From Flavobacterium sp. KJJ (GTDB lineage Bacteria; Bacteroidota; Bacteroidia; Flavobacteriales; Flavobacteriaceae), in assembly GCF_000708595.2 (NCBI RefSeq), contig NZ_JARP01000001.1, positions 372,001 to 436,000 on the forward strand: a DNA stretch of 64,000 bases, in the 5' to 3' direction. The notes under the pieces are model-generated. The model saw only the letters and a program-made list of their open reading frames with translations, did not search any database and was not told the origin of the DNA. The position numbers were made by a program, and so were the translations under genes. Below are positions 1-64,000 of this stretch, one piece after another. Position 1 is the stretch's first letter. Each line of letters begins with the position of its first letter.

Positions 1-1554
1 ATAGGGCTGTTTACCAATGAATTCAGTTCCGTCATTTTCAGTCGTAAGTGTTTTGTATTCACTTTGTAAAGTATAATTCTCAGAAATACTTTTCAGCATG
101 GTTTTATATTGATCTGCAGAAACGAAATCTTTTATAGGCTGAAAATTCATTCCAGAATATCCTCCGTACGTCATGTGACTTGTAATTAATGGATTTTCAA
201 GGTCTTTAGTAAAGTCAACTGTAATATCCATAAAATCATGCGTGATTTCAGTTCCGGGAATCTCAATAAAATTAATTTCTCCAATTCCCATTGATACGCC
301 GGCAAACACCTTTTCTTTAATAAATAATCCGTTGTTATTTCCTAAATAATTAGGGAAAAGCGGTAAACGGTATTCAATTTCAGTAGGAGAAAGGTATTTT
401 TTTATGCCAGGAAAATAGAATAAAAAGTCATTTAGGTTTTCATAGCTTTCAAAATCTTTATCAAAAGGAACTTTGTAACGGCTTGTGGTAAAAACAAGGT
501 TTTGTTCGACTTTAAAATATTTAAAAACAGCCACATACAATTTAATAATATCTAAACTATTTGCCTGTTTTGTACTGATAACATCGCTTAAGTTTTCTTT
601 TGAATCGATGTATTTATCATAAATAATCGTTTTTTTAATCTTGTTTTCGATGTTCCAGATTTGTTCCTGAGGATCTTTAGAATCAGGTATAGAACTGCAG
701 AAAGTGGCAATTGCTTTTTCTTGTTTTTTGTCTAAAACAGGATTGACTCTTTCATAAGTTGTTGTTGCATATTCTTTAAAGTTATTCAAGTTTTTGCCTC
801 CAGAAAATAAGTTGGCATCTAATTTATAACGAAAAAGTTTTAATTTGACATCCCAGTTAGAGTAAGCTTCGTCATCTTTTAAAGCAGTTATGTCTTTTTC
901 AGAAATGCTCCATACTTTTTTGTTTTCGATCTTTTTTTCATCTAAAACAGGCTCGCTTAATCCGTTGTACGATTTGGTTTTAAAAACAAGATGTGCAGGA
1001 GCAATTAATTCAAAATTAAAATCGGCTATAGGATACTGATCTTGCATCTTAATGGTGTTTCCTTTTAAATCTGGAGCTTCTTCTATAATGTACAACTTTT
1101 CGATTAGAGCACCTTTTTCAAGTCCGTTAAGCGCAAAATAGTTGTATTTCATACCTTTTTCCTGATCAACTTCTTCTTTAATGTCTTTTTTATCTAAATT
1201 GATTACTTTTCCATTTTTTAGAATTACACGAACTTTGGTAATCAATACGTTCTCTTCGTCTCCAAAAGGAATATAAACTTTATTATTTCGCTCAATTGCG
1301 TCATCAGAGTTGATGTATTTTTTTTCGTGTATCAAACGATATTGAGTAGCAGTATTTTTATTCACTACAACCTCTATTTTTACATTACGGCTTAGAATAA
1401 TTTCTTTTTCTGTCTCGTACTTTTTCGGAACTTCAATTTTAGTTTCTTTTTCGTTCCAGTCGTAATTTTTAAAACTGTAATCTTGAGCAAAAAAAACCGA
1501 CGTACTCAGCAGTGCGACAAAGGTAAAAATGGTTTTTAATAATTGTTTTTTCAT
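1..1554 (-). CDS. Secreted DUF3857-type protein with degenerate transglutaminase core (partial)
   Basis: This frame is open from the ATG at 1554 to the window edge (518 codons), so the C-terminus is missing. It starts with a signal peptide (MKKQLLKTIFTFVALLSTSV, ending FFAQ), so the product is exported. Residues about 30-230 read like the beta-rich DUF3857 region of the next gene upstream. The transglutaminase-like segment near residues 300-400 (IIYDKYIDS, then KQANSLDIIKLYVAVF and LVFTTSR) aligns with the intact core of that neighbour, but the place of its catalytic GDCKD reads QANSLD. I find no His or Asp where the neighbour's triad residues lie. The start codon shares one base with the upstream stop (TAATG), so the two are probably translationally coupled. 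Function is unknown; a non-catalytic binding role is an inference. Confidence 0.8.
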   Translation of the reverse strand, partial: MKKQLLKTIFTFVALLSTSVFFAQDYSFKNYDWNEKETKIEVPKKYETEKEIILSRNVKIEVVVNKNTATQYRLIHEKKYINSDDAIERNNKVYIPFGDEENVLITKVRVILKNGKVINLDKKDIKEEVDQEKGMKYNYFALNGLEKGALIEKLYIIEEAPDLKGNTIKMQDQYPIADFNFELIAPAHLVFKTKSYNGLSEPVLDEKKIENKKVWSISEKDITALKDDEAYSNWDVKLKLFRYKLDANLFSGGKNLNNFKEYATTTYERVNPVLDKKQEKAIATFCSSIPDSKDPQEQIWNIENKIKKTIIYDKYIDSKENLSDVISTKQANSLDIIKLYVAVFKYFKVEQNLVFTTSRYKVPFDKDFESYENLNDFLFYFPGIKKYLSPTEIEYRLPLFPNYLGNNNGLFIKEKVFAGVSMGIGEINFIEIPGTEITHDFMDITVDFTKDLENPLITSHMTYGGYSGMNFQPIKDFVSADQYKTMLKSISENYTLQSEYKTLTTENDGTEFIGKQPY

Positions 1555-3497
1555 TATTTTTCTAGTAAAATTATGGTTTCGTTATAGTTAGTTTTTAGTT
1601 TTTTGATGGTTTCATTCCAAGGCTCAAAATCGGCTTTGTTGAGTAATAATTTTTTTTGCGCCAAGCTGACATTTAAATATAAAATATTGTTTTTCAATTC
1701 ATAAGTAAAATGCGCTTTCAAATAATCATTGTCTAAATCAAAGTTTTTTGGCAAGTATTTTATGCTGCAGTTTTTAGGAATTTCTAACGCGTATTGCGTT
1801 GTAAATTGGGTTAAATAATCAAATTCATATTGAGCGACTCTATCTTTTGCAATAGTAGCTTTTTCTAAAATTTTATCTAAAAATAAATTCACATAAATTT
1901 CCTTATCGACTTTTACAATATAATTGTCAAGCTCAAAAGCATAATCAATAGAGTAGGGAAGCTCTTTATCATTTAAATTTTCCTCTTTAAAATCTTTTAA
2001 ATTGAATTTATTATTCCCTTTTAAAACCAAAGATTTGATCATTTCTTGGCGCGCTTTGTTCGATGCGTCTCCAATTTGCATCAAAATGTGGCTTCGGTTA
2101 TAACCAAAACGATCCATTTTTGCCGTTCCTGTAAGCTTTGTGTTTTCGATTTTTAAATCAATTTTTTCCTTAACTTCATTTTGATTTGCCAGAACTACAG
2201 GAACGGGATAAATTTTATATTGATCGTTTTCACTGAAAAGAACTTCTTTTCCTTGTATAAAAGCAGTTGGTATTCCGTAACGTGTTTCTTTATCAGTACC
2301 ATCTAAGAAAACGTAAGTATCACCTTTTTTGAAAAGTGCTATCATATGATTGTCTACAGATGGCGTTGCCAAATCATTATACGAATAAGGAATACTGCGC
2401 GTTCCTATCCAGGCGACAGTTACATTTTTTACGTCTGCATATTTTGCCATACACGAAATAATGCTGGCCATATCTTTACAGTCGCCAAATTTTCTTTCGA
2501 ATACTAAACTGGCTTCACGCGGAATAAATCCTTCATAACCATTCTCAAAAGCAATGTATTTAATGTTTTCTTTTACCCAATAAAAAATACTCTTTACCTT
2601 TTCTTCATCTGTACCTTTATCTTTTGTAATTTCTAAAGTAAGCGCTTTTAATTCTGGATCTTCTTTTTTATTAAGGTCTTTTACAAAATCTTTATAATAG
2701 TTGAACAATTCCGGAATATCTCCTAAAACTGGAGTAGTTTTTCCATTTGCAGTATACTCTTTAATATAAAAATCGACATGTGGTATTTGGTATAAAAAGC
2801 CTGGAGAATTATCTTCAAATTTGGCCGCTTGTATGTCAGACAAAGTCCATTTGTGTACCCATTTTCCTTTTTTTTCTGTTTTAGAATAAACGATTGTTTT
2901 GTCTGGATCATTAAAAATTTTGTAGTCAATCACAATATTTTTGTCTGTTCTGACTTCTAATGTAGAATTTTGAATAGGCATTGAACCTCCAAATATAAAT
3001 TTATGAAGCAAATGCGGATCTAAAAATTGCGTTTGATAATTGTATACTTTTTTTGCCCCAGTTTCGATATTAGGAAACGTAAGCTGGCGCTCTTTTACAT
3101 CATTATAAAAAATAGAACTTTGTTCAGACTGTTTTTCAATTGTCTGTGTAACTTTTATCTTTTTCTCTTTTCCGTTTTCATTGATAACGGTATAAGCATC
3201 GTAACTTTTTAGCGGAATTAAATCAGAATAAGAAAACGATTCCTTATTGTTGAAAATTCCGTTTTGTGTTAAAATTATCGATTCATAATGATTGTCCTGA
3301 ATGATTTTAGGAGAATTGTTTTCAATCGAAATATCATACAATTCATAATTATCCAGAACAACTTCGTTGTGATCTGGATATAGATTTTTAATATCCTGAA
3401 AAGATTTTTGTGCTGTACTCGAAATGGAATAAAAAACAAAAAAAGCAATCAAAATAAAAGGCTTATTTGATAATTTCGACCAATTCATCTGAATCAT
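1554..3497 (-). CDS. Secreted DUF3857 / transglutaminase-like protein
   Basis: The 647-residue product has a signal peptide (hydrophobic FILIAFFVFYSISS, cleavage after STAQ), an N-terminal DUF3857-like beta region (about 40-240) and a transglutaminase-like core. The catalytic triad is visible: Cys340 in FGDCKDMAS, His384 in VDNHMIALF and Asp399 in FLDGTDK. The C-terminal third is probably a further beta domain. Location should be periplasm or outer surface. The family is widespread in Bacteroidota but its substrate is not known; peptide or amide chemistry is inferred from the fold. The start overlaps the upstream MORN-protein gene by 35 nt; an ATG at 3488 is an equally good start and would shorten the overlap to 26 nt. 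The stop overlaps the next start by one base, so this is the middle gene of an operon. Confidence 0.88.
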   Translation of the reverse strand: MIQMNWSKLSNKPFILIAFFVFYSISSTAQKSFQDIKNLYPDHNEVVLDNYELYDISIENNSPKIIQDNHYESIILTQNGIFNNKESFSYSDLIPLKSYDAYTVINENGKEKKIKVTQTIEKQSEQSSIFYNDVKERQLTFPNIETGAKKVYNYQTQFLDPHLLHKFIFGGSMPIQNSTLEVRTDKNIVIDYKIFNDPDKTIVYSKTEKKGKWVHKWTLSDIQAAKFEDNSPGFLYQIPHVDFYIKEYTANGKTTPVLGDIPELFNYYKDFVKDLNKKEDPELKALTLEITKDKGTDEEKVKSIFYWVKENIKYIAFENGYEGFIPREASLVFERKFGDCKDMASIISCMAKYADVKNVTVAWIGTRSIPYSYNDLATPSVDNHMIALFKKGDTYVFLDGTDKETRYGIPTAFIQGKEVLFSENDQYKIYPVPVVLANQNEVKEKIDLKIENTKLTGTAKMDRFGYNRSHILMQIGDASNKARQEMIKSLVLKGNNKFNLKDFKEENLNDKELPYSIDYAFELDNYIVKVDKEIYVNLFLDKILEKATIAKDRVAQYEFDYLTQFTTQYALEIPKNCSIKYLPKNFDLDNDYLKAHFTYELKNNILYLNVSLAQKKLLLNKADFEPWNETIKKLKTNYNETIILLEK

Positions 3498-6400
3498 ATT
3501 TTTTTGTTGCTATTAGTTTGCCAGCATTATAAATTAATGTATTTCCGTGCAGTTCGTCACTTCTTAAAGAGACATCAGCCCAAAGATTTCCGTCTTCCTT
3601 AAAGTATTGCTGCTGTCCTTCAAAAGAATTATTTATAAAGTGTTCTTTTTTATAAGGTTTTCCATTAGCATAATACTCAATTCTGTCTCCTTCTAAATTG
3701 CTGTTTTTATAAGTGCATTCATATTCTAATTTTCCTTCAACACTGTTGATGATGAATTTACCGTTAAAACTTCCTTTGCTTATAGCAAATTGAATTGCAA
3801 TTTTTCCGTTTGGATATGAAGATGAAATTTCAGCTGTTTGGTTCTCAATGTTTACTTTGTCGTTTAATTCGCCCGTTTTGCTTTTTCTGATAAAATATTT
3901 TGGCATATTGTTCTCATAACCAAGAATTACCAAAGGTTCGCCTTTTTGATTGTAATATATAGTTTCTCCCTCAATTGCATCGTTTACCTGTGTATATTCC
4001 ATCATCTTCGATTTGTTGTTGTAATAACGAATGGTTTTTCCGTTTTCACTGCCAAAAGTATATTCTTCTGTCAGCCTTAAATTTCCAACATAATCGTAAT
4101 ATTTGTTAAGACCGTTTAATTTGCCACAATAGTAGCTTTTCTCAAATAAAAGAGATCCTATAGGACTATATTTTTTATATGAATTATGAAGAAGCCCGTT
4201 AATGTATTCAGCTTCGATTATGTTCGTTTTAAATTTGTCTTGAGAGATAAGTTTTCCATTCAAAATTCCATTTTTCAATTCATAATTTTTGGTATAAATA
4301 CCGCCATTAAACGAATAATTAAATTTTCCGGATTTGTTTTTATAATCAATTTCATTTTCCAGTTTTCCTTTAGAATCAAATGTTTTTCGGCTTGCCACAT
4401 AACTGTTTATGTAATGATCGATAATCGAGATATTTCCATCTTGAGAGTAAGTGTATTTATCATAAGCAACATCATTTGCTATCATATAACCTTCAGTACT
4501 TACTGCGCCGTCAGCATAAAAAGTTTTAAAAGGTCCGTTTTGCTGTCCTTTTTCATAGTTATAAAGCTGATTTACTTTGTCTCCGTCATAAACTTCGTAG
4601 CGGCCACTGATGGTATCATTTTTAAAATTGCTAATGCTTGACAATTGGCCATTTGTGTTGTAATTTGTACTTAGGCCTTCTGTTTTTCCATTAATATAAA
4701 ACTCTTTTAGTCGTGTTACTCCAGATGAAAATAAATAATTCCATTCGCCTGTTTTTTTGCCTTTTTCAAAAGCACCTTTAATTCTAGGAGTACCGTCAAA
4801 ATTTTTCATTTCAAAAGTTTTCTTAGTAACATTTACTTCGGTTCCTTTTGGAGCAATTGCAGTAAATTGAGTGCCTGATTTTAATTCACCGCCTTTGTGT
4901 TTTTCTTCAAAATATTTATTTCCGTAAGTATCAAAACAACTGTAGGTTTCAAGTTCTCCTTTATTATTGTAAATACTTTCAAATGATTTTTTACCATTTT
5001 GAAAGTATTCTGTAGATTTCAGGATAGATCCTAAAGCACAAATATTTTCTTTTTCCAGTGTTTTATTTGAATAATATGATTTGTAACTTCCTTCGATAAA
5101 ACCATTTTTGTAAACGGCTTCAGCTTTGATCGTTTTGCCGTCAAAATATTCTAAATAGTTTCCTTCAATTTTATTATCTAAGCAGTTATAAGTTTCTGTC
5201 AGCGCTCCAGATTCGTCGTAAGAGTTGTATTTTCCGCTTAGTTTTCCGTTTGCATAATCTATTTCATTTTTTTTAGTTCCAACTTCATACAAACAAACCA
5301 GAGTTCCGTTTCGTTCCCCTTCTGTAAAATTTATTTCACAGTTTTTTCCGCCATTTGGGAAATAAGAAGTACTAATGCCGTCAAGCTTATCGTCTTTATA
5401 ATTCTCTGTTAAAGCTATATTTCCGTTTTCGTAATAAGTAGTTCTCTTTCCATTTAATTTTCCTGCAGTAAAATATTTTTCTTCTATAAGCTTGCCTTTT
5501 TCATCATAATATTTTTGAAGACCGTCAAGAAGTCCATCTTTAAAATTAAGTTCTCCATTTAAATTTCCAAGTACATTTAGATATTTGCTTTTTCCCTGAA
5601 ATTCTCCATTTATTTGCGGTCCAATTATAAAAGGTCTTTCATTTCTAACAGAAACTACGACATCTTCAACATTTCCAAAAACATCTAACTTTCTTTTTCC
5701 AAAAGAAGACCAAAAATCTTTCAAGAGATAATCATCACGAAAAGAAGTCATTTTTTTCTTTTGTTTAGCTAATTCTTTACCAATTTTGTCTTCCATAGAA
5801 AGCAAACTGTAATAAGAATATCCTTCTAACTGATTTTTTGCAACAAGATCTTTAACCCATGGAAGATATGTAGTTTCAAAAAAACCATCGCTCATTTTGT
5901 GTTCTGCAGCATATTCTGCAACGGCTTGTACCTGACGTGTTATAACATCATCAATACTTGATTTTATTTTGTATACTTTTTTTAGAGGTAATTGATTTCG
6001 TAAAATGGTTTCGATCTCTTCGAAATTATCTCCAGATTTTGAAAAAACCAGTTTGTTTTCCTCCAGATAATTTTGTCCAAAATTAGCATTCAGGTTTAAA
6101 ACTGCCTGACTCGCAAATTGACCGGTTGGAGCAATAACAAGATAACTCATCATGGCAAGAGTTCCTTCTACAATTTTTCCGTTTTCAAAAGCCATTATTC
6201 CTAATAAATAATGAGATCCCGCATGATTTGGATCATTTGTAATAATACGCTCTAAAAGCTCAAGAGCCTTTTGATTTTCTTTTTTTCTAATATATAAGAT
6301 TGCGAAATTGTATAGAAAAGGAGAATAATTTGGCATATATTTTTCGCCCTCCTTGAAGATTTTTTCAGATAAATCGTATTCCTTTTCGTTGCTTAAAAAA

Positions 6401-6717
6401 ATAGCGTACATTTTATACAATTCTGGATATTCCTGCATTTTACCATTTGCATATAAATTTTCCAGAAGTGATTTTAACTCGCTTTTCTTTTCTTGAGCGC
6501 TGAGTGTTAAACCTATTTCGTATTGTGCATTTAGATATCTAGGATCTATTTTGCTGATTTTATTATATTCTTTTAGGGCTTCATCGTATTTTTTATCGTT
6601 ATAGAAGTTGTTCCCCTTACTAATTATAGAATCATTGTTGTAAACGTAAGCATAATCAGTTTGTGCATAGTTTTTTGAAAATGAAACTAAAAAAAACACC
6701 AATAAAATTTTCTTCAT
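3463..6717 (-). CDS. Secreted TPR and MORN-repeat protein, 1084 residues
   Basis: A signal peptide (MKKILLVFFLVSFSKNYAQ) precedes an N-terminal TPR-like helical region (about residues 30-210; YDEALKEYNKISKIDPRYLNAQYEIG is TPR-like) and then, from about residue 370 to the end, more than twenty MORN_2-type repeats of the pattern YYxNGxxxxxxxYxNGxxxG, for example NGKRTTYYENGNIALTENY. Such repeats are often named YwqK-family antitoxin, but nothing here suggests a toxin-antitoxin pair. It is the promoter-proximal gene of the operon with the two DUF3857 proteins. A TAnnTTTG-type -7 box reads on the minus strand at 6735-6742, 18 bases before the ATG, without a clear TTG partner. The product is probably a periplasmic or surface scaffold; partners are unknown. 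Confidence 0.85.
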   Translation of the reverse strand: MKKILLVFFLVSFSKNYAQTDYAYVYNNDSIISKGNNFYNDKKYDEALKEYNKISKIDPRYLNAQYEIGLTLSAQEKKSELKSLLENLYANGKMQEYPELYKMYAIFLSNEKEYDLSEKIFKEGEKYMPNYSPFLYNFAILYIRKKENQKALELLERIITNDPNHAGSHYLLGIMAFENGKIVEGTLAMMSYLVIAPTGQFASQAVLNLNANFGQNYLEENKLVFSKSGDNFEEIETILRNQLPLKKVYKIKSSIDDVITRQVQAVAEYAAEHKMSDGFFETTYLPWVKDLVAKNQLEGYSYYSLLSMEDKIGKELAKQKKKMTSFRDDYLLKDFWSSFGKRKLDVFGNVEDVVVSVRNERPFIIGPQINGEFQGKSKYLNVLGNLNGELNFKDGLLDGLQKYYDEKGKLIEEKYFTAGKLNGKRTTYYENGNIALTENYKDDKLDGISTSYFPNGGKNCEINFTEGERNGTLVCLYEVGTKKNEIDYANGKLSGKYNSYDESGALTETYNCLDNKIEGNYLEYFDGKTIKAEAVYKNGFIEGSYKSYYSNKTLEKENICALGSILKSTEYFQNGKKSFESIYNNKGELETYSCFDTYGNKYFEEKHKGGELKSGTQFTAIAPKGTEVNVTKKTFEMKNFDGTPRIKGAFEKGKKTGEWNYLFSSGVTRLKEFYINGKTEGLSTNYNTNGQLSSISNFKNDTISGRYEVYDGDKVNQLYNYEKGQQNGPFKTFYADGAVSTEGYMIANDVAYDKYTYSQDGNISIIDHYINSYVASRKTFDSKGKLENEIDYKNKSGKFNYSFNGGIYTKNYELKNGILNGKLISQDKFKTNIIEAEYINGLLHNSYKKYSPIGSLLFEKSYYCGKLNGLNKYYDYVGNLRLTEEYTFGSENGKTIRYYNNKSKMMEYTQVNDAIEGETIYYNQKGEPLVILGYENNMPKYFIRKSKTGELNDKVNIENQTAEISSSYPNGKIAIQFAISKGSFNGKFIINSVEGKLEYECTYKNSNLEGDRIEYYANGKPYKKEHFINNSFEGQQQYFKEDGNLWADVSLRSDELHGNTLIYNAGKLIATKKYDSDELVEIIK

Positions 6718-6881
6718 TACAGATTTAGGTTTTTCAAATATAAAAATTTTGACCTAAATTGTATCGATTATAGGTATTTCTTTATTAATTATTTTTTAAA
6801 TATCTTAAAATTATAGAATTAGCGTTGTAATGTCTTGATTTTACTGTGATATTAATATTGTTGATATTTGGTTATTCTCTA

Positions 6882-6926
6882 TAAAAAAACAACGGCAATA
6901 AGTTCAATAAACTTATCGCCGTTGTT
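6882..6926 (-). terminator. Intrinsic terminator after the DUF4268 gene
   Basis: Arms at 6888-6904 and 6910-6926 pair over 17 bp with a 5-nt loop. The single mismatch seen on the plus strand becomes a G-U pair in the minus-strand RNA, and a run of T follows on the minus strand, so it works for the gene ending at 6974. Confidence 0.8.
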
Positions 6927-6973
6927 GTAAAAACTTAGTCCCTAAACTCGGGATAGTAACTGTGCAAAAGGAC

Positions 6974-7408
6974 TTACTCAATATCTTTAATAAACTCATC
7001 ATATTCTAAATAGAACATTTCGAGCGCATGCATTTTTTCGAAAAAGAAATCAAAAATAGCATCCCAATTATTTCTATTACTAAAACCTACGCCTTCTTTC
7101 TCTACCCAAATTCGGCTAATTGTTTTGCCGCTTTCCAAAGTGTGATTTTTTTCGAAAACCAAATCTTTGATAAATTCTTCTTCCAAAATATTTTTTAAAG
7201 CTTCTACTTTTTCATAATAAGCATTTCGCTTCTCATCACTTCTGTGTTCGATGTCAATTAAAACTTGAGCTTTTTTATTATCCACATAAAATTTAAAAGA
7301 GAAATCTTTAATCTTGGTGTCATAAAGAACCCATTTGCGCGGATATTTCTCGGCGAAAGCCACCCAAAATTCTCTTTTTATCTTTTGTGATTCTTCTCTA
7401 CTGTACAT
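6974..7408 (-). CDS. DUF4268 family protein
   Basis: This is a 144-residue soluble protein without signal peptide or membrane segment. It is rich in charged and aromatic residues (IKREFWVAFAEKYPRKW near the N-terminus, VLIDIEHRSDEKR in the middle, FDFFFEKMHALEMFYLEYDEF at the end) and matches what I know of DUF4268. Some DUF4268 proteins resemble nuclease or restriction-associated domains, but I see no catalytic motif here. It is a single gene, divergent from the Nudix gene and followed by its own terminator. Function unknown. Confidence 0.75.
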   Translation of the reverse strand: MYSREESQKIKREFWVAFAEKYPRKWVLYDTKIKDFSFKFYVDNKKAQVLIDIEHRSDEKRNAYYEKVEALKNILEEEFIKDLVFEKNHTLESGKTISRIWVEKEGVGFSNRNNWDAIFDFFFEKMHALEMFYLEYDEFIKDIE

Positions 7409-7499
7409 TTTTAAGGCTTTGGTTTTAGAAAACTTGTAGAAACGCGTTTTCTAGACTATATTTATATTTTATTTGAAAGTACAAAAATAAACTTTGATT

Positions 7500-8150
7500 A
7501 TGGATTTTCAAGATTTTTTGCAATATGTTCCTAATTTAATTCCAGTTGAACTTCCGGCGACTTTTGCGCATATTAAAATGGCACCAAAAGGCAGAATAGA
7601 AGAGCTTAAAAGTCTTGATATAACATCAAAAAATCCTAGAATTGCGGCGGTGATGATGTTATTTTACCCTAAAAATGAAGAAACACATTTAGTTTTGATT
7701 GTTCGAAATGCTTATAATGGTGTGCATTCATCACAAATTGCCTTTCCGGGAGGAAAATATGAAACCACAGATGTTAATTTCGAAGCTACTGCTTTAAGAG
7801 AAACGCATGAAGAAGTGGGAGTTCTTCCTGAACAAATTGAAGTGATCAAGGAGTTCTCGCCAATGTACATTCCGCCAAGTAATTTTTTGGTTCATCCCTT
7901 TTTGGGAATTGCGAAAGAAGAACTTTTGTTTTCTCCAGATGTTCGAGAAGTTGCCTCTATTATAGAACTGCCTTTGTCTGTTTTTTTAGATGATGAAATT
8001 ATTATCGAAGCCACGTTGTCAACTTCTTATGGTGCCAATGTTTTAGTGCCGGCGTTTAATATTCAAAATCATGTTGTTTGGGGAGCAACAGCTATGATCT
8101 TAAGCGAACTTAGAGATGTTTTGAAAACAACTTTTAACGAAAATCTGTAA
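7500..8150 (+). CDS. Nudix hydrolase, CoA pyrophosphatase-like
   Basis: The 216-residue protein carries a complete Nudix box: GGKYETTD followed by EATALRETHEEVGV, matching GX5EX7REUXEEXGU. The preceding stretch (LVLIVRN, then SSQIAFPGGKYE) resembles the UPF0035 signature of the CoA pyrophosphatase (NudL/YeaB) branch, so hydrolysis of CoA or a related nucleotide diphosphate in the cytoplasm is likely. I chose the ATG at 7500; an in-frame TTG at 7494 would add two residues but is not needed. It is expressed away from the DUF4268 gene, and its downstream neighbour has its own promoter. Confidence 0.87.
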   Translation: MDFQDFLQYVPNLIPVELPATFAHIKMAPKGRIEELKSLDITSKNPRIAAVMMLFYPKNEETHLVLIVRNAYNGVHSSQIAFPGGKYETTDVNFEATALRETHEEVGVLPEQIEVIKEFSPMYIPPSNFLVHPFLGIAKEELLFSPDVREVASIIELPLSVFLDDEIIIEATLSTSYGANVLVPAFNIQNHVVWGATAMILSELRDVLKTTFNENL

Positions 8151-8216
8151 AAACATAAATTTAACAATTTGATATTCATTGTGATAGTAATTTATTTCTG
8201 AAATTGTTTAGTACTA

Positions 8217-8245
8217 TTGCTAAAAGAATAATTTTTGTATGTTTG
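8217..8245 (+). promoter_or_regulatory. Predicted promoter of the acyltransferase gene
   Basis: TTG at 8217-8219 is separated by 18 bases from TATGTTTG at 8238-8245, matching the Bacteroidota TTG / TAnnTTTG promoter pattern with the usual spacing. The next ATG is at 8276. Confidence 0.55.
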
Positions 8246-8275
8246 CGACGTAATAAAAAAACACAATAAACAGCT

Positions 8276-9085
8276 ATGGGATTGTTTAAACGAAATCCTT
8301 TTGGACATATATTATTCATCAAGAAGTGGTTAATCCGAATTTTAGGAGCCATGACTCATAGAAGATATAGAGGTTTTAATGATTTGCAGATTGACGGATC
8401 TGAAATTATTAAGACATTGCCAGATACAAATGTTCTGTTTATATCCAATCATCAAACTTATTTTGCTGATGTGGTGGCGATGTTTCATGTGTTTAACGCA
8501 AGTTTAAGCGGACGTCAAGATACCATTAAGAACATTGGCTATTTATGGGAGCCTAAAATGAATATCTATTATGTCGCGGCCAAAGAAACAATGCATGCTG
8601 GTTTATTACCGAGAATTTTAGCATATGTTGGAGCAATTACTGTTGAAAGAACATGGCGCGCAAAAGGTGTTGATGTAACCGAAAAACGCGATGTCAACCC
8701 AAATGACACAGAAAATATTAAAATTGCTCTCGAAGATGGCTGGGTAATTACGTTTCCGCAGGGAACGACCAAATCGTTTAAACCTGTTCGTAAAGGAACT
8801 GCACATATTATTAAACAGCATAAGCCAATTGTCATTCCGATAGTTATTGACGGTTTCCGCCGTTCGTTTGATAAAAAAGGATTACGAATGAAAAAGAAAG
8901 GAATTCTGCAATCATTCATCATCAAAGAACCACTCGATATTGATTATGAAAACGATACCATCGACCAAATCGTAGAAAAAGTAGAATACGCAATCGAACA
9001 GCATCCATCATTCTTAAAAGTTATTCCAGCCGAAGAAATCAAAGCACAGGAAGAACTTAATAAGTTAAGACAATGGGATTACTAA
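8276..9085 (+). CDS. PlsC-like 1-acyl-glycerol-3-phosphate acyltransferase
   Basis: The 269-residue protein belongs to the PlsC/LPLAT superfamily of membrane-associated acyltransferases. Block I reads SNHQTYFADVV near residue 60, and block III reads FPQGTTKS near residue 160; IVIPIVIDGF is the block IV-like strand. Two details differ from the canonical enzyme. There are five residues rather than four between the catalytic His and Asp, and the block III Glu (FPEG) is Gln. I believe this is a branch typical of Flavobacteriia. It may act on lysophospholipids or on another acyl acceptor. The N-terminus (KKWLIRILGAM) is amphipathic or weakly hydrophobic. It is monocistronic with its own predicted promoter. 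Confidence 0.82.
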   Translation: MGLFKRNPFGHILFIKKWLIRILGAMTHRRYRGFNDLQIDGSEIIKTLPDTNVLFISNHQTYFADVVAMFHVFNASLSGRQDTIKNIGYLWEPKMNIYYVAAKETMHAGLLPRILAYVGAITVERTWRAKGVDVTEKRDVNPNDTENIKIALEDGWVITFPQGTTKSFKPVRKGTAHIIKQHKPIVIPIVIDGFRRSFDKKGLRMKKKGILQSFIIKEPLDIDYENDTIDQIVEKVEYAIEQHPSFLKVIPAEEIKAQEELNKLRQWDY

Positions 9086-9187
9086 ATTTCGGATTTTAGA
9101 TTTTTTCTAGTTTCACTAATTCGAATTTCTATATTGAAGTTTTAAAAAACCTTTGCCGCTTTGCAGCTCTGATTCTTTGTGCCTTTC

Positions 9188-9820
9188 TTAAAAATCGATC
9201 TTCTTCAGCTCTTTATAATTAGCGTACAATCTGCGTAATAAAGTTCCGTAAAGTAATCGGTAAAAACACCAGAACATTCCAAATAAACCTAAAATTATCA
9301 GAACTAAAATTCCGATAGTAAAAAACATTGCTTTTCCGTTTACTGCCAGTTTTTCTCGTAAAAAATCCATGTCAGGGTTATAAACAAAGGCAACAAAAAA
9401 GCTTAATATTGCTATAATTACCATCATCCCTAAGTTGTACCAAACATAGTACTGAACTGTTTTACGGGTTTTAAGAATAGAACCCATTAATGATTTTGTT
9501 GCAATAGTGGTAGAAATAGTTGTATAGTTTTTATAAAAAATGAATATAAAAATTAAACCAACTAAATAATTGAAGTAGGTTAAATATTCAAGTGTCATAA
9601 CAATTCCTGGATGATTGATTTTTTTAAAAAGATCATCCGTATTGAGAAATAAATTTGAAAAAGTCCAAAATGAAATCTCCAAAATACTGATAATCAAAAT
9701 CCACTTCACAATTGAAGAGGACTTTTTGTGAATCATTTTGTAGATTTCATTTGCAGAAATTTGCTCAAAAGAATCCGAGTTCTTTTTCCAATCTTTTTTT
9801 AATAAATCCAGTTCTTTCAT
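9188..9820 (-). CDS. Four-helix membrane protein downstream of ECF sigma factor
   Basis: The 210-residue protein has a short polar N-terminus (MKELDLLKKDWKKNSDSFEQ) and four hydrophobic stretches at about residues 38-60, 78-97, 128-150 and 163-187. It starts 8 bases after the sigma-factor stop, so the two are co-transcribed. That position and the cytosolic N-terminal segment fit an unusual anti-sigma factor or signal-transducing partner, but no zinc-binding anti-sigma motif (HxxxCxxC) is present. Such proteins are sometimes mislabelled as carotene monooxygenases. The role is an inference from context. Confidence 0.7.
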   Translation of the reverse strand: MKELDLLKKDWKKNSDSFEQISANEIYKMIHKKSSSIVKWILIISILEISFWTFSNLFLNTDDLFKKINHPGIVMTLEYLTYFNYLVGLIFIFIFYKNYTTISTTIATKSLMGSILKTRKTVQYYVWYNLGMMVIIAILSFFVAFVYNPDMDFLREKLAVNGKAMFFTIGILVLIILGLFGMFWCFYRLLYGTLLRRLYANYKELKKIDF

Positions 9821-9828
9821 AATAAATT

Positions 9829-10323
9829 TTAAGGATTTAGTATTTTTTTAAGTTTCCCTTTAATTCTGTTCATCTTCACGCGCGCATTCACTTCGCTGAT
9901 CCCTAAGGTCTCGGCTATTTCTTGATAATCTTTGTCTTCTAAATACATAAAAACTAATGCTTTTTCGATGTCATTAAGCTGATAGACCGCTTTGTACATC
10001 AGTTTAATTTGTTCTTCCTCTTCATAATTGTAATCAACATCTTTTACAAAGTGCTGATGACTTTCATATTCTACTGTCGATACGGTTCGTTTGGTTTTTC
10101 GGTATAAGGTAATTGCGGTATTCAAAGCAACGCGATACGTCCAAGTCGAAAATTTGCTGTCGCCCCTAAATTTAGGATATGCTTTCCAGAGCTGAATTGT
10201 GATTTCCTGAAACAAGTCTTTGTGAGCGTCTTCGCCGGCAGTATATAATCTACAAATCTTGTGGATTATATTCTGATTTGCCTGCAATTGCGCAACAAAT
10301 GATTGTTCTAGACTTTCGCTCAT
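9829..10323 (-). CDS. ECF-type RNA polymerase sigma factor
   Basis: The 164-residue protein has sigma region 2 (DLFQEITIQLWKAYPKFRG, then FSTWTYRVALNTAI at about 40-75) and region 4 with a helix-turn-helix (YQEIAETLGISEVNARVKMNRI near the C-terminus). It is a sigma-70 family member of the ECF class, redirecting RNA polymerase to a regulon that cannot be read from here. It is followed after 8 bases by a four-helix membrane protein that may control it. A short inverted repeat lies between 10338 and 10360, directly upstream of its start. Confidence 0.92.
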   Translation of the reverse strand: MSESLEQSFVAQLQANQNIIHKICRLYTAGEDAHKDLFQEITIQLWKAYPKFRGDSKFSTWTYRVALNTAITLYRKTKRTVSTVEYESHQHFVKDVDYNYEEEEQIKLMYKAVYQLNDIEKALVFMYLEDKDYQEIAETLGISEVNARVKMNRIKGKLKKILNP

Positions 10324-10337
10324 AATGTATTAGTAGT

Positions 10338-10360
10338 ATTGTAATGTATTTTGTTACAAT
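10338..10360 (-). promoter_or_regulatory. Inverted repeat upstream of ECF sigma gene
   Basis: ATTGTAA at 10338-10344 and TTACAAT at 10354-10360 form a 7-bp inverted repeat with a 9-base spacer, 15 bases before the sigma start codon. It could be an operator or a leader hairpin; in AT-rich DNA chance is also possible. Confidence 0.3.
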
Positions 10361-10421
10361 GCGTTTTGTTTTTTTGCGACAGATAAATTATTTTAATAAT
10401 ATAATCTGCAGCGAAAAATAA

Positions 10422-11483
10422 TTATAATTTTCGAGTTTTATAATAATTCACCATCAAATCTACAAACTTGCTGTAACTGTCCATTCCGTCTTTTTGATTG
10501 TTTGTTTTCAAGAAATTATCATAAAAGATTTCAAAACCAGTTTCAATTGGTGTTTCATATTGCTTCCAAAAATCATGGCTTTCCTGATAGTTTTTTAAAA
10601 TTCCGACATGAACCGTTTTTTTCAGTTGATTAAAAATTTTCTCATTTTTAACTTGCCAAATGCCTAAGCAATACCGTAAAGCAAAGCTGTAACCAGAATA
10701 TTGGTAATATAAGTTCTTGTTTTTAATTGATGCCAAAACGCCAATAAAATTGCATTCACTTTCGCTCGCATATCCCATTTGATGCGCCATTTCGTGACAA
10801 GTGGTGGCTGGGAAGTTATACATTGGCAATAAATCATTAACCTGAGCTTCATTCGTAAACGGATTTAAGTAACCTCCAAAACCCATATAAGTTAAAGGCA
10901 AACTAAAAAGGGATTTTTTCACGCTTAAAATTTCATATTTAAAGTACGGATGTTCTTCGGCAAGATTTTTATATCCGTCTAAATTCATCTTAAAAGCCTC
11001 TTTTTGAGAGTATGGAAAAACTATTTTAGAGCTGTCATTCTTCGTGATTTGAAATTGAATTTCATTTGTCTTTACAATTAGTTTTTTTGTAAATGCAAGC
11101 AATTCTGCATCAGTATAATCTCTTTTGATATCCATTTTTTGAAATAAAGGCTCACGATAATAATTGAATGCCCAAAGAATATGAAAGAAAAAATAAAACA
11201 CGGAAATTTTGCCTAAAATTTTTAAAAGATGATCCTTCCAGTCTGTCCTCCATGTTGTTCGGATTTGCCAAAACCAGCTAATTATAGACAAGAGTAAAAT
11301 GCCATAAATAAGATCGCCAACAGAAAAAGGAATTTTACCAAAAATAGTTCTCAGGAAGTGTGAAATTCTGATATACAGATTGTTGCTATAAGCGCCTTCT
11401 ACAAAATCCGGAAAGAAGGGAAGGACTTTTAAAAAGATAATTTGAATTACTAAAAATAAAGGTAAAATGTATTTTGATTTCAC
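10422..11483 (-). CDS. DUF3810 membrane protein with zincin-type HExxH motif
   Basis: The 353-residue protein has hydrophobic segments near residues 4-22, 52-72 and 88-112, followed by a soluble domain. That domain contains TTCHEMAHQMGYASESECN, with HEMAH as a metallopeptidase HExxH motif and ESE as possible third-ligand region. This matches DUF3810, a Bacteroidota family suggested by motif to be zinc metallopeptidases; the substrate is unknown. It lies 98 bases upstream of the sigma-factor start on the same strand, with no clear terminator between, so it is probably a separate unit. Confidence 0.85.
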   Translation of the reverse strand: MKSKYILPLFLVIQIIFLKVLPFFPDFVEGAYSNNLYIRISHFLRTIFGKIPFSVGDLIYGILLLSIISWFWQIRTTWRTDWKDHLLKILGKISVFYFFFHILWAFNYYREPLFQKMDIKRDYTDAELLAFTKKLIVKTNEIQFQITKNDSSKIVFPYSQKEAFKMNLDGYKNLAEEHPYFKYEILSVKKSLFSLPLTYMGFGGYLNPFTNEAQVNDLLPMYNFPATTCHEMAHQMGYASESECNFIGVLASIKNKNLYYQYSGYSFALRYCLGIWQVKNEKIFNQLKKTVHVGILKNYQESHDFWKQYETPIETGFEIFYDNFLKTNNQKDGMDSYSKFVDLMVNYYKTRKL

Positions 11484-11589
11484 ATCATAAATTTTGGATA
11501 CGTAAATATAAATACAATATTCTAACTAAAAAAAGATTGTAATTATCGAGTTTGATTTTAAAGCATATAATTAGTGCTAATTCGTGAAA

Positions 11590-11625
11590 TTTGTGGCAGA
11601 AAAAAATATAAACTTTGTAACTTTG
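11590..11625 (+). promoter_or_regulatory. Possible promoter of pepD
   Basis: TTTG at 11590-11593 and TAACTTTG at 11618-11625 resemble the Bacteroidota promoter boxes. The spacer of 24 is longer than usual, so only the -7 box is well supported. Confidence 0.35.
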
Positions 11626-11659
11626 ACATTCTTAATTGTTAAACTTCAAACAAAATATA

Positions 11660-13120
11660 ATGAGTCAGGAAATAAGAAATCTGGAACCTAAAGCACTGTG
11701 GAATAAATTTGCAGATTTGAATGCTGTTCCTCGTCCATCAAAGAAAGAAGAACTTGTAATAGAGTTCATGAAAAACTTTGGAAACAGCTTAGGTTTAGAA
11801 ACTTTTGAAGACGAAATTCGAAATGTAATTATCAGAAAGCCAGCAACTCCAGGGATGGAAAATCGCAAAGCGATTGTAATGCAGGGACATCTTGATATGG
11901 TGCACCAAAAAAATGCAGATACGGTTTTTGATTTCGATACCCAAGGAATTGACATGTATGTTGACGGTGACTGGGTTCGCGCGCGCGGTACAACACTTGG
12001 TGCTGATAATGGGTTAGGAGTGGCTACAATTATGGCTATTTTAGAAAGTAAAGATATTCCGCATCCTGCAATCGAAGCACTGTTTACAATTGATGAAGAA
12101 ACAGGAATGACAGGTGCTTTAAACCTGAAAGGCGGTATTCTTCAAGGTCAGATTCTTTTGAATTTAGATACTGAAGAAGATGATGAAATTGATATAGGAT
12201 GTGCTGGCGGAATCGATGTGACAGCTACAAGGACGTATCATGAAGAAGAAGTTCCAGAAGGATCAGTAGGTCATATCATTACAGTGAAAGGCTTAAATGG
12301 AGGTCATTCAGGAATGGATATCAATAAAGGTTTAGGAAACGCTAACAAAATCATGAACCGCCTGTTGTTTGATGCTTTTGAAAACTTCGGTTTGCAAGTA
12401 GCAGAAATTAATGGAGGAAGTTTACGAAATGCAATTCCGAGAGAAAGTGTAGCAAAAGTGATTATTTCTGAAATGTTCGATGAAGCGTATATTTTTGATA
12501 TGCAGGAAATCATTAACGATATTAAAGCAGAATATAGAACAACGGAACCAAATTTATCTATCGAAATCGTGAAGTGCGATTTACCTGCAAAAGTGATGGA
12601 TTTAGGGGTTCAAGAAGGAATTATTCGTGCTATTTATGCTGCTCATAACGGCGTTTACAGAATGAGTGCAGATATGGCTGATTTGGTTGAAACGTCAAAT
12701 AATATCGCTCGTGTTATCATAAAAGATGGTGAAATATCTATTGGATGTCTAACGCGTTCTTCTGTAGAAACTTCAAAATTTGATTTAGCTAATTCTCTTC
12801 GTTCTGCTTTTGAATTAGTAGGCTGCGAAGTAGAACTTTCTGGTTCTTATCCAGGCTGGACACCAAATGTAAATTCTGAAATATTAGATACGTTAATAGG
12901 TATTTATGAAAAGCAAAATGGAGAAAAACCAAAAGTAGTAGCTTGTCACGCTGGTTTAGAATGTGGTATTTTAGGAACAAATTATCCTGATATGGATATG
13001 ATTTCTTTTGGACCAACTATTCACGGTGCACACTCACCAGATGAAAGAGCAAGTATTTCATCTGCTCAAAAATATTGGAAATTTGTCTTAGAAATTCTTT
13101 CAAATATTCCAGTGAAGTAA
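11660..13120 (+). CDS. pepD: Cytosolic aminoacyl-histidine dipeptidase (PepD, M20 family)
   Basis: The 486-residue enzyme is an M20 zinc dipeptidase of the PepD type, which cleaves dipeptides such as Xaa-His in the cytoplasm. Visible motifs are MQGHLDMVHQ (metal-binding His and catalytic Asp), TTLGADNGLG (bridging Asp), TIDEETGMTGA (general base Glu-Glu), LLNLDTEEDDEI, LNGGHSGMDI (lid-domain His) and, near the C-terminus, HAGLECG and GPTIHGAHSPDE. Length agrees with PepD. I chose the ATG at 11660; an in-frame TTG at 11636 would add eight residues not typical of the family. It ends in a dispersed inverted repeat that may serve as terminator. Confidence 0.95.
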   Translation: MSQEIRNLEPKALWNKFADLNAVPRPSKKEELVIEFMKNFGNSLGLETFEDEIRNVIIRKPATPGMENRKAIVMQGHLDMVHQKNADTVFDFDTQGIDMYVDGDWVRARGTTLGADNGLGVATIMAILESKDIPHPAIEALFTIDEETGMTGALNLKGGILQGQILLNLDTEEDDEIDIGCAGGIDVTATRTYHEEEVPEGSVGHIITVKGLNGGHSGMDINKGLGNANKIMNRLLFDAFENFGLQVAEINGGSLRNAIPRESVAKVIISEMFDEAYIFDMQEIINDIKAEYRTTEPNLSIEIVKCDLPAKVMDLGVQEGIIRAIYAAHNGVYRMSADMADLVETSNNIARVIIKDGEISIGCLTRSSVETSKFDLANSLRSAFELVGCEVELSGSYPGWTPNVNSEILDTLIGIYEKQNGEKPKVVACHAGLECGILGTNYPDMDMISFGPTIHGAHSPDERASISSAQKYWKFVLEILSNIPVK

Positions 13121-13137
13121 TTTTTAGTTTCAGTTTT

Positions 13138-13180
13138 CAGTCGCAGTTTTCAGTCTCATAAAAACTGAAAACTGCGACTG
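13138..13180. repeat. Dispersed inverted repeat, CAGTCGCAG family
   Basis: Arms at 13138-13154 and 13164-13180 are perfect 17-bp complements around a 9-base loop; related words surround them. A second copy lies at 63044-63088. It sits between two convergent genes and could act as a bidirectional transcription barrier, though U-tracts are absent. Confidence 0.7.
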
Positions 13181-13190
13181 CAACTGAAAA

Positions 13191-13301
13191 CTAATCTCTT
13201 TTAGGAGTATTTTTCTTCTCTCTTTTTTCTTCTTTTTTCTCTTTAGCCGTTTTTAACGGTTCTTTTTTTGCTGTTTTTTTAGCATCTTGACTCTTTGCCA
13301 T
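13191..13301 (-). CDS. Small Lys-rich protein, 36 residues
   Basis: An ATG at 13301 opens a 36-codon frame ending with TAG at 13191. The product begins MAKSQDAKKTAKKEP and is almost entirely Lys, Glu, Ala, Arg and Thr, with no hydrophobic core, so it should be disordered and strongly basic. An A/T-rich leader of the Bacteroidota type precedes the ATG, and the stop lies beside the inverted repeat at 13138-13180. Similar short Lys-rich proteins occur in flavobacteria. A role in binding nucleic acid is a guess from composition. Confidence 0.6.
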   Translation of the reverse strand: MAKSQDAKKTAKKEPLKTAKEKKEEKREKKNTPKRD

Positions 13302-13375
13302 AATATTTAAATTTAATTAATTTCTTTTTTGATTGTAAGTAAATGTAACTATAATATTCTGATTTGTTTACAATT

Positions 13376-13714
13376 TTATTTTAGAAAGTCTCCATCGATT
13401 ATTAATAACTCGACGCCTTTTGCTGTAATAGAACGGTGAGAACTAAGATCATCAGAAACAACATAAGTCATTCCTTTTGAAAGTCTAAACTCTTGTCCAT
13501 TCTCTAATTCGCTTATAAATTCTCCTTCCAGACAGTGTACAATGTGCCCTTTTTGACACCAGTGATCAGCAGTGTATTTTTCAGAATAGGTAACTTTTCT
13601 AATACGCAAACCTCCTAATTGTAATGTTTGCCAATAAGCTGTTCCGCTTTCTCCCGGATGTTCAGTTTTCTTAATAAGATTCCAATCAATGGTTTGAAAA
13701 GGTATTGCACTCAT
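13376..13714 (-). CDS. Small cupin-fold protein (DHCW-motif type)
   Basis: The 112-residue protein shows the two cupin half-motifs: YTADHWCQKGHIVHCLEGEF in the first, and a second ending in MTYVVSDDLSSHRSI. The ADHWCQKGH segment resembles the family called DHCW-motif cupin fold proteins. It has no signal peptide and should bind a metal in the cytoplasm, but no reaction is known. It is read alone: an upstream terminator separates it from the preceding gene, and the 36-residue gene lies downstream on the same strand. Confidence 0.8.
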   Translation of the reverse strand: MSAIPFQTIDWNLIKKTEHPGESGTAYWQTLQLGGLRIRKVTYSEKYTADHWCQKGHIVHCLEGEFISELENGQEFRLSKGMTYVVSDDLSSHRSITAKGVELLIIDGDFLK

Positions 13715-13740
13715 TCTTTTGTTTTTGTTGTTAATATTTA

Positions 13741-13780
13741 AAATAAAAAATCCTCATTTACGATTCGAAATGAGGATTTT
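13741..13780 (-). terminator. Intrinsic terminator
   Basis: Arms at 13747-13759 and 13768-13780 form a perfect 13-bp stem with an 8-base loop. T-rich sequence follows on the minus strand, so it terminates the gene ending at 13801. Confidence 0.82.
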
Positions 13781-13800
13781 GATTTTTATTTAAAAGTAAA

Positions 13801-14574
13801 TTAATTACGTTTTAATACTTTATATTGTTCGTAACAACCGCTGATTGCATCTAGGATTTGTAAATCGTTAGCAGTCTGAATGAAAGAATCAGAATAACTG
13901 CATCGTTGCAGAATCTCTGGAATTTCTTCTTTCGTTATTCCTAAAAGAATGGCAAGTGTTTCACGATCGTATTTGGTTTCAAGAAGATTTCTGATTGTGT
14001 CATCTTTCTTCATGTCTTTTAACTTTTTGAGTTCTTTTCCGTTTTTCCCAAAGAAATTGTAGAGCATATCGGCCGGATTAAAAATAGATCCCAATACTTT
14101 TCCGAAAGCATTTGGAGAATATTCACCTGCTTCATAACCTTGTGTAAGGCCTGAAATACTATAACGGTAGTTTTCTTTTGTTGGAATTAATTTTGAATCG
14201 ATTTCAAGATATCCAGTCAAATTAAAAGGTGCAATAACCACTTCTTCCAGCGCAATTGCTTTTTCTGTAAGCTGAATTCTTGTGATTTTGTTTTTTATCC
14301 AGTCATTGGTTACTCTAATACGAAGCGACTGAAATCCTAAAATGGAGAAATGAAGGGTATCATTTGGCTGTACATCAATTTCAAAATAACCTTTAGCATC
14401 AGACATAGCGCCGAGAACTTTGTTTTTGTTTATGACATTTACGTTAGGGAGAGGCTGTTTGGTATTATCGTTAAAGATATAGCCAGAAACTCTTTGAGGT
14501 GCTGTAGATTCTGTCTCTTGGGCAAAACCAATGCTTGATAGTAGTATAAAAAAGAAAACTGCGAAATATTTCAT
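13801..14574 (-). CDS. Secreted CarboxypepD_reg-like domain protein
   Basis: A signal peptide (MKYFAVFFFILLSSIGFAQ) is followed by a CarboxypepD_reg-like beta-sandwich at about residues 28-115 (VSGYIFNDNTKQPLPNVNV, then LHFSILGFQSLRI), the domain also found at the N-terminus of SusC-type receptors. The remaining 140 residues are helical and end KVLKRN, with no beta-barrel, so this is not a transporter. It probably stays in the periplasm. Function unknown. It has its own terminator at 13741-13780. Confidence 0.82.
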   Translation of the reverse strand: MKYFAVFFFILLSSIGFAQETESTAPQRVSGYIFNDNTKQPLPNVNVINKNKVLGAMSDAKGYFEIDVQPNDTLHFSILGFQSLRIRVTNDWIKNKITRIQLTEKAIALEEVVIAPFNLTGYLEIDSKLIPTKENYRYSISGLTQGYEAGEYSPNAFGKVLGSIFNPADMLYNFFGKNGKELKKLKDMKKDDTIRNLLETKYDRETLAILLGITKEEIPEILQRCSYSDSFIQTANDLQILDAISGCYEQYKVLKRN

Positions 14575-14767
14575 ATCCTGATTTAAAGCACTAAAAGTAG
14601 TAAATAGGGATTAAATATTTCGCAGTCTTCGAATATAATTATAAGAAAATTAACAGACGAAAGAAGTGTTGCTTTTAGTATTTAACTAAAAAGAGGTAAA
14701 AGATTTAAATTAAATTGTTATGAATTACAAAACTCATCCGCCTGAATGAAGATTTTTTGAAAATAAA

Positions 14768-14807
14768 AAAATCCCAAATTCCAATTATGTCTGGAATCTG
14801 GGATTTT
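14768..14807 (-). terminator. Intrinsic terminator of the DEAD-box gene
   Basis: Arms 14768-14783 and 14792-14807 pair over 16 bp; the one plus-strand mismatch is a G-U pair in minus-strand RNA, and a T-run follows on that strand, 21 bases beyond the helicase stop. Confidence 0.82.
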
Positions 14808-14828
14808 ATATTTTAAGATGTTGACTTA

Positions 14829-16742
14829 TTAGTCTCTTCTTGGTCTTCTTGGTCTTGGTGAATCACCAAAGCTCTCAGAACGTCTTGGAGCTCTGTCTGA
14901 ACCACCTTCGCTTCTTGGAGCTGAGCTTCTAAAACCACCTTCTCTTTTTGGAGCAGATGAATTTCTGTCGCTTCTGAAACCGCCTTCTCTTGGAGCAGCG
15001 TTTCTGTCGCTTCTAAAACCTCCGCCACCAGAACCTTCACGTCTTGGAGCAAAGTTTCCTTCTCTTCTTGGTCCTCCAGAACTTCTTCCGCCACCAGAAC
15101 GTCCGTTATGGTCACGTCTTCCGCCACCATCATTTTTAGAAATTTCAACATTAATACGACGTCCTTCTAATTGTACGTTGTTTAATACTTCCATTACTTT
15201 ATCAGTGTGTTCAGGATCAGTGTTAAAGAAAGAGAAACCTTCTTTTACATCAACTTTGAAAACGTCATCACGACCTAAGTCTAATGTTTCTTTCAAGTAA
15301 TCTTTAAGTGTCATCCAGTCGAAGTTGTCTCTTGAACCGATGTTTACAAAATAACGAACTGCTCCGTTATTATTGAATTCTCTTGGCTCAGAATCACTTC
15401 TTTCACGTCTTTCACCAGATTGAGATGAAATATCTCTATTTTTCTTGTAATAAGCGATGAAACGATTAAATTCTACCGATACCATTTTCTTAATCAACTC
15501 TTCTTTAGATAAACCTTCAAGAACGTTGTTGATTGCTGGTAAGTAGTTGTCAATTTCGTGATCAACCTCAGTATCTTTAATTTTATTAGCTAAGTGTAAT
15601 AATTGAATTTCGCAAATTTCGATTCCAGACGGGATAGATTTTTCTTCAAACTTTTGTTTGATGATTCTTTCGATAGATGAAATTTTACGCAACTCGCTTT
15701 TTGTAACAATAACAATAGAAGTTCCTAATTTTCCAGCTCTACCAGTACGTCCAGAACGGTGATTGTAAGTTTCAATTTCGTCAGGAAGTTGGTAGTTTAC
15801 TACGTGAGTAATATTATCAACGTCAATTCCACGTGCAGCAACGTCAGTAGCAACAAGCATCTGAATTTGTCTTCCACGGAAAGATTTCATTACACCATCA
15901 CGTTGCGCCTGAGATAAATCTCCGTGCAATGCAGCAGCGCTGTATCCATCTTCAATTAATTTTTCAGCTACAGCTTGTGTATCTCTTTTAGTACGACAGA
16001 AAACCACAGAGAAAATATCTGGATTTGCATCGGCTAAACGTTTTAAAGCTTCGTAACGGTCACGAGCATTTACTAAGTAAAATTCGTGAGAAACTGTTGC
16101 AGAACCTGAGTTCTTAGCTCCAACAGTAATTTCAACTGGATCGCTCATGAATTGTTTTGCAATTCTAGCAACCTCTTGTGGCATAGTTGCAGAGAACAAC
16201 CATGTACTTTTTTGATCTGGAGTATCTGATAAAATAGATACGATGTCTTCATAGAATCCCATGTTCAACATCTCATCAGCTTCATCCAAAATACAGTAAT
16301 CTATATTTTTAATGTTTACTAAACCTCTGTTGATCATGTCTTGCATTCTTCCTGGAGTTGCCACAATAATTTGTGCTCCTCTTTTAATCTCTCTAGCTTG
16401 CTCTGTAATACTAGCCCCGCCGTAAACTGCTACCACATTAATACCTTTCTCGTATTTTGAGTAGTTTTTAAGTTCGTTGGTAATCTGTAAACAAAGTTCT
16501 CGTGTTGGCGATAAAACTAATGCTTGTGTGTTTCTATTGTCAGCATCAATTTTTTGAATTAGCGGAAAACCGAAAGCTGCCGTTTTCCCTGTCCCTGTCT
16601 GAGCCAACGCAACCATATCTGTGTCTTTTTCCAATAATAGGGGAATCGCCTTTTCCTGTACCTCTGACGGATTTTCAAATCCTAGATCTAAAATCGCCTT
16701 CAGTAACGATTCATTCAATCCTAATTGTTCAAATTTATTCAT
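14829..16742 (-). CDS. DEAD-box ATP-dependent RNA helicase (DeaD/CsdA-like)
   Basis: The 637-residue protein has all superfamily 2 motifs in order: Q motif (FEQLGLNESLLKAI, VQEKAIP), motif I AQTGTGKT, PTREL, DEAD, SATMP, HGDLSQAQRD, and HRSGRTGRAG. After the helicase core (about 1-370) comes a DbpA-like RNA-binding domain (VRYFVNIGSRDNFDW to RRINVEIS, about 465-545) and a Gly/Arg/Ser-rich tail that should bind RNA nonspecifically. A role in ribosome assembly or mRNA unwinding, often cold-induced, fits the family. I chose the ATG at 16742 because residues upstream of MNKFEQLG are not part of the family. A -7 box TAATTTTG lies at 16764-16771 on the minus strand. Confidence 0.94.
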   Translation of the reverse strand: MNKFEQLGLNESLLKAILDLGFENPSEVQEKAIPLLLEKDTDMVALAQTGTGKTAAFGFPLIQKIDADNRNTQALVLSPTRELCLQITNELKNYSKYEKGINVVAVYGGASITEQAREIKRGAQIIVATPGRMQDMINRGLVNIKNIDYCILDEADEMLNMGFYEDIVSILSDTPDQKSTWLFSATMPQEVARIAKQFMSDPVEITVGAKNSGSATVSHEFYLVNARDRYEALKRLADANPDIFSVVFCRTKRDTQAVAEKLIEDGYSAAALHGDLSQAQRDGVMKSFRGRQIQMLVATDVAARGIDVDNITHVVNYQLPDEIETYNHRSGRTGRAGKLGTSIVIVTKSELRKISSIERIIKQKFEEKSIPSGIEICEIQLLHLANKIKDTEVDHEIDNYLPAINNVLEGLSKEELIKKMVSVEFNRFIAYYKKNRDISSQSGERRERSDSEPREFNNNGAVRYFVNIGSRDNFDWMTLKDYLKETLDLGRDDVFKVDVKEGFSFFNTDPEHTDKVMEVLNNVQLEGRRINVEISKNDGGGRRDHNGRSGGGRSSGGPRREGNFAPRREGSGGGGFRSDRNAAPREGGFRSDRNSSAPKREGGFRSSAPRSEGGSDRAPRRSESFGDSPRPRRPRRD

Positions 16743-16763
16743 ATGTGTATTTAAAATAGGGTG

Positions 16764-16800
16764 CAAAATTACTGTTAATTATTCACATAAACTAATGCAA
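16764..16800 (-). promoter_or_regulatory. Possible promoter of the DEAD-box gene
   Basis: On the minus strand TTG (16798-16800) and TAATTTTG (16764-16771) are 26 bases apart. The -7 box is a perfect match; the spacing is long. Confidence 0.38.
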
Positions 16801-16946
16801 TTTTAAGAATTATGTATTTCTTATGATTTGATAATCAAAAAGTTATGTTTAATGTAAAATGATTTATAGCAGAAATTGAAGAAAATCCCGAAAAAACACG
16901 TCGTGAAATATAAAATTTTGCCTTTAAAATGTTGTATTTTAAACAA

Positions 16947-17525
16947 TTATTTTGTGGAGTTCAGGAAATCAATTAGTTGGTAAGTTGCTTTTCCGCGATG
17001 GCCAATTTTATTTTTGATTTCCAAAGGCAATTCGGCAAACGTTTCGGTATAATTTTCAGGCTTAAAAATAGGATCATAGCCAAAACCATGATTCCCAGTT
17101 TTGTTTAATGTGATTTCTCCTTTTGCAATTCCGGTAAATAAATGCTGTTTTCCATTTAAGTTTAAGGCTATAACGGTCTTGAACTGTGCACTTCGATCCG
17201 ATTTGTTTTTTAGCGCCTCTAAAAGCTTATTCATATTATCGTCTGCATTTTTTTGTTCGCCGGCATATCTCGCTGAATATACTCCAGGTTCTCCGTTTAA
17301 AGATATAACTTCTAAACCAGTATCATCTGCAAAACAATCGTAACCATATTTTTCAGTTACATAATTAGCTTTCAAAATCGCATTTCCTTCAATAGTATCT
17401 GCTGTTTCAGGAATTTCTTCATGACAGCCAATGTCTGAGAGACTTAATAATTGTATAGATCCATTTAAGATACTTTGAATTTCTTTGATTTTATTAAGAT
17501 TGTTTGAAGCGAAAACAAGTTGCAT
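16947..17525 (-). CDS. rdgB: Non-canonical purine NTP pyrophosphatase (RdgB/HAM1)
   Basis: The 192-residue protein is an ITPase/RdgB family member that hydrolyses dITP, XTP and related damaged nucleotides, keeping them out of DNA. Signature parts visible are MQLVFASNNLNKIKEI at the start, NAILKANYVTEKYG, FADDTGLEV, PGVYSARYAGE and, at the end, GFGYDPIFKPE and KNKIGHRGKA. I chose the ATG at 17525, because the beta-strand LVFASNN begins there in homologues; twelve upstream residues encoded from 17561 are not expected. It is divergent from the ABC exporter gene. Confidence 0.95.
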   Translation of the reverse strand: MQLVFASNNLNKIKEIQSILNGSIQLLSLSDIGCHEEIPETADTIEGNAILKANYVTEKYGYDCFADDTGLEVISLNGEPGVYSARYAGEQKNADDNMNKLLEALKNKSDRSAQFKTVIALNLNGKQHLFTGIAKGEITLNKTGNHGFGYDPIFKPENYTETFAELPLEIKNKIGHRGKATYQLIDFLNSTK

Positions 17526-17551
17526 TATAATATATTTTAAGTTCCGAGTTA

Positions 17552-17583
17552 TTTGAAACACAAATTTAGAATTCTTATATTTG
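17552..17583 (+). promoter_or_regulatory. Promoter of the ABC exporter gene
   Basis: TTTG at 17552-17555 and TATATTTG at 17576-17583 have a 20-base spacer, a full match to the Bacteroidota consensus, 24 bases before the ATG at 17608. Confidence 0.65.
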
Positions 17584-17607
17584 ATAAGTTGCCTAAAATT
17601 AAAATAA

Positions 17608-19386
17608 ATGCAGATATCCGTTTTATATAAAAAAATAACTCCTTTTGTTAGGCCTTACAGAAAGATGGTTATTGCTACTTTATTGCTTACATTTTTAGGA
17701 TCGTTTGCAGCGCAGATAAATGCATTAATATTAAAGTATACTGTTGACACTATCAGTAATTTAATGGTAGCGCACGAACCTTTATCAAAAGGATTTCATT
17801 TATTGGGAATTATCAGTATCGTTTTGCTTTCTAAAGAGTTGGTATATTCTGTGGTGCAATTTGGACAGAAATTTTATGGAGAAAAACTTCGAATATTTAT
17901 AACCCGTGATATCTCTCAGGCGATAGTCGAAAAAATTCTGAGCTATAGAATGGAGTTTTACACTTCAAACGAAAATGAAAGCGGGAAACTTCAAACTAGA
18001 ATTGATTTAGGAATCAGCAGTTTGACACGATTGGTTCAGAACTTTTTTATTGATATTTTGCCTTTGTTTACAAACGCTTTTGTTGCTTTGTTATTGATGT
18101 TTTATGCGAATATGTATGTAGGCTTAGTTAGCTTGTGTATTATTCCCATTTACTTTTATATAAGTCAATTACAGGCAAGTAAATTGAGCGGTTTTAGAAG
18201 AAGAATGCGTACGTATCGCGAAACGAAGAATAACGGAATTATTAGCTTAATCGAATCGATAACCGTTATTAAATCTTTTGTTCGTGAACCAATGGAAGCT
18301 GATCGTCATCAGAAAATTCAATTCGAAATGACCGAAAATCAATTGGCAACCAGAAAAACCAGTTTTATTTTTGAAAGCATAAAAAGTTTTATTGAACAAA
18401 TAGGCGTGGTTATTATCATTATTTTGACAGCGTATTTTGTATTGAATAATACAATGACTATTGGTGCAATTATGTTTCATATCATGCTGTTTAATAATGT
18501 GTCAGCGCCAATAAGGCAATTGCACAGGATTTATGATGAAGTCAACGATGCCTTGATTTATTCTGAAGGTTTTTTTGATATTCTAGAATCTGATAACGAA
18601 AAAGAAACAAGCGGTAATTATATTCCTGAAAAAATCGCTGGCTTGATAGAAGTTGAGAATGTTGATTTTATTTATCCAAACGGAACCCAAGCACTTTGGA
18701 ATATTAATTTTACCATAAAACCAAACGAAACAACTGCTTTGGTAGGATTAAGCGGTGCAGGAAAAAGTACCGTTATCAATTTATTAGACAAGTTTTACCT
18801 GCCTTCTTCAGGAAAAATTTATTTAGATGGAGTTGATTTAAACGATTATGATACTGATTTTCTTCGAAAAAATATTGGATTAGTATTGCAGAAAAATCAT
18901 ATTTTTAAAGGAACAATCGCTGAAAATATTTTATACGGAAAGCCAGAAGCGTCACAAATAGAAATTATAGATGCTGCAAAACAAGCTTATATTCACGAGC
19001 AAGTAATGCAATTGCCAAAAGGCTATGACTCAGATGCTCATTTGCTTTCGGGAGGACAGCAGCAGCGAATTGCAATTGCGAGACTGTTCTTAAAAAATCC
19101 GCCGATTATTTTCTTAGATGAACCAACCGCAAGTTTAGATGCAATAGCTACAGAACAGATAAAAAAATCGCTTGATGCAATAAAAAAAGACAGAACCGTA
19201 ATTATCATTTCTCACAGTATTTCTCAAATTATTGACGCTTCAAATATCATCGTTTTAGAGCAGGGAAGATGTGTTGAAAAAGGGACTCATGATGCATTAT
19301 ACGATAATAAATCAGCTTATTATGAGATATTTACAGCTATGGCAAACAGTTTAAATATTGATAAAATTACGCAGACACTTGATTGA
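17608..19386 (+). CDS. ABC transporter, fused permease and ATPase (exporter type)
   Basis: The 592-residue half-transporter has a six-helix ABC exporter membrane domain (about 15-310) and a C-terminal nucleotide-binding domain. The latter carries Walker A GLSGAGKST, Q-loop (GLVLQKNHIFKGTI), signature LSGGQQQR, Walker B IIFLDEPTASLDA and an H-loop in IIISHSIS. It should work as a homodimer in the inner membrane exporting a lipid, peptide or drug; nothing in the sequence fixes the substrate. Its promoter lies at 17552-17583. The 3' end overlaps the convergent DUF2809 gene by 20 bp, with no room for a terminator between them. Confidence 0.93.
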   Translation: MQISVLYKKITPFVRPYRKMVIATLLLTFLGSFAAQINALILKYTVDTISNLMVAHEPLSKGFHLLGIISIVLLSKELVYSVVQFGQKFYGEKLRIFITRDISQAIVEKILSYRMEFYTSNENESGKLQTRIDLGISSLTRLVQNFFIDILPLFTNAFVALLLMFYANMYVGLVSLCIIPIYFYISQLQASKLSGFRRRMRTYRETKNNGIISLIESITVIKSFVREPMEADRHQKIQFEMTENQLATRKTSFIFESIKSFIEQIGVVIIIILTAYFVLNNTMTIGAIMFHIMLFNNVSAPIRQLHRIYDEVNDALIYSEGFFDILESDNEKETSGNYIPEKIAGLIEVENVDFIYPNGTQALWNINFTIKPNETTALVGLSGAGKSTVINLLDKFYLPSSGKIYLDGVDLNDYDTDFLRKNIGLVLQKNHIFKGTIAENILYGKPEASQIEIIDAAKQAYIHEQVMQLPKGYDSDAHLLSGGQQQRIAIARLFLKNPPIIFLDEPTASLDAIATEQIKKSLDAIKKDRTVIIISHSISQIIDASNIIVLEQGRCVEKGTHDALYDNKSAYYEIFTAMANSLNIDKITQTLD

Positions 19387-19750
19387 TTTTTCGTAAAATG
19401 AAACTTTCAATAATAAAAGCAAAGCCAGTTCCAAAGGTATAAGCCATAATATCACTCCATAGAAAACCTTGCCCGAGAACGTATCTTCCAAAAAGCGTTT
19501 TTCTTAATGTAATTACCCAATCGGCTTGATAGAGCTGAAAAAACTCAATTCCGCAGCAAACTAATAAAGAAAACAGCAATATCATTGAAGCTTTTTTATT
19601 CATAAAGAAAATTCTAATCAAAACATACATCATAACTGCATACAGAAAATCACCGATCCAAAGCGGAATAAGCTCAATTTTTCTTGACATGATTCCAAGG
19701 AAAATAATGAAAAGAAAGAATATGAAATAGTAGATACGGGTTTTATTCAA
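19367..19750 (-). CDS. DUF2809 small membrane protein
   Basis: The 127-residue protein has four hydrophobic helices (about 6-22, 30-48, 55-73 and 95-117) and matches DUF2809, a family of small integral membrane proteins (GDFLYAVMMY; CCGIEFFQLYQADW; GFLWSDIMAYTFGTG). Function is unknown; the arrangement is reminiscent of VanZ-like proteins. Its last 20 bp lie inside the end of the ABC exporter gene on the other strand. It is divergent from the GH88 gene, and a TATTTTTG-type -7 box can be read on the minus strand in the 114-bp gap. Confidence 0.82.
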   Translation of the reverse strand: MNKTRIYYFIFFLFIIFLGIMSRKIELIPLWIGDFLYAVMMYVLIRIFFMNKKASMILLFSLLVCCGIEFFQLYQADWVITLRKTLFGRYVLGQGFLWSDIMAYTFGTGFAFIIESFILRKINQVSA

Positions 19751-19864
19751 TTCTAAGGAGATTTATTAGTACTTTTTAAGGTAAACAAAAATACAAAGAT
19801 TCGTATACATCTACTTTATTTTCTAAATTTATCGATTCAAAAAGACTATCAAAAAAATAACCAC

Positions 19865-21043
19865 ATGATTACAAGACTTACGACACTAATTCTAGCTTTA
19901 TTTTTTTTGGGAAACAATCTATATTCTCAAAAGAGCACTCCATTCAATGTTAAAAAACAACTTGAATACTGTGCAGACCAAGCATCAAAAACATTAAAAG
20001 TGATTCCGAATGACGGAACTTCTCCGAGAACAGTTCCGAATGGAAGCAAAGAATGGAAGTTTGTGGGTTATAAAGATTGGACGAGCGGTTTTTGGCCAGG
20101 AGAATTATGGTATTTATATGAAGCAACTGGAGACAAAAAATGGGAAAAAGAAGCTGATAAATTCAGTAGATTTTTAACGCCATTGTCAGTAAGCAAGGCT
20201 GGCGATCACGATTTAGGTTTTCAGGTTTTTAATAGTTTCGGAAACGGATACCGTTTGACTAAAAATCCAGAATATAAAGATATTATTCTGAAAACTGCCG
20301 ATACTTTAGCAACGCTTTTTAATCCAAAAGTAGGGACAATTCAATCTTGGCCACATAATAAATATGGAGGGCATAATACAATTATAGACAATATGATGAA
20401 TTTAGAATTGCTTTTTTGGGCTTCTAAAAACGGCGGAAATAAAAAACTGTATGATATTGCAGTAAAACATGCCGAAACAACAATGAACAATCATTTCAGG
20501 CCTGACTATTCTTCGTATCATGTCTTAATTTACGATTATGAAACAGGCAAAAAAATAAAAGGAATTACTGCTCAAGGATATAGCGATGACAGTATGTGGG
20601 CACGCGGTCAGGCTTGGGCAATTTACGGATTTACGATGGTTTACAGAGAAACGAAAGATCCTAGGTTTTTAGATTTTGCTCACAAAGTTGCCCGTGTTTA
20701 TTTGGATAAATTAACAACAAGTGATTTGGTTCCGTATTGGGATTTTAACGCTCCGGATATTCCAAATGCGCCAAGAGATGCTTCCGCAGCTGCGATTGTC
20801 TCTTCTGCATTAATTGAATTAAGTTCTTATACAACTGATAAAACGCTGAAGAACGAATACTTGACAAAATCTAAAAAAATGATTGTCTCACTTTCAAATA
20901 ATTACCAGAGCCGTGATGTCAATTCGGCTTTTCTGCTTCATGCAACAGGCCATAAACCGGCTGGAAGCGAAATTGACTGTTCTATTAATTATGCTGATTA
21001 TTATTATTTAGAAGCACTTTTACGACTTCAAAAACTAAAATAA
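19865..21043 (+). CDS. Secreted glycoside hydrolase family 88 (unsaturated uronyl hydrolase)
   Basis: The 392-residue protein has a signal peptide (MITRLTTLILALFFLGNNLYSQ) and an alpha6/alpha6-barrel sequence of GH88. These enzymes hydrate and remove the unsaturated uronic acid left by polysaccharide lyases. The two Asp residues essential in characterised unsaturated glucuronyl hydrolases appear as Asp116 (GDHDLGFQVF) and Asp175 (IIDNMMNLELL), 59 residues apart, as expected. Other family pieces are WTSGFWPGELWYLYE and DSMWARGQAWAIYG. No lyase gene is present in the window, so the polysaccharide is unknown. The next gene, a lipoprotein, starts 10 bases after the stop. Confidence 0.9.
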   Translation: MITRLTTLILALFFLGNNLYSQKSTPFNVKKQLEYCADQASKTLKVIPNDGTSPRTVPNGSKEWKFVGYKDWTSGFWPGELWYLYEATGDKKWEKEADKFSRFLTPLSVSKAGDHDLGFQVFNSFGNGYRLTKNPEYKDIILKTADTLATLFNPKVGTIQSWPHNKYGGHNTIIDNMMNLELLFWASKNGGNKKLYDIAVKHAETTMNNHFRPDYSSYHVLIYDYETGKKIKGITAQGYSDDSMWARGQAWAIYGFTMVYRETKDPRFLDFAHKVARVYLDKLTTSDLVPYWDFNAPDIPNAPRDASAAAIVSSALIELSSYTTDKTLKNEYLTKSKKMIVSLSNNYQSRDVNSAFLLHATGHKPAGSEIDCSINYADYYYLEALLRLQKLK

Positions 21044-21053
21044 ATTATAAAAC

Positions 21054-21458
21054 ATGATCAAAAAAATAATCAAAATTTCGTTTGCAATTGTTTTTATGCT
21101 AATGCAGATCGGCTGTAAAAATTCACAGCAAAAACTTCAGGAATATGTTATATCTTATAATGAATCTGCAAAAAGCTTTAAAAGCGAGAATGTTACGCTT
21201 ACAACTGCAAGAGGTTATATACATGACAACAAGATTGAATTGCGATTTGAAACAGATTTAAAACAAAACGAATCTGATAAAAAATTGGCTACTGCACAAT
21301 TTCCTAAACTGTTGAAAGAAATGATAAATAAAGGTCAGATTCCAAAAGAATTAATTGAAGAAGGTATTCAATTTGACGCCTATTATTTAGCAGATGATAA
21401 TACGGTTTTCGAAAAACAAATTTTAAATAAAGAAACTATAAATGAAGTAGTAAAATAA
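21054..21458 (+). CDS. Lipoprotein of unknown function, paralogue A
   Basis: This 134-residue product has a lipoprotein signal with Cys at position 22 (MLMQIGCKNSQQK). The mature part is a small domain with IHDNKIELRFETDL, QFPKLLKEMINKGQIPKELIEEGIQFDAYYL. The same order of motifs occurs in the next gene downstream (21707-22144), so the pair is a tandem duplication. It begins 10 bases after GH88 and is probably co-transcribed with it. No family is recognised. A terminator follows at 21499. Confidence 0.82.
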   Translation: MIKKIIKISFAIVFMLMQIGCKNSQQKLQEYVISYNESAKSFKSENVTLTTARGYIHDNKIELRFETDLKQNESDKKLATAQFPKLLKEMINKGQIPKELIEEGIQFDAYYLADDNTVFEKQILNKETINEVVK

Positions 21459-21498
21459 TAATTTCAAGTGAAATAAAACTTTAGAATTTAATATTATC

Positions 21499-21540
21499 AA
21501 GCCTCTTTAATTGAGTTTAAAGAGGCTTTGCTGTTTTTTT
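21499..21540 (+). terminator. Intrinsic terminator after lipoprotein A
   Basis: Arms 21499-21510 and 21517-21528 form a perfect 12-bp stem with a 6-base loop, and a run of T at 21534-21541 follows. The stem sequence (AAGCCTCTTTAA) is nearly that of the terminator after lipoprotein B. Confidence 0.85.
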
Positions 21541-21644
21541 TATTGGTTCTGTAAAGGCAATATTAGTACTGCCTGTTTTTTTAGCTATTTTCTGATAACT
21601 AATTTGTATTCAAATATTTGTATTTTAAAATTTGTGGTTATAAA

Positions 21645-21675
21645 TTGTTTTTGTCTTGTAAGTTTATTATGTTTG
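21645..21675 (+). promoter_or_regulatory. Promoter of lipoprotein B
   Basis: TTG at 21645-21647 and TATGTTTG at 21668-21675 have a 20-base spacer, a full consensus match. The copy therefore has its own promoter, unlike copy A. Confidence 0.58.
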
Positions 21676-21706
21676 AGTTAAAAATTAACTAAATAACCAA
21701 AAAATT

Positions 21707-22144
21707 ATGAAAAAAATTACCCAAATCGTATTTGTTGCTATTGCTTTATTATCATTGACAAGTTGTAAAAATACCAAGCAAAAAATTCAGGAACATGTGA
21801 GTAATTACAATATTTCGTCTTCTATAAAGGGCAATAATATTGTAAGCACAAGTGCTAAAGCATTTTTAAATGATAATAAAATTGAGATAAGAATTGAAAC
21901 TAATTTAGAGGGAAATGATTCAAATAAATTAGCTACTAGTACTTCTTTTCCGAGTTTATTGCAAGAAATGGTAAAAAACAATCAGATTTCTCCAGAACTA
22001 ATAAATGAAGGAGTAAAGTTTGATGTGTATTTTTTATCTTACAATAATATTATTCTTGCAAAACAATTAGTTGGTCCAGAAGAATTAGCTGTTTTGGAAA
22101 ATGGAGAAAGTTCTACCGAAAACAAGGCAACTGCAAAACTTTAA
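21707..22144 (+). CDS. Lipoprotein of unknown function, paralogue B
   Basis: The 145-residue lipoprotein (lipobox LTSCKNTKQK, Cys at 20) repeats the pattern of its upstream neighbour: KIQEHVSNYN for KLQEYVISYN, FLNDNKIEIRIETNL for the equivalent strand, FPSLLQEMVKNNQISPELINEGVKFDVYFL for the helical part. It adds a polar 20-residue tail (ENGESSTENKATAKL). It has a separate promoter and a terminator, so expression is likely independent of GH88. Function unknown; a small periplasm-facing or outer-membrane lipoprotein. Confidence 0.82.
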   Translation: MKKITQIVFVAIALLSLTSCKNTKQKIQEHVSNYNISSSIKGNNIVSTSAKAFLNDNKIEIRIETNLEGNDSNKLATSTSFPSLLQEMVKNNQISPELINEGVKFDVYFLSYNNIILAKQLVGPEELAVLENGESSTENKATAKL

Positions 22145-22170
22145 TTTATGGAGAAATAGTACTTTAAATA

Positions 22171-22204
22171 AAAAAGCCTCTTTAAAATTTTAAAGAGGCT
22201 TTTT
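22171..22204. terminator. Bidirectional terminator, perfect 34-bp palindrome
   Basis: The 17-bp halves are exact complements, with A-runs on one side and T-runs on the other, so either transcript gets a stem followed by U's. It separates convergent lipoprotein B and the glutamate-synthase-like gene. Confidence 0.88.
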
Positions 22205-22209
22205 TATTT

Positions 22210-23721
22210 TTATTGTTTTCGAACATTTGTTAAAATATCAGGAAAATAAGTATCTGATAGATGCGAAAACTCATCGCCGCGCATAAAAATATTAGGATCA
22301 ACATCAGAAAAACTTTTTTTGCCTGCTGCAGCTAAAAGTTCATTGGCAGAATGTAAAGTGTTTTTATGAAAATGGTACACACGATCTGATTTATCAGTGA
22401 CAACCAAACCTTTCATTAACATTTTGTTTTGCGTGGCAACTCCGGTTGGGCATTCGTTATTATGGCATCGAAGTGCTTGAATACAGCCTAATGAAAACAT
22501 AAAACCGCGTGCACTGTTACACATGTCTGCACCAAGAGCAACAGCATGTAAGATAGAATAGCCTGAAATGATTTTTCCGCTGCCTATAATGCGTATTTTA
22601 TCTCGAATATTTAAGCCAATTAAAGTTTTGTTTACAAAGATTAATGCCGGCTCAAATGGCATTCCAACTCCATCAGCAAATTCTAGCGGAGCTGCACCAG
22701 TACCGCCTTCTGCACCATCGACTGTTATAAAGTCTGGATAGGTGTTTTCAGCAATCATTTCGTGGCAAATAGCTTCAAATTCGTCTGTATTACCAATGCA
22801 TAATTTAAATCCGACTGGTTTTCCGTTAGATAATTCACGCAATTGTTTGATAAAATGAATGAGCCCTTTACTGTCTGAAAAAGCATGATGTCCGGGAGGA
22901 GAAAGAATCATAACATTAGGTTCAACTCCTCTGATTTTAGCAATTTGTTCCGTATTTTTAGCGGCAGGAAGCACGCCGCCGTGTCCTGGTTTTGCGCCTT
23001 GAGAAAGTTTAATCTCGATCATTTTAACATTAGGAAGATTGGCTTTTTCAGAGAATTTTTCAGGACTAAAATTTCCTTCAGCATCACGGCAACCAAAATA
23101 TCCTGTTCCAATTTGCCATGTAATATCACCGCCGCCAGCAAGATGAAATTCGGTTAAACCGCCTTCTCCGGTATTTTGATAGAAGTTTCCTTTTTTAGCG
23201 CCAATATTTATGGCACGAACTGCATTTTCGCTCAGCGAGCCAAAACTCATTGCCGAAACATTAAATAAAGAAGCTAAATAAGGCTGTTTGCAATCTTTTC
23301 CTCCAACTAATACACGAGGTAATTCTTCGTTAACTTTTGCTGGAAAAATAGAATGTTTTATACCTTCATAACTGCCATGGTTTAAGTTTAATTGTGTTCC
23401 GAAAGGTGTACTTGAATCAATATTTTTAGCTCTTTGATAAACTAAAGAGCGCTGATTTCTGGAAAATGGTTTTCCGTCAGTAGATCTTTCAATAAAATAT
23501 TGCTGAATTTCTGGAGCGATCATTTCAAATAAATATCTGAAATACCCCAAAACCGGAAAATTTCTTAAAATCGCATGTTTTGTCTGTATGGTGTTATAAA
23601 CACCAACTACTAATAAGATTGGCAGAATAATAACGAGTAAAAAACCACGCTCTGTGTAATAATATGTTGCTGCAACAATTAGAAACAATAAGAATCCGTA
23701 GATAAAGAATTTTTTTCTCAT
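22210..23721 (-). CDS. FMN-binding glutamate synthase-like protein with N-terminal membrane helices
   Basis: The 503-residue protein has two N-terminal hydrophobic helices (about 4-24 and 26-42) and then the FMN barrel of the glutamate synthase large subunit. Visible parts are GEGGLTEFHLAGGGDITWQIG, KLSQGAKPGHGGVLP, DGAEGGTGAAPLEFADGVG and GSGKIISG. The 3Fe-4S cysteine cluster is CNSARGFMFSLGCIQALRCHNNECPTG. It lacks the amidotransferase domain, so the true electron acceptor and nitrogen donor are uncertain; stand-alone members of this family are common and poorly studied. It follows the NYN gene by 33 bp on the same strand, so the two are probably one operon. Confidence 0.88.
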   Translation of the reverse strand: MRKKFFIYGFLLFLIVAATYYYTERGFLLVIILPILLVVGVYNTIQTKHAILRNFPVLGYFRYLFEMIAPEIQQYFIERSTDGKPFSRNQRSLVYQRAKNIDSSTPFGTQLNLNHGSYEGIKHSIFPAKVNEELPRVLVGGKDCKQPYLASLFNVSAMSFGSLSENAVRAINIGAKKGNFYQNTGEGGLTEFHLAGGGDITWQIGTGYFGCRDAEGNFSPEKFSEKANLPNVKMIEIKLSQGAKPGHGGVLPAAKNTEQIAKIRGVEPNVMILSPPGHHAFSDSKGLIHFIKQLRELSNGKPVGFKLCIGNTDEFEAICHEMIAENTYPDFITVDGAEGGTGAAPLEFADGVGMPFEPALIFVNKTLIGLNIRDKIRIIGSGKIISGYSILHAVALGADMCNSARGFMFSLGCIQALRCHNNECPTGVATQNKMLMKGLVVTDKSDRVYHFHKNTLHSANELLAAAGKKSFSDVDPNIFMRGDEFSHLSDTYFPDILTNVRKQ

Positions 23722-23754
23722 GTTTTTAAAATTTAATAGGTAATAATTTGGTAG

Positions 23755-24534
23755 TTAATTGAATCGTAAGCGAACGTAAACATGCTTAATGCCTTTTTTA
23801 TCTGATTCTCTTTCATCAATTTCAAGAATATCTGTCAGCGATTTCAGCATTGGCGTAAGCTTAGAAAAACCGTAATTTCTAGGGTCAAATTCTGGTTTTT
23901 TCTTTACGATCAAGTTTCCAACATCACCTAAAAATGCCCAGCCATCATCGTCTTCAATATCTTCGATAGTGGCCTCGATAAGTTCGATAGTTTGTTTGTC
24001 AATTTTATGTAATGCTTTTTCAGCAGGTTTTTCAATAGGTTTTTTGGCATCTGCAGCAACTGCAGTTTTTGGTTTTTTCTTCTGGATAGCTCCGTCTAAA
24101 ACTTCAATATAAATAAATCTGTCGCAGGCTACAATAAAGGAGTTTGGCGTTTTCTTTTCTCCTATACCTATAACTTTCATGCCAGATTCTCGCAATCGAA
24201 TCGCCAAACGCGTAAAATCGCTGTCGCTGGAAACGATACAAAATCCGTCTAATTTTCCAGAATAAAGCAAATCCATCGCATCAATAATCAAAGCAGAGTC
24301 TGATGAATTTTTGCCAACTGTGTAGCTGTATTGCTGAATTGGCGTAATGGCATGTTCCAGCAAAACCGCTTTCCAGCCATTTGAGTTGGGCTTTGTCCAA
24401 TCAGCATAAATACGTTTTGTTGTGGGAGTTCCAAACTTCGCGATTTCTTCCATCATCCCTTTTACATTGCTGTACGGAACGTTATCGGCATCAATAAGAA
24501 CAGCAAGTTTTAATTCTCTATTGTTTGTTGGCAT
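23755..24534 (-). CDS. NYN-domain RNase-like protein with C-terminal LOTUS/OST-HTH domain
   Basis: The first 140 residues form a NYN (PIN-like) domain: LAVLIDADNVPYSN carries the first Asp cluster, SSDSALIIDAMDLLYSG and FCIVSSDSDFTRLA the others, matching the acidic metal site of NYN nucleases. After a Lys/Ala-rich linker (about 150-180) comes an OST-HTH/LOTUS-type winged helix (WAFLGDVGNLIVKKKP to LEIDER, about 195-250), a putative RNA-binding module. The pairing suggests a cytoplasmic RNA-processing or RNA-binding role. It leads the operon with the glutamate-synthase-like gene. A -7 box TATATTTG occurs on the minus strand at 24602-24609. Confidence 0.85.
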   Translation of the reverse strand: MPTNNRELKLAVLIDADNVPYSNVKGMMEEIAKFGTPTTKRIYADWTKPNSNGWKAVLLEHAITPIQQYSYTVGKNSSDSALIIDAMDLLYSGKLDGFCIVSSDSDFTRLAIRLRESGMKVIGIGEKKTPNSFIVACDRFIYIEVLDGAIQKKKPKTAVAADAKKPIEKPAEKALHKIDKQTIELIEATIEDIEDDDGWAFLGDVGNLIVKKKPEFDPRNYGFSKLTPMLKSLTDILEIDERESDKKGIKHVYVRLRFN

Positions 24535-24740
24535 CGTTTTTTGTTAATTAATTTTTGTATTGAATGAAGTATTTATTCGCTTTTGGAAGTGATAATTGTA
24601 TCAAATATACAAACTTTGTCTTTCATAATTTTATCGTTTGTCATTTTCCTGCGTTCATTTGAATTTTTCCTTGGTTGATTTGTTTCTTGTTTTTGGCGTA
24701 ATAGCTTTAGTATAAGTTTACAGCATAAAAACAGTATAAA

Positions 24741-25973
24741 ATGAAAAAACTAACCCTTATCGCATTGTTTTCTTTGGGAACTATTTTTGGTCAAGAAAAC
24801 AATTTCAAAAATTATCTTGCGGATAATAAATCGACTCTTGATTTAGAAAATGAAAATCAATGGGAATTGCTTAAATCTGATGCAGAACAGAATCAATTTA
24901 TTATTTTGGGAGAATCGCACGGCGCGCAAAAAGCACAATTGATCGATTTTAATTTATTAAAATACCTTAATAAAACCGTTGGGACCAAAAATTATATTGC
25001 CGAATTAGATTTTGCCCAAGCAACAGCAGTTAATGAGTTTCTAGAAAAAGGAAATGAGGAAAAGTTGAAAAAAGTTTTTAGGTATTGGATAAAAATTCAT
25101 GCACAATGGGGAAATCAGGATTTTTATAATAAAATTTTAAAAATCAGAACATTGAATTTATCCTTGCCAAAAGAAAAGAGAATTGTTTTTATCGGAATCG
25201 ATGGTGTTCAGGATTTTGAAAATTATTTAAATTATCTGAAATTATTTATTGGAAAAAATAAAATATTTGATTCACTTCGAGTGGTTTTAAATAAAGAATA
25301 TAATGATTCGAATGTTGAAGAAACATCCCTTTTTGCCCAAAAATATTTAGATGAAATTGATCAAAACAAAACGGAATTCGAGAAAGTACTTAAAAACAAG
25401 TTTTCTGTTTTCGAATATTTAATTCAAAATTTAAGTTACAGCAACAGCAAATCTGGTGTAAACAGGCCAGAACAATTGTTTAGAAATTACAAACAATTAT
25501 ATGCTATTTTAAATTTAGAAAATCAAAAACTGTACGGAATGTGGGGATATTTTCATGCTCATTTGGTACCGGTTTATTATATAGGAGAAGATTTTGCATC
25601 TAAATTAGCGAGTTCAGATCACGTAAGTTCAAAAAAGATAATTTCAGTGGTTTGCCTGCCGGTCGATTCTCAATTTAATGTCTGGAATACTAAAACGGAA
25701 AGCTGGACAAAAGAACCATTTTCGTACGATAATAAATCGTTGTTGCAAATAGAAGGAATTAACGATTTAAAAGAACTTTCAACCGAAAATTCAACAACAC
25801 TTTTTAAGCTTAACGGAATCAATTCTCCATTTCCTAAAACCGGACGTTTATTTAACGGATTGGCGCCACAGGGAAAATTGGCGGGGAATTTTAAAAACAG
25901 AGATTATGCTTTTCAGTATGTTGTATTGATGCGAAATTCAGATTGGCTGAATCCTCTTTCCAAAGATTTTTGA
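24741..25973 (+). CDS. Secreted GESH-motif protein (EreA/ChaN-like fold)
   Basis: The 410-residue product has a signal peptide (MKKLTLIALFSLGTIFGQ). The segment FIILGESHGAQKAQLIDFNLL, then YIAELDFAQATAVNEFL, has the GESH and downstream Glu layout shared by erythromycin-esterase-like and ChaN/TIKI-like proteins, whose His and Glu residues form the active site. A later FIGIDGVQDF and MWGYFHAHLVP supply further polar residues. Whether it is a hydrolase, and on what, cannot be read. A two-component system begins 58 bp downstream on the same strand, so the three may be one unit. Confidence 0.65.
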   Translation: MKKLTLIALFSLGTIFGQENNFKNYLADNKSTLDLENENQWELLKSDAEQNQFIILGESHGAQKAQLIDFNLLKYLNKTVGTKNYIAELDFAQATAVNEFLEKGNEEKLKKVFRYWIKIHAQWGNQDFYNKILKIRTLNLSLPKEKRIVFIGIDGVQDFENYLNYLKLFIGKNKIFDSLRVVLNKEYNDSNVEETSLFAQKYLDEIDQNKTEFEKVLKNKFSVFEYLIQNLSYSNSKSGVNRPEQLFRNYKQLYAILNLENQKLYGMWGYFHAHLVPVYYIGEDFASKLASSDHVSSKKIISVVCLPVDSQFNVWNTKTESWTKEPFSYDNKSLLQIEGINDLKELSTENSTTLFKLNGINSPFPKTGRLFNGLAPQGKLAGNFKNRDYAFQYVVLMRNSDWLNPLSKDF

Positions 25974-26031
25974 TTTTATATTTAGAAACAATTTTAAATT
26001 ACATTTGAATTATACACATCTTGAGATCATA

Positions 26032-27054
26032 ATGATAAATTTTAAGCAATACATTCAGCCTCCAAACCAATCAGATTGGATTATTATAGCAACATACTGG
26101 ATTTTTAGTTTGTTTTTTTTAATTCCGGCTTATTTTATAACCGAAACTTTTACTGTTGCCCTGACTGCATTGCTTTATAACATTATAATCGATACCGTTT
26201 TTGTTTTGATTTTAATTTACATCATTCTGCCTTTAAGTTTAAAAAACAAAAAATTATGGATGCCAGTTTTGAGTGTAATTTTTTTGCTCTTTTTCTCGAT
26301 GATTTTTTACAGATTTGGTTACGGACTAATTCTTCATAAACCGCAAAGCTGGAATTTTCTGGATATTATTGGCGGTGTCATTTCTCAGGCACAAAGTTTG
26401 GGAATTTTACTTTCTGTTTTGGCAATGAAAAAGTTTTATGCCTCACAGCAAAACATTTTAAGTCTGGAAAAAGCAAATGCCGAAAGTAATCTAAAGGTTT
26501 TGAGTAATCAGATTGCACCGCATTTTTTGTTTAATAATCTAAATGTCCTGCAATCCTTAATTGATATTGATACCATCCAGGCAAAAGAATTTGTAAAGCA
26601 TTTATCTGCTATTTATCGTTATTTAATTCGCCATAAAGATGAAGAAGTAGTTACTTTAAATGAAGAAATGACATTTGCAGCTGATTATATTTATCTGCTC
26701 AATCAAAGATTTGGAAATGCATACGTTTTTAAAACTGAAATTACAGATCAAAATGCGCTGAAAAAATTAGTTCCGTCCTGTTGTCTGCAGATTTTATTAG
26801 AAAATATTATAAAACACAATCAGGGAAATGAACAAAATCCGTTAGTTACTTCAATCTTAATAACTGAAAATACGATCGAAATTAAAAATGCGATTCAAGA
26901 AAAAATGTTTCAGAATGATATTTCAGGAACAGGCTTGGAAAATTTGAATGAGCGTTATTTATTACTTTCAAATCAGTCGATTGCAATTTCTAAAAATGAT
27001 AACTTTACTGTGACTTTGCCTTTGATCAATCAATTAAAATCTTTTAAATCATGA
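26032..27054 (+). CDS. LytS-type membrane sensor histidine kinase
   Basis: The 340-residue protein has four hydrophobic helices in the N-terminal 140 residues (about 17-40, 48-72, 80-105 and 115-135) and no large periplasmic domain. Then comes the His_kinase (PF06580) region with phosphoacceptor His164 in NQIAPHFLFNNLNVLQ. The C-terminal HATPase has an N-box (LLENIIKHNQG) and GTGLENLNERY. I chose the ATG at 26032; a TTG at 26005 is in frame but gives a polar leader. The stop overlaps the response-regulator ATG by four bases (ATGA), so the pair is translationally coupled. Confidence 0.92.
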   Translation: MINFKQYIQPPNQSDWIIIATYWIFSLFFLIPAYFITETFTVALTALLYNIIIDTVFVLILIYIILPLSLKNKKLWMPVLSVIFLLFFSMIFYRFGYGLILHKPQSWNFLDIIGGVISQAQSLGILLSVLAMKKFYASQQNILSLEKANAESNLKVLSNQIAPHFLFNNLNVLQSLIDIDTIQAKEFVKHLSAIYRYLIRHKDEEVVTLNEEMTFAADYIYLLNQRFGNAYVFKTEITDQNALKKLVPSCCLQILLENIIKHNQGNEQNPLVTSILITENTIEIKNAIQEKMFQNDISGTGLENLNERYLLLSNQSIAISKNDNFTVTLPLINQLKSFKS

Positions 27055-27818
27055 ATGTTCTAATTATCGAAGATGAACCTTTGGCAGCAAAACAGCTTAT
27101 TAATTTTATAAAAGAAATAAACCCTGCGTTCACCATTTTAGAAACTTTGAACAGCATTTCGCAATGTTTTGAATGGTTTGAAAGCAATGCGCAGCCGGAT
27201 TTGATTTTTTCAGATATTGAATTGCTTGACGGCAATGTTTTTAATTTTTACGATAAACAAGTAATTAATTGCCCTATAATATTCAGCACCGCATATGATC
27301 AATTTTTAATGAAAGCTTTTGAAGGAAATGGCATTGCTTATTTATTAAAACCCCTGACAAAAGAGTCTGTTGAAAAAGCAATCTTAAAATGCAACACTTT
27401 GCAAACCAAATCAAAGTCAGGTATAAGCCATGATATTTTACAATTATTGCAAAAATCATTGCAGCAGGAAGCTTCAAGTATATATAAGCAAAGATTTACG
27501 ATCAAAACAAGAAATGGGATTTATTTACTGCCAGTTTCAGACATTGCTTTTATACAAGCAGATGGAGTGTTGCTTTATGCATTTGATTTTAACAATAAAA
27601 AATATCCCTTAACCGGAACTCTGATCGCCACAGAACAACAATTGAATCCCGAAATTTTTTTTAAAATAAACCGAAGTGATATTGTATCCATAAATGCAAT
27701 AGAAAAAATAGCACCTCATATTGGTGACAGATTAGCAATTTACATCAAAGGTCAGAAAGAATTTGCCGTTACAAGTGCACAAAAAACTTCTGTTTTTAGA
27801 AAATGGATTGACAGGTAA
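27051..27818 (+). CDS. LytTR-family response regulator
   Basis: The 255-residue protein has a receiver domain (MNVLIIEDEPLAAKQL) with acidic pocket Glu/Asp and phosphoacceptor Asp55 (LIFSDIELLDG), Thr/Ser in FSTAYDQF and Lys in YLLKPLTKE. A C-terminal LytTR DNA-binding domain follows (about 150-255; FTIKTRNGIYLLPVSDIAFIQ, then FKINRSDIVSINAI). It is the cognate regulator of the preceding LytS-type kinase. The target genes are unknown; the upstream GESH-motif gene is the nearest candidate. Confidence 0.93.
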   Translation: MNVLIIEDEPLAAKQLINFIKEINPAFTILETLNSISQCFEWFESNAQPDLIFSDIELLDGNVFNFYDKQVINCPIIFSTAYDQFLMKAFEGNGIAYLLKPLTKESVEKAILKCNTLQTKSKSGISHDILQLLQKSLQQEASSIYKQRFTIKTRNGIYLLPVSDIAFIQADGVLLYAFDFNNKKYPLTGTLIATEQQLNPEIFFKINRSDIVSINAIEKIAPHIGDRLAIYIKGQKEFAVTSAQKTSVFRKWIDR

Positions 27819-28001
27819 ACTTTGGTTTAAATTGCTTTTTCTTCCGAAATGTGCGAAAACAGTAGACAATTAAGATAAGAGTAACCCTTCATTTCTATTT
27901 ATATAGAGGGTGAAAAATAAATTTAGTTTGAATACTTTTATAAGTTTTAAATATTTATTTTTGCACGCTGAATACATTAAAATTATTACTTCAAATATAT
28001 T

Positions 28002-29264
28002 ATGGTAAAAGATTTATTCGAAAGAATCCAAAACAATAAAGGTCCTTTAGGAAAATGGGCATCACAAGCAGAAGGTTATTTTGTATTTCCTAAATTAGAA
28101 GGAGAGTTAGGTCCAAGAATGCAGTTTGGTGGGAAAAATATTTTAAATTGGAGTTTGAATGACTATTTAGGTCTTGCCAATCATCCAGAAGTTCGTCAAG
28201 CTGATATTGATGCTGCAACTCAATTTGGAGCAGCATACCCAATGGGTGCTCGTATGATGTCTGGACATACTAAATATCATGAACAATTAGAAAATGAATT
28301 AGCTGAGTTTGTAATGAAACCAGCAGCATATTTATTGAATTTTGGTTACCAAGGAATGGTGTCTACTATTGATGCTTTGGTTACTAAAAATGATATAATC
28401 GTATACGATGTAGATTCTCATGCTTGTATTATTGACGGTGTTCGTTTGCACATGGGTAAACGTTTTACATACAAACACAATGATCTTGAGAGTATGGAGA
28501 AAAACTTGCAGCGTGCTACTAAAATGGCTACTGAAACTGGAGGAGGAATCCTTTTTATTACAGAAGGTGTTTTTGGAATGCGCGGTCAGCAAGGAAAATT
28601 AAAAGAAATTGTTGCGCTTAAAGAAAAATATAATTTCCGTTTATTAGTTGATGATGCACACGGTTTTGGTACACTTGGTAAAACAGGAGCTGGAGCAGGT
28701 GAGGAGCAAGGAGTTCAAGACGGAATTGATGTTTACTTCTCTACTTTTGCAAAATCAATGGCAAATATTGGAGCTTTTGTAGCTGCAGATAAAGATATTA
28801 TCGATTATTTAAAATATAACTTGCGTTCTCAAATGTTTGCAAAAGCATTGCCAATGATTCAGACAATTGGTTCGTTGAAACGTTTAGAATTATTACGTAA
28901 TCACCCAGAATTAAAAGATAAACTTTGGGAAAATGTAAATGCATTGCAAAATGGTTTACGTTCTAGAAACTTTAATATTGGAGATACAAATACTTGTGTA
29001 ACACCAGTTTATTTAGAAGGAAGTGTTCCAGAAGCGATGGTAATGGTAAACGATTTAAGAGAAAACTACGGTATTTTCTTGTCGATTGTAATTTATCCGG
29101 TAATTCCAAAGGGAATTATTTTGTTGAGAATGATCCCTACAACTTCACATACACTTGCTGATATTGACGAAACTTTGGTTGCTTTTGAAGCAATTCGTGA
29201 AAAATTAGAAAACGGCACATATAAAGAAATTGCAAGCAGAACAAAAGTAGATTTAGATGCTTAA
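28002..29264 (+). CDS. Alpha-oxoamine synthase: serine palmitoyltransferase or cysteate acyltransferase
   Basis: The 420-residue PLP enzyme belongs to the alpha-oxoamine synthase family, which condenses an amino acid with an acyl thioester and loses CO2. Motifs: GPRMQFGGKNILNWSLNDYLG, GARMMSGHTKYHEQLE, DDAHGFGTLGKTGAGAGE and the PLP lysine Lys251 in STFAKSMANIGAF. The sequence resembles the Bacteroidota serine palmitoyltransferase branch that starts sphingolipids. Close relatives in Flavobacterium condense cysteate instead, giving capnine and sulfonolipids needed for efficient gliding; motifs alone do not separate these. A nearby GNAT gene (29979) fits the next, N-acylation step. A -7 box TATTTTTG lies at 27956-27963. 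Confidence 0.88.
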   Translation: MVKDLFERIQNNKGPLGKWASQAEGYFVFPKLEGELGPRMQFGGKNILNWSLNDYLGLANHPEVRQADIDAATQFGAAYPMGARMMSGHTKYHEQLENELAEFVMKPAAYLLNFGYQGMVSTIDALVTKNDIIVYDVDSHACIIDGVRLHMGKRFTYKHNDLESMEKNLQRATKMATETGGGILFITEGVFGMRGQQGKLKEIVALKEKYNFRLLVDDAHGFGTLGKTGAGAGEEQGVQDGIDVYFSTFAKSMANIGAFVAADKDIIDYLKYNLRSQMFAKALPMIQTIGSLKRLELLRNHPELKDKLWENVNALQNGLRSRNFNIGDTNTCVTPVYLEGSVPEAMVMVNDLRENYGIFLSIVIYPVIPKGIILLRMIPTTSHTLADIDETLVAFEAIREKLENGTYKEIASRTKVDLDA

Positions 29265-29305
29265 TTTCTTATACAAATAAATTCCAAACATGGGAATTAT
29301 GTAAC

Positions 29306-29339
29306 AAAATCCATTCGTTATACGAGTGGATTTTTTTTT
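29306..29339 (+). terminator. Intrinsic terminator after the oxoamine synthase
   Basis: Arms 29306-29317 and 29323-29334 pair over 12 bp (one U-G pair) with a 5-base loop, followed by a run of T to 29339. Confidence 0.85.
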
Positions 29340-29381
29340 ATTTGGAGTAATTTTATAATCGTAACCAGTAAATAAAAAATT

Positions 29382-29864
29382 ATGAAAAAAGTATTAGCAA
29401 TTACAATAATTATTTTAAGTGTTTTTACTTCTTGTAAAAAAGATCAAGTAGCAGAGCCAGTAGAAATTGCACCAAACCCTCCAAAAGAAGCTCAAATTGT
29501 TGAGCCAGCAGGAGATCAATGTTATGAATCGAGAACAAACGGAAATATTATTGAATTGAGTTTTAATGTAAACTCTCATCAGGAAGTAAACGGAAAACTG
29601 AGTTATAATATATCTGGAAAAGATAAAAATGAAGGAAGTTTAATTGGGAACATGAAAGGCGATACACTAATTGCAGATTATACTTTTATGTCTGAGGGAG
29701 TTTCATCTGTTAGAGAAGTTGCTTTTTTAGAAAGAGAAGGAGTATTAATTGAAGGCTATGCAGAAGCTGTAGAAGCAAATGGGAAGGTGTCTTTTAAAGA
29801 TAAAAAACAATTAAAATTTGATCCAAAAAATACTTTGACAAAAGTTGACTGTAAAGCTGAGTAA
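29382..29864 (+). CDS. Small lipoprotein of unknown function
   Basis: The 160-residue product has a lipobox with Cys18 (SVFTSCKKDQ) and a Pro-rich linker (EPVEIAPNPPKEAQ). The remaining 110 residues contain the paired cysteines DQCYESRTNG near the start and KVDCKAE at the end, probably a disulphide closing a beta domain (IIELSFNVNSHQEVNGKLSY). No family recognised. It lies between two terminators, so it is a monocistronic unit. Confidence 0.8.
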   Translation: MKKVLAITIIILSVFTSCKKDQVAEPVEIAPNPPKEAQIVEPAGDQCYESRTNGNIIELSFNVNSHQEVNGKLSYNISGKDKNEGSLIGNMKGDTLIADYTFMSEGVSSVREVAFLEREGVLIEGYAEAVEANGKVSFKDKKQLKFDPKNTLTKVDCKAE

Positions 29865-29886
29865 ACAATTTTTTGTTTATAAAGCT

Positions 29887-29918
29887 AAAAAACCATTCTT
29901 TGGGGAGAATGGTTTTTT
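29887..29918 (+). terminator. Intrinsic terminator after the lipoprotein
   Basis: Arms 29887-29899 and 29906-29918 form a perfect 13-bp stem with a 6-base loop followed by T's; the A-rich left arm also lets it work on the other strand. Confidence 0.85.
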
Positions 29919-29978
29919 TTGTTTTAATATTTTTGAATAATCGCTACTGAGACTAAATACTGAGACTGAATACTTCTT

Positions 29979-31097
29979 TTAAAGGTATTTAAGATACGTT
30001 TTTCTCTGACAGTGAATCTTCGGGTCAAAGTTTTTCCAAAGTAAATGAATTGCTGTATTCTCTGCTAATTCTGGAGTTCTGATACAATTTTGAATTCCTT
30101 TTTCAGAGAAGGTTTTAAAATATTCATCAAAGATAATAGCTGTAACACCTTTGTTTTGATAATCAGGGTGAACTCCTATAAGATAAAAAACAACATCTTT
30201 GCTCTTTTTTCTAGCTCTCAAAAGATGAATAAATCCAAATGGGAATAACTTTCCTTTTGCTTTCTGCAATGCCTCAGAAAAACTTGGCATTACTATACTA
30301 AAAGCAATTAAATTATCGTCCTTATCTACCACAAATTTGATGTATTCTGGATTGATAAAACTGATGTATTTCTTCTTAAAATATTCCTTCTGAATGTCTG
30401 AAATTGCCACAAAAGAAGCTAGTTTAGCATATGATTCATTAAACAAGTCAAACATTTTGTCAACGTGAGGCATAATGTCTTTTGTTTTTGTAAATGTCAG
30501 CGATCTTAAACCATATCTTTTTTTAATTAATTCTTGAGCTTTCAGGAAAAATTCTGGATGAACATTCGAAAATGGAAAAATACTTTCAATATATTCTTTC
30601 TCTACCTGAAATCCTAATTGCTCAAAATGAGTTACATAATACGGATTGTTGTACCAAGTAATCATAGTTCCCATTTGATCGTAGCCTTCTGTCAAAACTC
30701 CAACCTTATCTAAATTTGAAAAACCCATTGGTCCTTCAGCGTGTTCTAAATTGTTTTGTCTTCCTAATTCAAATACTTTTTCAAGTAAAGCTTTAGTTAC
30801 TTCAATGTCATCAATAACATCAAACCAGCCAAAACGAACTTTTCTTTTGTGTTGATTATTTACTTCTGCCCAATTGATAATTGCAGTAATTCGGCCAACA
30901 ATTTTGTTGTTTTTGTATGCTAAATAAAAGTAAGCCTCAGCATTTTCAAATGCTGGGTTTTTAGTTTTATCAAATGATTCTAATTCATCGGCAATAATAG
31001 GCGGTACCCAATATGGATTATCTTTGTATAACGAAAACGGGAATTTGATATAATCTGTTAATTCCTTTTTAGTTTTGGCTTCTTTAATTGTAATCAT
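29979..31097 (-). CDS. Large GNAT-family acyltransferase (possible ceramide-synthase-like)
   Basis: The 372-residue protein opens with FPFSLYKDNPYWVPPIIADE and FYLAYKNNKIVGRITAI, an N-terminal half-GNAT, and closes with a second GNAT unit in which the acyl-CoA loop reads YLIGVHPDYQNKGVTAIIFDEY. This double-GNAT, WVPP-bearing layout resembles, as I recall it, the bacterial ceramide synthases (bCerS, GNAT superfamily) of Caulobacter and Bacteroides. Being 715 bp from the oxoamine synthase end, it could N-acylate the long-chain base. It follows the outer-membrane protein gene by 49 bp on the same strand. The name is an inference; a general N-acetyltransferase is the safe call. Confidence 0.7.
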   Translation of the reverse strand: MITIKEAKTKKELTDYIKFPFSLYKDNPYWVPPIIADELESFDKTKNPAFENAEAYFYLAYKNNKIVGRITAIINWAEVNNQHKRKVRFGWFDVIDDIEVTKALLEKVFELGRQNNLEHAEGPMGFSNLDKVGVLTEGYDQMGTMITWYNNPYYVTHFEQLGFQVEKEYIESIFPFSNVHPEFFLKAQELIKKRYGLRSLTFTKTKDIMPHVDKMFDLFNESYAKLASFVAISDIQKEYFKKKYISFINPEYIKFVVDKDDNLIAFSIVMPSFSEALQKAKGKLFPFGFIHLLRARKKSKDVVFYLIGVHPDYQNKGVTAIIFDEYFKTFSEKGIQNCIRTPELAENTAIHLLWKNFDPKIHCQRKTYLKYL

Positions 31098-31146
31098 TAA
31101 AATGGTATTGAAATCTCTAGTTGTAGAGAAGTTTAGTTATTAAATT

Positions 31147-32124
31147 TTATTCGTATTTAGATTTACGTTTTCTTTCTTGTTCCTGATAATCAGTTTCACG
31201 ACGTTCCATATCGTTGTCTTTGTTCTTTTTGGCTTTTTCTTCCTTTTTAAATTCCATTTGCTTTTCCTTGTAGCGCCCGTCATAGCGCCAAGAAATACCA
31301 ACTCCTCCGTAAAATATAGAAGGTGTATTTTTAAAATTCGTACTTAAGGAAGCATCAATCTGCATGTCAGGACTTAACAGATAAGCGGCGCCGCCACGAA
31401 CTATACCATCGCTGTAAAAATCACTTTTATAACCTTGGTTTTCAACAAAACCAGACCATTTGTCATTAAATCCGTGTGTCAAAGTCAGTACGTAACCATA
31501 ACTAGGATAATCTGTACTTATATAGTCAGCGATGATATTAGTTACAAAAACCCATTTTCCGCCTCCAAAAAGATTCTGAGTAACCAAAGCTATTTTAGGA
31601 GAAATACTCGATTCTGGAGAAAATGAATACGGATTATCAGCACCGACAAAATTAGCTCCTGCAAATATCGAAACTGCTGGAATTAGCGAATGCCAGTCAA
31701 ATTTATGATTGGCTTTATAGCTGTAGATGTTTTTGGCTTTTGTGTAATTTTTATAAGGATCATAAATCAAATATTTAGCTCCTAAAACCGTTTGTCTGAA
31801 ATTGTTTTTTTTATAACTGGTATACGGAGTATCAAAATTTTCCATTTGATATTCAAGATCAAGTATGAATTCTAGTTTTTCAAGAAATGCACCATATCTA
31901 AGGGTTAAATCTGTTCCGAAACCGCTTGCATCATAATCAAGCAAATCGTGTTTTTCTTTGATACCGTATACGCCAAATTCAGCCTGAAATACTGATTTTC
32001 CAACTGCATATGCAGACATAGTTTCACCAGGACGGTTAGAATTAATTACATCTGTGTATTGTGCGAAAAAAATTTGGGGCGCAAAAAAAAGAGCTGTAAT
32101 AAATAAGTTTTTAATTTTTAACAT
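31147..32124 (-). CDS. Outer-membrane beta-barrel protein of the MetA/phenol-degradation family
   Basis: The 325-residue protein has a signal peptide (FITALFFAPQIFFAQ) followed by VINSNRPGETMSAYAVGKSVFQAE and alternating amphipathic strands typical of the PF13557-type transporter barrels, ending in SIFYGGVGISWRYDGR. After this barrel comes an unusual 40-residue tail of Lys, Glu, Arg and Asp (MEFKKEEKAKKNKDNDMERR and on). The tail may project into the periplasm. Substrate unknown. A -7 box TACATTTG is readable on the minus strand at 32161-32168. GNAT lies 49 bp downstream. Confidence 0.78.
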   Translation of the reverse strand: MLKIKNLFITALFFAPQIFFAQYTDVINSNRPGETMSAYAVGKSVFQAEFGVYGIKEKHDLLDYDASGFGTDLTLRYGAFLEKLEFILDLEYQMENFDTPYTSYKKNNFRQTVLGAKYLIYDPYKNYTKAKNIYSYKANHKFDWHSLIPAVSIFAGANFVGADNPYSFSPESSISPKIALVTQNLFGGGKWVFVTNIIADYISTDYPSYGYVLTLTHGFNDKWSGFVENQGYKSDFYSDGIVRGGAAYLLSPDMQIDASLSTNFKNTPSIFYGGVGISWRYDGRYKEKQMEFKKEEKAKKNKDNDMERRETDYQEQERKRKSKYE

Positions 32125-32248
32125 AAATGTATTTTTGGATTAAAAAGTTATAACGCATTTCAAATGTACTATATTTTATTATTTATTTAAGATTGATATT
32201 TTAATTTTAAACAATGGATTTATTAATTTTGGAAAAAAATTATACATT

Positions 32249-32533
32249 ATGCAAGAAGCATCTTTTACAAATCTATTTAAAACGATAATGTGGATCATTG
32301 CGTTTTATTATATTTTTAAATTTTTAGCTAGAATCTTTTTGCCAGTATTGGTAAAAAAAGCAGTTGAAAAAGCAGGGGAGAATTTTCAGAGACAACAACA
32401 ATATAGTCAGGATAATACATGGCAAAAAACGCGTACTAACAATGATGAAATAATCATTAATACGGCTAATGCCAAAAATCCTCGCGAAACCAAAAAGGTT
32501 GGCGATTATGTTGATTACGAAGAAATAGATTAA
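32249..32533 (+). CDS. DUF4834 single-span membrane protein
   Basis: The 94-residue protein has one hydrophobic helix (LFKTIMWIIAFYYIFKFLARIFL, about 9-31) and a basic then polar cytoplasmic tail ending GDYVDYEEID. It matches DUF4834, a family of Bacteroidota often placed directly upstream of the YfhO gene, as here (51 bp). A scaffold or assembly role for the membrane glycosyltransferase machinery is possible but not known. Confidence 0.8.
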   Translation: MQEASFTNLFKTIMWIIAFYYIFKFLARIFLPVLVKKAVEKAGENFQRQQQYSQDNTWQKTRTNNDEIIINTANAKNPRETKKVGDYVDYEEID

Positions 32534-32584
32534 GTTTGTGTCCTAGATATATAGGATTCATCATTTAACCCAAACCAGCCTAAA

Positions 32585-35047
32585 TTGAAAATAGTAAATA
32601 AGTTCTATCCGCATGCCCTCGTTGTACTGGGCTTTATCCTCGTTTCGTTAATTTATTTTTATCCAGTTTTACAAGGAAAACAAATTTTCCAATCGGATAT
32701 TGCTCAATATACCGGAATGGCAAAAGAGCAAAATGACTTTAGAGCGGCAGAAAATGCTGAACCTTATTGGACAAATTCTGCTTTTGGCGGTATGCCAACC
32801 TATCAATTAGGAGCAAATTACCCGAATGATTATATTGGAAAACTAGATGATGTTTTGCGTTTTTTACCTCGCCCGGCTGATTATTTATTTTTATATTTTT
32901 TAGGCTTTTACGGTTTATTACTGGTTTTAAAAACAGATCCGCTAAAAGCTTTTATTGGTGCTATTGCATTTGGTTTTTCTACTTATTTAATTATAATTCT
33001 TGGAGTTGGTCATAATGCAAAAGCACACGCAATTGCTTATATGCCACTGGTTATTGCCGGTTTTATACTGGTCTTTCAGAAAAAATATGTCTGGGGAGGA
33101 TTGCTCACCATGTTTGCGGTTGCATTAGAAATTAATGCCAACCACTTTCAAATGACCTATTATTTATTGATATTCTTATTGATACTTTCAGGTTATTTTG
33201 CTTTTACTTTTATTAAAGAAAAACAATATAAGCCACTTTTAATTTCGATTGGTACTTTAGCTGTAGCCGGAATTTTTGCTATTGGCGCAAATGCGACCAA
33301 TTTAATGGCAACAAGCGAATACGCTAAATATAGTATTCGTGATAAAAGTGAGTTGACTTTTAATCCTGATGGATCTAAAAATCAAACCACTGCGTCAATG
33401 ACGACGGATTATATTACTGAATATAGTTATGGAATTGCAGAAAGTTTGAACCTAATTGCGCCAAGAATTTTTGGAGGTTCAAGTCATGAAAATGTTGGTA
33501 CTGACAGTCGCATGTACTCTTTTATGATCGAACAAGGCGTACCTTCTGATCAAGCAGCAGATTTTGTTTCAGGAATGCCAACATATTGGGGAGATCAGCC
33601 TATAGTTTCGGCTCCGGCTTATATAGGAGTTGTGGTTTTCTTTTTGGCCGTTTTAGCTTTATTTATTGACGAAAGAAAAATAAAATACGTATTTCTTGCA
33701 GGAGCATTGTTTACTTTGATGCTTTCTTGGGGGAAAAATTTCTCAACATTAACAAATTTCTTTATTGAGTATGTTCCGATGTACGATAAGTTTAGAGCAG
33801 TTTCATCCATTCAGGTCATTCTTGAATTGTGTATTCCTGTTTTGGCAGTTATGGGCTTACAATCGTTTTTTAAAGCAAAAGATGAACCAAAACTGCAGCA
33901 AAAAGCTTTAGTGCAGACAGGTGTTTTTGGACTTGGAGTTTTAGCCATTTTAGTATTTGCGAAAAGCATGTTCCACTTTACAGGAATGAGCGACAGCAGT
34001 TATATGCAAATGTATGGACCGGCTTTTGTTGATGCTTTAAAAGAAGACAGAATGAGTTTGTATTCTGCTGATCTATTGCGCTCAGGGTTTTTTATTGTGG
34101 TTACTTTTGGAATTTTATGGCTGTTTATTAAAAACAAATTTTCACAAAATACAACTTTAATTATTGTTGGTATTTTAATGATTTTTGATTTGTTTTTCGT
34201 GGACAAAAGATACGTTTCGGCTAAAGATTTTGTGAGTCCGGTACAAATTGCAGCTCCATTTCAGGAAACGCCAATTGATGCCAAAATTCTCGAAGACAAA
34301 TCGATTTACCGCGTATTTGATGTACAGGGACAATTACAAGGCAGATCGTCTTACTTTCATAAAACAATTGGAGGATACAGCGCTGTAAGACCAAGAAGAA
34401 TGCAGCAGTTAATGGATTATCAAATTCAAAAAGGAAATATTGAAGTGCTTAATATGTTAAATGTTAAGTATGTTATTCAAACAGATAAAGAAGGAAAAGA
34501 AGTTCCTGTTGCAAATCCTGAAGCCAACGGAAATGCTTGGTTTGTAAGCTCAGTAAAACTGGTAAATAAACCAGACGATGTTATGAAAGCTTTAGATCAT
34601 TTAGATACTAAAAAAGTAGCCGTATTTAATGTTCGCGAACACGAAGGCAAATTTAAAAGTGCCCGACTAAAAAAACAATGGGATACAACTGGAACTATCA
34701 AAGTTGTCGAATACAAACCAAATTATATTAAATACGAATCAGACAATGCAAAAGATGGTTTAGCCGTATTCTCTGAAATCTATTATAAAAATGGCTGGAA
34801 TGCTTATGTTGATGGTAAATTAACGGATCATTTTCCAGTTGATTATGTTTTAAGAGCAATGGAAGTTCCGGGCGGAAAACATACTATTGAATTTAAATTT
34901 GAGCCTCAAGTAATAAAAACTGGAGAAACAATTGCTTTAGCGAGTTCAATAGGAATGCTATTGCTTGTAATTGGTGGAATTTATTTTGAGAGATTCTTTC
35001 GCAAAGATTCAGTAAAAAATCACGAAGACACTCAAAATAAAATCTAA
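32585..35047 (+). CDS. YfhO family polytopic membrane protein
   Basis: The 820-residue protein has about 13 hydrophobic helices between residues 10 and 560 and a C-terminal extramembrane domain (about 570-780). It matches YfhO, a GT-C-like family. In Gram-positives it adds sugars to lipoteichoic acid; its substrate in Bacteroidota is unknown. Start is a TTG at 32585: the first ATG is 45 codons further in and would delete the first helix (ALVVLGFILVSLIYFYPV). It is followed by a glycosyltransferase and a flippase on the same strand, suggesting surface polysaccharide or glycolipid assembly. Confidence 0.85.
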   Translation: MKIVNKFYPHALVVLGFILVSLIYFYPVLQGKQIFQSDIAQYTGMAKEQNDFRAAENAEPYWTNSAFGGMPTYQLGANYPNDYIGKLDDVLRFLPRPADYLFLYFLGFYGLLLVLKTDPLKAFIGAIAFGFSTYLIIILGVGHNAKAHAIAYMPLVIAGFILVFQKKYVWGGLLTMFAVALEINANHFQMTYYLLIFLLILSGYFAFTFIKEKQYKPLLISIGTLAVAGIFAIGANATNLMATSEYAKYSIRDKSELTFNPDGSKNQTTASMTTDYITEYSYGIAESLNLIAPRIFGGSSHENVGTDSRMYSFMIEQGVPSDQAADFVSGMPTYWGDQPIVSAPAYIGVVVFFLAVLALFIDERKIKYVFLAGALFTLMLSWGKNFSTLTNFFIEYVPMYDKFRAVSSIQVILELCIPVLAVMGLQSFFKAKDEPKLQQKALVQTGVFGLGVLAILVFAKSMFHFTGMSDSSYMQMYGPAFVDALKEDRMSLYSADLLRSGFFIVVTFGILWLFIKNKFSQNTTLIIVGILMIFDLFFVDKRYVSAKDFVSPVQIAAPFQETPIDAKILEDKSIYRVFDVQGQLQGRSSYFHKTIGGYSAVRPRRMQQLMDYQIQKGNIEVLNMLNVKYVIQTDKEGKEVPVANPEANGNAWFVSSVKLVNKPDDVMKALDHLDTKKVAVFNVREHEGKFKSARLKKQWDTTGTIKVVEYKPNYIKYESDNAKDGLAVFSEIYYKNGWNAYVDGKLTDHFPVDYVLRAMEVPGGKHTIEFKFEPQVIKTGETIALASSIGMLLLVIGGIYFERFFRKDSVKNHEDTQNKI

Positions 35048-35105
35048 AACCTTCGCGAAGTATCGTGAATTTTTTATGAGTCTCTGTGAAACCGAATAAA
35101 CCTAA

Positions 35106-36392
35106 ATGGAACAAAAAAAGCTCTTAATTATAACTTACTATTTTCCGCCAGCCGGAGGTCCAGGTGTACAGCGCTGGTTGAAATTTGTAAAGTATTTGCC
35201 TGAATTTAATGTTCAGCCAATTGTTTATGTTCCTGAAAATCCTACTTATCCAATAGTTGATGAAGGTCTAGTTAATGAAATTTCAGATAAAGTCATTGTT
35301 CTTAAAAATAAAATTTGGGAGCCATATCAATTAGCTTCAATTTTTTCAAAAAATAAAACGAAGAAAATCAGTTCTGGAATTTTTCCACAAAAGAAAAAAC
35401 AGACGTTTTTAGATAAAACATTTCTTTGGGTTCGGGGAAATCTTTTTATTCCAGATGCGCGTGTTTTTTGGGTAAAACCTTCTGTAGCTTATCTTGAAAA
35501 ATACATTAGAGAAAACAATATAGATACAATTGTCACCTCTGGACCGCCACACAGTCTGCATTTGATTGGTCTAGAATTAAAAGAAAAATTAAATGTAAAA
35601 TGGTTTGCGGATTTTCGTGATCCGTGGACAACGATTGGTTATCATAAAGCATTGCGCTTGTCATCTTACGCGGCTAAAAAACATAAAAATTTAGAACGTA
35701 AGGTTTTAAATACTGCCGACACTATTATTGTGACCAGCAAAACTACGAAGACCGAATTTCAGGCTATTACTGATAAACCAATTTCGGTTATTACAAACGG
35801 TTACGATATCGAAAATGTCGAAAAACAAACTTTAGATGCCAAATTTACTTTAGCGCATATCGGGTCTTTTTTATCCGATAGAAATCCTAAGTTTTTATGG
35901 GAATGTTTAGTCGAATTACTTCAAGAGATCCCAGATTTTAAATCGCACTTAGAAATTAAATTAATTGGAGCTGTCAGTCAGGAAGTTTTAGATTGTATTA
36001 CTGAATTTAATCTTAATGCGTATTTGAATCTTCTTGGATATGTTTCGCATCATGAAGCAATCGCTCATCAAAAAAAGTCTCAGGTTTTGCTTCTAATCGA
36101 AATTAATTCTGAAGATACCAAAAGTATTATTCCAGGAAAATTGTTCGAATATATGGTCTCAAATCGCCCGATAATTGCAATTGGTCCTAATGGTTCTGAT
36201 TTTGCCGATATAATAAAAGAAACCAATACTGGAGTATTTTTTGATTATTCTGAAAAAGCGAAATTAAAAAGTGTAATTTTGGACTTTTATAATCAATTTT
36301 TGGAAGGAAAATTACAAGCTAATGGCGTTGGTTTACAGCAATATTCAAGAAAAAACCTGACCAAACAATTAGCACAGTTGATTGAGGACTAA
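35106..36392 (+). CDS. Glycosyltransferase, GT4-like
   Basis: The 428-residue protein has a GT-B fold sequence. The N-terminus carries ITYYFPPAGGPGVQRWLKFVKYLP, the glycine-rich acceptor loop of family 4 enzymes, and ADFRDPWT follows near residue 175. The C-terminal nucleotide-sugar part includes TNGYDIENVE, IKLIGAVSQEVL, NLLGYVSHHEAI and SIIPGKLFEYMVSNRPIIAIG, with the Glu of the EX7E-like site. It should act at the inner face of the inner membrane. It sits between YfhO and the flippase and probably builds the glycan that these move. Confidence 0.9.
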   Translation: MEQKKLLIITYYFPPAGGPGVQRWLKFVKYLPEFNVQPIVYVPENPTYPIVDEGLVNEISDKVIVLKNKIWEPYQLASIFSKNKTKKISSGIFPQKKKQTFLDKTFLWVRGNLFIPDARVFWVKPSVAYLEKYIRENNIDTIVTSGPPHSLHLIGLELKEKLNVKWFADFRDPWTTIGYHKALRLSSYAAKKHKNLERKVLNTADTIIVTSKTTKTEFQAITDKPISVITNGYDIENVEKQTLDAKFTLAHIGSFLSDRNPKFLWECLVELLQEIPDFKSHLEIKLIGAVSQEVLDCITEFNLNAYLNLLGYVSHHEAIAHQKKSQVLLLIEINSEDTKSIIPGKLFEYMVSNRPIIAIGPNGSDFADIIKETNTGVFFDYSEKAKLKSVILDFYNQFLEGKLQANGVGLQQYSRKNLTKQLAQLIED

Positions 36393-36412
36393 TTAATCTA
36401 AAATCTGATCCC

Positions 36413-36436
36413 GTCCCGAAGTTTCTGGATCGGGAC
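36413..36436. repeat. GC-rich inverted repeat, GTCCCGA type
   Basis: GTCCCGA at 36413-36419 and TCGGGAC at 36430-36436 form a 7-bp stem with a 10-base loop in the 63-bp gap between glycosyltransferase and flippase. There is no U-tract. It stands out from the AT-rich surroundings and looks like a dispersed intergenic repeat. Confidence 0.5.
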
Positions 36437-36455
36437 TACAATCTAAAATTTACAA

Positions 36456-37925
36456 ATGGGTATTGTTTTAAACCAGTCTTTTAAAAATACAATTATTACT
36501 TACATAGGTTTCGGTATTGGAGCCATCAATACGCTTTATTTGTATCCTGTTTTTCTTGGTGCAACTTATTATGCTTTAACGAATTATATCCTTTCTGCAG
36601 CAAATGTTATTATGCCTCTATTTGCAATCGGGATGCAAAATACATTAGTTAAATTCTATTCTCAATATAAAACAGAACAAGAACGCGAACAGTTTTTGTC
36701 GTTTACAGCCTTATTTCCTGTTTTGATGTGTATTCCTTTAGGGATAATCGGTATCTTTTTTTACGATGATATAACTGATTTTGTATCTAAAGAAAATCCT
36801 GTAGTCAGAGAGTTTATGCTTCTAATTCCATTTATTGGAATTTGTATGGCGTATTTTGAAATTTTTTATGCCTGGGCGAGAGTGCATATGCATTCTGTTT
36901 TTGGAAATTTTATTAAAGAAGTCGGACTTAGATTATTTTCAACCATCGCCTTAATTGGTCTTTACTTTAAGTGGATCAGTTTAGTAGAATTTGTATACGT
37001 TACAGCGGTAATTTATTTTGTAGCCTTTTTAATAACCATGTTTTATGCTTTTTACATTAAAAGGCCAAACTTTCAGATTTCAATTCCAGAGAATGTAAAA
37101 GCTGTAATGGAATATACTTTTTTCATTATCCTGTCAGGAAGTGTAGCAAACTTGCTTTTAGACGGCGATAAATTGATGCTGAACCAATACATGAAAATTG
37201 AAAATATCGCCTATTATTCTGTTGCTACATATATTGCTTTGGTAATTTCAGTTCCAAGCCGTGCAATGCATCAAATTGTATATCCAATTACAGCAAAATT
37301 AATGCATGAAAATAAGCATGATGAGCTAAATCAGCTTTACAAGAAAACATCAATCAACTTGCAAATGGTGGGAGGGTTTGTAATGCTGTGCATTTTTGTA
37401 AATATCAATCAATTATATGAATTGGTTCCGAAAGAATATAGCGGTGGAATTGCGGTTGTATTTATGATCGGATTATCTAAATATTTCGATTTGATTTTAG
37501 GGAACAACAACGCTATTATTTTTAATACAAAATACTACCGAATGGTATTGTATTTAGGACTTTTATTAGTGTTTTTGACCATTGTACTGAACATGATTTT
37601 TATTCCGATCTTTGGTATTTTCGGATCTGCATTTGCGACATTATTGTCTATTACCTTATACAGTTTGGCAAAGCTTCTTTTTGTTGTTAAAAAACTTCAT
37701 TTATACCCTTTTACAAAAGAAACTATCTATTCAATACTGTTGACGTTCGCTTTATTTTTAGTGTTTTATTTCTGGGAGTTTCCTTTTTACCAATTGATCA
37801 GTATTGCATTAAAATCGGTTTTAGTAACAATTTTGTATGTGTATCTAAACTACAAGTTTAATATATCCCCGGATATTAATAAGGTTATAGATACTCTTTT
37901 TAGAAAAGTGGGAATCAAAATTTAA
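36456..37925 (+). CDS. Polysaccharide flippase, Wzx/MOP superfamily
   Basis: The 489-residue protein has 12-14 hydrophobic helices throughout, beginning LNQSFKNTIITYIGFGIGAIN, the usual start of oligosaccharide flippases of the MOP superfamily. Further marks are GDKLMLNQYMKIENIAYYSV and IPIFGIFGSAFATLLSITLYS. It should move lipid-linked glycans across the inner membrane. It is the third gene of the YfhO, glycosyltransferase, flippase run. The ATG is at 36456 with an A/T-rich leader. Confidence 0.9.
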   Translation: MGIVLNQSFKNTIITYIGFGIGAINTLYLYPVFLGATYYALTNYILSAANVIMPLFAIGMQNTLVKFYSQYKTEQEREQFLSFTALFPVLMCIPLGIIGIFFYDDITDFVSKENPVVREFMLLIPFIGICMAYFEIFYAWARVHMHSVFGNFIKEVGLRLFSTIALIGLYFKWISLVEFVYVTAVIYFVAFLITMFYAFYIKRPNFQISIPENVKAVMEYTFFIILSGSVANLLLDGDKLMLNQYMKIENIAYYSVATYIALVISVPSRAMHQIVYPITAKLMHENKHDELNQLYKKTSINLQMVGGFVMLCIFVNINQLYELVPKEYSGGIAVVFMIGLSKYFDLILGNNNAIIFNTKYYRMVLYLGLLLVFLTIVLNMIFIPIFGIFGSAFATLLSITLYSLAKLLFVVKKLHLYPFTKETIYSILLTFALFLVFYFWEFPFYQLISIALKSVLVTILYVYLNYKFNISPDINKVIDTLFRKVGIKI

Positions 37926-38019
37926 TATGACTTATTGAGATTTAAAAAGTAATTTAAAATCGAATCTATTTTGTTTTTATATTTGTTAGAAAGGATAACT
38001 AATTTATTTCTAGTAGAAT

Positions 38020-39669
38020 ATGAAAAAGAAATTCATTTGTTTTTTAGTGTTTTTAGCTATTTTGCTTTCTTCATCTTTATTTGCCCAAAAAGAAAATCTA
38101 AAAACTTCACAAATCGCTGTAAAGCCAAAATTAAAAGGATATCCGGTCAATCCTTTTAAGGATACTCTTTTTTATGTCTACAATAAAGTAGGTTCGTTTT
38201 CTGCAGAAAATAGGGCAAAGGCAATTACAGCAAAAATACATTCTCTCTATGAAGATGATCTCTTTAAGGCTGATTCTTTAAAAATTATTCCCTCTGATAT
38301 AAGCCAAGATATTGTTTATAAAGGGGATTTAATTTTAATGTCAATTTTAGATGCTGATGCCAAATCTGAAAATAAAACAGTTTCAGATATAGCAAAACGG
38401 AATTTTAATGCTATAAAAAAAGCAGTTGTTTATCAGAATGAAAACTATTCTTTATTGCCAAAAAGACTCGGCTATACGGCTTTATTAATCTTAATTCTTA
38501 CCATAGTTTTAGTGCTTGCCTCGAAAGTGTTTAATTTTATAAAATCTTATTTTTCTAAAAGAAGAGAAAAATATTTTAAAGGATTTACATACAACAATAT
38601 AAATGTACTTACGCCTGATAGACAAGAGTTTGTTGCATTACGCATTATTGGTATTATAAAAATAATTTCATTGTTTATATTGGCTTATTTGGCTCTTCCT
38701 TTATTGTTTAATATTTTCCCCGCAACTCAGGCTTACGCTACTACAATACTAAAATGGACGCTGACTCCTATAAAAGCTGCTGTAATGGGATTTGTAGACT
38801 TTCTGCCAAATCTATTTACGATCATTGTAATTATTTTGATTTTTAGATATACACTCAAAATAATTAAATTTTTTGTAGACGAAATCAATAAAGAAAATAT
38901 AAAAGTTGATGGATTTTATAGCGATTGGGCAAAACCCACGTTCAATATTATTAGGCTTCTTGCTTATGCTTTTATGCTGGTTATTATTTTTCCGTATCTG
39001 CCCGGTTCTGATTCTGATATATTTAAGGGAGTTTCCGTCTTTGTTGGTATTTTGTTTTCATTAGGTTCATCAAATGCTATTGCAAATATGGTTGCCGGTT
39101 TGGTAATTACCTATATGCGTCCCTTTAAAATTGGTGACTTTATTAAAATTGGCGATGTAAGCGGAGAAGTAATTGAAAAAACAGCTCTGGTTACCCGAAT
39201 ACGAACGCCAAAATTTGAAGATATTACCATTCCAAATGCGACAGTTTTATCCAGTACTTCTACTAATTTTTCTGCGAATACAAAAAATTCAACTGACGGT
39301 TTATTAATTCATACAACAGTTACAATTGGATATGATGTTCCTTGGAAAGACATTCATAAAGCTTTGATTAAAGCAGCTCTAAAAACTGATTTAATTGAAA
39401 AGACACCAATTCCTTTTGTACTTCAAACCAGTTTAGATGATTTTTATGTATCGTACCAAATTAATGTTTATACGAAAGAACCTACAAGACAGCCTCGAAT
39501 TTATTCTTCCCTTCACCAAAACATTCAAGATTCGTTTAACGAGGCCGGAATTGAAATTATGTCACCGCACTATAATGCACTGAGAGACGGCAATACAACA
39601 ACAATTCCAGCAGATTATCTAAATAAGGACTACGAATCACCATCTTTTAATGTTGCTAATAAAAGTTAA
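38020..39669 (+). CDS. Mechanosensitive channel, MscS family
   Basis: The 549-residue protein starts with a signal peptide (FLVFLAILLSSSLFAQ), a periplasmic region to about residue 140, then four or five helices and the MscS pore and beta domain. The latter is seen as LGSSNAIANMVAGLVITYMRPFKIGDFIKIGDVSGEV and IPNATVLSSTSTNF, both hallmarks of MscS. It should release solutes at hypo-osmotic shock. A -7 box TATATTTG lies at 37978-37985. It is separate from the flippase by 94 bp. Confidence 0.93.
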   Translation: MKKKFICFLVFLAILLSSSLFAQKENLKTSQIAVKPKLKGYPVNPFKDTLFYVYNKVGSFSAENRAKAITAKIHSLYEDDLFKADSLKIIPSDISQDIVYKGDLILMSILDADAKSENKTVSDIAKRNFNAIKKAVVYQNENYSLLPKRLGYTALLILILTIVLVLASKVFNFIKSYFSKRREKYFKGFTYNNINVLTPDRQEFVALRIIGIIKIISLFILAYLALPLLFNIFPATQAYATTILKWTLTPIKAAVMGFVDFLPNLFTIIVIILIFRYTLKIIKFFVDEINKENIKVDGFYSDWAKPTFNIIRLLAYAFMLVIIFPYLPGSDSDIFKGVSVFVGILFSLGSSNAIANMVAGLVITYMRPFKIGDFIKIGDVSGEVIEKTALVTRIRTPKFEDITIPNATVLSSTSTNFSANTKNSTDGLLIHTTVTIGYDVPWKDIHKALIKAALKTDLIEKTPIPFVLQTSLDDFYVSYQINVYTKEPTRQPRIYSSLHQNIQDSFNEAGIEIMSPHYNALRDGNTTTIPADYLNKDYESPSFNVANKS

Positions 39670-39837
39670 TTTATTAATATTTAGTTGTTAACTTTTAAAT
39701 TTTAACAGTATAATACTTTGTTATTAATTTTATAAAAACTAATTTTAGCTAAGAATTCAGCAGCACTTTGCTTTATATCATAAAAAATATAATATAAAAG
39801 ACAATAAAAACAGTTGCCGAATTGTTATTTACATTGA

Positions 39838-39868
39838 AATACTTTCAGTTTGGATACTGAAAAGTATT
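39838..39868 (+). other. Hairpin in the leader of the 99-residue gene
   Basis: A 12-nt arm at 39838-39849 pairs with 39856-39868 with one bulged base and a 6-base loop, 34 bases upstream of the ATG at 39903. No T-run follows, so it is not a terminator. GGAGG lies at 39895-39899, only 3 bases from the ATG, an unusual Shine-Dalgarno-like match in this phylum. Confidence 0.35.
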
Positions 39869-39902
39869 AGTAGTATTTAGATTAACTTTTTAATGGAGGA
39901 TT

Positions 39903-40202
39903 ATGAAGAGCAATCAATTGAGTCAAGAACAGAGCGTTCAAGTATTTTCTAGTATGATATCAAGCAAGGTTCATAACGGATTTACATTAGAAGAAAGAAA
40001 TGATGAATTCCTTTTTGCTGTCCTTTCTAAAGGTGGAAAAGTAGTGAATCATGGCTTAAATTTTATCATTTTTTGCTTGACCTTAGGATTGTGGTCATTT
40101 GCATGGCTTTATCTTACTTTAGAGGCGTCAAAGCAAAAAAAAGTATTAGTTGCCATCGACGAAGATGGTTTCCCTTTTGAAGAAAGATGTCTAGTTGCCT
40201 AG
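39903..40202 (+). CDS. Small membrane protein of unknown function
   Basis: The 99-residue product has a polar N-terminal half (VQVFSSMISSKVHNGFTLEERND), one strong hydrophobic helix (LNFIIFCLTLGLWSFAWLYL, about 53-72) and a polar tail (KKVLVAIDEDGFPFEERC). It has no signal peptide. It is preceded by a 233-bp gap with a leader hairpin and GGAGG. No family is recognised. A bidirectional hairpin lies between it and uvrA. Confidence 0.7.
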   Translation: MKSNQLSQEQSVQVFSSMISSKVHNGFTLEERNDEFLFAVLSKGGKVVNHGLNFIIFCLTLGLWSFAWLYLTLEASKQKKVLVAIDEDGFPFEERCLVA

Positions 40203-40240
40203 AGTCAGAATCAAATCAAACCAAATGAAAAAAAAGAAAC

Positions 40241-40278
40241 AGCCATAAATTACTTTTAAGATAAAGTAATTTATGGCT
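40241..40278. terminator. Terminator between the small membrane protein and uvrA
   Basis: A perfect 16-bp stem (40241-40256 with 40263-40278) has a 6-base loop. On the minus strand it is followed by a long T-rich tract (complement of the A-run at 40227-40235), so it mainly ends uvrA; plus-strand T's are weaker. Confidence 0.82.
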
Positions 40279-40295
40279 GCTTTATTTAAAAAAAA

Positions 40296-43091
40296 TTACA
40301 ATTTATCTTTTAGGTAAACTCCCGTAACTGATTTTTTTACTTTTACAATATCTTCCGGAGTTCCCTCTGCTAATAAATGCCCGCCATTTTCACCTCCTTC
40401 AGGGCCAAGATCAATAATCCAGTCAGCACATTTTATCAAATCGAGGTTATGTTCTATTACAATTATTGAATGACCTTTTTCGATTAAGGCATCAAACGAA
40501 GCTAATAGTTTTTTGATGTCATGAAAATGAAGACCAGTTGTTGGTTCATCAAAAACAAATAATGCTTTATCCTTTGTGGCACCTTTTACTAAAAATGAAG
40601 CAAGTTTAATGCGCTGTGCCTCACCGCCGGAAAGAGTAGAAGAAGATTGTCCTAACTGAACATATCCTAAACCAACATCCTGCAAAGGCTGTAACTTTTG
40701 CGTTATCTTGCTCTGTTTGTTTTTTTCGAAAAAGGCAATCGCATCATCAATAGTCATTGTCAGAATATCGTTGATGTTTTTATTATCAAAATTAATTTCT
40801 AGAATTTCTTTTTTGAAGCGTTTTCCTCCACAAGTTTCGCACGGCAACGAAACATCAGCCATAAAGACCATCTCAACGTTTATAGAGCCTTCTCCTTTAC
40901 AAGTTTCACATCGGCCTCCATCTACGTTAAATGAAAAATGTTTTGCCTGATATCCTCTTATTTTCGATAATTTTTCTTTTGCATACAATTCACGAATATC
41001 ATCATACGCTTTAATATAGGTTACCGGATTCGATCGAGAACTTCTCCCGATAGGATTTTGATCTACATATTCTATATGTTTGATCTGCGAAAAAGAACCT
41101 TTTATTTCACTAAATTGTCCTGCTTTTTCAGAAGCATTTTCCAACTTCTTTTGCATCGCAGGAAATAAAATCTTCTTTATCAGGGTACTTTTTCCACTTC
41201 CTGAAACACCAGTAATAACCGTAAGAACATCTAGCGGAAAAGTAACATCTATATTTTTTAAGTTATTTTCTCTTGCGCCAATAATATCAATATGATTTTT
41301 AAATTTTCGTCTTTTCTTCGGAACTGAAATTTCTAAATCTCCTTTTAAATATTTAGCCGTAAGCGATTCAGATTTTAAGATTTCATCGTATGTTCCCTGA
41401 GCGACTAAATTTCCTCCGAAAGTTCCTGCTTCTGGACCAATATCAATAATCATATCCGCCGCTTTCATGATGTCTTCGTCGTGTTCAACTACAATAACGG
41501 TATTTCCTAGGTCACGAAGCGAAAGCAAAACTTTGATCAATCTTTCAGAATCTTTTGGGTGCAGACCAATACTTGGCTCATCTAAAATGTACATTGAGCC
41601 AACTAAACTGCTTCCTAATGAAGTAGCCAGATTAATACGCTGTGATTCTCCACCAGAAAGTGTTGCAGAATTTCTGTTTAAAGTCAGATAATCTAAGCCA
41701 ACTTCTGTCAAAAAGGATAAACGATTGTTGATTTCGACCATTAATCGTTTTGCAATTTGCTGTTCGTAAACATTCAATTCTATATTTTTGAAAAAAGTTA
41801 CCAAATGTTTAATTGGCAAATCAACTAAATCTGAGACCGTTTTGCCATTTATTTTTACATAAGAAGCCTCTTCACGCAAACGTTTCCCGCGACATGCATA
41901 ACATTTTGTTTTGCCTCGGTAGCGTGATAACATTACACGATTTTGAATCTTATAATTTTTTTCTTCTAATTCCTTAAAGAAACCATTTAAACCTTGAAAA
42001 TACTTGTTTCCTTTCCAAATTAAATCCTTTTGATCTTCTGAAAGTTCAAAATAAGGTTTATGAATTGGGAAATCAAATTTATAAGCATGTTTAACCAATT
42101 CATCTTTGTACCAGCTCATGCTGTCACCTCGCCAAGGATAAATCGCACTTTCAAAAACAGATAAAGAAGTATTTGGAACTACTAAATCTGCGTCAATCCC
42201 AATAATATTTCCGTATCCTTCGCAAACCGGACAAGCACCGTATGGATTATTAAAACTGAACAAATGAACATTTGGTTCTAGAAAAGTAATGCCGTCTAAT
42301 TCAAAATTATTCGAATAGGTGAATCTTTTATTTGAACCTAATTCCTGCAGATAACAGATTCCTTTTCCTTCAAAAAAAGCAGTTTGTACCGCATCTGCCA
42401 GACGGTTGTAGAATTCTTCTTCATCTTTAACTACAATTCTGTCAATGATTAAGAGGATGTCTTTATTGTCTAATTTATGAAGATCCGTCGGTGTAAATTC
42501 ATCTAAACGAACCATTTCGTTATCGACTAAAATACGGGCAAAACCTTGCTGTAGAAGTACTTTTAGTTTGTCTTCTAATTGCCTTCCTTCTTCTAAATGA
42601 ATAGGAGAGAGCAATAACCATTTGCTGTCTAATTCTAATGATTTTACATCAGCAACAACATCGGTCACTGTATTTTTTTTGACTTCCTGCCCTGAAATAG
42701 GCGAATATGTGCGCCCAATTCTGGCAAACAAAAGTTTTATATAATCGTAGATTTCAGTTGAAGTACCAACGGTTGAACGCGCATTAGTTGTATTAACCTT
42801 TTGTTCGATGGCTATCGCAGGCGCAATACCTTTTATGTATTCGACTTTTGGTTTGTCTAAGCGCCCCAAAAACTGCCGTGCGTATGATGATAAACTTTCA
42901 ACATAGCGGCGCTGTCCTTCGGCGTATAAAGTGTCAAATGCCAAACTGGATTTACCTGATCCTGAAAGACCTGTAATGACAACAAGTTTATTTCGCGGAA
43001 TAGCAACATCTACATTTTTTAAATTATGTACTTGTGCTCCTTTAATTATAATATTATGTTTTGGGTCGAGTGTAGAAAGATCAATCTGCAT
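40296..43091 (-). CDS. uvrA: UvrA, excinuclease ABC subunit A
   Basis: The 931-residue protein is the damage-recognition ATPase of nucleotide excision repair. It has two ABC ATPase modules: Walker A GLSGSGKSSLAFDTLYAEGQRR and, in the second half, GVSGSGKSTLIKK; signatures TLSGGESQRINLA and TLSGGEAQRIKLA; Walker B ILDEPSIGLHP and FDEPTTGLH. Zinc modules are CPVCEGYGN with CYACRGKR, and CETCKGEG with CETCGGKR. I chose the ATG at 43091; four extra residues from a TTG at 43103 are not expected. A -7 box TACTTTTG is readable on the minus strand upstream. It is a single gene, ended by the hairpin at 40241-40278. Confidence 0.97.
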   Translation of the reverse strand: MQIDLSTLDPKHNIIIKGAQVHNLKNVDVAIPRNKLVVITGLSGSGKSSLAFDTLYAEGQRRYVESLSSYARQFLGRLDKPKVEYIKGIAPAIAIEQKVNTTNARSTVGTSTEIYDYIKLLFARIGRTYSPISGQEVKKNTVTDVVADVKSLELDSKWLLLSPIHLEEGRQLEDKLKVLLQQGFARILVDNEMVRLDEFTPTDLHKLDNKDILLIIDRIVVKDEEEFYNRLADAVQTAFFEGKGICYLQELGSNKRFTYSNNFELDGITFLEPNVHLFSFNNPYGACPVCEGYGNIIGIDADLVVPNTSLSVFESAIYPWRGDSMSWYKDELVKHAYKFDFPIHKPYFELSEDQKDLIWKGNKYFQGLNGFFKELEEKNYKIQNRVMLSRYRGKTKCYACRGKRLREEASYVKINGKTVSDLVDLPIKHLVTFFKNIELNVYEQQIAKRLMVEINNRLSFLTEVGLDYLTLNRNSATLSGGESQRINLATSLGSSLVGSMYILDEPSIGLHPKDSERLIKVLLSLRDLGNTVIVVEHDEDIMKAADMIIDIGPEAGTFGGNLVAQGTYDEILKSESLTAKYLKGDLEISVPKKRRKFKNHIDIIGARENNLKNIDVTFPLDVLTVITGVSGSGKSTLIKKILFPAMQKKLENASEKAGQFSEIKGSFSQIKHIEYVDQNPIGRSSRSNPVTYIKAYDDIRELYAKEKLSKIRGYQAKHFSFNVDGGRCETCKGEGSINVEMVFMADVSLPCETCGGKRFKKEILEINFDNKNINDILTMTIDDAIAFFEKNKQSKITQKLQPLQDVGLGYVQLGQSSSTLSGGEAQRIKLASFLVKGATKDKALFVFDEPTTGLHFHDIKKLLASFDALIEKGHSIIVIEHNLDLIKCADWIIDLGPEGGENGGHLLAEGTPEDIVKVKKSVTGVYLKDKL

Positions 43092-43479
43092 ACAAAAAGT
43101 CAATTTTTACAAAAGTAATCAATTTTGAATTGAATTTTGTTAAGGACATTGTTCCAAATTTTAACTAAATCATTTAGTGTCATTCATTATAAATTAAATT
43201 AAACAGATATAAATCAATAATTTATTTATTTCAGTTTCTGCAAATTTGGGCAGATTTAAATTTAATATAATAATCTGCGTTCATCAGTTTAATCTTTTAA
43301 ATCTGCGCAAAAAAACTTTAAGAGTCACCGTTCATTTTAATTAAAAGGAACGCATTTTTTCCAATATCTATTTTATGTTTCTATGCGTTAAAATATATTT
43401 TATGTTCAATGAATTGTTTTACTATAAAATATCCTATTTTAGAACTGCTTTAATACTATTTTAATATTCTGACCAAATT
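43092..43479. other. 388-bp intergenic region between uvrA and the PUL regulator
   Basis: Divergent promoter region. Near 43235-43315 are repeated words around AATCTGCG and CTGCAAATTTGGGCAG that form partial inverted repeats and look like a degraded dispersed repeat. The remainder is AT-rich with no open frame or RNA gene visible. The regulator's TTG start at 43480 is preceded by no clear TAnnTTTG box. Confidence 0.5.
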
Positions 43480-46281
43480 TTGAAAACTAAACTTTCTACT
43501 TTATTTCTTTTAATGAGCTTTATCCTGTTTTCGCAGGAGTTCCCGCCAATTATTAAATACTCTTCGTCAATTTATGGCGCTGGAAATCAGAGTTGGATGA
43601 TCTCACAAGACGATCAGAATTACTTATATTTTGCTAATAATGAAGGACTTTTAGAATTTAACGGAACAAATTGGCAATTATATCCAGCACCCAATGAAAC
43701 AATTATTCGCTCTGTAAAAGTAATTGGAAATAAAATCTACACAGGATGTTATATGGATTTCGGTTATTGGACGAGACAGCGCAATGGAAAATTAAAATAT
43801 ACTTCGCTCAGTAATACCATTAAGGACAAAATTTTAGATGATGAACAATTTTGGAATATCCTGAAATACGATCAATGGATTTTGTTTCAATCCTTAAACC
43901 GAATTTATATTTACGACACTAAAACCGGAAAATTTAAAATAATTGCACCTAAAAATGGCGTCATCAAATCTTTTTCTGCTAAAAACGCTATTTATTTTCA
44001 GACTATAAAAGATGGGCTTTTTGAAATTGAAAGCGGTAAATCAAAATTAGTTTCAGATAATCCGATTCTGAAAAAATTTACGATTGTGAATGTTTTTACT
44101 ACAGATGATGGTTTGCTGATTCAAACACAATTAGACGGAATTTATAAATTGACTGGGAATACATTAACGCGTTTTTCTACCGATGTTGATGCAGAATTAA
44201 AATCGAGTTTTGTGTATAGTAGTCAATTATTGCAGGATGGAAGTTTTGCATTGGGAACAGTTTCTAACGGAATTTTTATTTTATCAAATACAGGAAAGCT
44301 AAAATATCATATTTCGCAAAGTAAAGGTTTGAGCAATAATACGGCATTATCGCTTTTTGAGGATAAAGATCAGAATTTATGGGCTGGTCTTGATAACGGT
44401 ATAAATTGCATCAACATTCAGTCTCCTGTTCATAGTTTTACAGATGATTCTGGAGTTTTAGGAACGGTGTATGCTTCTGCAAGTTTTAACGGTTTGCTTT
44501 ACGTGGGTACAAATCAAGGTTTGTTTTGTAAAAATATGCAAAGCAATTCAGAATTTAAATTCATAAACGGAACGAAAGGGCAGGTTTGGTCACTTTTTGT
44601 ATACGACAATACGCTTTTTTGCGGCCATGATTCGGGGACTTTTATAATTTCTAATGATTTGGCTAAAAATATATTTTCATCTTCAGGAACTTGGAAGTTT
44701 GAAGTTGTTCCGAATACTAAAAACCAATTGCTTCAAGGAAATTATTACGGAATTTCGGTTTTAGAAAAAGTAAATAATCAATGGGTTTTTAGAAATAAAA
44801 TCGAAGGCTTTGATTATTCGTCACGCTATTTTGAAATCACAAATAATTTTGAGCTGTATGTAAGTCACGAGTATAAAGGTATTTTTCGATTAAAGTTAGA
44901 CAAATCTTTGTTGAAAACTAAAGGGTTTTATACTTACAAATCGCCTCAAAAAGGAAAAAACGCAAGTTTAACAAAATTCAATAATGCTATTTACTATGCA
45001 TTTAAAGGAGGTATTTTTAAATTAAATCCAAAAAATAAACTTTTTGAAAAAGATAATCTATTAAGTTCCATTTTCGAAAAAGACGAATACACATCTGGAA
45101 AATTGATCGTCGATAATTCAAATAAAATTTGGCTTTTTTCTAAAAATTACATTCATTATTTCTCTGCGAGCAAACTCAGTAATCAATTAAAACAAAACGT
45201 GATTCCGATTCCGTCTTCGTTAACCAACTCAATGCTCGGTTTTGAAAATATTACGCAAATTTCAAAGTCTACTTATTTAATTGGTACAACAGACGGTTAT
45301 TATACCTTAAATATTGAGGATTTAAGCTTTAAAAATTATACTGTATTTATTACTGATATTACAATCAACAAACAAAATGAAACCCTAAAAAATGTAGCTC
45401 TTGGAAATGAAGGAAGCTTTAGTTCGAATGAAAATAATATCACTTTAAATTATACGGTTCCAGAATATAATAAATACATCAATTCTGAATATCAATATTT
45501 GTTAGAAGGATTTCAGAATGACTGGAGTGAGTGGAGTACAAAAGCGACAGTTAACTTTAAAAATTTATCTCCAGGAAAATATACGTTTAAAGTAAGAGCT
45601 AAATATGCCAATACAATTCTTGAAAATACAGCTGCGTATACTTTTGTAGTTTTAAAGCCTTGGTATTTGACCAATTTAGCCTGTTTTATTTATTTTATGC
45701 TAATTGTTATAATGGCCTATTTTATAAACAAAGCCTATAGAAATTATTATCATAAGCAAAAAGAGAAATTAATTGAAGAGAACAACCTTCTTTTAGAAAT
45801 TAAAGAACTCGAAAATGAACAGCAATTAATGAAATTGAGAAACGAACAGCTTTCGCAGGATGTAGATACCAAAAATCGAGAACTCGCCGTTTCTACAATG
45901 AGTTTGAACAGCAAAAATGAACTTCTAGCTTTCATTAAAGAAGATTTAAAGAAAACGACTCAAAACGACAGCAGTAATATTAAATCAGTGATTAGTACAA
46001 TCAATAAAAATATTACAGAAGAAGATTCGTGGAACGTATTTAAAGAAGCGTTTGATAATGCTGATAAAGATTTTTTGAAAAGAATTAAACAGCTTCATCC
46101 GTTATTGACGCCAAATGATCTTCGTCTCTGTGCTTACCTGCGATTAAATCTTTCTTCAAAAGAAATTGCGCCTTTATTTAATATTTCGGTGAGAAGCGTT
46201 GAAATAAAAAGATATCGTTTGCGTAAAAAAATGGATTTACAGCACGAAATCGGTTTAGTTGAATATATTCTCGCTGTATAG
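43480..46281 (+). CDS. Membrane-spanning PUL regulator: propeller, Y_Y_Y domain and LuxR-type HTH
   Basis: The 933-residue protein has a signal sequence (TLFLLMSFILFSQ), a periplasmic two-component-regulator propeller region (about 20-620, with repeats such as NLWAGLDNGINCINI and LYVGTNQGLF) and a Y_Y_Y domain (YQYLLEGFQNDWSEWS to KYTFKVRAKYA, about 665-710). One helix (CFIYFMLIVIMAYFINKAY, about 735-755) leads to a coiled coil (ELENEQQLMKLRNEQL) and a C-terminal HTH (LRLNLSSKEIAPLFNISVRSVEIKRYR). No histidine kinase or receiver is present, so ligand sensing is linked directly to DNA binding. Start is TTG at 43480; the first ATG lies inside the signal peptide. It is upstream of, and presumably controls, the SusC/D operon. 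Confidence 0.88.
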   Translation: MKTKLSTLFLLMSFILFSQEFPPIIKYSSSIYGAGNQSWMISQDDQNYLYFANNEGLLEFNGTNWQLYPAPNETIIRSVKVIGNKIYTGCYMDFGYWTRQRNGKLKYTSLSNTIKDKILDDEQFWNILKYDQWILFQSLNRIYIYDTKTGKFKIIAPKNGVIKSFSAKNAIYFQTIKDGLFEIESGKSKLVSDNPILKKFTIVNVFTTDDGLLIQTQLDGIYKLTGNTLTRFSTDVDAELKSSFVYSSQLLQDGSFALGTVSNGIFILSNTGKLKYHISQSKGLSNNTALSLFEDKDQNLWAGLDNGINCINIQSPVHSFTDDSGVLGTVYASASFNGLLYVGTNQGLFCKNMQSNSEFKFINGTKGQVWSLFVYDNTLFCGHDSGTFIISNDLAKNIFSSSGTWKFEVVPNTKNQLLQGNYYGISVLEKVNNQWVFRNKIEGFDYSSRYFEITNNFELYVSHEYKGIFRLKLDKSLLKTKGFYTYKSPQKGKNASLTKFNNAIYYAFKGGIFKLNPKNKLFEKDNLLSSIFEKDEYTSGKLIVDNSNKIWLFSKNYIHYFSASKLSNQLKQNVIPIPSSLTNSMLGFENITQISKSTYLIGTTDGYYTLNIEDLSFKNYTVFITDITINKQNETLKNVALGNEGSFSSNENNITLNYTVPEYNKYINSEYQYLLEGFQNDWSEWSTKATVNFKNLSPGKYTFKVRAKYANTILENTAAYTFVVLKPWYLTNLACFIYFMLIVIMAYFINKAYRNYYHKQKEKLIEENNLLLEIKELENEQQLMKLRNEQLSQDVDTKNRELAVSTMSLNSKNELLAFIKEDLKKTTQNDSSNIKSVISTINKNITEEDSWNVFKEAFDNADKDFLKRIKQLHPLLTPNDLRLCAYLRLNLSSKEIAPLFNISVRSVEIKRYRLRKKMDLQHEIGLVEYILAV

Positions 46282-46334
46282 GAATCTAAAAATCAGCTCG
46301 AAAAAACTATACATTACCTCAACATTTAGAAATT

Positions 46335-46358
46335 GCACTGTTTTTGGAGTGCTTTTTT
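46335..46358 (+). terminator. Possible terminator after the regulator gene
   Basis: GCACT and AGTGC (46335-46339, 46348-46352) form a short stem with an 8-base loop followed by TTTTTT. The stem is short, so support is moderate. Confidence 0.45.
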
Positions 46359-46396
46359 GAATACACTCTCAATTCTTAAAATATAGTTAAATAAGG

Positions 46397-46468
46397 ATGT
46401 TTTTTGTGATATATTCAATTTAGAGATATTTTTTTTGTCATGTATGTTTTTTGTTGAGGTTGAATTTA
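46397..46468 (+). promoter_or_regulatory. Direct repeat upstream of susC, possible operator
   Basis: ATGTTTTTTGT occurs at 46397-46407 and again at 46444-46454 (offset 47). Each is followed 8-9 bases later by TTCAATTTA or TTGAATTTA, giving a 25-26-base imperfect direct repeat. It sits 55-126 bases before the susC ATG. It could bind the upstream regulator; chance in T-rich DNA is not excluded. Confidence 0.4.
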
Positions 46469-46522
46469 TGGTATTCCTAAGCTTATCAGATAATTTTATC
46501 TTTCAATAAAAACTAACTAATT

Positions 46523-49500
46523 ATGAAATCTAAATTATTACTAATCGTACTAATGCTGTTTACATCTTTTGCGTTTTCGCAGAATTTTGATGTTAACGGA
46601 ACGGTACTTGAAGCCTCTACAGGACTCTCATTGCCTGGAGTAAATGTAAAAGTTAAAAATTCGTCGCAAGGCACATCTACAGATTTTGACGGATCGTTTA
46701 AATTATTAGGAATCCCAAAAGGAACGATACTTGTTTTCAGTTTCATTGGTTTTAAGACACAGGAAGTTGTGGTTTCAGGACCCAAAATAACAGTAAGACT
46801 CGGTGATGATGCTAAATCATTAGACGAGGTTGTGGTTATTGGTTACGGTACTCAAAAGAAAAGAGAAGTAACCGGAGCTGTTTCTACACTTGACAGCAAA
46901 ACTCTCGACATCTTGAAACCAGCAAGAATAGAGCAGGCGCTGCAAGGAACAATGTCTGGAGTTAATGTTACTACACAATCTGGAGCGCCTGGCGCACCTT
47001 TAGATATACGTATTCGTGGGATAGCCACAAATGGTGAAAATAGGCCAACTACCATTATTGATGGATATGTCGGAGATTTAAATTTAATTAATCCGAGTGA
47101 TATTGAAACCTTAACTGTTCTAAAAGATGCTCAAGCCGCAATTTACGGAACAATTGGAGCAAACGGAATCATTTTAGTAACCACTAAAACAGGAAAGAAA
47201 AACTCTAAAACAAAATTCTCTTTTAATACTTATACAGGTTTTCAGGAAACATCTAGAACTTTACCAACTCTAAATGCTACAGAATATGCTTTATTATTAA
47301 ATGAAAGTTATGCAAACGGCGGTAAAGCACTTCCTTATCCAAATGTTTCAGGTTTAGGAAAAGGAACCAATTGGCAGGATGAAGTTTTTGGTACAGGTGT
47401 TCCGATTATTAATTATGATTTATCCGTTTCTGGAGGTTCAGACAAAGTTACTTATGCTATCAGTGGTTCACACTTAGATCAAGAAGGTATTGTAGGTGGC
47501 GATAAATCTGGCTTTTTAAGAAATACGGCAAGGATTAGTCTTGGAGCTGATTTAACAGATAAATTAAAACTTAAGACAAATGTCATCTATACATATTTTA
47601 CAAGAAATACGTTAAATGAAAACGGACTAGGATCTGTTTTATTTAACGCATTGAATGTACCCTCAACTTTGAGTCCTTACGATCAAAATGGTAATTTTAC
47701 TTTAGTGCCAAGCACAACAGGTTTAGGAACAGAAATCATTAATCCGTTAGCTCAGATTGCTAATACTTATAACGATTACAATTACAAAAAAATCAACGGG
47801 AATTTTGGTTTAGATTACAAACTCTTTAAAGGATTTGTACTTTCTAGTGCAATTGGTTTTAATACTTCGAACAGCGAATCTAAAACATTTGCACAGCAAA
47901 TAAGCTATGGAGGAAAAGTTTTTGATGTTCAAAGAAGTTCTGTAACACAGGGAGCTGTAAATGATAATAATTATTCATTTGACCTTTTTGGAACTTATAC
48001 CGCAAAAATTGCCGAAAACCATAACATTGTAGGAACACTTGGAACTACTATTTTTAAAGAATGGGGCAATGGACTTTTTGCAACCGGTTATGATGTTCCA
48101 AATAATTCTTGGCAATTTGCAGATATTTCATTAACAAAAGGAATATCCGAAGCTTTAAGTAATAGCGCTTATGTTTACGATCAAAGGAGGCTTTCTTATT
48201 TTGGAAGACTGCAATATGATTATAAAGGAAAGTATTTATTATCAGCTATGATTCGCCGTGATTCTTCTACTAAATTCGGTCCTGGAAACAAAGTGGGTTA
48301 TTTTCCTTCTTTCACAGGAGGCTGGGTAGTTTCAGATGAAGGTTTCTTTGGAGAATCAAAAACAATCAACTTTTTAAAATTAAGAGCCAGCTACGGAACT
48401 TTAGGAAATGACCAAATTCCGAATTACGGTTATCTAGGACTTTTAACCGGAGAAGCAACTTATGTTTTTGACGGTGCTTTAGTGAACGGAACTGCAACTG
48501 GACAAGTTCCAAATCCGGATTTAAAATGGGAAGAAGCAAAGAAATTTGATGTTGGTTTAGACTTAAGACTTTTTAATGATAAAGTTTCTATCGTTACAGA
48601 TTATTTTATTGATACAAGAAGTGATTTATTAATTCAGAATATTCCGGTATCAGGAATTAATGGAACAGGCGCACCGGGTGCAAGTTCTCCAACTTTAAAT
48701 GCAGGAAGCGTTCGAAATTCAGGTGTTGAATTTGCGATTGATTACAAAGAAAGATTCTCAGATAATTTTACAATGAGTGTAGGATACAATGTTACTTTCC
48801 TTAAAAATGAAGTTTTAGAAGTAAACAACGGAACAGGATTTATAGAAAGCGGCGCTTTTGGAGTAGGACAGCCAGCTCCGGCACGTATGGAAATAGGAAA
48901 GCCAATGGGATATTTTTACGGATATAAAACCGATGGAATTTTTCAGAATCAAGCCGAAGTCGATGCACATCCTTCTCAAATTGCTTTAGGAGCAAATGCC
49001 GCACCAGGTGATATTCGTTATGTAGATAATAATGGTGACGGTGTTTTAGATGCAAAAGACAGAACCAATATTGGAGATCCAATTCCAAATGCAACAATGG
49101 GTTTCAATATGCAGCTAAATTATAAAAATTTAGATTTTGCTGTTTACACATTTGCTTCAGTTGGCAATGATATGGTACGCAACTACGAAAGAACATTATC
49201 TGACGCCAATCGTTTAAATTATGTTTTAGACAGATGGACAGGAGAAGGATCAACTAATACAACTCCTAGAGTAACAACTGGCGCTACAGCAAATAATGTT
49301 TTCTCTGATTATTTTGTCGAAGATGCTTCTTACTTCAGAATTCAAAATATTCAATTAGGGTATAGTTTGAATTCTCAAGTTGCTCAAAAAGCCGGTATGA
49401 CAAAAGTTCGCTTTTATACAGGGGTAAACAATCTTTACACTTTTACAAAATATAAAGGTTTTGATCCGGGCGCTTCAAACGGGAACCCAATTGGAGGCGG

Positions 49501-49564
49501 AATCGATTATGGGTTTTATCCTGTTCCAAGAACTTATTTATTGGGCTTAAACATTAATTTTTAA
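46523..49564 (+). CDS. SusC-like TonB-dependent outer-membrane transporter
   Basis: The 1013-residue protein has a signal peptide (MLFTSFAFSQ), a CarboxypepD_reg-like domain (about 24-100: VNGTVLEASTGLSLPGVNV), a plug (EVVVIGYGTQKKREVTGAVS; SGAPGAPLDIRIRG) and a 22-strand barrel ending RTYLLGLNINF. It imports oligosaccharides, with the SusD gene 11 bp downstream, through the outer membrane using TonB energy. The companion GH16 genes point to beta-1,3- or mixed-linkage glucan fragments. An upstream direct repeat (46397-46468) may be its operator. Length and order agree with the SusC family. Confidence 0.96.
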   Translation: MKSKLLLIVLMLFTSFAFSQNFDVNGTVLEASTGLSLPGVNVKVKNSSQGTSTDFDGSFKLLGIPKGTILVFSFIGFKTQEVVVSGPKITVRLGDDAKSLDEVVVIGYGTQKKREVTGAVSTLDSKTLDILKPARIEQALQGTMSGVNVTTQSGAPGAPLDIRIRGIATNGENRPTTIIDGYVGDLNLINPSDIETLTVLKDAQAAIYGTIGANGIILVTTKTGKKNSKTKFSFNTYTGFQETSRTLPTLNATEYALLLNESYANGGKALPYPNVSGLGKGTNWQDEVFGTGVPIINYDLSVSGGSDKVTYAISGSHLDQEGIVGGDKSGFLRNTARISLGADLTDKLKLKTNVIYTYFTRNTLNENGLGSVLFNALNVPSTLSPYDQNGNFTLVPSTTGLGTEIINPLAQIANTYNDYNYKKINGNFGLDYKLFKGFVLSSAIGFNTSNSESKTFAQQISYGGKVFDVQRSSVTQGAVNDNNYSFDLFGTYTAKIAENHNIVGTLGTTIFKEWGNGLFATGYDVPNNSWQFADISLTKGISEALSNSAYVYDQRRLSYFGRLQYDYKGKYLLSAMIRRDSSTKFGPGNKVGYFPSFTGGWVVSDEGFFGESKTINFLKLRASYGTLGNDQIPNYGYLGLLTGEATYVFDGALVNGTATGQVPNPDLKWEEAKKFDVGLDLRLFNDKVSIVTDYFIDTRSDLLIQNIPVSGINGTGAPGASSPTLNAGSVRNSGVEFAIDYKERFSDNFTMSVGYNVTFLKNEVLEVNNGTGFIESGAFGVGQPAPARMEIGKPMGYFYGYKTDGIFQNQAEVDAHPSQIALGANAAPGDIRYVDNNGDGVLDAKDRTNIGDPIPNATMGFNMQLNYKNLDFAVYTFASVGNDMVRNYERTLSDANRLNYVLDRWTGEGSTNTTPRVTTGATANNVFSDYFVEDASYFRIQNIQLGYSLNSQVAQKAGMTKVRFYTGVNNLYTFTKYKGFDPGASNGNPIGGGIDYGFYPVPRTYLLGLNINF

Positions 49565-49575
49565 TTTCAATTAAA

Positions 49576-51075
49576 ATGAAAAAATATTTATTTACAACCA
49601 TTATAACAATCATTCTGTTCTCGACAATAAGTATTTCTTGTTCAGATGATTTTGTAGATCCTACGCCAGAATATTCGATAGATTCTGAAAATTATTTCAA
49701 TTCAAAAGCCGATTATGATCAGGCATTAATTGCTGCTTACGATTTGCTTCAATCTTCTTACGTAAATGTTTTGCTGGGCGAAATTGCATCAGACAATACA
49801 TTGGCAGGAGGAGAAAGTCCAACAGATGTTATTGGTTTTCAGCAAATAGACGACATGATTCACACTCCTGTAAACAGCAATTTAAGAGATATCTGGAATT
49901 GGATGTTTGCAGGCGTTCAAAGAGCTAATTATATTCTTGAGTTTAAAGATAAAACCGATTTTGAGGGAAAAAACCAGCTAATTGCAGAAACACGTTTTCT
50001 GAGAGCATATTACCAGTTTGAGTTAGTGAAATGGTTTGGTGGAATCCCGATGAAAGGAGATGCTAGATTTAAAATTGGAGATGAAAAAACGATAGCACGT
50101 TCTTCAGTCGCAGAAGTGTATGCTTCTATTGAAGCTGATTTAATTTTTGCTGCAGCTAATTTATCTCCAACAGCATCTCAAAAAGGAAGAGCAACTAAAG
50201 GTGCAGCTTTGGCTTTATTAGGAAAAGCTTATTTGTATCAAAATAAATTTACGCAGGCTGCAACTGCTCTAGACGGTGTAATTACTTCTGGTAAATATTC
50301 GCTTCAGGCAGACTATAACGCCATGTTTGAGTTAGATGGAGAAAACGGTCCCGAATCTGTTTTTGAAGTACAGTATACAGATGTAGAAGGAGCTGGTTTT
50401 GGATGTCTTCAATGTTCTGAAGGGAACGTTGCAGTTGGTTTTAGCGGTATAAGAAATTATTCAGGTCCGTTATTTTCTTCTGGATTTAGTTTTAATATTC
50501 CAACTCAGGAAGGTGTAAATGCATTTGAAGTAGGAGACAAGCGTAAAGATGTTGCTATATTAGATATTGCAGCTTGGGCGACAGCCAATTCTTCATTTGA
50601 TGGAGGAAAAGGCGTGAGCTACGGAAAAGGAAATGAAGACACTGGTTTCTTCAATAGAAAATACCTTCCTAGAAAAAGAAGTGCAAGTGCAGCTGGAGAT
50701 TTAAACTTAACAAATCCAAACAATTACAGAGCAATTCGTTATGCTGATGTCTTACTTATGGCAGCAGAAGCTTACAATCGTGGAGCAATAGATGATGCAA
50801 AAGCTAGAACCTATTTAAATGCAGTCAGAAGACGTGCTTTTGGCGACAATAACCATGATATTTCAGCTTCTGGAGCAGCATTGACTGATTTTATTTGGGC
50901 AGAAAGAAGGGTAGAACTTTTTGGAGAAGGACACCGTTTCTTTGATTTAGTAAGAACTGGAAAAGCAGTTGGAAAAATAGCGGGTTTTACAGCTAATAAA
51001 AACGAATTATTTCCGCTTCCAATTGAAGAAATTCAATTCGCAAACGGAAACTGGCAACAAAACCCTGGATATTAA
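49576..51075 (+). CDS. SusD/RagB-like glycan-binding lipoprotein
   Basis: The 499-residue lipoprotein (signal TTIITIILFSTISISC, Cys23 as lipidation site) has the SusD pattern: TPR-like helices (LRDIWNWMFAGVQRANYILE; AETRFLRAYYQFELVKWFGGIP; GAALALLGKAYLYQ) and a C-terminal RagB region (NNYRAIRYADVLLMAAEAYNR; IWAERRVELFGEGHRFFDLVRTG). It caps the SusC barrel at the cell surface and captures the glycan. SusC ends 11 bp upstream and the binding lipoprotein starts 12 bp downstream, so these genes are one operon. Confidence 0.96.
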   Translation: MKKYLFTTIITIILFSTISISCSDDFVDPTPEYSIDSENYFNSKADYDQALIAAYDLLQSSYVNVLLGEIASDNTLAGGESPTDVIGFQQIDDMIHTPVNSNLRDIWNWMFAGVQRANYILEFKDKTDFEGKNQLIAETRFLRAYYQFELVKWFGGIPMKGDARFKIGDEKTIARSSVAEVYASIEADLIFAAANLSPTASQKGRATKGAALALLGKAYLYQNKFTQAATALDGVITSGKYSLQADYNAMFELDGENGPESVFEVQYTDVEGAGFGCLQCSEGNVAVGFSGIRNYSGPLFSSGFSFNIPTQEGVNAFEVGDKRKDVAILDIAAWATANSSFDGGKGVSYGKGNEDTGFFNRKYLPRKRSASAAGDLNLTNPNNYRAIRYADVLLMAAEAYNRGAIDDAKARTYLNAVRRRAFGDNNHDISASGAALTDFIWAERRVELFGEGHRFFDLVRTGKAVGKIAGFTANKNELFPLPIEEIQFANGNWQQNPGY

Positions 51076-51087
51076 AAAAACACTATT

Positions 51088-52641
51088 ATGAAAAAAGTAC
51101 ATTTTATTATAAGTCTTTTCGTCTTGATACTCTTTTTAGGTTGTGCAAGCGAAGAAAGCGGCAATATAGATTTAGGCGGTGTAAGTGCACCGGCCAACGT
51201 ATCTGCTTTGACAACGATAACACAAGATAATTCAGGTAAGGTTACTTTTTTACCTAAAGGCGAAGGCGTTACGCAATACAAAATAAATTACGGAGACGGA
51301 TCTCCAGAATCAGATTATTTTTCACCAGGCGGCACTGCGACACACACTTATAAAGAAGGTGTTTACAAGTCTAAAATTATCGCGATGGGAATTAACGGAA
51401 AAACAACTGAAACAACTCAGGATGTAATGGTTTCGTTTTTAGCACCAACAAATCTGCAGGCAACATTAGCACATGTTTTGGGTGATAATTTTTCAGCGAC
51501 CGTTACTGCGAAAGCAAATTTTGAAACGTATTTTCAGGTTTTCTTTGGAGAAACTGCCAATGAAACTCCAGTTAATTTTATGGAGGGTGAAACGATAAAA
51601 CATACATATGCAAACGTGGGAACTTATAAAGTAAAAGTTATTGCTTTGAGTGGCGGCGCAGCTAAAACAACTTATGAAGAATCTATTACGATCTCTAATC
51701 CTGTATTATTGCCGGTAGATTTTGAGTCTCCTACTCTTAATTATGCTTTTACCAATTTTGGCGGAGCTAATACAGTTGTAGCAAATAATCCGAGTGTTGG
51801 AGAAAATAATCCGAGCGCAAAAGTGGCTAAATTAACTAAAAATGCTGGTTCTGAAGTTTGGGCTGGATCATTTATAGAATTGGGAGTTCCGATTGATTTT
51901 TCAACTTTGAAAAAAATCAAAATCAAAACTTGGTCGCCAAAAGCGGGAATTGTTGTAAAAATGAAATTAGAGAACTTAACAAATCCAGACATTAATACAG
52001 AAGTAGATGTAACTAATACAGTTGCAAACGGCTGGGAAGATTTGACTTTTGATTTCTCTGCAGTAGACAATGCGAAAAATTACCAAAGATTAGTGGTTTT
52101 CTTTGATTTTGGAACTAATGGAACTGGAGCTGATTATTATTTTGATGATATTCAATTGACTTCTGGTGTAGAAACGGTAAAATTACCATTGACTTTTGAA
52201 TCTTCTACTTTGGTATATAAGTTTACAAGTTTTGGAGGAGCAAATTCTGTATTAGCTGATAATCCAGATAAAACAGGAATTAATACTTCAGCAAAAGTAG
52301 GTGCCTTAACAAAAGGAAATGGTTCTGAAGTTTGGGCTGGATCTTTTATTGAATTGGCCGCGCCGCTTAATTTTTCTTCTTTCAAAAAATTAAAATTAAA
52401 AGTGTGGTCGCCTCAGGCCGGAATTGTAGTCAAGCTAAAACTTGAAAATTTTGCAGACAGTTCTATTAATAAAGAAGTAGATGCCACCTCGACAGTTGCA
52501 AATGGCTGGGAAGAGCTGACATTTGATTTTGATGGAGCCACAACGGCCAATCAGTTTCAGAGAGTAGTTGTGTTTTTTGACTTTGGAGTTAACGGCACAG
52601 GGAAAACCTACTATTTTGATGACATTAAACAATCCAACTAA
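51088..52641 (+). CDS. PUL surface lipoprotein: two PKD-like domains and tandem binding domains
   Basis: The 517-residue lipoprotein (lipobox LFLGCASEES, Cys19) occupies the SusE/F position. It has two PKD-like beta-sandwiches (about 35-115: KINYGDGSPESDYFSPGG; about 120-200: YFQVFFGETANETPVNF), then two copies of a roughly 155-residue jelly-roll-like domain at 208-365 and 366-517. Each copy repeats FESPTLNYAFTNFGGAN or its variant, SEVWAGSFIEL, FDFGxNGTG and YYFDDI. The repeats are 158 codons apart and differ at many positions, an older duplication. The likely role is binding of the beta-glucan at the cell surface. It starts 12 bp after SusD and precedes GH16 by 12 bp. Confidence 0.85.
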   Translation: MKKVHFIISLFVLILFLGCASEESGNIDLGGVSAPANVSALTTITQDNSGKVTFLPKGEGVTQYKINYGDGSPESDYFSPGGTATHTYKEGVYKSKIIAMGINGKTTETTQDVMVSFLAPTNLQATLAHVLGDNFSATVTAKANFETYFQVFFGETANETPVNFMEGETIKHTYANVGTYKVKVIALSGGAAKTTYEESITISNPVLLPVDFESPTLNYAFTNFGGANTVVANNPSVGENNPSAKVAKLTKNAGSEVWAGSFIELGVPIDFSTLKKIKIKTWSPKAGIVVKMKLENLTNPDINTEVDVTNTVANGWEDLTFDFSAVDNAKNYQRLVVFFDFGTNGTGADYYFDDIQLTSGVETVKLPLTFESSTLVYKFTSFGGANSVLADNPDKTGINTSAKVGALTKGNGSEVWAGSFIELAAPLNFSSFKKLKLKVWSPQAGIVVKLKLENFADSSINKEVDATSTVANGWEELTFDFDGATTANQFQRVVVFFDFGVNGTGKTYYFDDIKQSN

Positions 52642-52653
52642 AAATTCGAAATC

Positions 52654-54315
52654 ATGAACAAGAAAATAATTCTAAATATAGTAATGATGCTGACTATTCT
52701 TTTGACAGTAAGCTGTCAGAAAGATGATTTTGCATTCGGCGATATAAATTCACCAACCAATCTTAAAGTGACAGCCGAGATTGTTGGAAAAACTGCAACT
52801 GCTCCAAATGGAGACGGATCAGGAATGGTAAAATTTACAGCAGCAGCAGATGATGCCATTTCATACAAATATGTATTTACTGATGGTACTTCAGAAAATG
52901 CTCCAAGCGGTGTATTTACAAAGCGTTTTACCAAAACAGGACTTAACAAGTATACAGTAACCGTAATTGCAACCGGAAAAGGCGGTGTTGCAACCAATAC
53001 AACAATCGATGTTGAGGTAGTTAGTAATTTTAGTGATGCTGAAGCAGTTGCATTTTTAACCGGCGGAACATCTAAAAAATGGTATTGGTCTGCATCTGAG
53101 CCAGGACATTTAGGAGTAGGTCAAAACGATAATGACGCTACTAAAAATTATTATCCAAATTATTATTCTGCTGGTGCTTTCGAAAAAGCGGGGTCGCCGT
53201 CAAGCAGCTGTTTATACGAAAACGTATTGACTTTCTCTCTAGATGGAGATCAGCTTAAATTTGAACTAAATAATGGAGGAGCAACTTTCTTTAACGCTGC
53301 TTTTGAAAGCGTAGGAGGAGGAAATTCAGGTTCTGATGCTTGTTTGACATACAATACGGCTGGTAAAAAATCAGTTTCATTAAGTCCTTCAGAATCAGTT
53401 GTAATGGCAAATCCAGATCATACGACACAAACAAGAGGAACAACTATGAATTTCTCTGATGGTGGCTTTATGGGGTATTATATTGGACAGAGTTCATATG
53501 AAATCTTGTCAATTACAGCCAATAGAATGGTGGTTAGAGCTGTTATGGGAGGAAATCCAGCATTAGCGTGGTATCATATTTTTACGACTACAAAACCAAC
53601 TCAAAATCCAGTCACGGATTATAGTAAGTTAGTTTGGTCAGATGAGTTTAATACAGATGGAGCACCTGACGCCACAAAATGGAGTTATGATTTAGGCAGA
53701 GGAGATAATGGCTGGGGAAATAGTGAAAAACAAAATTACACCAACGCCGCGACGAATGTAATTGTACAAGGCGGAAATCTAAAAATTACAGCTAAAAAAG
53801 AAGCTTCTGGAGGTGCAGATTACTCTTCAGCACGATTAAAAACAGATGCTAAATTTGCCTTTACTTACGGAAAAGTTGAGGTTCGTGCCAAATTGCCGAT
53901 TGGTGCAGGAACTTGGCCTGCAATATGGATGCTGGGACAAAATTATGCAACAAAAGCGTGGCCAGCGTGCGGTGAAATAGATATTATGGAACACGTAGGA
54001 AACAGCCAAAATTTGATTCACGGAACTCTTCATTATCCTGGACATTCAGCCGGAAATGCAAATACAGGTTCTAAAACGATTCCGAATGTCTCAACAGAAT
54101 TTCATGTTTATAAAACGATTTGGAGTCCAGCTTCAGTAAAAATATATGTCGATGAAGATCTGATTCACTCAGTTCCTAATGACGGTTCTTTGCCTTTTAA
54201 TAGTGACTTCTTTTTGATTTTGAACGTGGCTATGGGAGGTACTTTTGGAGGCAATATTGATGCAGCTTTTACACAGTCTTCAATGGAGATTGATTATGTT
54301 AGAGTATATCAATAG
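52654..54315 (+). CDS. Multidomain GH16 lipoprotein (laminarinase-type)
   Basis: The 553-residue lipoprotein (LLTVSCQKDD, Cys21) has a PKD-like domain (about 30-125) and an unassigned beta-rich domain (about 130-322; KKWYWSASEPGHLGVG; CLYENVLTFSLDGDQLKF). A C-terminal GH16 catalytic domain runs from SKLVWSDEFNTDG (325) to the end. The active site is GEIDIMEHVG with Glu441 as nucleophile, Asp443 and Glu446 as acid/base. The extra residue of this motif is the beta-bulge of the laminarinase (beta-1,3-glucanase) branch. It should cut beta-glucan at the cell surface before SusC import. It is the fourth gene of the SusC-led operon. Confidence 0.93.
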   Translation: MNKKIILNIVMMLTILLTVSCQKDDFAFGDINSPTNLKVTAEIVGKTATAPNGDGSGMVKFTAAADDAISYKYVFTDGTSENAPSGVFTKRFTKTGLNKYTVTVIATGKGGVATNTTIDVEVVSNFSDAEAVAFLTGGTSKKWYWSASEPGHLGVGQNDNDATKNYYPNYYSAGAFEKAGSPSSSCLYENVLTFSLDGDQLKFELNNGGATFFNAAFESVGGGNSGSDACLTYNTAGKKSVSLSPSESVVMANPDHTTQTRGTTMNFSDGGFMGYYIGQSSYEILSITANRMVVRAVMGGNPALAWYHIFTTTKPTQNPVTDYSKLVWSDEFNTDGAPDATKWSYDLGRGDNGWGNSEKQNYTNAATNVIVQGGNLKITAKKEASGGADYSSARLKTDAKFAFTYGKVEVRAKLPIGAGTWPAIWMLGQNYATKAWPACGEIDIMEHVGNSQNLIHGTLHYPGHSAGNANTGSKTIPNVSTEFHVYKTIWSPASVKIYVDEDLIHSVPNDGSLPFNSDFFLILNVAMGGTFGGNIDAAFTQSSMEIDYVRVYQ

Positions 54316-54344
54316 ATTATAAATTAATTAGTAAGAATGAAATG

Positions 54345-54376
54345 AGAAGGTCAGATTTAGGCTGGCCTTCTTGTTT
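54345..54376 (+). terminator. Terminator between the two GH16 genes
   Basis: AGAAGGTCAG (54345-54354) pairs with CTGGCCTTCT (54362-54371) over 10 bp with one U-G pair, followed by T's. Readthrough to the next gene is possible. Confidence 0.65.
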
Positions 54377-54396
54377 TTATGTAATTTGAGAAGACA

Positions 54397-55155
54397 ATGA
54401 AAAAAGTAATTATACTACTATTGATAAGCAGTTTTTGTTTCGCACAAAAAGTGAAAAGAAAATTAGTCTGGGAAGAAAATTTCAATAAAAAAGAATTAAA
54501 TGAGAAGGATTGGAATTTTGAAGTTGGAGATGGCTGTCCTGATCTTTGCGGTTTCGGAAATAATGAAAGACAAATTTATACTAAAGAAAATCACGAATTT
54601 AAAGATGGAAATTTAGTTATAGAAGCCAAAAAAGACGGAAATAAATACACATCGACCAAAATTACCACAAAAGGCAAAAAAGAGTTCCTGTATGGCCGAA
54701 TCGAAGCTCGGGCTAAATTGCCAATTGGCCATGGATTGTGGCCGGCATTCTGGATGTTAGGTGCAAATATTGATGAAGTACATTGGCCTAAAACAGGTGA
54801 AATAGATATTTTAGAATATATTGGCAGAGATCCTCACATGGTCTATACGACACTGCATACACAAGACAGTCACGGCAATACAATCAATACAAAAAGAACA
54901 TCATTTCCTGATATTGAAGAAGGATATCATGTATATGCAATCGAGTGGACAAAAGATAAAATAGACTTTTATGTTGATAAAACATTGGCATATACATTTA
55001 ATCCGCCAGTAAAAAATGAAGATACTTGGCCTTTCAATAAACCATTTTATATTATTGTGAATTTAGCTATTGGAGGAAATTTTGGAGGCCCCGAAGTAAA
55101 TGATAAAATTTTGCCTCAAAAATACTTTGTAGATTACGTTCGAGTGTATCAATAA
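54397..55155 (+). CDS. Secreted single-domain GH16 glucanase
   Basis: The 252-residue enzyme has a signal peptide (VIILLLISSFCFAQ) and a GH16 domain alone. The active-site motif is GEIDILEYIG with Glu135, Asp137 and Glu140, and FLYGRIEARAKLPIGHGLWPAFWMLG is the classic GH16 strand pair. It is shorter than, and probably periplasmic compared with, the lipid-anchored enzyme upstream; together they would degrade laminarin-type beta-1,3-glucan in two steps. A terminator stands between the two genes, so it may be transcribed partly by readthrough. No type IX secretion signal is present. Confidence 0.92.
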   Translation: MKKVIILLLISSFCFAQKVKRKLVWEENFNKKELNEKDWNFEVGDGCPDLCGFGNNERQIYTKENHEFKDGNLVIEAKKDGNKYTSTKITTKGKKEFLYGRIEARAKLPIGHGLWPAFWMLGANIDEVHWPKTGEIDILEYIGRDPHMVYTTLHTQDSHGNTINTKRTSFPDIEEGYHVYAIEWTKDKIDFYVDKTLAYTFNPPVKNEDTWPFNKPFYIIVNLAIGGNFGGPEVNDKILPQKYFVDYVRVYQ

Positions 55156-55220
55156 AAAAGACATGAAAAAGAAGATATAAATGACTAATTGTTTAATTGT
55201 AAGTTATTTATGTCTTTTTT
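55154..55220 (+). terminator. Long-loop terminator after the second GH16 gene
   Basis: AAAAAAGACAT at 55154-55164 pairs with ATGTCTTTTTT at 55210-55220; the intervening 45 bases can partly pair inside. T's follow the right arm. The rest of the 305-bp gap to the sigma gene holds only a promoter. Confidence 0.5.
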
Positions 55221-55329
55221 TTGCATCTAAAAATATTTTATTTATTTGATGTTTTAACGCACTTAATCGATGAAATTTAAGTTTTGCTTACAAATTTTTA
55301 GATTTTATTGTTAATTAATGTCGATTTTA

Positions 55330-55362
55330 TTTGCTTTTTAAAATAATAATTTGTTAAATTTG
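55330..55362 (+). promoter_or_regulatory. Promoter of the second ECF sigma gene
   Basis: TTG at 55331-55333 and TAAATTTG at 55355-55362 have a 21-base spacer, matching the Bacteroidota consensus. The ATG is 98 bases further, leaving a leader of about 90 bases. Confidence 0.58.
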
Positions 55363-55460
55363 GTCACAATATTAACATACTCAAAAAAAGATACGCCTAT
55401 ACAATAAAATTACTTTTTAGAAAAATTACTCCAAATTATAGAACCTAAAAAAGTAGTATT

Positions 55461-56045
55461 ATGGCTGATCTGCATATTCCAGACGCTCTATTAGTAAAAA
55501 ATTACATCGATGGCAATGAAACAGCGCTTTCGACATTAATTAAAAGGCACGAGTCTAAAATATATGGATTCATATATTCAAAGATTGCTGATAGAGATAT
55601 TTCAAACGATATTTTTCAAGACACTTTCATTAAGGTGATTAAAACCTTAAAAAGTAATTCATATAACGAAGAAGGCAAATTCTTGCCTTGGGTTATGCGT
55701 ATTTCTCACAATTTAATTGTAGATCACTTCCGTAAAACCAAAAAAATGCCAATGTACAGAGAAACCGAAGAGTTTTCGATTTTCTCTATAATGTCTGACG
55801 ATTCGTTGACAATTGAAGGCAAAATGATCGTAGATCAGGTAGAGATTGACTTAAAAAAGCTAATCGAAGAACTTCCAGAAGATCAAAAAGAAGTATTGGT
55901 AATGCGTATGTATCAAGACATGAGTTTCAAGGAAATCTCTGAACTAACAGACGTTAGCATCAATACAGCATTAGGAAGAATGCGTTATGCATTAATGAAT
56001 TTGAGAAAAATAATTGATAAACATCAAATTATTTTAACCAATTAA
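55461..56045 (+). CDS. ECF-type RNA polymerase sigma factor
   Basis: The 194-residue protein has region 2 (SNDIFQDTFIKVIKTLKS, then KFLPWVMRISHNLIVDHFRK) and region 4 (LPEDQKEVLVMRMYQDMSFKEISELTDVSINTALGRMRYALMNL). It is a sigma-70 family ECF factor. No anti-sigma gene adjoins it; the next gene, 49 bp downstream, encodes a 47-residue protein. It has a clear promoter at 55330-55362. Regulon unknown. Confidence 0.92.
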   Translation: MADLHIPDALLVKNYIDGNETALSTLIKRHESKIYGFIYSKIADRDISNDIFQDTFIKVIKTLKSNSYNEEGKFLPWVMRISHNLIVDHFRKTKKMPMYRETEEFSIFSIMSDDSLTIEGKMIVDQVEIDLKKLIEELPEDQKEVLVMRMYQDMSFKEISELTDVSINTALGRMRYALMNLRKIIDKHQIILTN

Positions 56046-56094
56046 TACTATTTTGAGTATTAGCTCGTTATACTAAATATAACTTATTTACAGT

Positions 56095-56238
56095 ATGGCG
56101 AAAATTTACTCTAAAAAAGCATTAGCTTCTAAGAACTTAAAACCTAAAAAAGAAGTCGTTTCTTTTTTATTAAATTATTCACAAGCATTAACAATTGTGA
56201 AAATTGAAGATAAAAGTTTTGAAATTATAGCTAATTAA
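56095..56238 (+). CDS. Small protein downstream of ECF sigma factor, 47 residues
   Basis: An ATG at 56095 opens 47 codons to TAA at 56238. The product begins MAKIYSKKALASKNLKPKKE, so the N-terminal 20 residues are strongly basic. The C-terminal half (VVSFLLNYSQALTIVKIED) could form a helix and beta-strand. It is 49 bp downstream of the sigma factor and followed by the shared terminator, so it probably belongs to the same transcript. I recall similar short genes beside this sigma factor in flavobacteria, which suggests a conserved partner, perhaps a sigma-associated regulator. Function unknown. Confidence 0.65.
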   Translation: MAKIYSKKALASKNLKPKKEVVSFLLNYSQALTIVKIEDKSFEIIAN

Positions 56239-56298
56239 AACACCCCGCTGCTATTGGTCGGATGTTTTCTAAAGAAAACCAAATGGTCGTTTTGGTTT

Positions 56299-56342
56299 AA
56301 AAAACTCACTATTCGTATTTTAATATGAATAGTGAGTTTTTT
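56299..56342 (+). terminator. Intrinsic terminator after the sigma/small-protein unit
   Basis: A perfect 16-bp stem (56299-56314 with 56327-56342) has a 12-base loop and is followed by T's at 56341-56343. Confidence 0.85.
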
Positions 56343-56849
56343 TATTCACTAACTTTAAAGTAAGTTTTTTCTTCTGCATTAAAATATCTTTTTTATAAGG
56401 ATTTTGGGCAGTTTTCCGCTAGATATTGTTAAAATTTCATGTTTTGACTATATTTTATTTTGTTATTCAATAATTAATTTTATTTTAGTTAAAAAGTAAT
56501 TGTTTATTCAGTTAAATCGAAGAATAAGAGTTTTATTTATTAAAATTCATTCGATTTGTAGAATATTAATAATTTTTATAAAATTGATGTTTAACTAAAT
56601 AACTAAATGATTTATGGAGAAAAACTACCCCTATTTATTTTGTTTCGTTTGTTGTCTGTCTTAATCTAAAAAATAAGATCAAAGGCATAAGAGTGGATTT
56701 TGCAAATTCTTTTAAAGGAAAGAAATAAGCTGATTTTACTGTAAGTTTTGCTTAAAAAAAAAGAATTAATTAATTCTAGGCTTTAAATCTTCTGCAAGTC
56801 TCTCCCAAATAACCGTCAAATCATTTAACAACCAAACCTAACTGATAAA
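56343..56849. other. 507-bp intergenic region before the TPR gene
   Basis: Very AT-rich sequence with several long T and A runs and no gene supported. A 16-codon frame at 56614 is too short and unsupported. The 5' flank of the TPR gene ends in a C-rich leader (CTCTCCCAAATAACC near 56798), and no full TTG/TAnnTTTG promoter was found. Confidence 0.4.
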
Positions 56850-57914
56850 ATGAAAAAGAAAATTAAGATATTATCAATCCTGCTATTGATTACTATCGGA
56901 GCATTTGCTCAAAAAGATGAAATAAAAGAGGCGCAGTCTAACTACGATAAAGGAAAATCTCAAGAGGCAGCTGCCATTTTAAAGAAAATAGAATATCAGA
57001 TTCTAAACGCACCAGATGATGTAAAAACAGATTACTTTTTCTTAAAAGGAAATGTTTATAAAGACTTAGCTTCTAAAAATATAGATGCTGCAGCTAATTT
57101 TACTACTGCAATCAGTTCATTTCAAGATGTACTCTTATATGAAAATGATTCCCGTATTTACAGATACGCTGTGAAAGCAAATTTAGCTTTAAAAGAAATG
57201 AAATCTAAATTGGTTGATGGAGCTTATAATGATTATCAAGGCGGAAAATTTAAAGAAAGCGCAGATAAGAGTTATGAAGTATACTTGTTTGATAAAAAAG
57301 ACACTCTAAACTTGTTTAATGCTGCAACTGCTTCCTTAACAGGAAAAGACTATGTCGCTGCAATTAAATATTATGAGGAACTTAAAAAAATAAATTATTC
57401 TGGAAAAGGAGTTGTGTATTATGCCACCAACAAAAAAACAAAAGTAGAAGAATCTTTTATGTCTGTAAGTGCCAGAGAGTCAAATGTAAAAGCGGGTCTC
57501 TATGAGAAGCCTAGAACTGTATCTCCGCCTTCAAAAAAACCAGAAATTTTAGGAAACTTAGCTTTTTCATATCTAGAGCGAAATGATTTTGCAAATGCAG
57601 AAAAATATTATAATGAGGCACTGCAACTAAATCAAAATTGTATTGACTGTTACATTAATCTTGCTTATGTGAAAATACAAATGAAAAAAGCTTTGGTTGA
57701 TCAAATGGCAATGCTTGGAAACAGCCCTAAAGAAATGAAGGAATATGATATATTGGATGCTAAAAAAAATGAAGTCTTAAAAAGTGCTATTCCAATTTTG
57801 AAACAGGCACTGACCATCGAACCCAAAAATGAAGACGCTATAAAATCTCTCTTAGGTATTTATAGATCGCTCGATATGAAAAATGAATACAATGCCTTAA
57901 AAGGAGGTATGTAA
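56850..57914 (+). CDS. Exported tetratricopeptide-repeat protein
   Basis: The 354-residue protein has a signal peptide (KILSILLLITIGAFAQ) and TPR-type repeats. The C-terminal one is clearest: GNLAFSYLERNDFANAEKYYNEALQLNQNCIDCYINLAYV (about 230-272), followed by AIPILKQALTIEPKNEDAIKSLL. Others lie in the N-terminal half (YDKGKSQEAAAILKKIEYQ; FFLKGNVYKDLA). It should act as a periplasmic protein-interaction scaffold. It is convergent with nth, 17 bp apart. Partner unknown. Confidence 0.88.
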   Translation: MKKKIKILSILLLITIGAFAQKDEIKEAQSNYDKGKSQEAAAILKKIEYQILNAPDDVKTDYFFLKGNVYKDLASKNIDAAANFTTAISSFQDVLLYENDSRIYRYAVKANLALKEMKSKLVDGAYNDYQGGKFKESADKSYEVYLFDKKDTLNLFNAATASLTGKDYVAAIKYYEELKKINYSGKGVVYYATNKKTKVEESFMSVSARESNVKAGLYEKPRTVSPPSKKPEILGNLAFSYLERNDFANAEKYYNEALQLNQNCIDCYINLAYVKIQMKKALVDQMAMLGNSPKEMKEYDILDAKKNEVLKSAIPILKQALTIEPKNEDAIKSLLGIYRSLDMKNEYNALKGGM

Positions 57915-57931
57915 GAAATATATAGAAGCTG

Positions 57932-58588
57932 CTAGATTTTCTTTTTAGCAGCTTCCTCTATAACAGATTTTTTCCCGATTGTTCTCGTAATAATATCTTT
58001 GTCTAAACTCCAGCCTCTTGCAGGCGAATATTCACGTCCGTACCAAATAATTTGTAAATGTAGATCGTTCCAAATTTCTCTTGGAAATAATCGTTTAGCA
58101 TCTTTTTCGGTCTGCACTACATTTTTTCCGTTTGATAAATTCCATCTGTACATTAATCTGTGAATGTGAGTATCTACTGGAAAAGCAGGAACCCCAAAAG
58201 CTTGAGACATGACAACGCTCGCGGTTTTGTGTCCAACAGCTGGCAAAGATTCAAGAGCTTCAAAACTCTGAGGTACTTCACCATTATATTTTTCGATTAA
58301 AATTTCTGATAAACCATGAATTCCTTTAGATTTCATTGGAGACAAACCACACGGACGAATGATTTCCTTAATTTCTTCAACCGACATTTTTACCATATCA
58401 TACGGATTATCTGCTTTTGCAAATAAAAGAGGCGTAATTTGGTTCACACGTACATCTGTGCATTGCGCAGAAAGCAAAACCGCAATTAATAATGTGTAAG
58501 GATCTTTATGATCAAGTGGTACAGGTATAGTAGGATAGAGTTCTTTTAACGTATTTATAACAAATTGTACGCGAGCTTCTTTATTCAT
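57932..58588 (-). CDS. nth: Endonuclease III-like DNA glycosylase without iron-sulphur cysteines
   Basis: The 218-residue protein is an HhH-GPD base-excision glycosylase/AP lyase. The fold start (DPYTLLIAVLLSAQCTD) and helix-hairpin-helix with catalytic Lys121 (LESLPAVGHKTASVV) and Asp139 (FPVDTHIHRL) match E. coli Nth Lys120 and Asp138. The four C-terminal cysteines of the 4Fe-4S loop in typical Nth are absent: the tail (YGREYSPARGWSLDKDIITR to the end) has no Cys. I chose the ATG at 58588, where homologues start; the longer frame from 58657 adds 23 unlikely residues. It should remove oxidised pyrimidines. Confidence 0.9.
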   Translation of the reverse strand: MNKEARVQFVINTLKELYPTIPVPLDHKDPYTLLIAVLLSAQCTDVRVNQITPLLFAKADNPYDMVKMSVEEIKEIIRPCGLSPMKSKGIHGLSEILIEKYNGEVPQSFEALESLPAVGHKTASVVMSQAFGVPAFPVDTHIHRLMYRWNLSNGKNVVQTEKDAKRLFPREIWNDLHLQIIWYGREYSPARGWSLDKDIITRTIGKKSVIEEAAKKKI

Positions 58589-58789
58589 TTCCGTATTTTT
58601 AATCCCGTAAAAATAGTATAATTTTAATGATGTGCCTAATCCAGCTTTTCGTTTCAACTCCTCATTGCAACAGCAACATTTTTAAGTATTAAAAAGAGCT
58701 TCCGCCGGTCGCTTTTTTAATACAAAAAATGTAAGCTGTCACAATTCCGGGGGTTTTCACTACAATCTGGGGCAATGGTAATTGTCAAT

Positions 58790-58831
58790 TGTGAAATGTG
58801 AAGTGTGAAATGTGAAATGTGAAGTGTGAAA
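58790..58831. repeat. 7-bp tandem array, TGTGAAR x 6
   Basis: Six consecutive units of TGTGAAA or TGTGAAG run from 58790 to 58831, flanked by ATTGTCAAT-type words on both sides. Confidence 0.8.
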
Positions 58832-58900
58832 TGTCAATTGCAATTAAACTATACTTTTATGCGTAATCCTAAATCTAACAATCTAATAATCTAACAATCT

Positions 58901-58981
58901 AAGAAGTCTAAGAAGTCTAAGAAGTCTAAGAAGTCTAAGAAGTCTAAGAAGTCTAAGAAGTCTAAGAAGTCTAAGAAATCT
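58901..58981. repeat. 9-bp tandem array, AAGAAGTCT x 8 plus one variant
   Basis: Eight perfect 9-bp units (58901-58972) and a ninth with one change (AAGAAATCT, 58973-58981). Degenerate 8-bp relatives (AACAATCT) continue on both sides to 59008, ending just before the bcp ATG at 59014. It therefore lies in the 5' untranslated or promoter region of bcp. Confidence 0.85.
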
Positions 58982-59013
58982 AACAATCTAACAACCTAAC
59001 AATCTAAATAAAA

Positions 59014-59466
59014 ATGACAACATTACAAAAAGGTGATAAAGCACCAAATTTTTCAGGAGTAGACCAAGACGGAAAAACGCATAAACTGGCAGATTATGCC
59101 GGAAAGAAACTAGTTGTTTTCTTTTATCCAAAAGCAAGTACACCAGGCTGTACTGCAGAAGCTTGTGACTTAAGAGACAATTTTGAGCGTTTTAAAGCGA
59201 ATAATTATGAACTTTTAGGCGTGAGTGCCGACAGCCAGAAAGCACAGTTAAAATTTAAAGATAAATATGAATTTCCTTTTCCATTATTGGCAGATGAAGA
59301 TAAATCGGTAATCAATGCATTTGGTGTTTGGGGACCAAAAAAATTCATGGGAAAAGAATACGATGGAATTCACAGAACTACTTTCGTAATCGATGAAAAC
59401 GGAATCATTGATGAAGTAATCTCGCAAGTAAAAACTAAAGAACACGCAGCTCAGATTTTGAAATAA
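59014..59466 (+). CDS. bcp: Thioredoxin-dependent thiol peroxidase (Bcp/peroxiredoxin Q)
   Basis: The 150-residue protein is a peroxiredoxin Q/Bcp enzyme that reduces hydroperoxides with thioredoxin. The peroxidatic Cys is in YPKASTPGCTAEACDLRDNF, followed five residues later by the second Cys typical of this group. GVSADSQKAQLKFKDKY and FVIDENGIIDEV are further family segments. It is cytoplasmic and monocistronic. Its 5' region consists of the tandem arrays at 58790-58981, so promoter and leader are unusual. Confidence 0.95.
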   Translation: MTTLQKGDKAPNFSGVDQDGKTHKLADYAGKKLVVFFYPKASTPGCTAEACDLRDNFERFKANNYELLGVSADSQKAQLKFKDKYEFPFPLLADEDKSVINAFGVWGPKKFMGKEYDGIHRTTFVIDENGIIDEVISQVKTKEHAAQILK

Positions 59467-59468
59467 AA

Positions 59469-59687
59469 TTTTTGTTTCAGGTTTCAGGTTACGAGCTGAG
59501 TAGATTTTACCGCAAAGTACGCCAAGTTTTTTTATCCATGGCGTTTATAAAACACAAAGTTCGCAAAGCTAAATCAACACAAAGCTTTGCGAACTTTGTG
59601 TTTTATAAACTTAGTATGTCACAAAAACTTAGCGTGCTTTGCGGTTAATTTGTTATTAAGTTCAGAACGTGAAACCTGAAACAAAAA
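59469..59687. repeat. Nested palindrome, 219 bp, three pairs of inverted arms
   Basis: Innermost arms 59543-59570 and 59583-59610 are a perfect 28-bp stem with 12-base loop. Middle arms 59507-59531 and 59623-59647 pair imperfectly (two differences, both G-U tolerant in one strand). Outer arms 59469-59486 and 59670-59687 are perfect over 18 bp. It fills the 261-bp gap between bcp and the next gene. No open frame is inside. Confidence 0.8.
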
Positions 59688-59700
59688 AAACTTGAAACAA

Positions 59701-59730
59701 AAAAAAGTCCCTTAATTGGGACTTTTTTTA
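59701..59730. terminator. Bidirectional terminator overlapping a stop codon
   Basis: AAAAAAGTCCC (59701-59711) and GGGACTTTTTT (59718-59728) form a perfect 11-bp stem with a 6-base loop. The stop codon of the minus-strand gene is at 59728-59730. Confidence 0.85.
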
Positions 59731-61188
59731 TGCGTTTTGTTCCAATTCCTTTTGCGGATGATATCCAAAAAGATGATGTTCTTTTATGATTTCCGCAACC
59801 CCAGACGGAAGCATTGGTTCCCAGCCTGTTTTTCCCTGACTGATCATTTTTAATACTTCACGAGAGAATACGTTTAATATATTAGGGTTGTAATCTACAA
59901 TGTCAACTACTTTTCCGTTGAACTTAAAGAATTTATACAATTCCTTCATTCTCGGATGTACTTTCAAATTAGCTGATGTAATAACTTCGCCATTATCGCC
60001 CAACATCGGATATAAAAATACTTTCATATCTCTGTAAAATAATTTTCCAAAAGCTTCTAGAATTCCACCACTTAAATGACGGTAGTATTTCTCGTCAAAA
60101 ATATCAACTAAATTATTTACTCCCATTGCCAATCCCATTCTGGCTTTAGTATAATTAGAAAAATATTCAACCACTTTATAATATTCCTGAAAATTCGAAA
60201 TCATTACAGTTTGGCCTAAAGAACAAAGTAATTCAGCTCTGTCCATAAAATCGCGTTCGTCAATCTCACCATCTGAACGTAAATTCGAAAGTGTAATTTC
60301 AAAAACGACTAGAGTATTGTCTTTTTCTACTTTATTTTCTTCGAGAAACATCTTTAAAGATTTCTCGTACATATCAAGATTTACATTCGTAACCGGACGG
60401 AAACTTCCTCTAAAAGCAAGAAGATTTTTTTTGTACAAAACAGCTGCAGGCAGAACATTTTTTCCATCAGGGTTAAACATTACGGCATCTGTCATTCCGT
60501 TTTTAACCAATTGCAAACTCATTAAACGATTATCAACATCAGCAAAACGTGGTCCTGAGAAGTTAATAGTATCGATTTCGAGTTGGTCTTTATCTAAGTG
60601 ATCGTATAAATAACGAAGTAATCGTTTTGGATCGTTGTATTTGTAAAAGGCACCGTAAATTAAGTTTACACCTAAAATTCCTAGTGTTTCTTGTTGAAGT
60701 CTTGCGTCAGTTTCTTTAAAACGAATGTGTAGAATAATTTCGTTATAAGCTTCGTCAGGTTCTATTTGGTATCTAATTCCGACCCAGCCGTGACCTTTAA
60801 ATTGTTTGGCAAAATCTATTGTTGCTACTGTATTGGCGTAGCTGAAGAAAAGTTTATTAGGGTGTTTTTCTCGGCTTAAACGTTCTTCGATCAATTCACC
60901 TTCAAACGTAAGCATCTTTTTTAGTCGGTTTTCGGTAACATATCTTCCGTCGCCTTCGATGCCATAAACGGCATCACTAAAATCTTTGTCATAGGCAGAC
61001 ATTGCTTTTGCAATTGTTCCCGATGAACCTCCGGATCTGAAAAAATGCCTAACTGTTTCTTGTCCAGCACCAATTTCAGCAAATGTTCCGTAAATATTCT
61101 CGTTTAAATTAATGCGTAACGCTTTGTCTTTTATAGAAGGAATCTGTTCGATGACCTTGTCACCTTTGAGTTTTATTTCTGTACCCAT
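59728..61188 (-). CDS. Conserved cytoplasmic protein of unknown function
   Basis: The 486-residue protein has no signal peptide or membrane segment. It opens with a conserved-looking NLNENIYGTFAEIGAGQETV and includes RSGGSSGTIAKAMSAYDKDF, FSYANTVATIDFAKQFKGHGW, LGVNLIYGAFYKYNDP, NLVDIFDEKYYRHLSGG and YNPNILNVFSREVL. I recall flavobacterial homologues listed as TonB-dependent receptor or nicotinate-nucleotide adenylyltransferase, but the sequence has neither a barrel nor a nucleotidyltransferase HxGH motif, so these names should not be used. It is a single gene divergent from the MBL-fold gene; a -7 box TAACTTTG lies on the minus strand at 61211-61218. Confidence 0.8.
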   Translation of the reverse strand: MGTEIKLKGDKVIEQIPSIKDKALRINLNENIYGTFAEIGAGQETVRHFFRSGGSSGTIAKAMSAYDKDFSDAVYGIEGDGRYVTENRLKKMLTFEGELIEERLSREKHPNKLFFSYANTVATIDFAKQFKGHGWVGIRYQIEPDEAYNEIILHIRFKETDARLQQETLGILGVNLIYGAFYKYNDPKRLLRYLYDHLDKDQLEIDTINFSGPRFADVDNRLMSLQLVKNGMTDAVMFNPDGKNVLPAAVLYKKNLLAFRGSFRPVTNVNLDMYEKSLKMFLEENKVEKDNTLVVFEITLSNLRSDGEIDERDFMDRAELLCSLGQTVMISNFQEYYKVVEYFSNYTKARMGLAMGVNNLVDIFDEKYYRHLSGGILEAFGKLFYRDMKVFLYPMLGDNGEVITSANLKVHPRMKELYKFFKFNGKVVDIVDYNPNILNVFSREVLKMISQGKTGWEPMLPSGVAEIIKEHHLFGYHPQKELEQNA

Positions 61189-61278
61189 TTTATTTTAAAT
61201 AGATTTGTTACAAAGTTAGCAAATTAGGCTTCTAATGAAAGAGAAATAATCCTATTTTTGTAAAAAAAATAAGTTCAA

Positions 61279-62043
61279 TTGAAGGTATATTTTTTAGGTA
61301 CTGGTACTTCCCAAGGTATTCCGATTATCGGAATCGATCATCCTGTTTGCAAAAGCACTGATGCTAAGGACAAAAGGCTCCGCGTTTCCATCTGGATTAC
61401 GTGGGACGATCACTCATATGTAATCGATTGTGGGCCTGATTTCAGACAGCAAATGCTTTCATGCGGATGCAGGCATCTCGATGCTATTTTGTTTACTCAC
61501 GAACATGCAGATCACACTGCAGGTTTAGATGATATTCGTCCGTTTAATTTCCGTCAAGGTGAAATTCCAGTTTACGCGCACCAGCGTGTAATTGATAATC
61601 TGAAGCGCCGTTTTGAATATGTTTTCGAAACTGTAAACAAATATCCAGGCGCACCAAGCGTTAAAACAATTGAGGTTCAAAATAATAAAACTTTTGCTGT
61701 TGGCGACAAAAAAGCTATTCCAATTAATGTAATGCATGGCGATTTACAGGTTTTTGGTTATAGAATAGATGATTTTGCTTATTTGACAGATGTAAAAACA
61801 ATTGAAGAAGCTGAAGTTGAAAAATTAAAAAGCCTAAAGGTTCTGGTTGTGAATGCTTTGCGCGTAGAACCGCATGATACACATTTTAATTTGCAGGAAG
61901 CCCTCGATTTTATAAATTTGGTCAAGCCAAAAGTAGCCTATTTAACGCATATCAGCCACGTTTTGGGCTTTCATGAAGAGGTGCAAAAGAAGTTGCCTAA
62001 AAATGTTTTCTTGGCTTACGATAATTTAGAAATTACAATTTAA
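61279..62043 (+). CDS. Metallo-beta-lactamase-fold hydrolase (PhnP-like)
   Basis: The 254-residue protein has the MBL signature: FLGTGTSQGIP at the N-terminus, YVIDCGPDFRQQML, HEHADHTAGLDDI (HxHxDH metal ligands) and later VMHGDLQVFGYRIDDFAYLTD and YLTHISHVLGF with further His ligands. The arrangement resembles PhnP-like phosphodiesterases, and the early Cys pair (CGCRH) may add metal binding. Start is TTG at 61279; the first beta-strand begins at this codon and no in-frame ATG precedes the active site. A -7 box TATTTTTG is at 61253-61260. Confidence 0.9.
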   Translation: MKVYFLGTGTSQGIPIIGIDHPVCKSTDAKDKRLRVSIWITWDDHSYVIDCGPDFRQQMLSCGCRHLDAILFTHEHADHTAGLDDIRPFNFRQGEIPVYAHQRVIDNLKRRFEYVFETVNKYPGAPSVKTIEVQNNKTFAVGDKKAIPINVMHGDLQVFGYRIDDFAYLTDVKTIEEAEVEKLKSLKVLVVNALRVEPHDTHFNLQEALDFINLVKPKVAYLTHISHVLGFHEEVQKKLPKNVFLAYDNLEITI

Positions 62044-62056
62044 TTATACCACAAAA

Positions 62057-62560
62057 ATGAAAAAATCCTTAATGCTTTATCTTTTTATCCTTGCGATATT
62101 AATGAATGTTTTTACCTATATGTTTTACAGTAATGAAGTGAAATTTGGACAGGAAAGATATGATAAAACAACTAAGAAACTGAGAGATAGCATCAATTTA
62201 GTGAAAACTCAATTAGCTGATGCCAATTATTTTTCTTTAGAACATAACGAAAATGCACAAAATTATTTTGATAACAGTGCTTCTGGCGGTAAAGTCATTT
62301 TATACGAAAAATTGATTCCGGTTGTAACTGAAAAATTATTAGATCTAAATTCAAATCCAAACGGAAATCCTTATACGGGTCAGGATAAAATTGGCGCTAG
62401 TAAATTTATCATTAATAAAGTGAAAATTTTAAACCACAGATGGATCATTGCAGATTATAGTAATGGTGAATTATGGGGAGAAGTCTTGTTAAAATACTTT
62501 GTTAATGATGATGAAAGTATTACTTTTGAAGTTAACCAAACTTGGTTATATCAAAAATAG
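62057..62560 (+). CDS. Single-span membrane-anchored protein of unknown function
   Basis: The 167-residue protein has one N-terminal hydrophobic helix (MLYLFILAILMNVFTYMFY, about 6-24), a short coiled-coil-like stretch (YDKTTKKLRDSINLVKTQLAD), then a globular part (VTEKLLDLNSNPNGNPYTGQD; HRWIIADYSNGELWGEVLL). It follows the MBL-fold gene by 13 bp, so they are probably co-transcribed. The stop codon lies within the terminator hairpin. No family recognised. Confidence 0.75.
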   Translation: MKKSLMLYLFILAILMNVFTYMFYSNEVKFGQERYDKTTKKLRDSINLVKTQLADANYFSLEHNENAQNYFDNSASGGKVILYEKLIPVVTEKLLDLNSNPNGNPYTGQDKIGASKFIINKVKILNHRWIIADYSNGELWGEVLLKYFVNDDESITFEVNQTWLYQK

Positions 62561-62583
62561 GATTTTTTAATCCTATTTTTTTT
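62553..62583 (+). terminator. Terminator overlapping the stop codon
   Basis: AAAAATAGGA (62553-62562) and TCCTATTTTT (62571-62580) form a perfect 10-bp stem followed by T's; the TAG stop at 62558-62560 is in the left arm. Confidence 0.8.
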
Positions 62584-62607
62584 TGTTAAAATTAAATAGA
62601 TAGGATT

Positions 62608-63033
62608 ATGAAAAAGATGTTTTTGTTTTTGATTATGGCGAGCGCGTTTTCCTGCGCCAAAAAAGTTTCTCAAGAAAATGTAAATACAATTCCGAAAGAG
62701 CCAGTAAAAGAAGCTGTTGTAGGAGCAGATGCCGATTCCCACGGTTGTAAAGCATCTGCTGGCTATACTTGGTCAACTCTTAAAAAAGAATGCATACGTG
62801 TGTTTGAAGGCACAAAATTATCTCACTTTGATGACGGAAAAACCTATACAACAGCTTCCTATGTAATTTTCGAAGGAAATAAAGCAGAACTTTTTCTGGA
62901 TACTCAAAAAGAATCTATTATTTTAGAAAGAAAATCTGAAGGCGATTCTTGGGTTAATGGAGATCTGCAATTGATTCCTTGGAAAGGATATGTCCTGAAA
63001 AAAGACGGGAAGATTATTTATACAGGTAAATAG
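62608..63033 (+). CDS. Lipoprotein with paired-cysteine HGC motif, unknown function
   Basis: The 141-residue lipoprotein has a lipobox at SAFSCAKK (Cys15) and a Pro/Val linker. Then comes DSHGCKASAGYTWSTLKKECIRVFEG, with two cysteines 15 residues apart that probably form a disulphide, and a small beta domain (YVIFEGNKAELFLD; LIPWKGYVLKKDGKIIYTG). I recall this Cys-centred segment in several Bacteroidota hypothetical proteins, but no function is known. It lies between a terminator and an inverted repeat. Confidence 0.8.
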   Translation: MKKMFLFLIMASAFSCAKKVSQENVNTIPKEPVKEAVVGADADSHGCKASAGYTWSTLKKECIRVFEGTKLSHFDDGKTYTTASYVIFEGNKAELFLDTQKESIILERKSEGDSWVNGDLQLIPWKGYVLKKDGKIIYTGK

Positions 63034-63043
63034 TTTACAGTCT

Positions 63044-63088
63044 TCAGTCGCAGTTTAAAGTTTGTTTGAGACTGAAAACTGCGACTGA
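63044..63088. repeat. Dispersed inverted repeat, CAGTCGCAG family
   Basis: Arms 63044-63056 and 63076-63088 are perfect 13-bp complements sharing the CAGTCGCAGTTT core of the copy at 13138-13180. It lies between convergent genes. Confidence 0.7.
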
Positions 63089-63105
63089 ATACCGAAAATT
63101 GAGAA

Positions 63106-63750
63106 CTACAAAGCCAGCCAATTCTTAAAATCAAAGAAATTTTGTGGCGCTACGCCGTGACCTACAGGATATTCTTTATAAGTAAGTGGAATATTTAATT
63201 TTTCTAAAATAGCAGGCGTTTTTCTTGCCCAGTCAATTGGAATAACCTGATCTACAGTTCCGTGTGACGCGAATATTTTTAGGTTTTTGAAATCGTTTTT
63301 CTCAAAACCTTCTTTGATAATTTCTTCATTAAAGTAACCGCTCATTGCCACAACTCTCTGAATTTTTTCAGGATAAGAAAGTGCGACAGAATAACTCAAA
63401 ATAGAACCTTGGCTAAAGCCAACTAAAGTCACATTATTAGCGTCAATCGGATAATTTGCAACTAATTCATCTACGAAAGTGGCAATTAAATCGCGAGAAG
63501 TTTTTGCTTGTTCGTTATCTGAAAATTTGTTCTGATCAGCATCAAAATTGATCGCGTACCAAGCATAAGCGCCATATTGCAAATCATAAGGTGCTCGTGC
63601 TGAAACAATATAATAATTATCAGGAAGTTCTGTTGCAAACGAAAACAAGTCAGCCTCATTGCTGCCATATCCGTGTAATAAAAGCAACACAGGATTTTTA
63701 TCTAAAATAACTTTTGGTTCTTGTATTTTATATTCTAAAGATAGATTCAT
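63106..63750 (-). CDS. Alpha/beta-hydrolase esterase, carboxylesterase/phospholipase type
   Basis: The 214-residue protein has the alpha/beta-hydrolase layout of the PF02230 type. LLLHGYGSNEADLFSFA carries the oxyanion region, the nucleophile is Ser in VGFSQGSILS, Asp is in HGTVDQVIP and the catalytic His is in YPVGHGVAPQ. It has no signal peptide, so it acts in the cytoplasm, possibly on acyl esters or lysophospholipids. Convergent with the HGC lipoprotein, separated by the inverted repeat. Confidence 0.9.
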   Translation of the reverse strand: MNLSLEYKIQEPKVILDKNPVLLLLHGYGSNEADLFSFATELPDNYYIVSARAPYDLQYGAYAWYAINFDADQNKFSDNEQAKTSRDLIATFVDELVANYPIDANNVTLVGFSQGSILSYSVALSYPEKIQRVVAMSGYFNEEIIKEGFEKNDFKNLKIFASHGTVDQVIPIDWARKTPAILEKLNIPLTYKEYPVGHGVAPQNFFDFKNWLAL

Positions 63751-63823
63751 TTTTTAATTGTGAATTGTAAATTGTAAATTTTCCGAATTTGGAATTTGGA
63801 ATTTTTTAATGAAATTTAAAAGA

Positions 63824-64000
63824 TTAGCCAATATTTTTAAACCATTTTTGGAATAATTCTCCAACTAACGGAATTGGCTTTGTTTGTCCTTGAATAGCAG
63901 TAAAAATTCCATAAGTCCAAAGAATTGAAATACAAATCCACATTGGAAAAGTTATAAAAAAACTGTCAAAATTGCTGATTATAGCTCCAAAAGAAATAAA
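63824..64000 (-). CDS. C-terminal part of a DUF4870-like membrane protein (partial)
   Basis: A minus-strand frame of 58 codons plus stop TAA at 63824 runs off the window edge, so the N-terminus is missing. The visible part has one hydrophobic helix (FFITFPMWICISILWTYGIF) and ends IPLVGELFQKWFKNIG. That ending and helix resemble the C-terminus of DUF4870-type small membrane proteins, but with so little sequence the call is tentative. Confidence 0.6.
   Translation of the reverse strand, partial: FISFGAIISNFDSFFITFPMWICISILWTYGIFTAIQGQTKPIPLVGELFQKWFKNIG

Follow-up and report, generated by a model that had tools for sequence, protein, structure and literature searches.

A Flavobacterium locus encoding a cysteate fatty acyltransferase and a GNAT-family candidate for capnine N-acylation

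The window analysed here (the whole stretch of 64,000 nucleotides from Flavobacterium sp. KJJ, contig NZ_JARP01000001.1) carries genes for an oxoamine synthase (420 aa) and a GNAT-family protein (372 aa), and both open reading frames lie exactly where an earlier note on this DNA had placed them (Table 1). That note proposed that the pair, if both assignments held, was the first and N-acylation steps of lipid synthesis side by side; both enzyme assignments hold by sequence, but the genes are convergent and a third open reading frame of 160 aa sits between them, so they are not strictly adjacent, and an operon of the two is ruled out by their convergence and by the frame and hairpins in between. 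The N-terminus of the 160-aa product looks like a lipoprotein signal. Homologues of this gene occur in 18 of 50 GNAT loci of the window's family and are confined to part of the genus, and it is probably not part of the pathway. The outer-membrane barrel gene, for which the same note had suggested a possible link to lipid export, shares the strand of the GNAT gene and is 49 bp upstream of it. Of the 41 loci from the window's family (window included), 40 have a barrel homologue no more than 1.5 kb upstream of the GNAT; at better than E 0.9, none of 40 other GNAT loci tested has one. The barrel-GNAT link is a real conserved synteny, more than chance, inside one family only.

Table 1. Features of the locus, in positions of the window, and the basis for each assignment.
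Feature	Position	Strand	Basis
Predicted CFAT/SulA/CapB, enzyme of the first committed step in sulfonolipid synthesis	28002..29264	+	PDB matches; Lys281; below Spt, Kbl and BioF cut-offs
Terminator-like hairpin 3' of CFAT	29306..29334	+	simple pattern scan only
160-aa open reading frame, lipoprotein-like N-terminus	29382..29864	+	open reading frame list
Terminator-like hairpin between the 160-aa frame and the GNAT 3' end	29887..29918	+	simple pattern scan only
Candidate capnine (or 3-ketocapnine) N-acyltransferase, GNAT family, 372 aa	29979..31097	-	hhalign; CFAT-only clade; co-occurrence; capA-capB-GNAT loci in relatives
Outer-membrane barrel gene, PF13557	31147..32124	-	Pfam 1e-29; family-level GNAT neighbour

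Its residues and matches mark the oxoamine synthase as a cysteate fatty acyltransferase (CFAT/SulA/CapB), with cysteate as the predicted substrate. Against proteins in the PDB it scored 715 bits with the solved CFAT (28eh) and 595 bits with SulA (7u7h), compared to 229 bits with Spt. The PLP lysine, Lys251, lies within TFAKS, and the SPT-like alpha-oxoamine synthase with this lysine that had been proposed is confirmed and refined to a CFAT, with a sulfonolipid instead of a sphingolipid as the expected product of the pair. In sequence and at Lys251, Lys281, Asn53, His140 and Arg376 the protein is like the known CFAT/SulA/CapB proteins (Fjoh_2419, Alistipes alfi_1224, those of Chryseobacterium and Capnocytophaga, and the two PDB entries), with no difference found. 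Among the SulA active-site residues, His140 and Arg376 were invariant and Asn53 nearly so across 16 aligned rows, but all three are common to Spt too and thus not diagnostic alone. According to an extract of PMC9304779, Lys281 is the only active-site residue that clearly sets SulA apart from Spt. In an alignment of open reading frames of ≥380 aa from loci L001–L125 (rows are loci, some being copies of one gene, and the genome's third oxoamine-synthase match, 27% and on contig C2, is left out), residue 281 was Lys in 51/51 rows of the CFAT clade, window included, Ala in 22/22 Spt rows, and Asn in 2/2 rows of the genome's own Kbl-like paralogue. Lys281 excludes Kbl and favours sulfonolipid over sphingolipid. 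An Spt reading is ruled out by this residue, by the far better match to the solved CFAT and SulA, and by a score under the cut-off of the Spt model NF047600 (286 vs 640 bits). No Spt was seen in the window's genome, and in the phylum sample no genome of the window's family passed the strict curated Spt cut-off (10/296 pass, all from other families), the presence of CFAT or Spt throughout meaning a similarity threshold and not a name.

The GNAT protein is a full-length homologue of the bacterial ceramide synthases (Caulobacter, E. coli YghO), as indicated by hhalign of its family profile against the proteobacterial bCerS set (probability 100%, 371 columns). A single comparison with the GNAT encoded in the ceramide locus of C. 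vibrioides OR37, a protein recognised from the gene order there instead of from a locus tag, gave 26% identity over 312 residues (E 7e-31), and the pairwise E values in the test of homology to CC_1154 and YghO were 7e-31 and 2e-35. Both CC_1154 and yghO are named as the N-acyltransferase gene in an extract of PMC9386255, according to which E. coli BL21(DE3) also carries an spt locus, with yghO the presumed N-acyltransferase; BL21(DE3) served as host in PMC11211663, and this background could therefore mimic the N-acylation step. The WVPP-type segment that had been pointed out near the start of the protein is present at residues 30–33 and takes varied forms across the family. Pfam Acetyltransf_1 matched two stretches (6e-7, best 247–341), which makes a double GNAT plausible; a single-sequence AlphaFold model had a mean pLDDT of 37.9, too low for use of the fold. 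There was no second copy in the window's genome and no match to OlsB/OlsF/GlsB-type families in Pfam or NCBIfam, these families, all placed in N-acylation for amino-lipid synthesis by an extract of PMC11631085, being set apart via family models and not by direct sequence comparison.

Relatives of the GNAT occur in SPT-ACP-CerR-FAAL loci (E. coli, Sphingomonas, Pseudomonas and Rahnella plasmids) and in the Caulobacter ceramide locus, and 46 of 53 Bacteroidota relatives lie directly downstream of Spt, the 53 being those of 83 GNAT rows whose Spt row was also among the matches listed. With the bCerS/aca proteins (CC_1154, YghO) the window GNAT shares the full-length profile, the WVPP-type N-terminal segment and the gene link to an oxoamine synthase. 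However, it is only ~25% identical to them, has a C-terminal motif without the insertion of the proteobacterial proteins, falls outside their clade in a separate one of its own (tree unrooted), and is partnered by CFAT (cysteate) instead of Spt (serine). The Bacteroidota GNATs downstream of Spt belong to the same family, two of them (L106 and L117) being 40–41% identical to the window GNAT and followed by an epimerase-type reductase; they lie on the same strand as Spt and often overlap it, whereas the window GNAT faces CFAT.

Across 146 genomes of the window's order (thresholds >170 bits for a close GNAT and >400 bits for CFAT), CFAT was present in all 63 genomes with a close GNAT, and a close GNAT in none of the 67 genomes without CFAT, at least 19 of which are 0.6 Mb or smaller and so say little. 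One close GNAT (G046) has an internal stop, and, among those above the close-GNAT threshold, the two from f2 (G013 and G030) are 31–33% identical, the one of them in the tree (L023) lying outside the close clade. In the tree, the window GNAT belongs to a subclade of 19 rows, all from CFAT genomes and spanning eight family codes (support 100/98). Relatives 35–42% identical, nearer than that of Caulobacter, were found at the phylum level in genomes lacking CFAT, and a new tree was therefore built to take in 22 additional rows; the 100/98 clade persisted after 14 relatives from CFAT-less genomes had been added. Because of these relatives, the occurrence of the GNAT only with CFAT is rejected as a phylum-wide rule, while it holds in the order sample. 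Further relatives in this identity range, in Bacteroides, on a Chloroflexota plasmid and in Vescimonas, had no oxoamine synthase in the stretches examined (the tree label ‘alone’ denotes that no Spt or CFAT matched there). Four more GNATs from CFAT genomes, and 12 far ones, fall outside the 19-row clade; of the four, L106 and L117 sit in Spt operons, and their genomes carry CFAT as well.

The convergent CFAT-GNAT pair was present in 21 of the 27 genomes of the window's family that were checked and have both genes, and as neighbours in 22/29 genomes checked, one from another family (the count covers 29 of the 63 both-gene genomes: the 27 of the window's family, G018 and G014). This conservation in the window's family is more than chance. 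In f5 genomes, CFAT and GNAT are not adjacent, lying at least 22 kb apart or on other contigs by the listed coordinates. In eight genomes of the window's family capA-capB faces the GNAT, and the CapA protein of each of the eight scores above the curated cut-off; capA adjoins capB in 15/40 distinct genomes or records (10/13 scanned over the CapA cut-off). A CapA-like gene was absent from the window at 1e-8, and capA was found near CFAT in 0/16 loci of the window's genus (1.5 kb upstream examined).

The locus likely encodes two enzymes of sulfonolipid synthesis, CFAT and, in the GNAT, a capnine or 3-ketocapnine N-acyltransferase. The first of these steps is not new, the condensation of cysteate to 3-ketocapnine being established for the CFAT family; the window enzyme would join cysteate to an acyl thioester, which for Alistipes SulA is acyl-ACP. 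Capnine would then be formed, in a known step, by a short-chain reductase whose gene lies elsewhere, and the KDSR model matched 26 reductases in the window's genome (best 263 vs cut-off 400 bits), which are candidates only. TIGR03844, the archaeal-type cysteate synthase, had no match in that genome. The GNAT would put a second acyl chain, plain or 3-hydroxy, on the amino group of capnine or 3-ketocapnine, finishing a sulfonolipid of the sulfobacin type; we infer its substrate, its acyl donor and its order relative to the reductase. As no Spt was seen in the genome, the product here should be acylated capnine and not ceramide. No capnine N-acyltransferase is named in extracts of the sulfonolipid literature, where the pathway comprises CapA, CapB and CapC, up to capnine, and this, together with the CFAT-following distribution and the capA-capB loci, makes the GNAT clade a strong candidate for that activity. 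The window GNAT is probably the enzyme that adds the second fatty chain.

It appears unlikely that the GNAT N-acylates some other amine (an amino lipid, protein or small molecule), with its proximity to CFAT an inherited order and the capnine N-acyltransferase elsewhere. Such a role would fit the relatives in CFAT-less genomes, including the standalone ones, the CFAT genomes without the GNAT, and the better retention of the barrel than of CFAT as a partner in the window's family, but it sits poorly with a CFAT-exclusive clade of eight family codes, with the order sample, and with the capA-capB-GNAT clusters and the general link of the GNAT family to Spt. Homology to bCerS and the GNATs within the Spt operons of L106 and L117 would also suit a true ceramide synthase acting on an Spt product in an organism that makes ordinary sphingolipids; Lys281 in CFAT, the nearest paralogue of which is Kbl-like, and the failure of any window-family genome in the phylum sample to pass the strict Spt cut-off leave this very little probability. 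That the oxoamine synthase is of Kbl or BioF type and the pair unrelated to lipids is next to inconceivable: the two models match at 282 and 278 bits, as they would any superfamily member, but below their cut-offs (460 and 426 bits), and the reading is ruled out by the match to the solved CFAT and by residue 281, the separate Kbl-like paralogue carrying Asn there. Grouping with KBL/glycine C-acetyltransferases, against which the earlier note had set its assignment, was not found.

Sulfonolipids are unusual sulfur-bearing membrane lipids. Together with one other class they dominate the outer-membrane lipids of F. johnsoniae (extract of PMC12045153), and they are tied to gliding, choanoflagellate development and gut inflammation (extract of PMC9304779). 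A named N-acylation candidate makes two questions testable, that of the finishing enzyme and that of acylation before or after reduction, and would allow gliding and host studies to separate free capnine from acylated sulfonolipid genetically. A further reading, that the GNAT is a dedicated sulfonolipid N-acyltransferase, that the PF13557 barrel assists in bringing the finished sulfonolipid into the outer membrane and that barrel-GNAT facing capA-capB forms a make-and-deliver module, is quite doubtful; if true, the locus would couple the last synthetic step to delivery.

In the order sample, 16 of the 79 CFAT genomes lacked a close GNAT. The GNAT family profile, applied to 10 of these 16, found no relative in five and one weak partial match; where any relative is absent, N-acylation must fall to another enzyme, unless the product is free capnine. 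Free capnine is described for the genus Capnocytophaga in an extract of PMC9304779. A protein with two VOC domains beside CFAT in GNAT-less L287 and L288 was considered as a replacement for the GNAT. The L287 protein had no NCBIfam match at 1e-50. We suspect it to be a tyrosine-catabolism neighbour. Beside CFAT in L286 there is a match to HgmA_N.

We identify the window's oxoamine synthase as a cysteate fatty acyltransferase (CFAT), typical of a family already known. Its top match among solved chains (phmmer) was 28eh, entitled 'Cysteate-C-fatty acyltransferase' (715 bits), followed by 7u7h (595 bits), which we take to be the Alistipes SulA structure, and then by Spt, the serine-using synthase of sphingolipid synthesis (229 bits), while its scores lay far below the cut-offs of the curated Spt, Kbl and BioF models. 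The comparison of substrate-site residues proposed in the earlier note proved discriminating: among 75 aligned oxoamine synthases, position 281 is Lys in all CFAT-clade rows (51/51), Ala in all Spt rows (22/22) and Asn in both rows of the genome's Kbl-like gene. The closest other oxoamine synthases of the genome (4.6 Mb, ten contigs) share 32% and 27% identity with CFAT. The CFAT step itself is already known: deletion of Fjoh_2419 abolishes sulfonolipids in F. johnsoniae (as cited in the accessible parts of PMC9304779 and PMC12045153).

Both open reading frames were recovered with the positions and sizes first reported for them. The CFAT and GNAT genes are convergent, with one 160-aa ORF and two terminator-like hairpins in the interval, and GNAT has, 49 bp upstream and in the same orientation, an outer-membrane barrel gene (PF13557). 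Neither single-sequence nor profile search found a second GNAT copy in the genome. Directly upstream of CFAT is a His_kinase/LytTR two-component pair, in the place occupied by capA in other genomes of the family, and a 259-aa protein encoded elsewhere in the window combines NYN nuclease-like and OST-HTH/LOTUS domains.

Coordinates of features in the window and at compared loci
Sequence	Feature	Position	Strand	Basis
Window	alpha-oxoamine synthase (CFAT), 420 aa	28002-29264	+	ORF call
Window	GNAT protein, 372 aa	29979-31097	-	ORF call
Window	PF13557 outer-membrane barrel	31147-32124	-	
Window	His_kinase/LytTR pair	26005-27818	+	
Window	NYN and OST-HTH/LOTUS protein	23755-24534	-	
L115 (G384)	CFAT fusion, 1143 aa	2145-5576	+	
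L116 (G353)	CFAT fusion, 1108 aa	5571-8897	-	
L121 (G294)	protein with reverse transcriptase and Mrr domains, 532 aa	8312-9910	-	
L261	Spt-like, GNAT and oxidoreductase genes	4707-8074		

On sequence and profile comparison, the window GNAT is assigned to the bacterial ceramide-synthase (bCerS) family. Pfam and NCBIfam returned only generic acetyltransferase matches, and, with a threshold of 0.001, neither sequence nor profile search retrieved a solved chain. Using tblastn against plasmids, distant homologues were found in sphingolipid loci, including E. coli yghO (beside SPT, ACP, epimerase, FAAL and LptFG) and loci of Sphingomonas parapaucimobilis, Pseudomonas sp. BYT-5 and Rahnella; a Roseomonas homologue sits in an LptFG-desaturase locus, with SPT absent from the stretch viewed. 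Of five Caulobacter genomes chosen via PopZ, four had a GNAT match and a C. vibrioides MAG had none. The gene order in C. vibrioides OR37 (CerR-ACP-SPT, then LptF-LptG-GNAT) agrees with the published numbers CC_1164, 1163, 1162 and 1154 in the accessible text of PMC9386255, where CC_1154 and yghO are listed as one and the same N-acyltransferase gene. The suspected kinship with Caulobacter bCerS was borne out, with 26% identity over 312 residues to the OR37 protein (7e-31, single comparison) and a profile-profile probability of 100% over 371 columns against the proteobacterial bCerS set, and the WVPP-type segment taken as a mark of the family recurs throughout it in varied form.

The distribution of this GNAT follows that of CFAT. 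In an order-level sample of 146 genomes (90% completeness requested), CFAT (>400 bits) occurred in 79 and a close GNAT (>170 bits) in 63, all 63 of which carry CFAT, with none among the 67 CFAT- genomes. The Fisher value for this association (2e-26) ignores kinship and is not a fair probability, since relatedness is uncorrected and at least 19 of the 67 CFAT- genomes are reduced (0.6 Mb or smaller). A GNAT tree of 73 rows, 22 of them added as a challenge (14 of these came from phylum-scan genomes lacking CFAT), contained one clade (support 100/98) of 19 rows, including the window GNAT, all from CFAT genomes and spanning eight family codes; GNATs from CFAT- genomes fell in other clades. Outside it were four more CFAT-genome GNATs, two from Spt operons (L106 and L117) and 12 far ones. 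Of 29 genomes checked, 22 have CFAT and GNAT as convergent neighbours, among them G018 from another family, with gaps as short as 46–99 bp where no gene intervenes.

A close GNAT is missing from 16 of the 79 CFAT genomes. A family-profile search of ten of these found no relative in five, one weak partial match and a far relative in four, and the remaining six had far relatives by single-sequence search. This far clade (about 25% identical; L246-L248, L251-L253, L024, L025, L124 and L125) occurs in CFAT genomes without a close GNAT and elsewhere alongside one. At L121, a 532-aa protein combining reverse transcriptase and Mrr restriction-endonuclease domains is encoded beside a CFAT-clade GNAT.

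The earlier note had left sphingolipid and sulfonolipid synthesis as alternatives, and in Bacteroidota relatives of the GNAT do accompany Spt. A same-strand family GNAT follows Spt in eight of the ten loci whose Spt exceeds the curated cut-off (4-bp overlap in four), and, among the matches listed in two phylum scans (296 genomes each), GNAT lay directly downstream of Spt in 46 of 53 checkable cases. For Spt and GNAT, these data depart from an older statement, repeated in the accessible text of PMC11334938, that in Bacteroidota the three ceramide genes lie apart from one another. Loci L096-L101, L104-L108 and L111 have Spt and a GNAT of the ceramide-synthase family in one strand order. The Spt operons of G188 (L106, Spt above the NF047600 cut-off) and G026 (L117, 545 bits, below it) have GNATs 40–41% identical to that of the window and run on into an epimerase-type reductase; both genomes also carry CFAT elsewhere. 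The same three-gene order appears on a plasmid of the actinobacterium Rubrobacter radiotolerans (L261), where an Spt-like gene, a GNAT gene and an NAD(P)-dependent oxidoreductase gene stand beside CRISPR-associated genes.

The window GNAT comes from a ceramide-synthase-family clade tied to sulfonolipid, not sphingolipid, synthesis, and this link is what is new here. It is a strong candidate for capnine N-acylation: CapA, CapB/CFAT and CapC/KCR are described in PMC9304779, PMC11211663, PMC10191378 and PMC12927429, and the accessible text of these four names no gene for that step (preprints were outside the search). In the proposed pathway, CFAT would join cysteate and an acyl thioester into 3-ketocapnine, as established for its family, a reductase would yield capnine, and the candidate GNAT would add the amide-linked acyl chain. 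In its accessible parts, PMC9304779 argues for ACP thioesters as donors in these bacteria and recounts capnine work favouring reduction first; for Caulobacter, PMC11087976 (in part) reports acylation as the earlier step and a periplasmic CerR.

Other pathway genes also occur at CFAT loci. A PALP-family enzyme precedes CFAT in 17 of 43 loci with at least 1 kb of upstream sequence (15 of 40 distinct genomes or records), and in eight same-family genomes (L044-L049, L052, L054) this pair faces GNAT. All eight proteins exceed the NCBIfam cysteate synthase CapA cut-off of 600 (641–661 bits), as do two others (632 and 631 bits), and three more have CapA as best model below it (543, 455 and 357 bits). 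No CapA-like gene was found within 1.5 kb upstream of CFAT in the window's genus (0/16 loci) or anywhere in the 64-kb window. In G018, a short-chain reductase (KDSR model 149 bits, cut-off 400) precedes the CFAT that faces GNAT. At L115 and L116, CFAT with Lys281 forms the C-terminal part of a longer protein; the remainder at L115 is a fatty acyl-AMP ligase and acyl carrier domain, a natural fusion supplying the acyl chain to CFAT. In a third genome, G319, the CFAT match lies within a 1171-aa frame.

At 40 other GNAT loci, nearly all outside the family, the barrel gave no match better than E 0.9. Within the family, a PF13557 homologue lies within 1.5 kb upstream of GNAT in 40 of 41 loci with enough sequence, including loci where CFAT has moved off, and is kept by GNAT more often than is the CFAT neighbour. 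The barrel is a family-level partner, not a general pathway component.
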